The position numbers were made by a program, and so were the translations under genes. Below are positions 1-40,287 of a DNA stretch of 40,287 bases, piece by piece. The stretch is taken from NCBI GenBank assembly GCA_001773135.1, contig MEVX01000015.1:1-40287 (forward strand). The letters run 5' to 3'. A model generated the notes under the pieces. It was not told the DNA's origin. It worked only from the letters and a program-made list of their open reading frames with translations, and did not search any database. Position 1 is the first letter of the stretch, and each line of letters begins with the position of its first letter. The stretch is from a candidate division WWE3 bacterium RIFOXYB1_FULL_43_24. GTDB taxonomy: Bacteria; Patescibacteriota; WWE3; UBA101185; UBA10185.

Positions 1-16
1 TAGGAAGGAAAATACT

Positions 17-784
17 GTGAGCAAACTTCTAATAGGATATTTGTACAAAGAAGACCTGAATCTTTACGGAGACAATGGAAATGTTGAGGTTCTGCAGGCA
101 AGATGTTCCAGGAGAGATGTTGAGTGCGAAGTTATTTTAATTGATAAAGGAAAACTTACTTCCCACAATCGTTTGTCAGAGATAAATTTATTATTTATGG
201 GGGGAGGTCCTGATTCGTCTCAAAAATCCATCTACGGGGATTTTTTGGAAGAAAAAGAACCCTTTATCAGGGACTACGTCTCCTCAGGAAAGACAGGTCT
301 TTTTGTTTGCGGTTCATATCAGTTGATGGGCGATTATTACAGAGCTTCTGACGGCGAAGAATTAAAGGGCTTGGGTATTTTTAAAGCACACACAATTCAT
401 TTTGGTAAAAACAAACCAAGATGTATAGGTAATGTCCGGGCAACTCTGACGGGAAAAATTTCTTCCGATCCTGTTTTCAAAAATGTAAATTTTTTGGAAG
501 ATGGGATTGTGGGTTTTGAAAATCACGGGGGCAGGACATACTTGGATTCCGGCGCGGAACCTTTCGCGCGCGTTACTTATGGCCACGGTAACAATTCCGA
601 AGATGGCACCGAAGGAATCCTTTTGGGAAATTGCATCGGTACTTATTTTCACGGACCCCTACTTGCAAAAAATCCTCATTTGGCGGATTATCTAATTGCA
701 AAAGCTTTGAATGTACAGGAACTGCCTAAGTTGAACGATAGGTTCACAACCGCTTCTTACACTGCCTCAAAGAAGCTGAGGTAA
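17..784 (+). CDS. gatD: GatD-like / CobB-CobQ-type glutamine amidotransferase (putative lipid II isoglutaminyl synthase glutaminase subunit)
   Basis: GTG start; GLFVCGSYQLMGDYY (nucleophile Cys region), GFENHGGRTYL, YFHGPLLAKNPHLADYLI resemble the GatD/CobQ-like class I amidotransferase family. A partner MurT would lie upstream, outside the window. Confidence 0.85.
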   Translation: MSKLLIGYLYKEDLNLYGDNGNVEVLQARCSRRDVECEVILIDKGKLTSHNRLSEINLLFMGGGPDSSQKSIYGDFLEEKEPFIRDYVSSGKTGLFVCGSYQLMGDYYRASDGEELKGLGIFKAHTIHFGKNKPRCIGNVRATLTGKISSDPVFKNVNFLEDGIVGFENHGGRTYLDSGAEPFARVTYGHGNNSEDGTEGILLGNCIGTYFHGPLLAKNPHLADYLIAKALNVQELPKLNDRFTTASYTASKKLR

Positions 785-2002
785 ATGAAGAAGATAATTA
801 TCTCAAAAATATTGTTTTTTGCTTTGATAGCAGTTTTACCTGTAAATCTCGGTAAGCATTTTGAGTTTTCAGGTTCTTACGTTTACGGGAATCTTGTCGA
901 CTATCTGGTCCCCACTTTATATGTTCAAGACATCTTAGCTCTCGCTCTTTTAATTGCAATTATCTTTGAAAAAAAGAAAATAAGTTTGCACGGGCCGGTT
1001 AAAAAATTAGGTATTTTTTTAGGAATATTATTTTTGTCTTCTCTTGTTGCTTCGAGAACACTTCCTTCTTTGTGGTTTCTGTTCAGGGTATTTCTTTATT
1101 CTATGGCGGCAGTGTACGCGTATTTTTGGATAGATTTAAAAAAAGACGCCTACGTTTCGCAGAAGATTATAATAGCCCAATTTTTATTTATCAGTCTCTT
1201 GGCTATAACGCAGTTTTTTATAAAAGGCTCCGTTTTTGATAATTATCTTTTTTTAGGGGAGCAGCCTTATTCAACAAGTACCCCTCTAATTACAAAGGAG
1301 TTTTTCTTCGGTGCTACAATTCTTCCGCCGATGGGATTATTCCGCCATCCCAATATTTTGGCAGGGTACTTGGCAGTAATGCTTATTCTCACTATTTTTT
1401 GGATCCCGAGAAGCAAGCTAAGTTTAGTCTCTTTTTGTCTTGGATTAGTGGCGTTTATAATGACCTTTAGTTTATTTACATGGGGGGCTTTATTTCTAAC
1501 CTTGGTTTTATACAAAATCCTTCCCGACAAAAAACACATCATGTATTTTTATCTTTTTGTAACATCCCTGATATTGTTAATTCCGTTTTTTCCCTTCTCT
1601 TACGACAGCGCCTCTTTTTATAGAAGGGACAGCCTGTTAGGGGCAAGTTATCGTATAGCAGGGGAGTTTCCGGTGCTAGGTGTCGGGGCCAATAATTTCA
1701 CTTCGTACGTGGATGATTATCAAGTTACGGATGACATCCGGTTTACCCAGCCCGTGCACAACGTGTTCGCTTTAATACTCGCGGAGTCAGGTGTTTTTGC
1801 ATTCATTTTGTTTTTACTGATTTTTTTCGAAGCGTACGCAGGTGTATTTCGGAAAAAGGCAGTGCCTATGTTTCTTTGTATGTCCGTGCTTCTTCTGCTC
1901 ATGAGTTTTGACCACTATTTCTGGACAATGCACCAAACGCTACTCTTGCTTTTCCTTGTCATGGGCTTCTCGTGGAAGTATGCCTATGGACAAAGAAATT
2001 GA
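785..2002 (+). CDS. O-antigen ligase/polymerase-like multi-TM membrane protein
   Basis: Starts immediately after the gatD stop; many hydrophobic segments; GVGANNF...PVHNVFALILAESGVFAF resembles the Wzy_C/O-antigen ligase periplasmic-loop motif. Confidence 0.75.
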   Translation: MKKIIISKILFFALIAVLPVNLGKHFEFSGSYVYGNLVDYLVPTLYVQDILALALLIAIIFEKKKISLHGPVKKLGIFLGILFLSSLVASRTLPSLWFLFRVFLYSMAAVYAYFWIDLKKDAYVSQKIIIAQFLFISLLAITQFFIKGSVFDNYLFLGEQPYSTSTPLITKEFFFGATILPPMGLFRHPNILAGYLAVMLILTIFWIPRSKLSLVSFCLGLVAFIMTFSLFTWGALFLTLVLYKILPDKKHIMYFYLFVTSLILLIPFFPFSYDSASFYRRDSLLGASYRIAGEFPVLGVGANNFTSYVDDYQVTDDIRFTQPVHNVFALILAESGVFAFILFLLIFFEAYAGVFRKKAVPMFLCMSVLLLLMSFDHYFWTMHQTLLLLFLVMGFSWKYAYGQRN

Positions 2003-2023
2003 TATTTATATATAATTCTTTTA

Positions 2024-3337
2024 ATGCGCAATAAGCTAATACTGACTGCCCTAATAATCGCCATCCCATTTTTGCTTACAGCTTGTACTCTTCAAGACTT
2101 ACCTGTGGTTGGAAAATTCTTCAAAAGCGGCGGTATTTTGCCCGGAGGGCCCGTTACCTTAAACGTATGGGGACTGTGGGAAAATCCCGAGGTAATGCAA
2201 GAATTGATAGCCAAATATAAGGAAACACACCCTAACGTGGATATAAAGTACGACGACAGGTCCATTATGAAAGCTTCCCAGTACAAAGAGACTTTACTGG
2301 GGAGAATAGGCCAGCCTGATGTTGCTGATGTGGTATTAGTTCACAACACATGGGTGCCTACACTGAAAGGTGCACTTGCTCCCGCTCCTTCTAAAGTTTT
2401 AAGTGGCGATCAGTATGCAGAGAGGTACTATCCGGTAGCAAAAGATAGCGCTGTTTTCGACGGTGATGTGTATGCAGTTCCGATGTATTACGACGGAATA
2501 GCACTCGTTTATAACAAAAAACATTTCGAGGAGGAAGGACAGCTGTCGCCCCCGACTTCGTGGGAAGAATTCAGAAGACTTGCCTTTAATTTAACTAAGA
2601 GAGACGAAAAAGGCGTTGTTACAAGAGCAGGTGCTGCGATGGGTACTGCTAATAACATTGATTTCTTCTCCGATATTTTAGGGGTGTTTTTCGCGCAGGC
2701 AGGTGTAGAGGTTCCCGGAGGGATAGACAGTAAGCCTGCGAGAGATGCCCTGGCTTTCTACGTTCTTTTCAGCAAGTCAGACAAAGGTTGGGACGACACC
2801 TTTCCCGAAGCATCCGCAGCCTTTGGTCAGGAAAGAGTCTCAATGATTTTCGTGCCCAGCTGGAACCTGCTGGACATTTTAAAAGCACGTCCTAACTTGC
2901 AGATCGGCGTTGCTCCGGTTCCTCAAGCCACACTTGAAACTCCCGTCTCCTGGGCAAGCTTTTGGATGTACGCAGTTCCTGCGGTCAGCCCCAACAAAGA
3001 CGCGGCTTGGGAATTTATAAACTTTATCGCCCAGGAAGACTCACAATTGGCGATCTTCAACGCTGCTGCGAGGTACAGAACTTATGGAGCCCCGTTCAGT
3101 ATGGTTTCTTTAAGAGATCAGGTATCTACAGGCCCCTATGGATTATATCTAAAGCCTATATTGGAGACAGCAACCTACGCTAAAACCTCCCCGTTTGCGT
3201 CCCGCGCAGGTAACGATACTTACGTTAACGCCCTTAAGGCTGCTGTGAACTCGGTTCTGAACTCGAGAGAGGACATAAAAGTTGCAAGCGAGGTGGCTCT
3301 TAAAGAGGCGAAAGCACAGATAGTTACCCCCAGATAA
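2024..3337 (+). CDS. Extracellular solute-binding lipoprotein (ABC sugar-type family 1)
   Basis: Lipobox LLTAC; LNVWGLWENPEVMQELIAKYKETHPNVDIKYD and later YAVPMYYDGIALVYNKKHFEEEG typical of family 1 solute-binding proteins. -10 TATAAT lies 7 nt before ATG. Confidence 0.85.
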   Translation: MRNKLILTALIIAIPFLLTACTLQDLPVVGKFFKSGGILPGGPVTLNVWGLWENPEVMQELIAKYKETHPNVDIKYDDRSIMKASQYKETLLGRIGQPDVADVVLVHNTWVPTLKGALAPAPSKVLSGDQYAERYYPVAKDSAVFDGDVYAVPMYYDGIALVYNKKHFEEEGQLSPPTSWEEFRRLAFNLTKRDEKGVVTRAGAAMGTANNIDFFSDILGVFFAQAGVEVPGGIDSKPARDALAFYVLFSKSDKGWDDTFPEASAAFGQERVSMIFVPSWNLLDILKARPNLQIGVAPVPQATLETPVSWASFWMYAVPAVSPNKDAAWEFINFIAQEDSQLAIFNAAARYRTYGAPFSMVSLRDQVSTGPYGLYLKPILETATYAKTSPFASRAGNDTYVNALKAAVNSVLNSREDIKVASEVALKEAKAQIVTPR

Positions 3338-3384
3338 ACGCCACAGGAGTTTATATCCGCGCCTTTTTAAGGTATTCTTTCCCC

Positions 3385-4416
3385 ATGAAAATATTGGCCA
3401 TAGAGTCTTCCTGCGATGAGACAGCGTGCGCTATTGTTGAAGACGGTACAAAAGAACTGGTTTCGGTCGTAGCATCCTCAAAAGATTTTCACGAAAAAAC
3501 AGGCGGTGTTGTGCCTGAAGTTGCTTCAAGAAAACAGTTGGAATTTATATTCCCTGTATTGGAAAGGACAATTGAAGATTACTGCGAAAAGATCGGCTGT
3601 TCCGATAAGGAAGAAGCTGTTGCTTCAATTGATGCTTTAGCCGTAACGGTAGGGCCGGGATTAGTAGGCTCTCTGGTTGTTGGGGTAACTGCTGCTAAAA
3701 CTTTATCGATGGCATGGAAAAAACCTCTCATTCCGGTAAATCATCTGGTAGGACACATTTACGCAAATTTCCTCGGGGATCCTTCGGAAATAACTTTTCC
3801 GGCGGTATGCTTGTTGGTAAGCGGAGGACACACAGATCTGGTTTTAATGAAAGGCCACGGAGATCTTGCTTATCTTGGGGGAACCGTGGACGATGCAGCA
3901 GGAGAGTGTTTCGACAAAGTTGCAAGAATGATGGGTATCTCACGGTATCTTGGGGGTGCTGTGCTCTCGAAAAGAGCTTTGGAATGTAAGAACCCTGGCG
4001 CGGCCAAGTTGCTTCCCCGCCCAATGCTAGATCAGGACAACTATGACTTTTCTTTTTCCGGTTTGAAAACAGCGGTGAAGAGGTACCTGGAGGGAGCCCC
4101 GCGGGATATTTCCTGTACCGCGCGGGAATTTGAAGAAGCGGTGGTGGATGTACTCACGGTTAAAACTATAAAGGCGGTCAATCACTTTGGAGTTAAAAGT
4201 TTGTTGGTAGGGGGAGGGGTTTCTGCAAATACCCGGCTCAGGGAAAGTCTTAAAAATGCCACAGAAGCTGCGGGGGTAAAACTGTTTATTCCGGAACCAA
4301 GGTTATGCACAGATAACGCAGTCTATATTGCGTCAGCTGCTTACTTCAACAACGTCACAAAAGATTTAAGTGAAATAAGGGCTGAACCGTCGCTGAATAT
4401 AATGGGACTAACTTAA
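3385..4416 (+). CDS. tsaD: tRNA N6-adenosine threonylcarbamoyltransferase TsaD
   Basis: MKILAIESSCDETACAIVEDG start, NHLVGHIYANFL, SGGHTDLVL, GGGVSANTRLRE motifs. Confidence 0.97.
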   Translation: MKILAIESSCDETACAIVEDGTKELVSVVASSKDFHEKTGGVVPEVASRKQLEFIFPVLERTIEDYCEKIGCSDKEEAVASIDALAVTVGPGLVGSLVVGVTAAKTLSMAWKKPLIPVNHLVGHIYANFLGDPSEITFPAVCLLVSGGHTDLVLMKGHGDLAYLGGTVDDAAGECFDKVARMMGISRYLGGAVLSKRALECKNPGAAKLLPRPMLDQDNYDFSFSGLKTAVKRYLEGAPRDISCTAREFEEAVVDVLTVKTIKAVNHFGVKSLLVGGGVSANTRLRESLKNATEAAGVKLFIPEPRLCTDNAVYIASAAYFNNVTKDLSEIRAEPSLNIMGLT

Positions 4417-5660
4417 GACAGTTTCTGCAGTAGTTCTTCCAGAGTCAATAAGTCGGATTTTTCTTCGCCCCTCTTTTTAAGCTCTATCTTCGTACCGTTT
4501 TTCTTTGAAACTACAGCTCTGTAGGGAATACCCACAAGATCGGCGTCAGAGAACTTAGTGCCTGCAGTGGTATCCTCGCGGTCATCGAAGAGAACTTCAA
4601 TTTTCTTCTGAAGAAGTGTGTCGTATACTTTTTCGGCAATCTCGGCTGTTGCTTCGTCTTCGAGATTTAAGCCCACGAGGTGCAGTTTTGCAGGAGCGAC
4701 GCTCTCCGGCCACACAAGTCCTTTGTCGTCCCCGAACAGTTCCACTATGGTTGCCATAAGCCTTGCAGGCCCTATTCCATAGGCGCCCATAATCACAGGT
4801 TTTCTCTTTCCTTCTTCGTCTGTAAAGAAAAGTCCGAGAGGTTCGGAAAATCTGGTCTTCTGTTTGAAGATATTACCGACCTCAATCGCCCTTACTTCTT
4901 CTAAATCTTCTTTTTTAACACCGAGGTCGTTTAGTACTTCGTCGGTCAAAACCTCTTTGTTAATCCCGATTTTTTTCTTTCGGTCGAGATAGATGGTGTC
5001 TTCTCCCGATTCGCACACGGTTTGAAATTCGTGGCTATACTTGCTGAAAGTACCGCCGCTAGCGAAGGTGAGGTACGTTTGTTCACCGATTCCCGCGCGG
5101 GAAAATATCTTGAAATATGCCTCAGTAGCTTTCCCGTAAAAGGCATCGAGCTCTTCTTCGTTTGAATTAAAGGAGTAGAGGTCTTTCATTAAAAATTCGC
5201 GGGTTCTTAGCAGCCCGTTTTTTGCCCTTACTTCGTTTCTGAATTTGGTCTGAATTTGAAAAGGGTACGACGGGAGGTCTTTGTAGGAGTTAATTTGTCT
5301 GGACATTAGCGCCGCTAAAGGCTCTTCGTGTGTGGTTCCCAGCCCTATTTCGGTGTTGTTCTTTAGCTTTGTTTTGAACCAGATGTCATAAACATCGTCT
5401 CCCCACCTTCCGGATTTTTTCCAGGAATCGGGGTTTTGCAAAGCGGTCATCTGGAGTTCCTGGCCCCCGACAGCTACAATTTCTTCCCGGATAATTTCAA
5501 CTATTTTGTTCAAAACCCTTAATCCTAATGGAAGAAAAGCGTAGACTCCGGCCATTTCTTTATTGATGAAGCCGGCTCTGGTTAAAAGCTGGGCGTTTTT
5601 ACTTATTTCATCTTTTGGGGCTTCTTTTAATGTTTTGCCGATTGTTTGGCTGTAACGCAT
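4413..5660 (-). CDS. proS: Prolyl-tRNA synthetase, short form apparently lacking the INS editing domain
   Basis: RYSQTIGKTLKEAPKDEISKNAQLLTRAGFINKEMAGVYAFLPLGLRVLNKI, GLGTTHEEPLAAL, MGAYGIGPARLMATIVE. ORF track start is 5678; the start is revised to the ATG at 5660 because TATAAT (5667-5672, minus strand) sits 6 nt upstream and overlaps the longer ORF. Confidence 0.92.
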   Translation of the reverse strand: MRYSQTIGKTLKEAPKDEISKNAQLLTRAGFINKEMAGVYAFLPLGLRVLNKIVEIIREEIVAVGGQELQMTALQNPDSWKKSGRWGDDVYDIWFKTKLKNNTEIGLGTTHEEPLAALMSRQINSYKDLPSYPFQIQTKFRNEVRAKNGLLRTREFLMKDLYSFNSNEEELDAFYGKATEAYFKIFSRAGIGEQTYLTFASGGTFSKYSHEFQTVCESGEDTIYLDRKKKIGINKEVLTDEVLNDLGVKKEDLEEVRAIEVGNIFKQKTRFSEPLGLFFTDEEGKRKPVIMGAYGIGPARLMATIVELFGDDKGLVWPESVAPAKLHLVGLNLEDEATAEIAEKVYDTLLQKKIEVLFDDREDTTAGTKFSDADLVGIPYRAVVSKKNGTKIELKKRGEEKSDLLTLEELLQKLS

Positions 5661-5727
5661 TGCCATATTATATACCATTTTTTGATTGAGCTACTAAGTT
5701 TTTTGTGATAATCTCAGGCAATAAACC

Positions 5728-7977
5728 ATGGATAAAAGGTACGAACACAAAATAAAAGAGCCCGAAGTCCTCAAAAAATGGGAGGACGCCGACGCTTTCA
5801 AAGCAGACTCAACTTCAGGTAAAAAACCCTACACTATAATACTTCCTCCCCCGAACGCCTCCGGAAAGATGCACGTCGGAAACGCTTTGATGATTGCCAT
5901 CGAGGATTTACTAATACGCTGGAAAAGGATGCGCGGGTACGAGGCTTTGTGGGTTCCCGGAACGGATCACGCAGGTTTTGAATCCCAGACCACATACGAA
6001 AGGGAGCTTAAAAAAGAAGGGAAATCCCGCTTTGATTACGACCGCAACACTTTCTACAAGATGATGATGGAGTTTGTTTTGAACAACAAATCATTGATAG
6101 AGGAGCAGATTAAAAGTATGGGAGCGAGCGTTGACTGGTCCCGTTACACTTTTACCCTCGAAGAAAGATCTATAAACACCGTCGTGAGTACATTTGAGAA
6201 AATGGTAAAGGACGGACTCATCTACCGTTCCGACTATGTTGTTAATTATTCTTTTAAGTACGGAACTACTTTTTCGGACGCCGAAATTGTGATGAAAGAG
6301 AGAACTGACCCGCTTTATTATATTAAATACGGACCCTTGACGGTTGCTACGGTGAGACCTGAGACTAAACTTGGGGATACAGCGTTAGCAGTAAATCCTG
6401 AGGACATCCGTTATAAGGACTACATCGGAAAGGAAATCGTTTTCGAAGATGTTACCGGAAAAAACAGTTTACCCGTGGTAGGGGATTCCTACGTGGATCC
6501 TTCTTTTGGAACTGGTGTCTTAAAAGTTACTCCGGCACACGACAAGAACGATTATGAAATAGGGCTAAGGCACGGGCTGGAGGTAAAACAGGTCATAGGA
6601 ATCGATGGAAAAATGACTGAGCTGGCAGGCAAATACGCGGGCATGAAAGTATTGGATGCGAGAAAACAAATAATTGAGGATCTCGAAAAGATGGGGGCGA
6701 TGGAAAAAATTGACTCCTCTTACACGCACCCGGTTCCTGTAGATTACAGAAGTGAGGACTATATCGAGCAGTTGGTTTTACCCAACTGGTTCATAAAAGT
6801 GGAAAGACTTAAAAAAGCCGGTTTGGAAGCTGTGGAAAAAGGGGATGTAAAGATCTTCCCGAAATGGCAGGAAATAACTTACACGAGGTGGATGGAAAAT
6901 ATGAGAGATTGGGCGATTTCCCGCCAGATAGTTTGGGGGATAAGAGTTCCTGCCTGGTACAGTGTTGATGAAAATCCCGACTTGTTCGTAACCTTTATTA
7001 AAGATGGCAAGGCTACCTCGGGTAAAGTGGCCGAACTTTTACAGGAACACAAAATAGGCGAGATTTCCTCCGGGCTCCAAGCTTTGTTCGCGCCGAACAC
7101 CGCAAAATATGTTATTCAAAAAGATTCCCCGGGAGAAAGATTTTTACCGGAAACCGATACTTTCGATACATGGTTTTCCAGCGGACAGTGGCCTTTGATT
7201 ACTTTAAGCTATCCTGACTCAGACGACTTTAAACATTTTTATCCCACGGATGTTTTAGAAACAGGCTGGGAGATAATAACACGATGGGTGTCCAGAATGA
7301 TAATGTTCGGAATTTACCTTACAGGTAAAGTGCCCTTTAAAGATGTGTACCTTCACGGCAGAGTAATGGCCTTGGATGGCAAAAAGATGAGTAAAAGCTT
7401 GGGAAATGTTATTAACCCCGAAGAATACCAGAATGAGTTCGGTACCGACGCTTTAAGGATGGGGTTGATAAGCGGGACAGCTAACGGCAAAGATTTTGCT
7501 TTTCCGAAAGATAAAGTAGTAGCTTACAGAAATTTTTCTAACAAAATTTGGAATATGGTTAGGTTCCTATTTATGTTAACGGAACAGGAAAATTTGACCC
7601 CGGAAGATTTGAAAAGCTTTAAACACGGCAATCTGGCAAAAGGTTCTACGGACCTGGAAATGTACGAAGACTTTAAAGAGCTGGTAAATTCTGTCGACAA
7701 GTCTCTGGGCAAATACAGGTTTTCGGATGCCGGTGACGCCATTTACCACTATATGTGGGACAAACTGGCTTCTACTTATATCGAGGATGTTAAATCACGC
7801 GAAGACTCTGAGGCTAAAAGAATGGGGTTAAAGAACCTTTCTTATTTGCTCGTCGGTTGCCTGAAAGTTTTGCACCCATTTATGCCTTTTGTGACGGAAA
7901 CAATTTGGGGAGAGTTTGTAGAAAAGGGTTTGGTAAACGAACCTTTGTTGGCGAAAGCGCCGTGGCCGGGGGTTTGA
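5728..7977 (+). CDS. valS: Valyl-tRNA synthetase
   Basis: ILPPPNASGKMHVGNALMIAIEDLLIRWKRMRGYEALWVPGTDHAGFESQ, KMSKSLGNVINPEE; 749 aa, ends soon after the anticodon-binding domain. Confidence 0.97.
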   Translation: MDKRYEHKIKEPEVLKKWEDADAFKADSTSGKKPYTIILPPPNASGKMHVGNALMIAIEDLLIRWKRMRGYEALWVPGTDHAGFESQTTYERELKKEGKSRFDYDRNTFYKMMMEFVLNNKSLIEEQIKSMGASVDWSRYTFTLEERSINTVVSTFEKMVKDGLIYRSDYVVNYSFKYGTTFSDAEIVMKERTDPLYYIKYGPLTVATVRPETKLGDTALAVNPEDIRYKDYIGKEIVFEDVTGKNSLPVVGDSYVDPSFGTGVLKVTPAHDKNDYEIGLRHGLEVKQVIGIDGKMTELAGKYAGMKVLDARKQIIEDLEKMGAMEKIDSSYTHPVPVDYRSEDYIEQLVLPNWFIKVERLKKAGLEAVEKGDVKIFPKWQEITYTRWMENMRDWAISRQIVWGIRVPAWYSVDENPDLFVTFIKDGKATSGKVAELLQEHKIGEISSGLQALFAPNTAKYVIQKDSPGERFLPETDTFDTWFSSGQWPLITLSYPDSDDFKHFYPTDVLETGWEIITRWVSRMIMFGIYLTGKVPFKDVYLHGRVMALDGKKMSKSLGNVINPEEYQNEFGTDALRMGLISGTANGKDFAFPKDKVVAYRNFSNKIWNMVRFLFMLTEQENLTPEDLKSFKHGNLAKGSTDLEMYEDFKELVNSVDKSLGKYRFSDAGDAIYHYMWDKLASTYIEDVKSREDSEAKRMGLKNLSYLLVGCLKVLHPFMPFVTETIWGEFVEKGLVNEPLLAKAPWPGV

Positions 7978-8015
7978 ACTAGTTAACGGGAATTAGCGGT
8001 TAGCGCCGGAAAAAC

Positions 8016-8705
8016 TTACTTATCTTCCTTCTTTTCTTTCTTTTCCTTACCTTCTTCGTCTTCTTCGCCCTCTTCAGCTGTCGTTTCTTCCGTGGCTTCA
8101 ATCTTTTCAAGAGCCTCCTCTTCACTTACCGGAGCCTCTTCTTCTACCTGTTCCTCTATCTTATCCAGCTTGATTACCATGTCCCCGGCTTCCAAATCGA
8201 CTAGGCTCACTTTTGAGGTATCGTATTTAAGTTGTCCTGCAGTAACCACGTCTCCAATCTGCATGTCAGACACGTCAATTTCAAATGCGTGCGGAAGGTC
8301 CGTAGGTAAGGCTTCTACGGCTATTTCATTGGCGAGTATCAGGACTATCGCTCCGCCGGTCTTTAAGAATTCGTTGTTTTCTTCGCCGATAATCTCGACC
8401 GGTACCTGAGCTTCTGTCAATTCCTTAAGGTTCGGTTTATAAAAGCCAACGTGGATGATTTTTCCGCTAAGGGGGTCTTCCTGCACTTCTTTAAAAAGGA
8501 CTTTTTCGGTCTGATTGCCTATTTTTATGTCTATAAGGGTAGTTTCTCCTCCGGCGTTGTAGGCCTTTTCAACCTCTACCTGAGGAACGGTTATAGACAG
8601 GGATTCCAGAGCCTTCCCGAATATAACGGCAGGCATTAAGCCCTTCTTCTTCAGGCTTTTCGACGCTTTACCAAGTTTTTCTCTTTTTTCTGCAATAAGT
8701 TCCAT
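8016..8705 (-). CDS. rplY: 50S ribosomal protein L25/general stress protein CTC
   Basis: MELIAEKREKLGKASKSLKKKGLMPAVIFGK..., HVGFYKPNLKELTEAQVPVEIIGE; acidic low-complexity tail. Confidence 0.92.
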   Translation of the reverse strand: MELIAEKREKLGKASKSLKKKGLMPAVIFGKALESLSITVPQVEVEKAYNAGGETTLIDIKIGNQTEKVLFKEVQEDPLSGKIIHVGFYKPNLKELTEAQVPVEIIGEENNEFLKTGGAIVLILANEIAVEALPTDLPHAFEIDVSDMQIGDVVTAGQLKYDTSKVSLVDLEAGDMVIKLDKIEEQVEEEAPVSEEEALEKIEATEETTAEEGEEDEEGKEKKEKKEDK

Positions 8706-9010
8706 ATACGGTCTTTTTTCAGGGCAATGTGGAGGTCCAAGACCTCATCATAACTTACGGACTTTATTCCGACAAATTTTTTAAATTCCGTACCTTTAAG
8801 GTCGGATTGTACCGGCACTATTCCGTTGCCTGTTGGTGTAATGGTTACCATACTTTCCGCTTTACATTTAGGGCAGACGGCGTGCGCGACCCAGACGTTG
8901 CTAGCTTCGTTTGAAATGGGCACGATTTCGGCTCTCTCTAAACTCGCACCGCATTTGTAGCAGAGGGTCTTCCGTAGGTTGTCCCGAATATACTTTTCTT
9001 TGGTCATCAT
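8651..9010 (-). CDS. Hypothetical small protein with two CxxC pairs (possible zinc ribbon)
   Basis: CYKCGASLE...CPKCKAES; upstream of and overlapping rplY by 55 bp in a different frame. Confidence 0.65.
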   Translation of the reverse strand: MMTKEKYIRDNLRKTLCYKCGASLERAEIVPISNEASNVWVAHAVCPKCKAESMVTITPTGNGIVPVQSDLKGTEFKKFVGIKSVSYDEVLDLHIALKKDRIWNLLQKKEKNLVKRRKA

Positions 9011-9130
9011 CCTACTTAAGCAACTGGTATTCTACTGACTCTCCCCAATAAGGTCAATGACTTAATTGAGGCAGTAAGCAGACAGTTACGACTATAGCTC
9101 TAAATACTACAGGTCTTTAAGAATGGCCGC

Positions 9131-10936
9131 TCAGTTCTGAGCTTCCAAAATAAGGGTCATAACCTTGCTCCCGTTGAGAAGGTATATTGTACTCTCGTCG
9201 GAAGTTACAGTTATATCTTTAAGTGAGTCCCACGATACCTGAGGTTCGTGTGTGTATTGCTTTATGAGTACGCCGTCGGTGTTCAGTACGACGACTCTTT
9301 GATTCAACGGATCAAGGATATAAATGTTATCAAAATCTATATCGGTAATTACTTTTGTAGCCCCCGCAAGAGTGCCATTTACTCCTTTTATTTCGAATGT
9401 ATTTTTATTCCCGCTTGTATATTTTGTAAGTTCTCCGTTAGCTGTGAGTAAGTAAATGCTGTAAGCAACTGTGAGAGAACGCGCGTCTTTAAATTCCGCG
9501 GATTGTCCCCACAACGTTTCGGAATACTGTGCGCCTTCCTTTTGGTATCTGTTTAGTTTGTCACCTGTTATTCCGTACAGGTAGTCTGAGTATGTATTTA
9601 TAATTTCCACTCCGGGCATATCGAAAGAAGTGACGCCAGCGGGGTCCTCGGGAGAGTAAGAGAAAAACTTATTATTTTGCAGGAAGCCTACTTTTCCGTC
9701 GGTGTTTATCAGAGATTTAATTCCGGGATATGCGGTTGTTTCTGCGTCGAATTTCGCGACATCCGTACCCGACTTATAAACTTTTCCCGATGTAGGATCG
9801 GTCACAATGAGATGTTCTCCGACGGAAACTATTTCATTAGGCTCCGCACTTTGGTCAGTAATTTTTATGTCATAAAAAATCTCGGGTGTTACACGTAGCA
9901 CTTTATATTGGCCGTCGTCTTTAGTAATTTCTGCTACATCTATAGCCTGTTCTTGAGGTTGGGTTGGTTCCACAGGGATTTCGTTCTGAACTTGTTGTGC
10001 CGGGGCTTCGTCTTTTTTCTTTCCGGAAAGTTGCCAGACTAACGCTCCAATTAATAGCAGTCCTAATACAGGTAGTAGAAATACAACCTTTTTATTTATT
10101 TTCGTACTCTGTTTTTTGTTAACCCCCGAGGTGTCGATCCTTGAAACTGTTTGTTTCTTTTTTGCAAAAAGGCCGGTGAATTTTTTAGCTAAGGGCACCG
10201 CTTTTTCAACACCTTTTCTTGCTCCTAATATTATTTTTTCAACCTGTTCCCTTTTTCTATTCCTACTAGCCTGTTTTTCGAGGCCAAAATCAATTGCTTC
10301 ATCTTCGGTAAAAGAAGTATCGATAATAAACTTCAAAAGTATGCACGCTTCATTTTCTTTTAAATTTTGTTCGGCGATTCTTATGGATAGCAATTTTTGC
10401 GGAGGGTAGTTTTTAGAAAACTGTTTTGAGCAAAGTATTACCACATCCTCATCCTTAACAATTCCTGACGCTGCGGTAAAGGTGCCTTCACTTACTGCTT
10501 CGATCGGTTTTACCCCGCCGTCCCGCATAAGATAACTATCAGCGTCGCCTACCCCCACTGCGTAAAATACGTTTCCCCACAAAACTCCGGCAGTAACATT
10601 CAGCTGTACTCCCGCAGGTTCTGCACTTAGCGCGTCGTTTGAGAGTTGTAATATTTTTTCTTTTGCTTCGACGATTGCCTTTTCCAGAGATTGAATAGGG
10701 GAGATGTTGTCCGATTGAAAATAACTGTTGTGAAGGATATCGCGTAGAACACGGTCTGTAAGCGCGGTGTCGAAATTGGCTGTTCCTGTAATTTCGTAGA
10801 CGGCGTAAATACTTCCTTTTTTAAGTAGAGTTTCTTTGGATTCCGGTTCTATTACTACACACTGTGCAAAAGAAGTAGCAAATTGTTGTAGAGAGGGATT
10901 TATTTCTTGGATTTTGGCGGTTAGTTTCTTTTTCAT
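9131..10936 (-). CDS. Membrane-anchored PP2C-like (probably catalytically degenerate) protein with C-terminal beta-propeller-like domain
   Basis: N-terminal PP2C-like GVGDADSYLMRDGGVKPIEAVSEGTF and DEDVVILCSKQFS; single TM VVFLLPVLGLLLIGALVWQLSG; repeated WxxL/YLL beta-rich C-terminus. Confidence 0.7.
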   Translation of the reverse strand: MKKKLTAKIQEINPSLQQFATSFAQCVVIEPESKETLLKKGSIYAVYEITGTANFDTALTDRVLRDILHNSYFQSDNISPIQSLEKAIVEAKEKILQLSNDALSAEPAGVQLNVTAGVLWGNVFYAVGVGDADSYLMRDGGVKPIEAVSEGTFTAASGIVKDEDVVILCSKQFSKNYPPQKLLSIRIAEQNLKENEACILLKFIIDTSFTEDEAIDFGLEKQASRNRKREQVEKIILGARKGVEKAVPLAKKFTGLFAKKKQTVSRIDTSGVNKKQSTKINKKVVFLLPVLGLLLIGALVWQLSGKKKDEAPAQQVQNEIPVEPTQPQEQAIDVAEITKDDGQYKVLRVTPEIFYDIKITDQSAEPNEIVSVGEHLIVTDPTSGKVYKSGTDVAKFDAETTAYPGIKSLINTDGKVGFLQNNKFFSYSPEDPAGVTSFDMPGVEIINTYSDYLYGITGDKLNRYQKEGAQYSETLWGQSAEFKDARSLTVAYSIYLLTANGELTKYTSGNKNTFEIKGVNGTLAGATKVITDIDFDNIYILDPLNQRVVVLNTDGVLIKQYTHEPQVSWDSLKDITVTSDESTIYLLNGSKVMTLILEAQN

Positions 10937-10938
10937 TT

Positions 10939-11178
10939 TTATAAATTAAGCAAGGCGGCGAGCAGTAAAATCAACGCCGCAAAAAAGTGTAAGCGTCCGA
11001 AAAAAGTGAACACACCTCCGAGAGGAGTGGAGAAACTTTTATTCATCAGTTTTATTTGTTTCATTAGCAGAAATGAGAAAACAGTGTAAAGAGCCACGAA
11101 AATAAAAACCACAACATCGGTAATTGCGATAATGCCGGCTTCGGGCAATAGGTTTTCTAAGTTAGGCATTGTTTCCAT
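10939..11178 (-). CDS. Small two-TM membrane protein
   Basis: 79 aa with two hydrophobic helices; overlaps the upstream gene by 17 bp and the downstream gene starts 2 bp after, so probably one operon. Confidence 0.7.
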   Translation of the reverse strand: METMPNLENLLPEAGIIAITDVVVFIFVALYTVFSFLLMKQIKLMNKSFSTPLGGVFTFFGRLHFFAALILLLAALLNL

Positions 11179-11722
11179 AGTGTTTTACCTTTGCAACTAA
11201 ATCGGATAAGACATCCCGTATTCTTGAAGGGTCTTCCACCCCGTGGAACTCAAATTCTCTTTTTTCTGCTGCGGTTTGTATAAAAAGGGAACCGATATTG
11301 AATGCAACGCCAAACGCCCCGGAAACATTTGAAGTTACGTCTTCAATATTATTCAATGTGGTTTCTGAAATATTTTTATAAAGGAACCCGGTGAAATCTA
11401 TATCTACAATTTTTTTATTCGTAATTATGAGTATATTGAAAAACCAGCCACAAGCGTTTTGAAGAAAAAATCCGAAAGAGAAGAGGTACCAGAGGACAGT
11501 GACTATTAGTACAGAACCCGCGTCGAGGAGAACCGGAGATCCTTCGGGGAGGAAACTAAAAACAAAAGGCACTAACAAAGGAAGGACAAAGAGGATTGCG
11601 GTTGCAGCTAACCAGGGAATGGTCAGGAGTGCGGATTTTCTTATCACGTATTTTATTCTCTCGTCGTCGTCCCTTCCGTCATAAGAGGTGGCTTTAGGGT
11701 TTTCCTGAAGTGATCCGAGCAT
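11162..11722 (-). CDS. Membrane protein with PH-like (bPH2-type) region
   Basis: Two TM segments, then IITNKKIVDIDFTGFLYKNISETTLNNIEDVTSNVSGAFGVAFNIGSLFIQTA, a bacterial PH-domain-like pattern. Confidence 0.7.
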   Translation of the reverse strand: MLGSLQENPKATSYDGRDDDERIKYVIRKSALLTIPWLAATAILFVLPLLVPFVFSFLPEGSPVLLDAGSVLIVTVLWYLFSFGFFLQNACGWFFNILIITNKKIVDIDFTGFLYKNISETTLNNIEDVTSNVSGAFGVAFNIGSLFIQTAAEKREFEFHGVEDPSRIRDVLSDLVAKVKHYGNNA

Positions 11723-11766
11723 GTTGCAATTATAGCATTACGGTGACCGACTTTGTGCTGTGCGGG

Positions 11767-13608
11767 TTAGTTTCTTTTCTCGAGGTCAAACAACCTACTT
11801 CTTATAGCGACGTAGCCGGGAGCCCGTAAATTAAAGACTGTCTTGAACGTGTCTCCATTAAGGGTAACTGTTCCATTGTCCGTTCCGAGTGGGACTTTGG
11901 AAGTATACCCGCCGTTGCTAATATCCACGTCAACAGAGGTAACCTTCGAGTATTTTTTGCCGTATTTATCAGCTTTCGAGGCCATTTCATCGAGAGAGTA
12001 CGGATCCCCGCCCCAGCAGCTTGTTGTAACCGGAGAGATGTGGTCTTTTTCGTCTCCCGTTCCGTTACTCCAAACTACATAAGCATTGAGAATGTCGGCC
12101 ATTTCTTTTTCTGAAAGCCATGGGTGGCTGTGACCGCAGGTGTCGTTGCTGCTGTAACTTTTTGTGTACCAGGCTTTGTAGAACCAGGGCGAGCCGGCTT
12201 TCTTTTCATAAGCATTTCCAGGCCAGCTTCCGTATGTGTCCCAGCCCACATTTTCAATGTAACCTCCTGTAGTAGAAGAGTAGTAAGTAACAACCCCATC
12301 GCTTACAATAATGCCTTTTGTGTCATCGACAGCATCTCTCCATTTTGAAGGGGGATTCTCACTTTTACTTTTCAGGAAAACCTGGCAGCTTTGTGTTGTA
12401 CAAATGCAGCTACCCTTTTTCTGGTACCTGTAAGCGTAGGATCTTGCCGCGATAGCCTGAGCTTTTAGAGCCTCTTTGTGCCAATCGCTCGGCATTTCCG
12501 CTATACCATAAAGGTACTTCTGAAAATCCATATCTCCCTGACCTTCTACACACAGCTTGTCGGGAAACCCACTTACCTTATCGACGCCCGTTTTGTAATA
12601 AAACTTTATAATATCCTCATAGCTTTTGCCGGAATCCGCGCGCCCTTTTGCGCCGTATTGGCTCATACCTTTGTAATGTGTGTAGGCTCCATAACTGAAC
12701 GCCGCGTAAGCAGGTTTAAAAGGGGGATCGGGAGTTTTTGATCCGGGGGGTTCGTAATCTCCCACAGAGCCGTATTCATCCCCATACTTTTGTTTCAAAA
12801 TACTTTGTTGTTTTTCGGACAATTCAGAAATCTCCTCTTCAAGATCTTCAAGTTTATTCTGGTAACCCGACTCCTTTTGTGCTACCTCACTTAACTCTCC
12901 CTGCGCAGAATTTTTCCGTGCATCCAGCTCAGCCTTTGCAGCTAAAAACTCTTTTTGTGTATCTTCAAGCTCTCCCTTCAATTTTTCTCCTTCGGCCTTA
13001 TCTTTTTCGTAGCTGTCTATTTCAGAATTTAATCCTGTAATTATTTTTATTGTTTCGTCGGTTACCGCAGTATTAAAAGCCTGGGATAGGGTAGCGAACT
13101 GAAAACCGTTTAAACCCGTGGAAGTGTTTGTTACCAAAAAAGTTTCAATGTCGTTTAGCAGGTGTCTTTTAGAATAAGTACGCACCACTTTGTTTCTAAG
13201 AGATATTTTTTCGGCAAGAGAAGTTTTTCTATCGGCAAGTACTGCATTTATTTCATCAAGCTGTTTTTTGATTTTAGTGATTTCATTTTGAAGGTCATCG
13301 ATCTCTGCTTGAGTAACGCTGATCTGGCTAAGAAGCCCGGAGATTTTTTGTGTTATCTCGTTTTTTGTTTCGCGGATTTGTGAGAGTTTGCTGCTTGTGG
13401 ATTGATATTCGTCTTCTTTTTCTTCGATTTGTTCGGCGTAACATGCGGCTTTGTCGTCGAGATCCGAGATGTTTTTGCAGGGGTCGTCGGCGAGGGTGGG
13501 AAATGCCAACAGTGCTACAACAAGAGAAAAAAATAAAATACGCTTGGCAAGCGCGGGTATTTCTGTATTTTGTGTGCTTGCCAGAACTCTTTTTTGCGGT
13601 GTGGGCAT
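11767..13608 (-). CDS. Secreted coiled-coil protein with C-terminal SpoIID/LytB domain
   Basis: Signal peptide; long coiled coil (EnvC/PcsB-like); FSYGAYTHYKGMSQYGAKGRADSGKSYEDIIKFYYKTG and KYLYGIAEMPSDWHKEALKAQAIAARSYAYRY are SpoIID/LytB signatures. Confidence 0.88.
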   Translation of the reverse strand: MPTPQKRVLASTQNTEIPALAKRILFFSLVVALLAFPTLADDPCKNISDLDDKAACYAEQIEEKEDEYQSTSSKLSQIRETKNEITQKISGLLSQISVTQAEIDDLQNEITKIKKQLDEINAVLADRKTSLAEKISLRNKVVRTYSKRHLLNDIETFLVTNTSTGLNGFQFATLSQAFNTAVTDETIKIITGLNSEIDSYEKDKAEGEKLKGELEDTQKEFLAAKAELDARKNSAQGELSEVAQKESGYQNKLEDLEEEISELSEKQQSILKQKYGDEYGSVGDYEPPGSKTPDPPFKPAYAAFSYGAYTHYKGMSQYGAKGRADSGKSYEDIIKFYYKTGVDKVSGFPDKLCVEGQGDMDFQKYLYGIAEMPSDWHKEALKAQAIAARSYAYRYQKKGSCICTTQSCQVFLKSKSENPPSKWRDAVDDTKGIIVSDGVVTYYSSTTGGYIENVGWDTYGSWPGNAYEKKAGSPWFYKAWYTKSYSSNDTCGHSHPWLSEKEMADILNAYVVWSNGTGDEKDHISPVTTSCWGGDPYSLDEMASKADKYGKKYSKVTSVDVDISNGGYTSKVPLGTDNGTVTLNGDTFKTVFNLRAPGYVAIRSRLFDLEKRN

Positions 13609-13704
13609 ACCCCCATATTATACCAGCTTAAGAAGTCTAAATTTATGTATAGCCGTTTAACTAAACCAGTAGTGAGGAAATCGCGATAAAATTTTTGTGG
13701 ATTT

Positions 13705-13733
13705 TTAACTGAATTGCTGGTAGATTTTATACA
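13705..13733 (+). promoter_or_regulatory. Candidate sigma70-type promoter of the Cys-rich pilin-like gene
   Basis: TTAACT-17 bp-TATACA, with ATG 5 nt after the -10. Confidence 0.6.
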
Positions 13734-13738
13734 GTAGT

Positions 13739-14809
13739 ATGAAGAGTCTCTATAAAAAGGAAATGCACAACTTACATAATTTGTCGGAAATGCCAAAGCA
13801 GTGGTTGTCTACAGGCTTATTTTTACTGCTTATGTTGGGTTTTTCGCAGGGAGCATACGCTCAGTGCGGAGGAGCATCAGAACCTTGTTGTGACAACACC
13901 TTGCCCCCATCAGCGGGGGAAACTGCGTGTCTTTCCGGGACTCTCCCCGCTACCTGTGTGTGCGATTCCGGCCTTTTTTGTGTTATTGGGCCCGCGAATC
14001 CGTTGGTTAGCACGTGTTCTAAGTGTTCGGACGCAGGAGATAGTTGTTGCTGGAATTGGAGCGCTGATTCGTATGTATGCCAGGGGGATACAATCCATTG
14101 CGATCAAGAGTCGAATAAATGTGTCGCTAATAGTTCGTTGCCAACATGTTCAAACGTTGGGGATTCCTGCTGTGTCGCTTTTGGTAGTACAAGGTACTGT
14201 GAAACAAATATTATACCGAACTTGGAGTGTAATTCGGCAACGGGATTCTGCTACATTCCCGATCAAACTTGTGGAACCGCACCGTTGAAATGTTGTCTCG
14301 ACCCGGTCGACCCTGTCCTTAACCCGGGAACCTGTTTGGGAACAGATGTTTGCGATGCTACAAAAGCAGATGCCGCAAGCTCAAAAGGTTATTGTATTGC
14401 TCAGGGCACTTGCGGCGGTCTTGACGAAATTTGCTGTACTACCGGAGATCAGTGCAACGATCCTTCGTGGAAATGTACCCTGGGATTTTGCCGCAACGAC
14501 GTGCCCGACGACTTTGGCGATTCTAGTTACTTCGGGTTTAAGACATATACAGGCCCCATAATAACCGACCTCGCCGGTTTACTAGCCCCAATTTTTAAAA
14601 TCCTCTTTTATACCGGCGTTTTTGTCGGAATTTTGGGTATTATTTACTCAGGTTATCTGCTTATAGCTAGTGAGGGAGACCCGGGAAGGGTAAAAGAAGG
14701 TAAGGACCAGTTTACAGCTGCTATATTAGGCACCCTTTTCGTGTTGTTGTCAGTATTTATACTGCGGGTTATAATTAACAATATCCTGGGGGTTAACTCA
14801 GGATTGTAG
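13739..14809 (+). CDS. Cys-rich secreted protein with C-terminal T4SS-pilin-like two-TM domain
   Basis: Signal peptide; five C-x5-CC modules; C-terminus FKILFYTGVFVGILGIIYSGYLLIASEGDPGRVKEGKDQFTAAILGTLFVLLSVFIL is pilin/VirB2-like. Confidence 0.75.
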   Translation: MKSLYKKEMHNLHNLSEMPKQWLSTGLFLLLMLGFSQGAYAQCGGASEPCCDNTLPPSAGETACLSGTLPATCVCDSGLFCVIGPANPLVSTCSKCSDAGDSCCWNWSADSYVCQGDTIHCDQESNKCVANSSLPTCSNVGDSCCVAFGSTRYCETNIIPNLECNSATGFCYIPDQTCGTAPLKCCLDPVDPVLNPGTCLGTDVCDATKADAASSKGYCIAQGTCGGLDEICCTTGDQCNDPSWKCTLGFCRNDVPDDFGDSSYFGFKTYTGPIITDLAGLLAPIFKILFYTGVFVGILGIIYSGYLLIASEGDPGRVKEGKDQFTAAILGTLFVLLSVFILRVIINNILGVNSGL

Positions 14810-14849
14810 ATGATTTTTTTGAGGGAGGTGTAGAAACTAAATAATTTAT

Positions 14850-15179
14850 ATGAACTTATTATCTTTATTAGAAACTAGGGTATACGCAATTGAACCCATG
14901 CAAACCGATCCTATACAAGGTATGCAAATAGAGTCAGTAACGTCACTCGTTACACTTATCACAAATATCATTATTATAGTAGGGTTGGCGTTAGTAGTGC
15001 TTTTCCTAGCTATAGGGTTCGTTAAGTATGTCACCTCAGGTGGGGACAAAAATGCAGTCGATTCTGCACAGAAAACTCTTACCTACGCAGTTATAGGAGG
15101 TGTCGGTTTGTTGTTGGTCTACGGAATAAGAGCTTTAATCCTAGGTTTGATGGGCGGTGCCGCTGTCCCTGAGTACTAA
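14850..15179 (+). CDS. T4SS-pilin/VirB2-like protein
   Basis: Two TM helices separated by FVKYVTSGGDKNAVDSAQKTLTYAVIGGVG. Confidence 0.75.
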   Translation: MNLLSLLETRVYAIEPMQTDPIQGMQIESVTSLVTLITNIIIIVGLALVVLFLAIGFVKYVTSGGDKNAVDSAQKTLTYAVIGGVGLLLVYGIRALILGLMGGAAVPEY

Positions 15180-15261
15180 TCACGGGGCCACCGCTTTAGT
15201 TTGTTGCTAAGTGGGCCCGGTAGGCCCGGGCTCCTGTTTTAATTTCGGACACACTATATAA

Positions 15262-15573
15262 ATGGATCCTTTTGAATGGACAAAAAGTACTGTTTCTCAA
15301 GTACAAACAGCTGTAGATACGAATAAGCAAACGGATTTGGCGGGACTCGCCACTATGTTTGCTAATATAGCCATAATCATAGGTTTCGGCCTCGCTCTTA
15401 TAGGAATGGCTTATTCTTTTGTCATATTTGTAACGGGAGGAGGAGACCCCAAGACCGTACAAAGGGCTAAGAGGTCCCTTACCTGGAGCGTAATAGCACT
15501 CTTAGTATCGGCGGGAGCGTGGGGAATTAAGTATGTCTTTTTCACTTTATTGGGTATTGGAGACCTAAGCTAA
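15262..15573 (+). CDS. T4SS-pilin/VirB2-like protein
   Basis: Two TM helices separated by FVTGGGDPKTVQRAKRSLTWSVIALL. Confidence 0.75.
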   Translation: MDPFEWTKSTVSQVQTAVDTNKQTDLAGLATMFANIAIIIGFGLALIGMAYSFVIFVTGGGDPKTVQRAKRSLTWSVIALLVSAGAWGIKYVFFTLLGIGDLS

Positions 15574-15588
15574 ATATTTAGGAAAAAT

Positions 15589-16077
15589 ATGCTCGATTTT
15601 TTAAACAAACCAAGTACAAAACTTATTTTAGGGTTTTTGATTTTAGGGGTGCTGTTTTACGTTTCATCGATCCGGGGGACTTTTGCTGCAGAATCTATCG
15701 GAGACCCCTATGGATCTACCCCTGCCGGAGAAACTGTAGATATGGACAACCCTACTTGGGATAACTTTGGGAATGTCCTTGTAAGGATATTGAACTGGGC
15801 GGTATACCTTGTGGGCATAGTTTTCGTTTTGGTTATAGCTTACGGCGCTTGGAAGGCTTCTATGGCATTGGGGGACCCCCGTGGTCTTGATTCTGCCAAA
15901 AATACATGGACCTACGCTTTGTTCGGAGCCCTCATAATAGGAGGCTTTTTCGCAATCTTTACCATAGTCTCAGGATTGTTTGGATTTAAAATTGGATTTG
16001 CGGACATTTTCTCGGGGATTATCGATGGTATTAAGGACTTTACAGAAGTTTCCACCCCGCCCCCATCGACGCCTTAA
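15589..16077 (+). CDS. T4SS-pilin-like membrane protein
   Basis: Three hydrophobic segments; GAWKASMALGDPRGLDSAKNTWTYALFGALIIGG matches the pilin-like loop; SD TTAGGA before ATG. Confidence 0.7.
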   Translation: MLDFLNKPSTKLILGFLILGVLFYVSSIRGTFAAESIGDPYGSTPAGETVDMDNPTWDNFGNVLVRILNWAVYLVGIVFVLVIAYGAWKASMALGDPRGLDSAKNTWTYALFGALIIGGFFAIFTIVSGLFGFKIGFADIFSGIIDGIKDFTEVSTPPPSTP

Positions 16078-16104
16078 TTAATCGGGGGGATTTTTCGTTA
16101 TTCT

Positions 16105-16707
16105 CTAATACGCGGTTTCATCAGGGGTATCTTGAAACTGTTCTGAAAATACTTGCTTGAATTTGGTTAAAGGCATTATTTCAAAATTGATTACGTAGTA
16201 AACACCTCTGGAAACTTCATTAAATACGATTGCCACACCACTATCAGGGTATACATATACGGTTCCAATGCTGGAGCGGGTAGGATACATGACACTGCCC
16301 GGGGTGCCGAGGCCCAGGTTTTTTAACAAATCGTCCACATTTCTTTCAATTTCCGATACAGGGGTTCTAGTCATAGATAAAACTTTTCCTCTTTCGTCAG
16401 TAATTATTTGTACCGCTGTATTGTTTTTACTATCGCGGAAGCGTGACAAGGTTAGTCCGCCCCTCAAAGCCTCTGTTCCCTTGAGCTCGAGTTCCGGGGT
16501 AGCTTCTTCTACGTCTACCAGGTTTTTACCTATCGAGCTGTCAACGGCAATTGTTTCTACAAATTTTTGTTTTTCGGTAGAAAACGTTGCCGGAGTACCT
16601 GTGGGTTTTGGTTTTTTGGTTCCGTAAATTGAAAGAAATAAAACACCTACAATCAGTAGACCTATGTAGGGGTAGTATTTTTTTAGGCTCTTAAAATATT
16701 TGTTCAT
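16105..16707 (-). CDS. Membrane-anchored hypothetical protein
   Basis: Revised start MNKYFKSLKKYYPYIGLLIVGVLFL (track ORF begins at 16791 and would overlap the next gene); one N-terminal TM; AAAGAG SD. Confidence 0.65.
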   Translation of the reverse strand: MNKYFKSLKKYYPYIGLLIVGVLFLSIYGTKKPKPTGTPATFSTEKQKFVETIAVDSSIGKNLVDVEEATPELELKGTEALRGGLTLSRFRDSKNNTAVQIITDERGKVLSMTRTPVSEIERNVDDLLKNLGLGTPGSVMYPTRSSIGTVYVYPDSGVAIVFNEVSRGVYYVINFEIMPLTKFKQVFSEQFQDTPDETAY

Positions 16708-16726
16708 CTCTTTACTCAAATTATAC

Positions 16727-19700
16727 CTAATTAGTGAATCCCCATATGAAATCACGGTGTAGTGGGTACGAGTTCCAAAACGCGTCTTCACTACTTGTGT
16801 CTGCGCCGCCCCCGGCGCAAGTCCCGAAGGTATTAATGTTCACCCAGTCTCCTATTGTTTCTGCGAAATCCTCCCAAATGTCGTTGCCGGGGCCGCAGTG
16901 GTAGTCATAGGTTGGTAGAGATCCCTCGCTGAACGCTGTATTAAACTCTACGGGTATGCCTAGGCGGTAATCGTAGATGTGCCCCAATTCGTGAGCCAGG
17001 AGGTAGTTTATCTTGGGTTGGCTCGTATAGTAAGAAACGCAGGTGTCGCCGAATGTAATTGTGTTGTTTCTGTACGCGCGCCCGCAGTCCTCCCCGGAAA
17101 TTCTTCTTAAAGTGACGGTTCCGGCGGCACCGCATACTTTTGGTAAGAAAGACCCTGTTTTCTGCGAGATAATTATAAGGGCGTTTTCAAAAAATGGTTG
17201 TTCAGTTCCCGATATGTTCTCAAAAACAAAACAGTCCAGAGGTATTGCTGGAGTGCCTATGCGTACGTACCTGATAAAAGACACTTCTTCCTCAGGGATA
17301 GCTTCAAAGTTCGGTGTTGTCACTGATATTTTGTTTTTAATTAAGGAATCTTCATAAGTAGCTCCCGCGAGTGTGATAGGCCCAAAAGTTACTTCTGTGG
17401 TAATCCCCGCTACATATGATGGTGCAACTTCTATTTGTGTGGGACCCTGCACAGGAGCTTCTCCATCTTTTAACATTGTCACGGTGTCTGTTACGACTAT
17501 AGGAGCGTCGGGTATGTCCATTTTGGGTGTAATTTTGATAGTGTAAGTCAGTTGAATTCCGGCGGTTAATTCCTCGTTAGGTATGCTTGTAGTTGCATTT
17601 AAAGGGAAATCGGGCGCACCGGAGAGAAAATTTATAATGACATCTTTTTCAATTTTAATTAAGGCGTTTTCACCTTGCGGTAAACCACCCCCGGCGTAAT
17701 CGCCACCATATCCCCCATTATCTCTTGTCGGGTCTATAGGAGAAATTGAGCTTAGGACTGTGCCAAAAAGTCCGTAAACAAGTATGTAAATCATTATTAA
17801 CGGAATTCCAATAACGTACATAGAAAACTTAACGACTTGCGCGATCTCTTTATCGACTTGAGCCATTGCTTTACTAAGATCGCCCTGTGCCAAAGCACCA
17901 ACGAAATTTTGTGAAAATTCAACAGCTTTTCTCGTTATAAAACGTATAAGGGGTTTTAAAACTTTTTCTATTAGTTTGTCGAAGATCACAGTACCACCGC
18001 CCGTCAGTACGTGCAGACCCTTTGTTGCCAACGCCGCGAGTACATCTGCTGTTAACTTCGAAACTTTTTCCGCGATTATAGTTTTTAATTGAAGTGCGGG
18101 GCGTATAAACTTTTGAAAAACAGGATTCCCGAATAGTTTGTGCTGAAGTTTGTTTAGTGCCATCCCCAGCCTTTGTATGTAACCTGCGTACTGGGTTGTG
18201 ATGTTTAGTGATCCGTAGAAACCATCTTCCTTTCTCAATGCCTTGAATAACTCGAACAGTTTTTCTTCGTCACCTTCTTTTAGATGATCAATGTCTATTC
18301 CGAAAGGCTTTGTTGCTCTCAGCCACTCTCTGTAATTTTCTATCTGTCTGTGTATGTACCTTCCCTGGTACGGATCTTTTGTCCACCACCCGACTACCTT
18401 ATTCTTAAACTTTTCTATCACGTTACCGTCTGCATCAAAAAGATTTTCTTTGCCTGATAGGATATCTTTTATATCCTGGGCACTTAACCCGTTATCTAAA
18501 TCTGCTAAAAAGCCGGAGTAGGTACCAATGAAGGCTAGTCTTGAATCCCCCAAGAATTTCTGTTTTTCCCCATCCAAGTCAATACTGAATTTGTATCGGA
18601 AAGCGCTATTAAAAACCTCGCTGTTTTTCAACTTTTTTGAAACTTGAGAATCGTCAATCACAAGGCCAAAATAGCCTACCTTTGCCAGTCTGTTTTGCAG
18701 AAGTTCTCCGGGAGTGTATCCCACAAGTTTTCTGGAAATTCTGTTCCAAACGAACCTCTCCATAAACTTACCTTGAGTTACTGCGTCGTAAAATTCTTCG
18801 ATGGCATAAGATCCTCTGTCCAGCTCAAGTCTGCTCGCAACCATACGTGCCTGGTTCCCAAAAAATCCCTTGTATGCCGGTAGACCATTTTCCTCAAATA
18901 ATTTCGCAATTTTTAAATTTCCGTTTTCATCCTGTTCGGTAGCAGCAAGAGTTTCGAGTTTCGAGAGGTAGGCACCTATTTGAAGCCTTTTCTCGTACTT
19001 CCCAAATTTTCCCGGCAGTGTTACATCACTATCTATTTTTCTTAGGAGATCTCGCTGGATGCTGGGGTCAAAAAGTCCGCCGCCTGTTAGTTCCTTACCA
19101 TTTACTTTGATGTTACTGATAATGTTTAAAAGTTCCCGTTCAGATATTTTGTTAACATTTTTTACAACCCCGTTTTTTATTTCCTTGCCTTCAAACTTAT
19201 TCAAAGCATCCCAAACTTGTTGTAGGTACTCCTTGTAAGCATCCCCCGATTTTTTTAGGTCGTCCGCAATAACTGCCAAACCCTTGTCTTTCAAGTCAAT
19301 TTTTCTCAATTCCTCTGAAATACTATCTATGCCCCCTTTTCCGGTAGCGACTCCAAGATCATTAATTCCAATGTGCTTTTGCAGGTCTGTTTTCAGAAAT
19401 AAAAGTCTGTCCTGGAATCTTGTTAATCCGCTTTCCGCTACAGTATCATCTCCTCTTTTTTTCGCCTCGGGATGTCCGGAGTAACGCGCCTCGAGAAATC
19501 CCTTTAGACCGTAATCAGCAAATATAGCTGTTCGGCTACTACCCATCTTCGACGCCATTTCCTGCTTGGCAGATAATGCTGCAGCTGCTTTTTTGAAATT
19601 CTCTCTTTCTGTAGAATCCTCAAAGAGTTCCCCGAATAAATCCTTTCGCGTCTTTGCTACAAACGCTTTTTTTCCATCTAGTTCTGCCCCCTGTTTTAGT

Positions 19701-20527
19701 CTGTCACCGCTCTCACCCAGCTCCGGTATTTTTCCGTCTAACTCTTCTGCCAGCGCCCCCGCGAGTGCCCCCAAGAACGTGTCGTGTTTCGAGTCTCTTT
19801 TAGGGCCTGCTTTGATGTATCTTTCAACTTCCACGGCATTTTTCGCCATTTCCTGATAACCACGTTTACCACTACTTACTACGTAATCGGCGTCCTTGAA
19901 GTTAAATACCCCCGATCCCTGCGCTCCGTCTCCTGCCATCGCTCTTGTAGTAGCAGCAATTGCGCGCCCTCCCGATACTCCCAGCTCGCTCATCTCTCCT
20001 TCTTGTTGGATTCCAAGCGCAGCTTTCCATAGGGCGGTCCTAACGTTGTTATCATAGTCGGTAAGGTCAATTGGTGAGGATTCCAGACCCCAACCCTCTT
20101 TTTTAAATCTCAGCCCGGTGCCCGCCTTTATCCAGCTTTTAACCGTGCTATCGACGACTTTACCCGGGTCTTTCCACTCGGTTGGGTCGAGAGAAAGACT
20201 CACACTTGTAACTCCCGGCATGACGTCTTGGTCGTAATCATCCATTTGTTCTACAGGGATATTTTCCACGCTGTAGATTGCTCTCATATTGCGTTTGAAA
20301 TCGTCGACGTATCTATCTAAAAACCACTTGGGAATATTGCCGGTATCTATGGACATTTGATCCAACTGCTCCAGCCAATAATCTGCGTAATATTGGTAAC
20401 CGCTAAGAAAATTTCCTCTAGGGGGTCTGTAGGCTTTCTGCCCTTCAAGATATCCCGGAAAGAGCGGGTTTACTGACTCGCCTTCTTTTCTCGGTATTGA
20501 CCCTGGAAATAGGGGATTGTCTGCCAT
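16727..20527 (-). CDS. 1266-aa cluster protein: large N-terminal region, one or more TMs, C-terminal domain with zinc-metallopeptidase-like HELGH motif
   Basis: TM FSMYVIGIPLIMIYILVYGLFGTVL; INYLLAHELGHIYDYRLGIPVEF near the C-terminus; -10 TAGAAT 8 nt before ATG. Confidence 0.7.
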   Translation of the reverse strand: MADNPLFPGSIPRKEGESVNPLFPGYLEGQKAYRPPRGNFLSGYQYYADYWLEQLDQMSIDTGNIPKWFLDRYVDDFKRNMRAIYSVENIPVEQMDDYDQDVMPGVTSVSLSLDPTEWKDPGKVVDSTVKSWIKAGTGLRFKKEGWGLESSPIDLTDYDNNVRTALWKAALGIQQEGEMSELGVSGGRAIAATTRAMAGDGAQGSGVFNFKDADYVVSSGKRGYQEMAKNAVEVERYIKAGPKRDSKHDTFLGALAGALAEELDGKIPELGESGDRLKQGAELDGKKAFVAKTRKDLFGELFEDSTERENFKKAAAALSAKQEMASKMGSSRTAIFADYGLKGFLEARYSGHPEAKKRGDDTVAESGLTRFQDRLLFLKTDLQKHIGINDLGVATGKGGIDSISEELRKIDLKDKGLAVIADDLKKSGDAYKEYLQQVWDALNKFEGKEIKNGVVKNVNKISERELLNIISNIKVNGKELTGGGLFDPSIQRDLLRKIDSDVTLPGKFGKYEKRLQIGAYLSKLETLAATEQDENGNLKIAKLFEENGLPAYKGFFGNQARMVASRLELDRGSYAIEEFYDAVTQGKFMERFVWNRISRKLVGYTPGELLQNRLAKVGYFGLVIDDSQVSKKLKNSEVFNSAFRYKFSIDLDGEKQKFLGDSRLAFIGTYSGFLADLDNGLSAQDIKDILSGKENLFDADGNVIEKFKNKVVGWWTKDPYQGRYIHRQIENYREWLRATKPFGIDIDHLKEGDEEKLFELFKALRKEDGFYGSLNITTQYAGYIQRLGMALNKLQHKLFGNPVFQKFIRPALQLKTIIAEKVSKLTADVLAALATKGLHVLTGGGTVIFDKLIEKVLKPLIRFITRKAVEFSQNFVGALAQGDLSKAMAQVDKEIAQVVKFSMYVIGIPLIMIYILVYGLFGTVLSSISPIDPTRDNGGYGGDYAGGGLPQGENALIKIEKDVIINFLSGAPDFPLNATTSIPNEELTAGIQLTYTIKITPKMDIPDAPIVVTDTVTMLKDGEAPVQGPTQIEVAPSYVAGITTEVTFGPITLAGATYEDSLIKNKISVTTPNFEAIPEEEVSFIRYVRIGTPAIPLDCFVFENISGTEQPFFENALIIISQKTGSFLPKVCGAAGTVTLRRISGEDCGRAYRNNTITFGDTCVSYYTSQPKINYLLAHELGHIYDYRLGIPVEFNTAFSEGSLPTYDYHCGPGNDIWEDFAETIGDWVNINTFGTCAGGGADTSSEDAFWNSYPLHRDFIWGFTN

Positions 20528-20584
20528 ATAATAGTATTCTATAATTAGGGGGACAAAAAGGAAACCATTTATTTAGAGGAATTA

Positions 20585-21907
20585 ATGATTAAACCAACTA
20601 AAACTTTATTATCCACTGTGATTTTTTCGTTGATGTTTCTTCTTGGAATAAATAAAGTACTTGCAGCCGACCCATGCTTAGTCGAACAGAATATGTTCGA
20701 CAAGAACTTGCTTAGCGACATAATCGGAATCCCCCTTACTACAAAAGATTTTGTTACATCGGTTGCGACGTCAGCTTACAGTACTGTTTCGGGGTACGGT
20801 GTTACTGAGACAGTAGGTTGCTCACAGTATGTTTTTAATACGCTCGGTGTTGAAGGGGAATCGCAATTTACACAATGCGGCGGTACCGCGGATCAAACAT
20901 GCCAGGAGATTACAAACACACTTCCGGGTCCAACAGGGAGTACCTGGCTCGACAAACAATATGCCAACAGAAGTTCGGGCACTCTTTTAGGATTGGCTTA
21001 TATGGCTGAGGATTTTACACACAATGAGCCGTTGCCAGCTAACTTAGCTTTTTATGTGAACGATACTATATCCAGAATTCCTATAATAAATAAAACTTAC
21101 GCCGCCCAGGTTGATTATGGGCACAGTTTGCTAAATTCAATTCTCAATGCATGGAAAGTATTCCGTAACCTTGCTTACGCGGCAATGGCTTTGATACTTC
21201 TGTACACAGGGATAATCATTATTCTTAGACGAAAAATAAACAGCCAGTTGGTAGTGAGTGTACAGTACGCATTACCTAGGATAGTAATTGCAATAATATT
21301 GATAACCTTCAGCTATCCGATTGGCGCAACTCTCGGAAGTTTGGGATGGACGCTGTTTAAGAGTAATTGGGCTATTGCCGGAAGTATGTTCGTCGATACT
21401 TTGAGAGACACCGATGCTGCAGCGTTTGTGGATGCGGGATCTCTAAAAATGTGGGCATTATTAATACCTTTGCACGTATTAGTAGCCAACGGACCTTTGT
21501 TTTTGCTCGTCATCCTTTTAGTTATAATTATCTATCTGGTTGCGGGCCTTATTTATAATTTCAAAGCAATTATTTTGTACCTGAAGATTGTTTTCTCCAT
21601 ACTTACGGCTCCTATAGAATTTGCACTTGCAGCAGTGCCGGGCAATGACGATAAGTTTAAAGGGTGGTTTTTACGAATGTTCAAATACGTTATAACTTTA
21701 TTTGGTATGGGTATCATCGTGCCCCTGGGGACTATAATCGCAATTTTGGTAATTGAGGGATATTCTACGGAGCTGGCAGGAAACGGCGGGGTACTTTTTG
21801 CAATGGTAGCCCCGGTATTTATAATCCTTTACTGTTTCGGTATTGGTATAGGGATGGAAAAAAGAGTTGAGGAGTTCCTCGGAACCGGACAGCAGAAGAG
21901 AAGATAG
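20585..21907 (+). CDS. Polytopic membrane protein, VirB6/TrbL-like (inferred)
   Basis: Signal peptide then at least five TM helices (AYAAMALILLYTGIIIILRRKI..., GPLFLLVILLVIIIYLVAGLIYNFKAIILYLKIVFSIL); neighbours are pilin-like; SD AGAGGA. Confidence 0.6.
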   Translation: MIKPTKTLLSTVIFSLMFLLGINKVLAADPCLVEQNMFDKNLLSDIIGIPLTTKDFVTSVATSAYSTVSGYGVTETVGCSQYVFNTLGVEGESQFTQCGGTADQTCQEITNTLPGPTGSTWLDKQYANRSSGTLLGLAYMAEDFTHNEPLPANLAFYVNDTISRIPIINKTYAAQVDYGHSLLNSILNAWKVFRNLAYAAMALILLYTGIIIILRRKINSQLVVSVQYALPRIVIAIILITFSYPIGATLGSLGWTLFKSNWAIAGSMFVDTLRDTDAAAFVDAGSLKMWALLIPLHVLVANGPLFLLVILLVIIIYLVAGLIYNFKAIILYLKIVFSILTAPIEFALAAVPGNDDKFKGWFLRMFKYVITLFGMGIIVPLGTIIAILVIEGYSTELAGNGGVLFAMVAPVFIILYCFGIGIGMEKRVEEFLGTGQQKRR

Positions 21908-22010
21908 TTTTTAAGATAAAAATTTACAAAACCTTCCCCCTTTTATATACGTCGTTTGCAATTGAATAATCTGTGTTGTGCGCGTGTTTTAGTAGGAGTT
22001 TTGCGGCTAC

Positions 22011-25000
22011 TTACCGATAGCACGCATTCCACAGAGCACTCTTTTGACTCCACCAGGCACCCCCGTCTTCAGGGGATCCGGCGCCGGCCGTACCGAATGC
22101 AAGCTGTTCAATTTTGGGGAAGGCAGTACTCCAATCCCATCCTTGGCATGAACCGCTTCCGTTAGCTAGGGAGGCTGCTGCCGCAAACGTAGCATCAAGG
22201 AAATTGCATCTGGAAGCTATTTCTGCTCTTCCATCGGACAGCCCTGCAAAAGCATTTTTATAGGAATCCAATGCGATAGTATTGTTAAACCAAGTTAATA
22301 TCCAGTCGTATGGACCGACCGCAGCCCCGTTACTGTCATCACATTGGGGAAGTCTGCCGTACCAGGGTAAGCTACCGTCTAACAACATCGCCTCCCCTGA
22401 AAGTGAGAAAAGCTGCTGGTATAAGGGTATTTTAGTTTTACCGATAACGCTTAAATAAGTAAGTATCGAGGCTGCCGGCACCTTAAATTTATCTGCCGCA
22501 GCATTTACAATGCCGATAAAAGCGGGAGAAAGGGCCCCTATGCTTCCTGTGTCATCAAACTTAATCTGGCAGTCACCGATATTAGCGGGCAACGTACACG
22601 ATGCATCCAGATTAGAAGTAAGGGTACCAAAATCGATTATCGGCGGTTCAGGTACCGGAGCGAGAGAGCAGTCCCACGTACCGAACCAACCTTTTTCATT
22701 GTTATTACAATGGTAAAAAATATCTTCTCCGCCTGTGAAGTAGTTGACATACAGTGCGTGCGCGGAGATCATTTTGTATTCGGGGGAGGCTCCTCCAAAA
22801 CCTGCTATATCTTTGTTTCTGTTGGTGTTCTTGTTGTCGGTGCCGGCTGGGGTTACAGACGTATCAGCAGAAGAAAAGGCTAGAGTTCCATAAGTTTTGT
22901 TTCCGGGCCTTGCCAGTTTTTTCCAAATTTCATTGTTGATAAGAACTGTACTGTCTACATTGTAGGTTTCTCCTTCGTATCCTCTTAATATTTCTTGAGT
23001 TTGTTTAAAATTCGAGTCTTTATCTATGTCTGCAGAGCATGCGTAAGGACCGGCGTCCTCCATGTTACAAGCGGGGCCTATTTTGGCAATACCGGCGTCT
23101 ACCCAACAAGATATAGACATAGCGTCGTCAGGGCATTTGAAAGCAGTATTTCCGTCGGGGCATATATATTCAGCGCAAGGCACTTCGGCTGTTGGGGCTG
23201 TAACAAGTAGCGCGCCCTCCCAATATGCCGTGCTTCCAAGCCCCGGGCACCCGTTACTTTCGGTTACTTTAAAACCATAATTATCTTCTATGCAATCTTC
23301 ATCAGGACCGCCGACGCAATCAATTTTCTTTTGAGCACATGCAAGGCTAAATGGAGTACTCGTTCCTTCAATCAAATCGGTTGCTTGGCAATCGCGGATT
23401 ACTGATGTGGAAACCTTAGGTTCAGATGTTTCTATCCCACCGCCCGATATTCTGCAAGAGTAAGTTTCTTTATGTTCAAAAACGCCACAACTTTCAACCC
23501 TGCAAGTACGGTTAATATCGCCGCTATCGTCGGTAAATCCCAACCTTTCATAGCATTTCCTCCCCGAATCGATTGGGTTCCAGGGATAGCACAGGTCGTT
23601 ACCCCACATATCCCATGTTACATGTCCTACGCTGGGTTGTTTGAAAATATCCACAAAATTATCCTCGCTCAGATTAAACGTTACTGTTAAATCGTCTCTT
23701 CTTTCACCATCTTCTAATGGGTAATCGTTTTTTCTATCAAAATAAGATTTTCCCGTGTCGCTAGTGCCCGGCCAAAGGTATTGTATTGCTAGTTGGAACA
23801 ACGCGTCCCCCAAGGTTTGGTCATAGGAACCATCCCCGTGGGCAGTAGTTAGGAGACTGTCATACGCGTCGAATCTGTTGATAGTAAAGGAGTTGGTTTC
23901 CAATGCTTGTGTTCTGTTAACGCCCGCTGTTGTCCTAAATATAGTTGTAGTGGCGGTTTGAGGACTTTTATCAGGTAATACGAAATCTACCAAAGATTGG
24001 AAATAGTGGTCCGGGTTTCCTTGAAACAGGTTATTTATAAGTAATGACGCTTGATTCGCTAGTGTGAACTCTTCCAGGTTTGAGGTGTGTTGGGGGTTGA
24101 CATTCGAGTTTTCGCAGTAGGCTAAAAGATTTGAACCCGCATCCTCTATTTTTATTGACCCCTGTTGATATATCGCTTTATCTGCTGATGTTTCCCCCGG
24201 GCGTTGAAGAACATATGCTAACGGACGTTTTATACCGTCAGCCTCTGCAGTCACTGCTAATTCTGTGGATAATATCCCCCCGCTCATGGGCGTCAGTCCG
24301 TTATTTAATGAGTAGTTGTTATCTGAGTAATAAGTTCCTCCCTTAACGGGAATTCCTGCTTTTTCGTTCCCCATGGTGAAAGCTATTTGGTTAGCGTTTG
24401 CAGATGCCCCGGGAGCCCAGTAAGTATCGTTTATTCCCTCAAAACCGTACCCCATCTTCATGGAGGTTCCTTTTATACCGTAGAAGTAAGCAAATTCCGG
24501 ATTCCAGTATGTCTTATCTAATGTGTAGGAGCAGCCGGCCGTTCCCAACCGGCAATAATCCCAGGGAGGCTGAATATCTTTTATTTTAATCTTTTTTCCT
24601 ACATTTGTGCACACCTCAGTTTCCATAACGGTACCGCCCGGATTTAGATACGCGTCTGACTCCGAACGTAAAATGGCAGGGTTGGCTAAGTTTCTTGCGG
24701 GTCCTGCGCTATACTGTCTGTTTCTGTAATCCCCCTCATATCCTGACGACGCGGTATTGCACGATCTCAGTTCTGCACAATCAGGAAGAGTATTTGTTTT
24801 ATCAGGATCGGTAAACTTTCTAAGGTAGACGCTTCCCTTACAATTACTGAATATAGTGTGAAGCAGTTGGGCGGGGGCGGTAGGGTTTTGAGCGTAACTC
24901 ACAACGTCTTGGCGGGCTGTCAAATCTTTGAAAAAAAGTAAGGTGTTTTTTATTGGTATGTTTGGAAGAAAATTCATGGTTGTAAAACGGGGCTCTGTGT

Positions 25001-25895
25001 ACAGAGCCTGTTCATAGGTATTTAGATCATCATCAGTAGGGTTTGTTTGACTTGGGCGTAGGCAAAGTTGGCTGACCTCCGGCCAATCTTTGTAAACTGA
25101 AAGACAGTCTTGATAATAGAAGGCTCCTTTATCGGGGACGTATTGGTCCGGGTTTAGTAACCTATCCGTGAAGTATCCGAAAACACTACCCCTCGTTGTG
25201 TATCTCGAATCTGCTGCTTTCACTCCCAACGTGAAGTTATACTCCACTTGAGGTTGTAGCTCCTTTCCGAAGTACCCTTCGAAAGAAACCGGGGAGTCAG
25301 TAGCCAGGGGATCCGGCCGTTTTATATCACAACTTAAAAAAGAACCCGGTGCTACAGGATCTAAAAATTCTCCGGGAGCCTTGTATGTGGAGGTTTCCGG
25401 GCATTTAAGGGGGGCATTCAGCACAAAGCTTTGAAAAGAGGGAACTTTGTAGAGACCCGCGAGCTTGCTATCGCAAACGAAAGCAAGGTATCTTATTTGG
25501 TTACCTCCAATTCTTCTCATAGTGATGTTGTAATATCCATTTTCGTCCGTTGACGTAGAGGAAAAAGGATGCGTTAAATTACCATTCTTTTTACACGTGG
25601 TGTAGTTGGGGTCACACTCATAAACGTAAACAGAAACCCCTTTTGCGGGGGCGTTGGGGTGTGTCGCGGCTCCGCTTCCTGTAGTTACCTCCCGCGGAGT
25701 TGCACTTCTTACCACCCCGCACACTACTGATAGACGTGGATCATTGTCAGGATTAATGCAGGTCGTGCCCGGTTCAAAAAGATCCATGGAAGTTCCGGTC
25801 AGCTGCGCATAGGTGGGTGTCCTTCCTATTATTAACACAAAAAGTATTAACAAAAAGGAATAAATATATTTTCTGACCAGATATTTGTACCTCAT
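22011..25895 (-). CDS. 1294-aa secreted surface protein, Cys-containing, possible lytic-transglycosylase-like C-terminus
   Basis: Signal peptide SFLLILFVLIIGRTPTYAQ; beta-rich N-terminus (GVSVYVYECDPNYTTC...STDENGYYNITMRR); C-terminal IVNAAADKFKVPAASILTYLSVIG is weakly transglycosylase-like. Confidence 0.65.
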   Translation of the reverse strand: MRYKYLVRKYIYSFLLILFVLIIGRTPTYAQLTGTSMDLFEPGTTCINPDNDPRLSVVCGVVRSATPREVTTGSGAATHPNAPAKGVSVYVYECDPNYTTCKKNGNLTHPFSSTSTDENGYYNITMRRIGGNQIRYLAFVCDSKLAGLYKVPSFQSFVLNAPLKCPETSTYKAPGEFLDPVAPGSFLSCDIKRPDPLATDSPVSFEGYFGKELQPQVEYNFTLGVKAADSRYTTRGSVFGYFTDRLLNPDQYVPDKGAFYYQDCLSVYKDWPEVSQLCLRPSQTNPTDDDLNTYEQALYTEPRFTTMNFLPNIPIKNTLLFFKDLTARQDVVSYAQNPTAPAQLLHTIFSNCKGSVYLRKFTDPDKTNTLPDCAELRSCNTASSGYEGDYRNRQYSAGPARNLANPAILRSESDAYLNPGGTVMETEVCTNVGKKIKIKDIQPPWDYCRLGTAGCSYTLDKTYWNPEFAYFYGIKGTSMKMGYGFEGINDTYWAPGASANANQIAFTMGNEKAGIPVKGGTYYSDNNYSLNNGLTPMSGGILSTELAVTAEADGIKRPLAYVLQRPGETSADKAIYQQGSIKIEDAGSNLLAYCENSNVNPQHTSNLEEFTLANQASLLINNLFQGNPDHYFQSLVDFVLPDKSPQTATTTIFRTTAGVNRTQALETNSFTINRFDAYDSLLTTAHGDGSYDQTLGDALFQLAIQYLWPGTSDTGKSYFDRKNDYPLEDGERRDDLTVTFNLSEDNFVDIFKQPSVGHVTWDMWGNDLCYPWNPIDSGRKCYERLGFTDDSGDINRTCRVESCGVFEHKETYSCRISGGGIETSEPKVSTSVIRDCQATDLIEGTSTPFSLACAQKKIDCVGGPDEDCIEDNYGFKVTESNGCPGLGSTAYWEGALLVTAPTAEVPCAEYICPDGNTAFKCPDDAMSISCWVDAGIAKIGPACNMEDAGPYACSADIDKDSNFKQTQEILRGYEGETYNVDSTVLINNEIWKKLARPGNKTYGTLAFSSADTSVTPAGTDNKNTNRNKDIAGFGGASPEYKMISAHALYVNYFTGGEDIFYHCNNNEKGWFGTWDCSLAPVPEPPIIDFGTLTSNLDASCTLPANIGDCQIKFDDTGSIGALSPAFIGIVNAAADKFKVPAASILTYLSVIGKTKIPLYQQLFSLSGEAMLLDGSLPWYGRLPQCDDSNGAAVGPYDWILTWFNNTIALDSYKNAFAGLSDGRAEIASRCNFLDATFAAAASLANGSGSCQGWDWSTAFPKIEQLAFGTAGAGSPEDGGAWWSQKSALWNACYR

Positions 25896-25950
25896 AAAGT
25901 CCCTTAAATTATACCATCAACACTGTCGAAAACCTGTTAAAATAGGACCT

Positions 25951-26415
25951 ATGGGAGACTATGTTCTAGCAAAGAATAGAAAAGCTTTGTACAACTTTTC
26001 GGTCATTGAGACCTATGTTGCAGGTATTGTTCTAAAAGGCTATGAAGTTAAAGCTCTCAGGGAAGGAAAGGTCAGTTTTGAAGGTTCTTACGTTGAAGGT
26101 GAGGGCGGCGAGCTTTATGTGGTCAACTTATACATCGGCCGATACTCAAAACAGTCCAAAAACTTTGTTGAGGAGGATGCCAAAAGGAGTAGAAAGCTAC
26201 TACTTAATAAAAACGAAACATCAGAGGTATTACGGGACATTTCTGAAAAGGGTAAGACGGCTGTTCCTTTAGCTCTGATTTTGAAAAACGGGTTAGTAAA
26301 GCTGGAGTTTGCTGTAGCTAAAGGCAAAAGGGAGTTTGAAAAGAAGGTAGTAACCAAAGATCGGCAGATACAACTGGACCTCGCCCGGGAGTCAAAAGAG
26401 ATAATGTCCCGCTAA
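25951..26415 (+). CDS. smpB: SsrA-binding protein SmpB
   Basis: MGDYVLAKNRKALYNFSVIETYVAGIVLKGYEVKALREGKVSFEGSYV; track start 25885 revised to ATG 25951 (TAAAAT 7 nt upstream). Confidence 0.95.
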   Translation: MGDYVLAKNRKALYNFSVIETYVAGIVLKGYEVKALREGKVSFEGSYVEGEGGELYVVNLYIGRYSKQSKNFVEEDAKRSRKLLLNKNETSEVLRDISEKGKTAVPLALILKNGLVKLEFAVAKGKREFEKKVVTKDRQIQLDLARESKEIMSR

Positions 26416-26472
26416 TCCTATAGTTATTAATTCCTTCATTTTCGTGGTAAAATACCCGTGTACTTTAAAAAA

Positions 26473-26863
26473 GGGGATGCACAAGGATTTGATTGAGTCC
26501 AATTTCGTGCAGTTGCAAGCAGGGAAGCTGAACCCTTAAATTTAGCAAAACCATAAATGCCGATAAAGAAGCATTTGTAGGCGTGCCAGCAATGGCCGCC
26601 GTAGCAGCTTAATTTATTAACGCTGTGGATCCCGTTGCTTTTGCCCGGAAGGGCTTTCGGGGTCTAATAAATCCGGGAAAAGGTCATATCCGTGGTAGCC
26701 CTACGGATACACCAAGGATGAAAGATCCGAAGATTTTGGCTTGCGTTAGGGCAGAAAAGGTACTTCAAGCACCCGGCTCTATCTAAGATAAGCTTGGATA
26801 CGCTTGTAGAGGCTGTATGAAAAGTTCTCAAGACGGGGGTTCGATTCCCCCCATCTCCACCAG
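26473..26863 (+). ncRNA. ssrA: tmRNA
   Basis: 5' GGGGATG pairs with 3' CATCTCC-A-CCA including the G3-U70 wobble; T-arm GGGGGTTCGATTCCCCC; internal tag ORF GCC GAT AAA GAA GCA TTT GTA GGC GTG CCA GCA ATG GCC GCC GTA GCA GCT TAA (26559-26612; ADKEAFVGVPAMAAVAA); next to smpB. Confidence 0.95.
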
Positions 26864-26864
26864 A

Positions 26865-26901
26865 AAATTTTTAAGGCTGCTTAATGCAGCCGTAAAATTT
26901 T
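26865..26901 (+). terminator. Intrinsic terminator after tmRNA
   Basis: A-tract, GGCTGC-TTAAT-GCAGCC hairpin, AAAATTTT tract. Confidence 0.8.
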
Positions 26902-27011
26902 GTAGGAGTTACGTAGGAGTCGAATGCCACAGCGAACGAAGGTGAGCGAGGCGGGGTCGACGGGCGTGTCAGCAGACACGAACCGGTGACCGATTCCCCC
27001 CATCTCCACCA
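26902..27011 (+). repeat. tRNA-3'-end echo element, locus A (downstream of tmRNA)
   Basis: Core 26922-26990 homologous to locus B core, ending in an exact 21-bp copy (26991-27011) of tmRNA 3' end 26843-26863, CGATTCCCCCCATCTCCACCA. Confidence 0.8.
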
Positions 27012-27049
27012 AAAAATATTGAGGTCACCGTGAGGTGGCCATATTTTTT
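27012..27049 (+). terminator. Second terminator, directly after the duplicated tmRNA 3' end
   Basis: AAAAATATTGA-GGTCACC-GTGA-GGTGGCC-ATATTTTTT. Confidence 0.75.
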
Positions 27050-27151
27050 GTAGAAGTCGAAAGGTGCCGATTACTCCTTTATTTTAGTTTCGATACCAAG
27101 AATCTTCTTCCGTCTGTAATCACTATTTCTGTGTAAACGGCAGAACCTTTT

Positions 27152-28345
27152 TCATTTTCTTAACCATGCCGGATTTTTCAGAAATATAAACCCCGTTCCC
27201 AGCATCACAAGTGTGATTAACCACTCAAGATCGGCGAGGGAGTACCAAGGCAGCACTATGAGAACAAGTAACAAACCGGTGGCTAATAACCAGCGTTTGT
27301 TGTTTAACAAAGTACCTACAATTAATGCAAGAGGGGCTAAATGTACAAGCAGGTCCGTGTGCATTGTGTGCACATTCAATAACGGTAAAAACAAGCAAAC
27401 TAGTCCGAAGAGATGTTCCTGGGAGAAGGATGCCCTTTTTTTATAAATCACTAGCAACGTAAAAACGTTAAGTGCTACAACAGCTCCAATTGCCGCCCAG
27501 GTATTTTGGGCTATTCCCAGCCATTTTTGAACAGAGTAGATAAAGGCGGTTATGTTCGTGTTATTTATAAGGTCAGTTCCGTGGTTCTCGTTCTCACTGC
27601 TAAATAGGTATGGCACGTAGGTTTTGATAAAACTAGTTCCAAAAAGTGCGGTGTTCATAGCTACTAAGAGCAACATAGTAGCTATGAAATGTAGGGCAAA
27701 GGAAACCAGCTGTTTTCTATTTTTTGTTAAGAGAAAAGCAAAGGGCACAAACAGTAGAAAAGTCGGTTTTAGGAAAAGAAATCCCGTAAGCACTCCTGCG
27801 AAACCGGGACGGTTGTGTTTTAAAGCCGTAAAAGCTGAGGCTATTATCAGCAATAACACTCCGTTCGGGTGCCCCCCGATTAATGTCATCCAAAAAGCCA
27901 GGAAAAACGTTGCTATTGTGCTGATCACACAAGTTTTTACAAAGGATCCGCTAAGTAAATAAATAGCAGTAACGATACATACCGAGTTGATAAGGACGAC
28001 AATCCAGAAAGATTTCACAGGGTCTTCTATAGGAAGGAGAGAATACAGCACCGCCGTAATAGGAGGGGTTCTAAAAGCCAATATTCCTGTAACGAGTGTG
28101 GCAGGAACTGTGTTTGAAATGGAACGTTGATAACTTCTTTGCGTTTCGTAGTCGTACAGGTGAGTTATCTTTCCTTCCTGCACAATCCTTGCTCCGGTGA
28201 GGTACATCAGAAAATCAGACGGTTGCTCGGGGTCTTGTAATCTGACATCCGAAAACTGTGCCAGTAGGAAATATACAATACCCCAGGCGACCAAAGGAAA
28301 AATTAAAATATAGAGCACCCAAGGCTTGTTTTTGATTGTCCCCAC
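27152..28345 (-). CDS. Polytopic glycosyltransferase family 87-like (DUF2029) membrane protein
   Basis: DFLMYLTGARIVQEGKITHLYDYETQRSYQ plus many TMs. Track start 28363; a GTG at 28345 lies 6 nt after TATAAT and is proposed instead. Confidence 0.75.
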   Translation of the reverse strand: MGTIKNKPWVLYILIFPLVAWGIVYFLLAQFSDVRLQDPEQPSDFLMYLTGARIVQEGKITHLYDYETQRSYQRSISNTVPATLVTGILAFRTPPITAVLYSLLPIEDPVKSFWIVVLINSVCIVTAIYLLSGSFVKTCVISTIATFFLAFWMTLIGGHPNGVLLLIIASAFTALKHNRPGFAGVLTGFLFLKPTFLLFVPFAFLLTKNRKQLVSFALHFIATMLLLVAMNTALFGTSFIKTYVPYLFSSENENHGTDLINNTNITAFIYSVQKWLGIAQNTWAAIGAVVALNVFTLLVIYKKRASFSQEHLFGLVCLFLPLLNVHTMHTDLLVHLAPLALIVGTLLNNKRWLLATGLLLVLIVLPWYSLADLEWLITLVMLGTGFIFLKNPAWLRK

Positions 28346-28503
28346 CTTAGGATTATAGCTCATTCTATTGTCGCTAGAGAAAGGGGGGTTTCAAAATGCC
28401 GGGGAAGCCCTATTATTACTACAGGGTCCAGATATATATAAGCTATGGGGTATAGGCGTCCAAAGAGTTGATCTGGCAATATAATATCTATTGTGGATAA
28501 CAT

Positions 28504-29232
28504 ATGGAAAACATTCTGAAATACTTATTTCCTCCAAAATGCATATTTTGCGGCGTTCAGGGGGATATTTTTTGCGAAACGTGCCTGGCCGAGTGTTCTT
28601 TGCTAACCTCCCAATATTGCCTGGTTTGTGATTTACCTTCAGAAAACGGGAACACCCACGAGAGGTGTCTAAAAAGGTTCGGGGGATTGGCTCCGGCCCG
28701 GCTCCTCTGTGCTTACTCTTACTCGGGGAAAGTCAGGGATTGTATTAAATTTTCCAAATATGGGGCAAGACAATTTCTGAGTCTAAGGAAGCTATGTATG
28801 GAGGCTACTTCTGTTTGTGCCGAGATATGGGGAAGTGTGGCCGCAGATTTATGTTTACCCATACCGTCCAGTCCGAAGAAGCTTTCATATAGGGGATTTA
28901 ATCAGGCTAACATGGTAGCGGAGGAAGTCTCGAGAAGTTTCAAAATCCCTTTAAGGAAAGATCTTTTGGTGAGAAGTAGAAATACCGAGGCTCAGCATAC
29001 TCAAAGTAGGGAAGGTAGGCGTGAAAATGTTAAGGGTTCGTTTGCTGTGACTGACAGGCGTGAACTTGCGGGCAGAAAAATTTTACTGGTTGACGACATA
29101 AGCACAACCGGAGCCACTTTTTTGGAATCAGCTAGGGTTTTAAACGAAGCGGGGGCGGCGGAAGTTCAGTGTTTTGCCCTAAGTAAACGCGAAAAAGTTT
29201 GTTATAATAGTCCGGCGTATGCTCGAGCATAG
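28504..29232 (+). CDS. comF: ComF family phosphoribosyltransferase-like protein
   Basis: LFPPKCIFCGVQGDIFCETCLAEC zinc finger; RGFNQANMVAEEVSRSFKIPL; GRKILLVDDISTTGATFLESARVLNEAGA PRPP loop. Confidence 0.92.
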   Translation: MENILKYLFPPKCIFCGVQGDIFCETCLAECSLLTSQYCLVCDLPSENGNTHERCLKRFGGLAPARLLCAYSYSGKVRDCIKFSKYGARQFLSLRKLCMEATSVCAEIWGSVAADLCLPIPSSPKKLSYRGFNQANMVAEEVSRSFKIPLRKDLLVRSRNTEAQHTQSREGRRENVKGSFAVTDRRELAGRKILLVDDISTTGATFLESARVLNEAGAAEVQCFALSKREKVCYNSPAYARA

Positions 29233-29239
29233 TGGCCGC

Positions 29240-29327
29240 GGAGGGTTGGCAGAGCGGTAATGCAGCGGCTTGCTAAGCCGTGACGGTTAATTGCCGTCCA
29301 CAGGTTCGAATCCTGTACCCTCCGCCA
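29240..29327 (+). tRNA. tRNA-Ser(GCT)
   Basis: Acceptor GGAGGGT/ACCCTCC, long variable arm, loop TTGCTAA, T-arm CAGGTTCGAATCCTG, encoded CCA. Confidence 0.95.
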
Positions 29328-29403
29328 GAAATTAAACTTTCCTAACAGTAGCAGAATACCCAATTTTATTGCGTTCTATCGGTAAAAAAACTATTATTGA
29401 ACT

Positions 29404-29985
29404 ATGCAAATACCCTACTCAAAAATATTGGACTTTTTCGGAATATCTAACGAAAAACCTTCCGATACTAAAAGACCTGACGGTTTCGACCCTCAAACTC
29501 TTGGGCCGAAAGAAGTGTATGTTGTGTGGGACTCTGTGGTTAAGGCAGAAATAAAGGAGATGAACAAGAGATTTTCGAGGACCTTTATAATTATCGCCGT
29601 CGTAATAGCTTTACTGCTGGTAGTTATGCAGGAATTTGGGTTAATTTTTGTTGTAGCAAGCTTAATCTTTTTTGTACTCTCGTTAAACAGACTTCCTGAA
29701 CACACTATTCACGTCGAGGTCTCGAGCCACGGTATTAAGTATGGTGACACTATGTACTATTGGCACGAACTCAAACAGTTTTTCTTTAAAGAGGTCGCCG
29801 GTGCGGAGGTAATGATGGTTGACACCTACACATATCTCCCGGGCAGGTTGTTTTTTAGCTTTAATGAAAGTGACAAGTTTAAAATTAAGGAGTCCTTGGA
29901 CAAGCACATAAATTTTGTTTCTGTGGCTCCGATGTCTTTTCTCGATAAGTTTTTCGAGAACGTTAAAAGCAAATTTAATATATAA
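29404..29985 (+). CDS. Hypothetical two-TM membrane protein
   Basis: 193 aa; FIIIAVVIALLLVVMQEFGLIFVVASLIFFVLSL hairpin followed by a beta-rich cytoplasmic region. Confidence 0.65.
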   Translation: MQIPYSKILDFFGISNEKPSDTKRPDGFDPQTLGPKEVYVVWDSVVKAEIKEMNKRFSRTFIIIAVVIALLLVVMQEFGLIFVVASLIFFVLSLNRLPEHTIHVEVSSHGIKYGDTMYYWHELKQFFFKEVAGAEVMMVDTYTYLPGRLFFSFNESDKFKIKESLDKHINFVSVAPMSFLDKFFENVKSKFNI

Positions 29986-30000
29986 TCACCCTGTAAATAG

Positions 30001-30076
30001 GCACCCGTAGTTCAGAGGATAGAACGCAGCGTTGCGGACGCTGAAGTCGGGGGTTCGAGTCCCTCCGGGTGCGCCA
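30001..30076 (+). tRNA. tRNA-Arg(GCG)
   Basis: Acceptor GCACCCG/CGGGTGC, anticodon stem CAGCG/CGCTG with loop TTGCGGA, T-arm GGGGGTTCGAGTCCCTC, encoded CCA. Confidence 0.9.
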
Positions 30077-30220
30077 TGTGAGCGGCGGTCATCGGAGATG
30101 GCCGACGGTCACATGGTACTAATGGGACGAGAATGGCGCAGGCACGACGGTGCCGAGCCGGGGCCGAGCGGATCGCCAGCAGGCGAGAACGCGTGACCGA
30201 GTCCCTCCGGGTGCGCCATG
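30077..30220 (+). repeat. tRNA-3'-end echo element, locus B (downstream of tRNA-Arg)
   Basis: Large hairpin 30077-30113, core 30131-30197 homologous to locus A, then exact 23-bp copy (30198-30220) of 30056-30078, CGAGTCCCTCCGGGTGCGCCATG. Confidence 0.85.
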
Positions 30221-30287
30221 AATTTCGGAAATAGTCGTCGCGCTGTTTATTCCCAAACCAACCCAATTGCCTTAAACTAATGAATAC

Positions 30288-31994
30288 ATGAATATTTTTG
30301 CCGAACTAAGCTTGGTACTTGTTGTAGCTGCCGTTTTATCCGGAATAATGAGAATACTCAAGCAGCCCCTGGTTGTAGGTTATGTTTTGACAGGACTTTT
30401 GGTTGGCCCGCATATGCTGGGTTTCGTTAAGACAGGAGAAGAGATGTCGATTTTTTCCGAAATGGGAATAGCGATCCTATTGTTTATTGTCGGACTCCAT
30501 CTTAATCCAAAGGAACTCAAACATTTTGGCAGTGCTTCAATACTAATCGGTCTTTTCCAAATTCTTTTCACAACACTATTCGGATTTCTGATATCCCAAT
30601 TTTTAAATTTTTCAATTACGGAAAGTTTATATATTGGGTTGGCCTTATCTTTTAGTAGCACTATCGTTGTTTTAAAATTTCTTTCCGACAAAAAAGATCT
30701 GGAAAAGTTGTACGGCCGCCTTGCAATAGGCGCTCTTCTTTTAGAAGACGTCGCTGCAGCCTTGGCTTTGGTTGCAGTTTCGGGAATTGCGGGGGGTGAC
30801 GCCGGAACAGCATCATTTCTACTTCTTGTAATCAAAGGCCTCGCTTTGTTGTTGGTGGTTTCGCTTGTAAGCTACTATGTTCTTCCGAAGCTTGCTCCCT
30901 TTTTTGCGCGTTCGCAGGAGTACCTGTTTTTATTTGCCCTGGCGTGGGGGTTTGGTTTTGCAACACTTTTTGGTTTATTAGGATTTTCGGTTGAGATCGG
31001 AGCTCTGATCGCAGGAGTTTCCCTTTCGATTTTGCCTTACAGTGCGGAAATAAGTTCACGACTCAAGCCGCTTAGAGATTTTTTTATCGTCATGTTTTTT
31101 ATCTTTTTGGGTTTTCAAATTTCGTTCGACAGCATTTCAAAAATGTTAGTTCCTCTGGGGATTTTCACCGCATACGTCTTCTTTATCAAACCTCTCGTGT
31201 TTGCCGTGTGGACCGAAATTCTAGGTTATTCAAAAAAAACAGCATTTCTTGTTGGTACTAGTCTTGGGCAGATAAGCGAATTTTCCCTGATATTTGTACT
31301 GTTGGGTTTTAAAGTCGGGCATGTGTCGGAAGATGTTGTAAGCCTGATAACTGTATTAGGTTTCGTAAGCATAGCTCTATCTTCATACCTTATTGCATAC
31401 GCCGAAAAAGTTTACCCGGTGTTTATACCTTTGTTGAGAATCTTTGAGAGGAAAGTGCCCAACAATGAAGTAGATTCTACAAAAATATATGATACAGTTT
31501 TGTTCGGTTGTAACAGAGCCGGATACGATTTTATAAAAATCTTCAAGGAATTCGGTACTCAGTTTCTAGCTGTGGATTTTGATCCGGATATCATCAAAGA
31601 ACTTACAACAAAAGGGATTAACTGCATCTATGGGGATGCAGAGGATGCGGAATTTCTTGAGGAAATATCAATAGAAAAGGCAAAGATTGTAATATCCACA
31701 ATCCCGGAATTCGAAACCAACAATTACTTGTTGGAAAAAATTCGCGCGGTGAACGAAAACTCTCTTGTTCTGTTGCTTTCTTATAACATCGACGACGCGA
31801 TAAAACTTTATGAAAACGGCGCTACTTACGTAATTTTGCCTCATTTTGTCGGCGGGGAATTTGCAGTAAAAATCATTAGCGACGCTGGTTTTGATGTACA
31901 AAAGCTTGGGGTAAAGCGGGGGGAACACGTGGCATACCTAAGAGAGAGAAGAGCATTAGGCCACGCGCACCCTGTTTGGAATCACAACAAGTAG
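30288..31994 (+). CDS. Kef-type cation/proton antiporter with C-terminal TrkA-N (RCK) domain
   Basis: Multi-TM CPA2 fold (FSSTIVVLKFLSDKKDLEKLYGRLAIGALLLEDVAA) plus DTVLFGCNRAGYDFIKIFKEFGTQFLAVDFDPDIIKEL. Confidence 0.93.
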   Translation: MNIFAELSLVLVVAAVLSGIMRILKQPLVVGYVLTGLLVGPHMLGFVKTGEEMSIFSEMGIAILLFIVGLHLNPKELKHFGSASILIGLFQILFTTLFGFLISQFLNFSITESLYIGLALSFSSTIVVLKFLSDKKDLEKLYGRLAIGALLLEDVAAALALVAVSGIAGGDAGTASFLLLVIKGLALLLVVSLVSYYVLPKLAPFFARSQEYLFLFALAWGFGFATLFGLLGFSVEIGALIAGVSLSILPYSAEISSRLKPLRDFFIVMFFIFLGFQISFDSISKMLVPLGIFTAYVFFIKPLVFAVWTEILGYSKKTAFLVGTSLGQISEFSLIFVLLGFKVGHVSEDVVSLITVLGFVSIALSSYLIAYAEKVYPVFIPLLRIFERKVPNNEVDSTKIYDTVLFGCNRAGYDFIKIFKEFGTQFLAVDFDPDIIKELTTKGINCIYGDAEDAEFLEEISIEKAKIVISTIPEFETNNYLLEKIRAVNENSLVLLLSYNIDDAIKLYENGATYVILPHFVGGEFAVKIISDAGFDVQKLGVKRGEHVAYLRERRALGHAHPVWNHNK

Positions 31995-32058
31995 AGTTGG
32001 ATTTTCCGGCGGTATAAGGTACTATTGGCACGTTGCTTCAGTTGTTTTAGCTGCACGG

Positions 32059-32134
32059 GGGCCGTTAGCTCAGTTGGTAGAGCGCCGCATTCGCATTGCG
32101 GAGATCAGCGGTTCGACTCCGCTACGGTCCACCA
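32059..32134 (+). tRNA. tRNA-Ala(CGC)
   Basis: Acceptor GGGCCGT/ACGGTCC with G3-U70, anticodon loop TTCGCAT, T-arm AGCGGTTCGACTCCGCT, encoded CCA. Confidence 0.93.
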
Positions 32135-32145
32135 GAAAAAGTAGG

Positions 32146-32454
32146 TCAGACAAAATAAGCTTTGGAGACACTAAAATCTTCCCCAACGTTAATCCCGTCC
32201 TCTTCCAACAGTCTTTTCTGTTCTAGTGCCGGGATTTCGTTGTGCTTTATACTTATGTAACCTTTTGTATTGATAATTCTCCACCAGGGGGTATCTTCTT
32301 CATCTCCCCAGCGGTTGAGTATCCACCCGACTTCTCTTGCCCCTCCGGGTTTTCCTGCAAAAAGGGCGATCTGACCGTAGCTTGCAACCCGGCCTTTTGG
32401 GATTTTCCGCACTTCGTGTAACACCTTGTCTTTAAAGCTCGTTTGTGCCTCCAT
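32146..32454 (-). CDS. Alkyltransferase-like protein (ATL; MGMT fold without catalytic Cys)
   Basis: IPKGRVASYGQIALFAGKPGGAREVGWILNRW...TPWWRIINTKGYIS: MGMT-family PCHRV position reads PWWRI. Confidence 0.88.
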   Translation of the reverse strand: MEAQTSFKDKVLHEVRKIPKGRVASYGQIALFAGKPGGAREVGWILNRWGDEEDTPWWRIINTKGYISIKHNEIPALEQKRLLEEDGINVGEDFSVSKAYFV

Positions 32455-32496
32455 GATGCCTTTATTCTACCAATGCTGTATACTTTATTCGACTTT

Positions 32497-32587
32497 GGAG
32501 GGATACCGAAGTGGTCATACCGGGCTGGTCTCGAAAACCAAGCGTGGGGCAACTCACACGTGGGTTCGAATCCCACTCCCTCCGCCA
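32497..32587 (+). tRNA. tRNA-Ser(CGA)
   Basis: Acceptor GGAGGGA/TCCCTCC, loop CTCGAAA, long variable arm, T-arm GTGGGTTCGAATCCCAC, encoded CCA. Confidence 0.92.
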
Positions 32588-32589
32588 GC

Positions 32590-32625
32590 AAAAAGTGGCC
32601 GGCGTTTACCGCCGGATATTTTTTG
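32590..32625 (+). terminator. Terminator after tRNA-Ser(CGA)
   Basis: CCGGCG-TTTAC-CGCCGG followed by ATATTTTTT. Confidence 0.75.
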
Positions 32626-32640
32626 CTTGAGGGAAGTTGA

Positions 32641-32726
32641 TTGAACAGCGGAGCAGGTTCGAATAACACTATTATGCGAGTGTAACGAGCAGAATTGCTT
32701 TGCGGAGCAAAACTCCCTCCGCCAGC
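32641..32726 (+). repeat. tRNA-3'-end echo element, locus C (downstream of tRNA-Ser(CGA))
   Basis: Two hairpins (ACACT/AGTGT and TTGCT/AGCAA) then exact 15-bp copy (32712-32726) of 32575-32589, ACTCCCTCCGCCAGC. Confidence 0.65.
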
Positions 32727-32757
32727 CCCTGGCCAACCCCACCAGGGCTTTATTTTT
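32724..32757 (+). terminator. Terminator after the duplicated tRNA-Ser 3' end
   Basis: AGCCCCTGG-CCAACCCCA-CCAGGGCT (one bulge) then TTATTTTT. Confidence 0.65.
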
Positions 32758-32824
32758 CCCATATTACTGATACAATCCACAGCTAAGAACGCAAATACCC
32801 TGAATTCTATTGAAGGAGAGAGAG

Positions 32825-33331
32825 ATGGATATCAAGGCTATTGCAAAGGAGGCAATTTTTAAAGGACCTGTTACTGCGGTATACCAACCAAAGGTAGTTC
32901 GCCCTCTGTGCGCGTCAGCTTACTATAAACACAGTAGAGGGTGTCCGAATTTAGGAGTTAAGTTAGGTTGCCCTCCCCGCGCACTCTTGTTCGCCAAAGT
33001 TTTCGATCCCGAAGTCTACGTCGCCGCGATTAGGTTTGACTTCAGAGGGTACGTGGAGGAAAAAAGGTACGAGCATCCGGACTGGACACTTCGTGCTTTA
33101 GAGAATCCGAGGCATTGGCAAGGCCACGTTCGTAGTATTCTGAGGGACTTGTGTCTGGAGAAGTGTAAAGATTTTCCGGGCTATGTTACTCTCACGAACG
33201 CTGAAGCAATGGGTGTAAATCTCACTGAAACTTGCAGCAGGGTGGGAATAATCCTTGAGTGGCCTCCGAGACAATCTGTATACCAGGTGTCGCTTCTTGC
33301 GAAACCAAAGAAATGCCCCCAAAACGGTTGA
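32825..33331 (+). CDS. Hypothetical Cys-containing protein, possible metal-binding (DUF2284-like)
   Basis: HSRGCPNLGVKLGCPPRALLF; start set to ATG 32825, preceded by GAAGGAG SD (track start TTG 32810). Confidence 0.6.
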   Translation: MDIKAIAKEAIFKGPVTAVYQPKVVRPLCASAYYKHSRGCPNLGVKLGCPPRALLFAKVFDPEVYVAAIRFDFRGYVEEKRYEHPDWTLRALENPRHWQGHVRSILRDLCLEKCKDFPGYVTLTNAEAMGVNLTETCSRVGIILEWPPRQSVYQVSLLAKPKKCPQNG

Positions 33332-33371
33332 AATAATCGTCCGGGGGCTTTGTTTTGATAAAATTAAAATT

Positions 33372-34106
33372 ATGAAAAAAGAAATCGTAGGGACTTTAAG
33401 TAAAACTCAAATTGTTCCTCATATTAGAACCCAGCTTAAAAAAAATTCAGACGCCAAAACCCGCGCAAGTTTTCAAAGGTTTTTTAAACAGACTGTTTTG
33501 TGTCACGGAGTGAAATCCGAAACTGTCGGAAAAATTTCTAAAGAGAATTATACTCACGTAAGTAGTTTAAGTAAGAAAGAATTATATTCTGTTGCCGAAG
33601 ATCTTTTTAAATCAGGTTACTGTGAAGAATCGTGGATTGCAGCGGGTTGGGTACACCGAAAAGGAGATTATGCCGAAAGTGACTTTTCCTTCTACGAACG
33701 CTGGATTAATAAATATATCGACAATTGGGCAGAATGCGACACCTTTTGTAACCACACCGTCGGCGCCTTTATAGAAAAATACCCGAAGTACACATGTAAA
33801 CTAAAAGTTTGGGCGAAAAGCAAAAACCTCTGGTTGCGCAGGGCAGCTGCCGTGAGCCTGATAATTCCCGCGAGGGAAGGGAAATTTTTGAAAGACGTTT
33901 TTGAGATATCAGACATTATGTTGTTGGACAAGGGGGATATGGTACAAAAGGGGTACGGGTGGTTGCTCAAAGTAGCGAGTCACAAACACCAAAAAGAAGT
34001 GCTGGGCTACGTTTTGAAAAATAAGGATAAAATGCCGAGGACTGCTTTGAGGTACGCAATAGAGAAGATGCCCGAAAGTTTAAGAAAAAAGGCGATGGCA
34101 AAATAA
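33372..34106 (+). CDS. AlkD-like DNA alkylation repair protein (HEAT-repeat)
   Basis: IDNWAECDTFCNHTVGAFIEKYP...VWAKSKNLWLRRAAAVSLI; start revised to ATG 33372. Confidence 0.88.
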   Translation: MKKEIVGTLSKTQIVPHIRTQLKKNSDAKTRASFQRFFKQTVLCHGVKSETVGKISKENYTHVSSLSKKELYSVAEDLFKSGYCEESWIAAGWVHRKGDYAESDFSFYERWINKYIDNWAECDTFCNHTVGAFIEKYPKYTCKLKVWAKSKNLWLRRAAAVSLIIPAREGKFLKDVFEISDIMLLDKGDMVQKGYGWLLKVASHKHQKEVLGYVLKNKDKMPRTALRYAIEKMPESLRKKAMAK

Positions 34107-34123
34107 TTTTCTGCACGCCGACT

Positions 34124-34132
34124 TGTTATAAT
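34124..34132 (+). promoter_or_regulatory. Candidate extended -10 promoter of the mannose-1-P guanylyltransferase gene
   Basis: TGTTATAAT with ATG 5 nt downstream. Confidence 0.6.
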
Positions 34133-34137
34133 AAATT

Positions 34138-35217
34138 ATGAAATTTATTGTCAGCGCCGGAGGCCAAGGCACAAAACTATGGCCATATAGCAGAGAGAAC
34201 AATCCCAAGCAATTTCAGAAAATCTTAAACGGAGAATCGCTTTTTTCATACAACGTAAAAACCCTTCTCAGAAAATATCCCGCCAGTGACATACTTATTT
34301 CCACAAAAGAGAGGTATGTAAAAATTGCGCGCGAACAGGTTCCGCAAATACCTTTGGAAAATTATATTTTAGAACCGGACTCGCCGAAAAACAGAGGTCC
34401 CGCTGACGGATTAGCAGTTGTTTATGTTGATGTTAAATTTCCGGGCGAGGCTTTTATGATAGTTCAGTCGGACTGTGTAAGAATTCCCGAAAATAATTAC
34501 CTACTGTTGCTAGAAACTGCCGAAAAGCTTGTAAAAGAACATAAAAAATTTATTTCCGGCGGAATCGCCGTAACATACCCCGACCTTGGGGTGGATTACT
34601 TGAAGCTGGGTAGAAAAATACATTCTTACGGAAATATAGATGTTTTTGAAGCGAAAGAGTTTGTGGACCGCCGCTCAAATTATGCCGAAACGAAGGAGAT
34701 GATCGAGAATTTTAATGTTGTAAAGCACAGCAACCACAATTGTTGGTACCCCCAGCTATTGTTGCAAGCTTACGAAAGGTACAAACCCGATTGGTATTCG
34801 GCTTTAATGCAGATTAGAAAAATTATAAGTGAGACAAACAGTCTGGATGGGGTTGCAGCAATTTATCAGGGGATGGAAGCCGGAGCAACCGAAATTGTCA
34901 CGCGCCACCTATTTAAAGACGCGCTAATTCTGCAACTTAACTATAACTGGGTCGATATAGGGACGTGGACTTCGCTTTACGAATACGTTGCACGTAAAGA
35001 TCAGGTTTATAAAGAAGGAAATGTTATAGCCTTGGATTCAAAAAGCTCTTTAATTAAAAGCGATAACCCCGACAAATTAATCGCGGTGTTTGGACTAAAG
35101 GATATGGTAGTGGTAGATACAGAAGACACACTATTGATAGTGCCCAAAGATAAAACCGACAAGATTAAGGATATTCAGGACGAGCTGCGTAGCAAAAAAC
35201 TTGATAAGTATTTATAG
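34138..35217 (+). CDS. Mannose-1-phosphate guanylyltransferase-like nucleotidyltransferase
   Basis: MKFIVSAGGQGTKLWPYSRENNPKQFQKI; ENYILEPDSPKNRGPADGLA; NYNWVDIGTWTSLYEY. Confidence 0.9.
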   Translation: MKFIVSAGGQGTKLWPYSRENNPKQFQKILNGESLFSYNVKTLLRKYPASDILISTKERYVKIAREQVPQIPLENYILEPDSPKNRGPADGLAVVYVDVKFPGEAFMIVQSDCVRIPENNYLLLLETAEKLVKEHKKFISGGIAVTYPDLGVDYLKLGRKIHSYGNIDVFEAKEFVDRRSNYAETKEMIENFNVVKHSNHNCWYPQLLLQAYERYKPDWYSALMQIRKIISETNSLDGVAAIYQGMEAGATEIVTRHLFKDALILQLNYNWVDIGTWTSLYEYVARKDQVYKEGNVIALDSKSSLIKSDNPDKLIAVFGLKDMVVVDTEDTLLIVPKDKTDKIKDIQDELRSKKLDKYL

Positions 35218-35303
35218 AACAGGGTTTATAGGGTAGGGCGGTTCAGGTTTGTGTTAAAATCAAGGCTGTTCGCAGGTCTACGTGCGTGTTTGTGCGCTCC
35301 TTT

Positions 35304-35393
35304 GGAGGGATGCGAGAGTGGTCTAATCGGCTCGCCTGGAAAGCGACGCGTCGCGAAAGCGGCACGAGGGTTCGAACCCCTCTCCCTCCGCCA
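35304..35393 (+). tRNA. tRNA-Ser(GGA)
   Basis: Acceptor GGAGGGA/TCCCTCC, loop CTGGAAA, long variable arm, T-arm GAGGGTTCGAACCCCTC, encoded CCA. Confidence 0.93.
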
Positions 35394-35422
35394 GGAATTT
35401 TCCTAATTATCAAAAACAGACG

Positions 35423-35467
35423 CAAAAAAACGCCCTAAAACATACCAAATTGGTACACTCTAGGGCG
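35423..35467 (-). terminator. Terminator of the 35460-36290 gene, overlapping its stop codon
   Basis: Minus strand CGCCCTA-GAGTGTACCAATTTGGTATGTTT-TAGGGCG-TTTTTTT. Confidence 0.75.
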
Positions 35468-36290
35468 TTTGAGGCATTTCAAGTACATCTAATAAAACCA
35501 CATACCTGAAATATGAATAGTTGTTATCAGGACCCCATCCACAAAAGTTAAGCATAATTCCGTGCTTGTTATTTTTTGCGATATCGAAAGGAATCCTGTC
35601 TCCGATGACGGCATATTTTTCATCGGTTACTATATCCAGAACTTTTTCCGGATACAATTGAATTTCTGTTGCCGCAGCACTGTCTACACGAATTGCTGCT
35701 ACAACACTTACATTCACCTCGATGCCATCTACTTTCAATACACCATTACTTCCTAAAGCTCGTCCGAGTTTATCTAACACAGCTTTGTCAGAAGCTCCCC
35801 ATTGTTCAAAGTAAAAGCGGAGAGGCTCTGCCTGAAGTGGGGTATCTTTGTAGTAGCCGGAGTGAAAGCCCAACAAGATGTTTCCATAATTATCTGCTCT
35901 GGAAACACCAATTCCTGTGCCTAAGCTAAGTCCTTCAGAGGTATTTTCATAATCCCCCGTGTTCAAAGGACTTATTAATTGTGCGGATATTTCTTCAACT
36001 TTAGCAAGGGCTCCTTCGTCGAAACGTAAAGAAAACGAGCCGGTCGAAATATCCAAGTCAAAATCACCTGCGTCGAAGATGTAAGGATTTACCTTCGGTG
36101 CGGGTGTTGCCGCGATCGTTGGTTCCCTAACAACGGTTGCTTGAACAGTGGGCGTAGCCTCGAGTGTTTCAAGTGTTACCGTAGGGGAAACAACGGTCGG
36201 TTTAATCTCTTCGGCGCTGCTAACGGGTAAATTACAAGACACCGTTACCAGCACGTACAGCACTATTACAAGTAGTCCCAATCTTTTCAT
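35460..36290 (-). CDS. Lipoprotein with PT-rich linker and possible divergent sortase-like domain
   Basis: Lipobox-like VTVSC; GNILLGFHSG (sortase GH-like), GIMLNFCGWGPDNNYSYFRYVVLLDVL (TLxTC...R-like). Strong SD AAGGAGG. Confidence 0.6.
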   Translation of the reverse strand: MKRLGLLVIVLYVLVTVSCNLPVSSAEEIKPTVVSPTVTLETLEATPTVQATVVREPTIAATPAPKVNPYIFDAGDFDLDISTGSFSLRFDEGALAKVEEISAQLISPLNTGDYENTSEGLSLGTGIGVSRADNYGNILLGFHSGYYKDTPLQAEPLRFYFEQWGASDKAVLDKLGRALGSNGVLKVDGIEVNVSVVAAIRVDSAAATEIQLYPEKVLDIVTDEKYAVIGDRIPFDIAKNNKHGIMLNFCGWGPDNNYSYFRYVVLLDVLEMPQTP

Positions 36291-36315
36291 TGGAACCTCC
36301 TTAAGTAAAAGGTAG

Positions 36316-36358
36316 GGGGAGACGCTAAGAAAAATTGCTTTTAGCTTGGCGTCTCCCC
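36316..36358. terminator. Long hairpin between the two surface-protein genes
   Basis: GGGGAGACGC...GCGTCTCCCC with inner AAAA/TTTT pairing. Confidence 0.65.
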
Positions 36359-36365
36359 GATAGAT

Positions 36366-37124
36366 TTAGTGCTTTTTAAACACTACAACCGCCACACCTG
36401 ACATAAGAACGAGTGCAAACAACCAGAGGGTTGGTCGCTCTTTTGTTGGTGCCCCGCCGCCCAAAGAAGGTTCCGTGGGGGTGGGATCGGCTGGAGGAGT
36501 GTTCGTTACCGTTACGGTGGTTGTCGGTGCATCCGTTATAGTCGGCGTACCGGTTACCGTTTCGGTAGGAGTCTGTGTGATAGTTTCGGTAGGTGTTTGG
36601 GTTACTGTCTCAGTCGTAGTGACCGTCTGAGTTTCAGTCTCTGTCGGTGTATTCGTTACAGTAACTGTCTCAGTCGGAGTCTGGGTCACAGTTTCCGTAA
36701 CTGTTTCTGTTACTGTAATGGTCGGTGTGGGAGTGTCTGTGCTGCCACAAGGTCCGTGGGACAGGTTGAAATTTCCCATCCAACCTTCGTAGATATAAGT
36801 AGTCGCGCTTTCTACACGACTACCCAGGTTTGACGATGTCGCGTAATGCGCCATCCCGCCCGATGTAACCTTCTGTAAAGGCACATCTTCCTGGCTACCG
36901 TTTGCCCATACAACGTGTATAGATGCCGGCGCTAAAGAAGGTGAAGACAGTTGGTTAATGATGAAGTGCCACTCAGACTCAGTGCTATCGCACCCGTGGT
37001 TTTCTAAACTTCCGTCATTAACACTGACCAACATTTCGCCAACCTGCGCTTGCGCGGAGGAAGCGGCAGTGCCAAGCACTGCAAAAACCATGACCAACAC
37101 TATAACTACCGAAAACCTTTTCAT
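36366..37124 (-). CDS. Surface protein with Thr/Pro-rich stalk and C-terminal TM anchor
   Basis: Signal peptide ...SSAQAQ; TVTETVTETVTQTPTETVT... stalk; C-terminal PTLWLFALVLMSGVAVVVFKKH; strong SD AAGGAG. Confidence 0.75.
   Translation of the reverse strand: MKRFSVVIVLVMVFAVLGTAASSAQAQVGEMLVSVNDGSLENHGCDSTESEWHFIINQLSSPSLAPASIHVVWANGSQEDVPLQKVTSGGMAHYATSSNLGSRVESATTYIYEGWMGNFNLSHGPCGSTDTPTPTITVTETVTETVTQTPTETVTVTNTPTETETQTVTTTETVTQTPTETITQTPTETVTGTPTITDAPTTTVTVTNTPPADPTPTEPSLGGGAPTKERPTLWLFALVLMSGVAVVVFKKH
36520..36730. repeat. Degenerate coding repeat (T-P-T-E-T-V-T stalk)
   Basis: Repeated GTTACTGTCTCAGTCGG-type units encoding the Thr-rich stalk. Confidence 0.7.
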
Positions 37125-37290
37125 TTCGTCTCCTTTTTATTAATGATTTCAAGGTGCAATGGAGGTGCGGCCAATTAAAGGCTCCTAGCATTATAACACC
37201 CTATAGCATTGATGTAAAGTACTATAGGACTTCGACCGCATTGTCCGTAAAGGTCTTTCGAACAGCGTTTATCGCTTGTTTGGGTTTTGT

Positions 37291-37319
37291 TTGTGATTTA
37301 ATCCGAGGTATGCTATACA
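37291..37319 (+). promoter_or_regulatory. Candidate promoter of dnaG
   Basis: TTGTGA-17 bp-TATACA, with ATG 7 nt after the -10. Confidence 0.6.
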
Positions 37320-37326
37320 AAGAACA

Positions 37327-39093
37327 ATGGACACGATTAACGAGATCAAGCAGAAAATAGACATTGTCGACCTGGTCGGTTCCTACGTAAGTTTGAAAAA
37401 GGCAGGCCGTAACTATAAGGGCATCTGTCCTTTTCACTCCGAGAATACCCCTTCTTTTATGGTCTCTCCCGAGCTCCAGATTTTTAAGTGTTTCGGTTGC
37501 GGTGAAGCGGGGGACATCTTTAAATTTGTCGAAAAAATCGAAGGTATAGAATTTTCTGCAGCCTTGGAACAACTGGCGGCAAAGGCCGGAATAAAGCTTG
37601 AGAAAAAAGACTACGATCCGGAATCAGCTAAAAGAAAAGAGCTTTATCAGATAAACAATCTGACCGCAAAGTACTACCACTACGTTTTGACCAAACATCC
37701 TGAAGGAAAAATAGGGCTTCAGTATCTCACTGAGAAAAGAAAACTAACTCCCGAAACGATAGATTTTTTTCAGATGGGGTACGCCCCGGATACCTGGGAT
37801 TCTTTACATAAATTTTTAAAGAAACAAGGAATACACGAGAACGAAATGTTGGATGCCGGTGTAATTTCCGAAAAAAGTTCCGGTGGCGGTTACATAGATA
37901 AGTTCCGCGGGAGAGTAGTTTTTCCCTTCAAGGGAATAGACGGTAATGTTGTCGGTTTTAATGGAAGAACTATTCTGGATCGCGAACCCAAGTATATGAA
38001 TACTGCTGAAACCGCCGTATTTCACAAGAGCACCTTCCTTTTTAATTTGGCAAACGCCAAAATAGACATTAAAAAGCTCGGTGCCGTGATAGTTGAGGGG
38101 CAGATGGATGTTATAAGTGCTTATCAGGAAGGAATAAAGAACGTTGTGGCCTCTTCCGGGACTGCGTTAGCCGAATCCCAGCTCAAAATTCTGCAAAGGT
38201 ACACCAACGATCTTACATTTTGTTTTGATGCTGACTCTGCGGGCGTGCATGCAGTTTACCGCGCGGTAGAGATAGCCGAAAAGCTGGGTTTTAACATAAA
38301 AGTGACCGTAATCCCTTCTCCTTACAAGGATTTGGACGAGGTTCTTAAAGCCGACCCGGAAAAAGCCAAAACTGCCATCCGCGACGCTGTGGATGTTTAT
38401 GATTTTTACATTTCAAGTACGCTAAAGGCTAATAGCAAAGAGTCGGCGCTTGGGAAAAAACTTATACTGGAAGCTTTAGTCCCTGTTTTTTCGAAGATAA
38501 ATAATCCTGTAATTGTGGACCACTATTCAAAAATGCTGGCAACAGAACTTGGTTTGTCCGAAGATACTGTAACCACAATGTTTAAGGGAGGGTCTCTGGG
38601 AGGCTACAACGACGGTGCCGGCGAAGACGACCAAAGATTGCCGCTTTTATCCAGGGATAACCCAGAAGGTTACTTCCTTGCACTTTTATTGAAAGCGGAT
38701 ATTGACATAATGCGTGAATACGCGTATAAAATGGACGTTGAGGATTTCTTAAACCCTATAGTGGTTAATATCTATGAGGCCTTAGTTGCCTACTTAAAAG
38801 AAGACAGAAAATCCTTCAACATTAAACAAGTCATAAAAAAGGCCGAAGAAGGCCATCATGACAACATTTCGGAACTTTACCTTTGGGATTTTGATGGTAT
38901 TATTGAGGTTAACTCCCCTCAGGTACTTGAGAGGGAAATCGATAGTGTCTTTAAACGTATTAAAAAAGATTCTGCCAAAAGAGCAGTTAGAGTCTTAACG
39001 GAGAAAATCAAAGTTGCGGAACTGGAAAAAGATTGGGATCTGGTTCTAAAACTTACAAAAAAAGTAGAAAGACTTAAAAAAATGTTTTTGTAG
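37327..39093 (+). CDS. dnaG: DNA primase DnaG
   Basis: IVDLVGSYVSLKKAGRNYKGICPFHSENTPSFMVSPELQIFKCFGCGEAGDIFKFV; VIVEGQMDVISAYQ; followed by rpoD. Confidence 0.97.
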   Translation: MDTINEIKQKIDIVDLVGSYVSLKKAGRNYKGICPFHSENTPSFMVSPELQIFKCFGCGEAGDIFKFVEKIEGIEFSAALEQLAAKAGIKLEKKDYDPESAKRKELYQINNLTAKYYHYVLTKHPEGKIGLQYLTEKRKLTPETIDFFQMGYAPDTWDSLHKFLKKQGIHENEMLDAGVISEKSSGGGYIDKFRGRVVFPFKGIDGNVVGFNGRTILDREPKYMNTAETAVFHKSTFLFNLANAKIDIKKLGAVIVEGQMDVISAYQEGIKNVVASSGTALAESQLKILQRYTNDLTFCFDADSAGVHAVYRAVEIAEKLGFNIKVTVIPSPYKDLDEVLKADPEKAKTAIRDAVDVYDFYISSTLKANSKESALGKKLILEALVPVFSKINNPVIVDHYSKMLATELGLSEDTVTTMFKGGSLGGYNDGAGEDDQRLPLLSRDNPEGYFLALLLKADIDIMREYAYKMDVEDFLNPIVVNIYEALVAYLKEDRKSFNIKQVIKKAEEGHHDNISELYLWDFDGIIEVNSPQVLEREIDSVFKRIKKDSAKRAVRVLTEKIKVAELEKDWDLVLKLTKKVERLKKMFL

Positions 39094-39127
39094 AGTATCA
39101 ATTTTCCTAATTATTAAACTTTAAACA

Positions 39128-40287
39128 ATGAAAAAAAAATCTAAAGAACCAGAAGAAAAAAAAGGCAAAGGCGCAATAAGTGACGCAGTAATTTCCCGAC
39201 TTGTGTCTAAAGGAAAAAAGCAAGGATTTTTAACACTGGATAATATACTTGAGTTGTTTCCACAGGCCGAAGAAGAACTTGAAACACTCGATTTCCTGTA
39301 CGAGAGGTTGGTAGACGCCGGAGTCGACGTGTTCGATGTAGCTTCGGAAAAAGAGGCTGAGAAAATTCACAAGTTTGAAGACATCGACCTTACCCAAATA
39401 AAACTTGATAAGACCGTAAGTTCCGATCCTGTGAGAATGTATCTCAGAGAAATAGGTAATTACAGCCTTCTAACATCTCTTGAGGAAGTGGATTTGGCGA
39501 AAAAAGCGGAGGTAATTAGATACAAAAAGACTGTTAAGGAAATGCAGCACGCCGGGAATAAAAAACCCAGCGCAAAAGATATTTCTAAAGAGATGGGTCT
39601 TAAAGAAAAAGAAGTGAAAGAAATCGAGGCGTTCTCTCACGGTACCAACGACAGAGAAGGAGCACGTGCTCACGAAATGTTAATAAAAGCCAATACACGT
39701 CTCGTTGTTTCGATAGCCAAAAAGCATATGGGCAGGGGACTTCAATTCCTCGATCTTATACAGGAGGGAAATATGGGTCTTATGAAAGCCGTTGATAAAT
39801 TCGACTGGCGCCGGGGTTTTAAATTCTCAACTTATGCAACTTGGTGGATCCGACAGGCTATCACACGAGCTATTGCAGACCAGGCCAAGACGATAAGAGT
39901 TCCCGTTCATATGGTCGAAACAATCCACAAGTACAAAAAAATTGAGCGCGAACTGGAGCAAAAATTTGAAAGAACGCCGACCCCGGAAGAAGTAGCCAAG
40001 GTTATGGGTATAGAGCCCGAGAAAGCTCACGATATTGTAAAAATTGCGCAGGATGTTACATCTCTTGAAACCCCTGTGGGAAAAGAGGAAGATACGCGAC
40101 TTAAAGAGTTCATTGAGGATGAAACAACACTGTCTCCATTCGAGGCAGCTAGCCGGGAATTATTAAAGGGGCATATTGACGAAGTTTTACAGTCGTTAAA
40201 TCCAAGAGAAAGAAAAGTTTTGGAACTAAGGTTCGGATTAAAAGACGGGCGTACCCGCACACTTGAGGAAGTGGGAAAAGAGTTCGG
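39128..40287 (+). CDS. rpoD: Primary sigma factor RpoD/SigA, truncated by the window end
   Basis: Hand translation: [91 protein letters not shown]. Not in the ORF track because no stop is present. Confidence 0.97.

What the first reader, a model, noticed from the sequence alone, without database searches (positions are those of the whole stretch)
26922..30197. Homologous, structure-conserving core in loci A and B with compensatory base changes
Core A (26922-26990) and core B (30131-30197) align over ~69 columns at about 70% identity by hand, with two gaps. Many differences preserve pairing. Hairpin P3: A CGTGTC-AGCA-GACACG vs B TCGCC-AGCA-GGCGA (three double changes, identical AGCA loop); outer P3: A CGG/CCG vs B GCG/CGC (two double changes); P2 closing: A GCC/GGC vs B GGC/GCC (one double change). 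Predicted unpaired stretches are conserved: GGGGYCGA between hairpins and GTGACCGA just before the tRNA copy. This is the signature of selection on a fold, i.e. a functional RNA or hairpin-forming ssDNA.
Basis: seen in the sequence. Interest (0 to 1): 0.88.

Follow-up and report, generated by a model that had tools for sequence, protein, structure and literature searches.

The report
Mobile DNA hairpins in tRNA genes
Small folded DNA pieces of about 65 bases have copied themselves behind many tRNA genes in tiny uncultivated bacteria (Patescibacteria), each time rebuilding the end of the tRNA gene and carrying a short complementary copy of it, a kind of mobile element that no family I tested matches.

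Summary
Cores A and B are 71% identical (7 SD above shuffles) and belong to a family of 12 units in this WWE3-like Patescibacteria genome. Every unit whose tRNA could be found follows a tRNA or tmRNA gene. Unit layout: tRNA 3' end, usually a hairpin (H1), a 9-nt "guide" strand, a ~65-nt three-way-junction core, then an exact second copy of the tRNA 3' end (C56 to CCA). The core fold covaries at 25 of 26 pairs over 105 distinct sequences. A sister genome has precise empty sites at both genes of the finding, so the units are insertions. Near-identical cores sit behind different tRNAs in one genome, while guide and repeat match each local tRNA; the guide is the reverse complement of T-arm nt 54-62, including 4 of 4 rare tRNAs with altered nt 55. 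Some lineages also carry an inverted copy of the acceptor end and terminator. I found the family only in Patescibacteria (46 of 380 genomes); it is not in Rfam. Low G-T content favours action as folded DNA. The mobilising enzyme is unknown. Best reading: a new class of small mobile DNA hairpin targeting the tRNA T-loop. Mobility is well supported; the mechanism is inferred.

The parts
26473..26862 (+). tmRNA gene, host of unit A
   Evidence: ARAGORN and Rfam RF00023, 124.5 bits
26842..26862 (+). proximal 3' end of tmRNA (C56-A76), first direct-repeat copy
   Evidence: identical to 26991-27011
26863..26901 (+). hairpin H1 of unit A, terminator-like; its outer arms resemble the native tmRNA terminator seen in the empty site of G002
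   Evidence: inverted repeat I1; G002 empty-site sequence
26916..26924 (+). guide A (GGAGTCGAA), complement of tmRNA T-arm nt 54-62 with one mismatch that is a G-T wobble in P1
26925..26990 (+). core A, three-way junction. P2 26926-26928/26950-26952 with inner hairpin 26932-26947; P3 26955-26958/26988-26991, 26961-26963/26983-26985, 26965-26970/26975-26980; loop AGCA 26971-26974
   Evidence: folding, covariation, CM match 107.2 bits
26991..27011 (+). distal copy of tmRNA 3' end; its first bases pair with the guide (P1); the native tail follows it
   Evidence: direct repeat D1; empty site in G002
30001..30076 (+). tRNA-Arg(GCG) gene, host of unit B
   Evidence: ARAGORN and Rfam
30056..30076 (+). 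proximal 3' end of tRNA-Arg (C56-A76), first direct-repeat copy
   Evidence: identical to 30198-30218
30074..30116 (+). hairpin H1 of unit B, stem starting in the CCA end
   Evidence: inverted repeat I1, 20-nt arms
30124..30133 (+). guide B (GGGACGAGAA), complement of T-arm nt 54-63 except GA for nt 57-58
30134..30197 (+). core B, three-way junction (P2 30135-30137/30157-30159 with inner hairpin 30141-30154; P3 with AGCA loop)
   Evidence: CM match 80.3 bits
30198..30218 (+). distal copy of tRNA-Arg 3' end; the native tail follows it
   Evidence: direct repeat D1; empty site in G002

Best explanation
The two loci are copies of one small mobile DNA element family that inserts into the T-loop region of tRNA and tmRNA genes of Patescibacteria. 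The mobile part is a ~65-nt core that folds, on the tRNA-sense strand, into a three-way junction. SHOWN: copies lie behind many different tRNAs; precise empty sites exist; each copy is flanked by a direct repeat of the tRNA 3' end from C56; the strand just 5' of the core is the reverse complement of nt 54-62 of the local tRNA; near-identical cores carry different, locally matching flanks. INFERRED: the core acts as a folded DNA cap or recombination site. At insertion it is joined to the lower strand at nt 54 and to the upper strand at nt 56, so both strands of the outer stem are copied from the target. The duplicated segment (tRNA 3' end, tail, terminator) turns back at the terminator palindrome, giving the order direct copy, inverted copy, core, direct copy; the tRNA stays intact and the inverted part then decays. 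An enzyme supplied in trans is assumed and was not identified.
For: 12 copies in the own genome. Exact empty sites at the tmRNA and tRNA-Arg(GCG) orthologues in G002, with the native tail matching the sequence after the distal copy. Most of 74 units have the repeat starting at C56 and ending at the tRNA 3' end. Guide matches its own T-arm 15 SD above shuffled pairings, 0/1000; per position 54, 55 and 56 are 66/66. 4 of 4 units at tRNAs with G or C at nt 55 carry the complementary base, although the distal copy starts at 56. Cores of tmRNA and tRNA-Arg(UCG), and of Ser/Ile/Leu in G012, are 95-98% identical with different flanks. Inverted acceptor copy in non-WWE3 lineages: 5.44 vs 4.46, SD 0.157, 0/500; intact case in L157. 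Tail past CCA also duplicated, 0/2000. G-T pairs 2.1% vs 6.2% in tRNAs.
Against: No mobilising enzyme was found; the tyrosine recombinases present occur in carriers and non-carriers alike and look like host Xer genes. In WWE3, the window's own group, the inverted acceptor copy is not detectable, so the inverted-duplication step rests on other lineages. No excised or single-stranded form can be seen in assemblies. The low G-T content could partly reflect sequence composition. A ~100-180 bp element is small for ordinary double-stranded recombination.
Confidence: 0.6

Rival explanations
1. A functional structured RNA made from the tRNA trailer, for example one that pairs through the guide with the tRNA T-arm and affects folding or processing of the tRNA.
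For: Strong covariation and conserved unpaired bases on the sense strand; guide complementary to nt 54-62 of the tRNA; the sense strand folds better than the antisense strand.
Against: Low G-T content; present or absent at orthologous tRNAs of sister genomes; present in only 46 of 380 genomes; many copies per genome behind unrelated tRNAs; hairpin H1, terminator-like in a number of units, lies between tRNA and core; no Rfam match. No expression data were available.
Confidence: 0.15
2. An integron-like system: the core is a folded single-strand recombination site (works like attC), the outer stem is the recombinase box, the tRNA T-loop is the receiving site, and a Xer-type tyrosine recombinase inserts single-stranded units.
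For: P1 and the base of P3 can stack as two half-sites with P2 protruding at the junction; the strand across the junction is continuous only on one side; tandem arrays occur; identity from the T-loop to the tRNA 3' end is the pattern that I know from tRNA-targeting tyrosine integrases (own knowledge).
Against: No IntI match over its cut-off; no recombinase whose presence follows the element; one carrier, G068, has only one Xer-like gene; the attC R-box consensus GTTRRRY is not seen; does not by itself explain how the guide is re-made at each new tRNA.
Confidence: 0.25
3. The guide is element-borne and selects the target, as in IS200/IS605 single-strand transposases or IS110 bridge RNAs.
For: A short strand complementary to the insertion site next to a hairpin, covarying with the target.
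Against: No Y1 transposase in the own genome and no IS110 transposase in 5 carriers; cores nearly identical while guides differ at several places means guides change faster than a selected targeting part should.
Confidence: 0.1
4. Replication template switching at palindromes, with repair of imperfect palindromes, spreads and homogenises the copies without any dedicated enzyme.
For: Inverted-triplication-like layout in several lineages; a hairpin-capped intermediate is known to give inverted triplications in yeast (PMC4689423); mosaic units such as C12b in the own genome.
Against: Does not explain why one conserved ~65-nt core is placed at nt 54/56 of so many tRNAs across a phylum.
Confidence: 0.15

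Closest known systems
Integron attC sites and gene cassettes
   Same: Folded single-strand hairpin with conserved structure over sequence, outer strands complementary to each other, cassette-like tandem arrays
   Different: Three-way junction with conserved unpaired bases, tRNA T-loop target, no cassette gene, no integron integrase, no GTTRRRY core site
tRNA-targeting integrative elements (T-loop sublocation)
   Same: Repeat running from the T-loop to the tRNA 3' end that keeps the tRNA intact
   Different: Only ~100-180 bp, no genes, a folded core, plus a complementary copy of the T-arm
REP elements / IS200-IS605 ends (Y1 transposases)
   Same: Small mobile hairpins with a short complementary strand near the cleavage site
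   Different: No GTAG tag, no Y1 transposase in the own genome, tRNA-specific
Casposon/Cas1 insertion at tRNA 3' ends
   Same: Direct repeat of a tRNA 3' end around an insert
   Different: No Cas1 in five carriers; the insert is a tiny hairpin with a target-derived inverted strand
Inverted triplications (ODIRA, tandem inversion duplication)
   Same: Direct-inverted-direct order of a short segment around palindromes, hairpin-capped intermediate
   Different: Here a conserved foreign core sits at one junction and the site is fixed at the T-loop

Membership tests
Integron attC / gene cassette | Integron integrase IntI in the genome | tested here: not met
   Both own recombinases score far below the cut-offs of TIGR02249 and NF011946 and resemble XerC/D
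Integron attC / gene cassette | R box GTTRRRY / RYYYAAC and single hairpin | tested here: not met
   Core is a three-way junction; junction reads GTGAC|CGA
Integron attC / gene cassette | Recombination of a folded single strand | not testable with these tools
   Needs biochemistry
Tyrosine-integrase element in a tRNA gene | Identity block from T-loop to tRNA 3' end, tRNA kept intact | tested here: met
   Repeat C56-A76 in most of 74 units, empty sites
Tyrosine-integrase element in a tRNA gene | Element-borne or element-correlated integrase | tested here: not met
   No gene in the unit; PF00589 counts do not separate carriers from non-carriers
REP / IS200-IS605 (Y1) | Y1 transposase (PF01797) in the genome | tested here: not met
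   None in the own genome, controls positive
IS110 with bridge RNA | DEDD transposase (PF01548) | tested here: not met
   0 of 5 carrier genomes, controls positive
Casposon / Cas1 insertion | Cas1 (PF01867) | tested here: not met
   0 of 5 carrier genomes, controls positive
Retroelement / RT-mobilised element | Reverse transcriptase in carriers | tested here: not met
   No PF00078 in carriers G000, G001, G010, G012, G022, G068
Known structured RNA (Rfam 15) | Match at gathering score | tested here: not met
   Only tRNA and tmRNA found in the window and 12 loci; permissive scans of units from two loci found nothing credible

The most novel reading that the evidence does not exclude
A previously undescribed class of mobile DNA: a hairpin cap of ~65 nt, without genes, that is joined onto a break in the T-loop of tRNA genes and writes a complementary copy of its target beside itself, so its outer stem is re-made from every new host gene and it can spread to any tRNA without harming it.
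Probability: 0.4. Interest if true: 0.9.

Novelty: categorically new. Interest (0 to 1): 0.78.

Why it matters
It would add a kind of mobile element that carries no gene, is defined by fold rather than sequence, uses the one part common to all tRNA genes as its landing place and takes its targeting strand from the target. It is common in Patescibacteria (12% of a phylum-wide sample), a large group with few tools, and it explains partial tRNA 3' ends and arrays behind their tRNA genes. It also gives a caution: strong compensatory changes in a hairpin can come from copying of a target, not only from selection on RNA structure.

Tried and rejected
1) Gene cassettes between cores: the roughly 1-kb spacing in G026:C68 is simply units behind separate tRNAs; larger gaps hold independent integrative elements (large serine recombinases, DGR) inserted in the tRNA. 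2) Dedicated tyrosine recombinase: the second one sits at a conserved host locus. 3) Reverse transcription of tRNA: no RT in several carriers; CCA-less tRNA genes gave no sign of added CCA. 4) A full inverted copy of the tRNA end as a general rule: weak overall in the first set, absent in WWE3, clear in other lineages. 5) Viral carriage: 80 of the 120 viral contigs pattern hits were tested with the covariance model and none matched. 6) Non-Patescibacteria hits of the DNA pattern were GC-rich chance matches that failed the model. 8) Literature searches found no description of this element in the library; subscription papers and preprints are not held.

Full report
WHAT WAS CLAIMED AND WHAT IS THERE. 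The two cores are real. They align over 69 columns at 71% identity with a score of 74; 5000 dinucleotide shuffles gave a mean of 42.6, SD 4.4 and maximum of 65. Core A lies behind the tmRNA gene and core B behind tRNA-Arg(GCG). Each is followed by an exact 21-nt copy of the end of its gene, C56 to the CCA.

A FAMILY, NOT A PAIR. A DNA search of the own genome gave further copies, and a covariance model built from 12 aligned copies finds 12 in the genome. Nine of the twelve lie behind an identified gene: tmRNA, Arg(GCG), Arg(UCG), Arg(CCU), Gly(CCC) twice in tandem, Pro(GGG), Leu(GAG) and Ala(GGC). Two lie behind remnants of a Gln-type 3' end, and one is at a contig end. The common fold is a three-way junction: P1, P2 with an inner hairpin often containing GA/GA opposite each other, and P3 with an AGCA loop. 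In the own-genome set 15 of 26 pairs change on both sides, 95.1% of cells pair, 0/500 shuffles. In 105 distinct sequences it is 25 of 26 pairs and 92.7%, against 32-45% when partners are slid.

DISTRIBUTION. 15 of 96 relatives carry it, G026 with 21 copies, and 46 of 380 genomes across the phylum. A pattern scan of named genomes returned WWE3, Berkelbacteria, Paceibacterota, Kaiserbacteria, Saccharibacteria, WS2 and other Patescibacteria; the other bacteria hit by the pattern do not match the model beyond chance. The 80 viral contigs tested with the model did not match. The neighbours that share the window's genus include WWE3 records (CP006914, LCBB, MEWJ; contig names and lengths), so the window is very probably from a WWE3 bacterium (inference).

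IT IS AN INSERTION. In sister genome G002 both genes of the finding are empty. After the tmRNA, and after tRNA-Arg(GCG), G002 has directly the tail that in the window follows the distal copy. G001 and G003 are filled at tRNA-Arg. The insertion is therefore exactly one 3'-end copy plus H1 plus guide plus core.

IT MOVES BETWEEN tRNAs, AND BOTH STRANDS OF P1 ARE RE-MADE. In G000 the cores behind tmRNA, Arg(UCG) and Gly are 97% identical; in G012 those behind Ser, Ile and Leu are 95-98% identical; yet the guide and the distal copy match each local gene. Over 74 units the guide fits its own T-arm far better than shuffled pairings (5.99 vs 4.21, SD 0.12, 0/1000). Position by position it is the reverse complement of nt 54-62: 54, 55 and 56 match in 66/66, 59-62 in 58-64, and 57/58 in about two thirds, the rest being mostly a GA variant that could form sheared G-A pairs. 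The four units at tRNAs with an unusual base at nt 55 all carry its complement. Since the distal copy starts at C56, P1 pairing cannot explain that; copying from the gene, or pairing with the gene itself, can.

LAYOUT OF YOUNG COPIES. In a WS2 genome (L157) a tRNA-Gly unit still repeats the whole tRNA end plus terminator on both sides, and between terminator and guide lies an inverted copy of the acceptor end. Similar inverted acceptor copies occur in Berkelbacteria, Paceibacterota and others. They are significant outside WWE3 (5.44 vs 4.46, SD 0.157, 0/500) and absent inside WWE3 (4.05 vs 4.09). The tail past the CCA is also duplicated and decayed (0/2000 shuffles). The order direct copy, terminator, inverted copy, core, direct copy resembles an inverted triplication, for which a hairpin-capped intermediate has been shown in yeast (PMC4689423).

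DNA OR RNA. G-T pairs make up 2.1-2.3% of core pairs against 6.2% of stem pairs in 108 tRNAs of the same loci. The sense strand folds better than the antisense strand as DNA. H1 looks like a terminator in a number of units, though I did not measure this reliably. There is no Rfam match. I read this as a folded DNA site on the sense strand; expression was not testable.

ENZYME. Absent: Y1 transposase in the own genome; RT in carriers G000, G001, G010, G012, G022 and G068; IS110 transposase and Cas1 in five carriers. Tyrosine recombinases are host Xer-like genes found in carriers and non-carriers. One serine recombinase in the own genome is broken. The cuts implied by the junctions, upper strand 55/56 and lower strand 53/54, would leave a 2-nt 3' overhang; this is an inference from the sequences.

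OTHER ELEMENTS USE THE SAME PLACE. Large serine recombinase elements sit in tRNA-Pro of G010 and tRNA-His of G026, and a diversity-generating retroelement array uses the extra 3'-end copies at tRNA-Gly of G026. They are independent of the core unit.

VERDICT. Mobility, target site and target-derived flanks are well supported (about 0.9 by my estimate). Action as folded DNA is likely (about 0.7). The cap mechanism is an inference (about 0.4). No known family passes its membership tests. The literature library holds no description that I could find, but it lacks subscription papers and preprints.

Noticed in passing
window 27012-27080: After the distal tmRNA copy a second terminator-like hairpin is followed by GTAGAAGTCGAAAGGTGCCGATTACTCC, which looks like a second unit with its core deleted.
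   Followed up: partly
L055 (G026:C2) 1-4715: tRNA-Gly(CCC) locus with three tandem integrative elements, one holding a diversity-generating retroelement (RT, bAvd-like, target-like ORFs). Elements 2 and 3 follow a 3'-end copy supplied by a core unit.
   Followed up: partly
L066 10829-15205 and L057 1540-9120: 4.2-kb and 7.3-kb elements with large serine recombinases inserted in tRNA-Pro and tRNA-His; the recombinase reading frame ends in or at the tRNA gene.
   Followed up: partly
G000:C12:26921-28400 (L010): Two units with Gln-type 3'-end copies but only CAGCCA remnants upstream, sharing P3 but differing in P2 and H1; looks like mosaic units separated from their tRNA by integrative elements.
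   Followed up: partly
L090, L139, L172, L173, L348, L359, L353: Units with an extra hairpin before the guide (loop often CTGGGAG or CTGC, then GYGT); several of them (L090, L139, L172, L173) also have an insertion inside the distal copy after CGA. A distinct sub-family.
   Followed up: no
L054, L055, L056, L063, L070: Sub-family with a longer P3 (units of 105-122 nt); the model was built on the short form and probably undercounts these.
   Followed up: no
L054 1003-1618 (G026 tRNA-Tyr): Array of three units of which the first and third are identical over the CM match, including the 61 nt before the core; suggests recent duplication or recombination within arrays.
   Followed up: no
G000:C18:13315-13707 (L331): Serine recombinase gene with an in-frame TGA, on the contig that also starts with a unit.
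   Followed up: no
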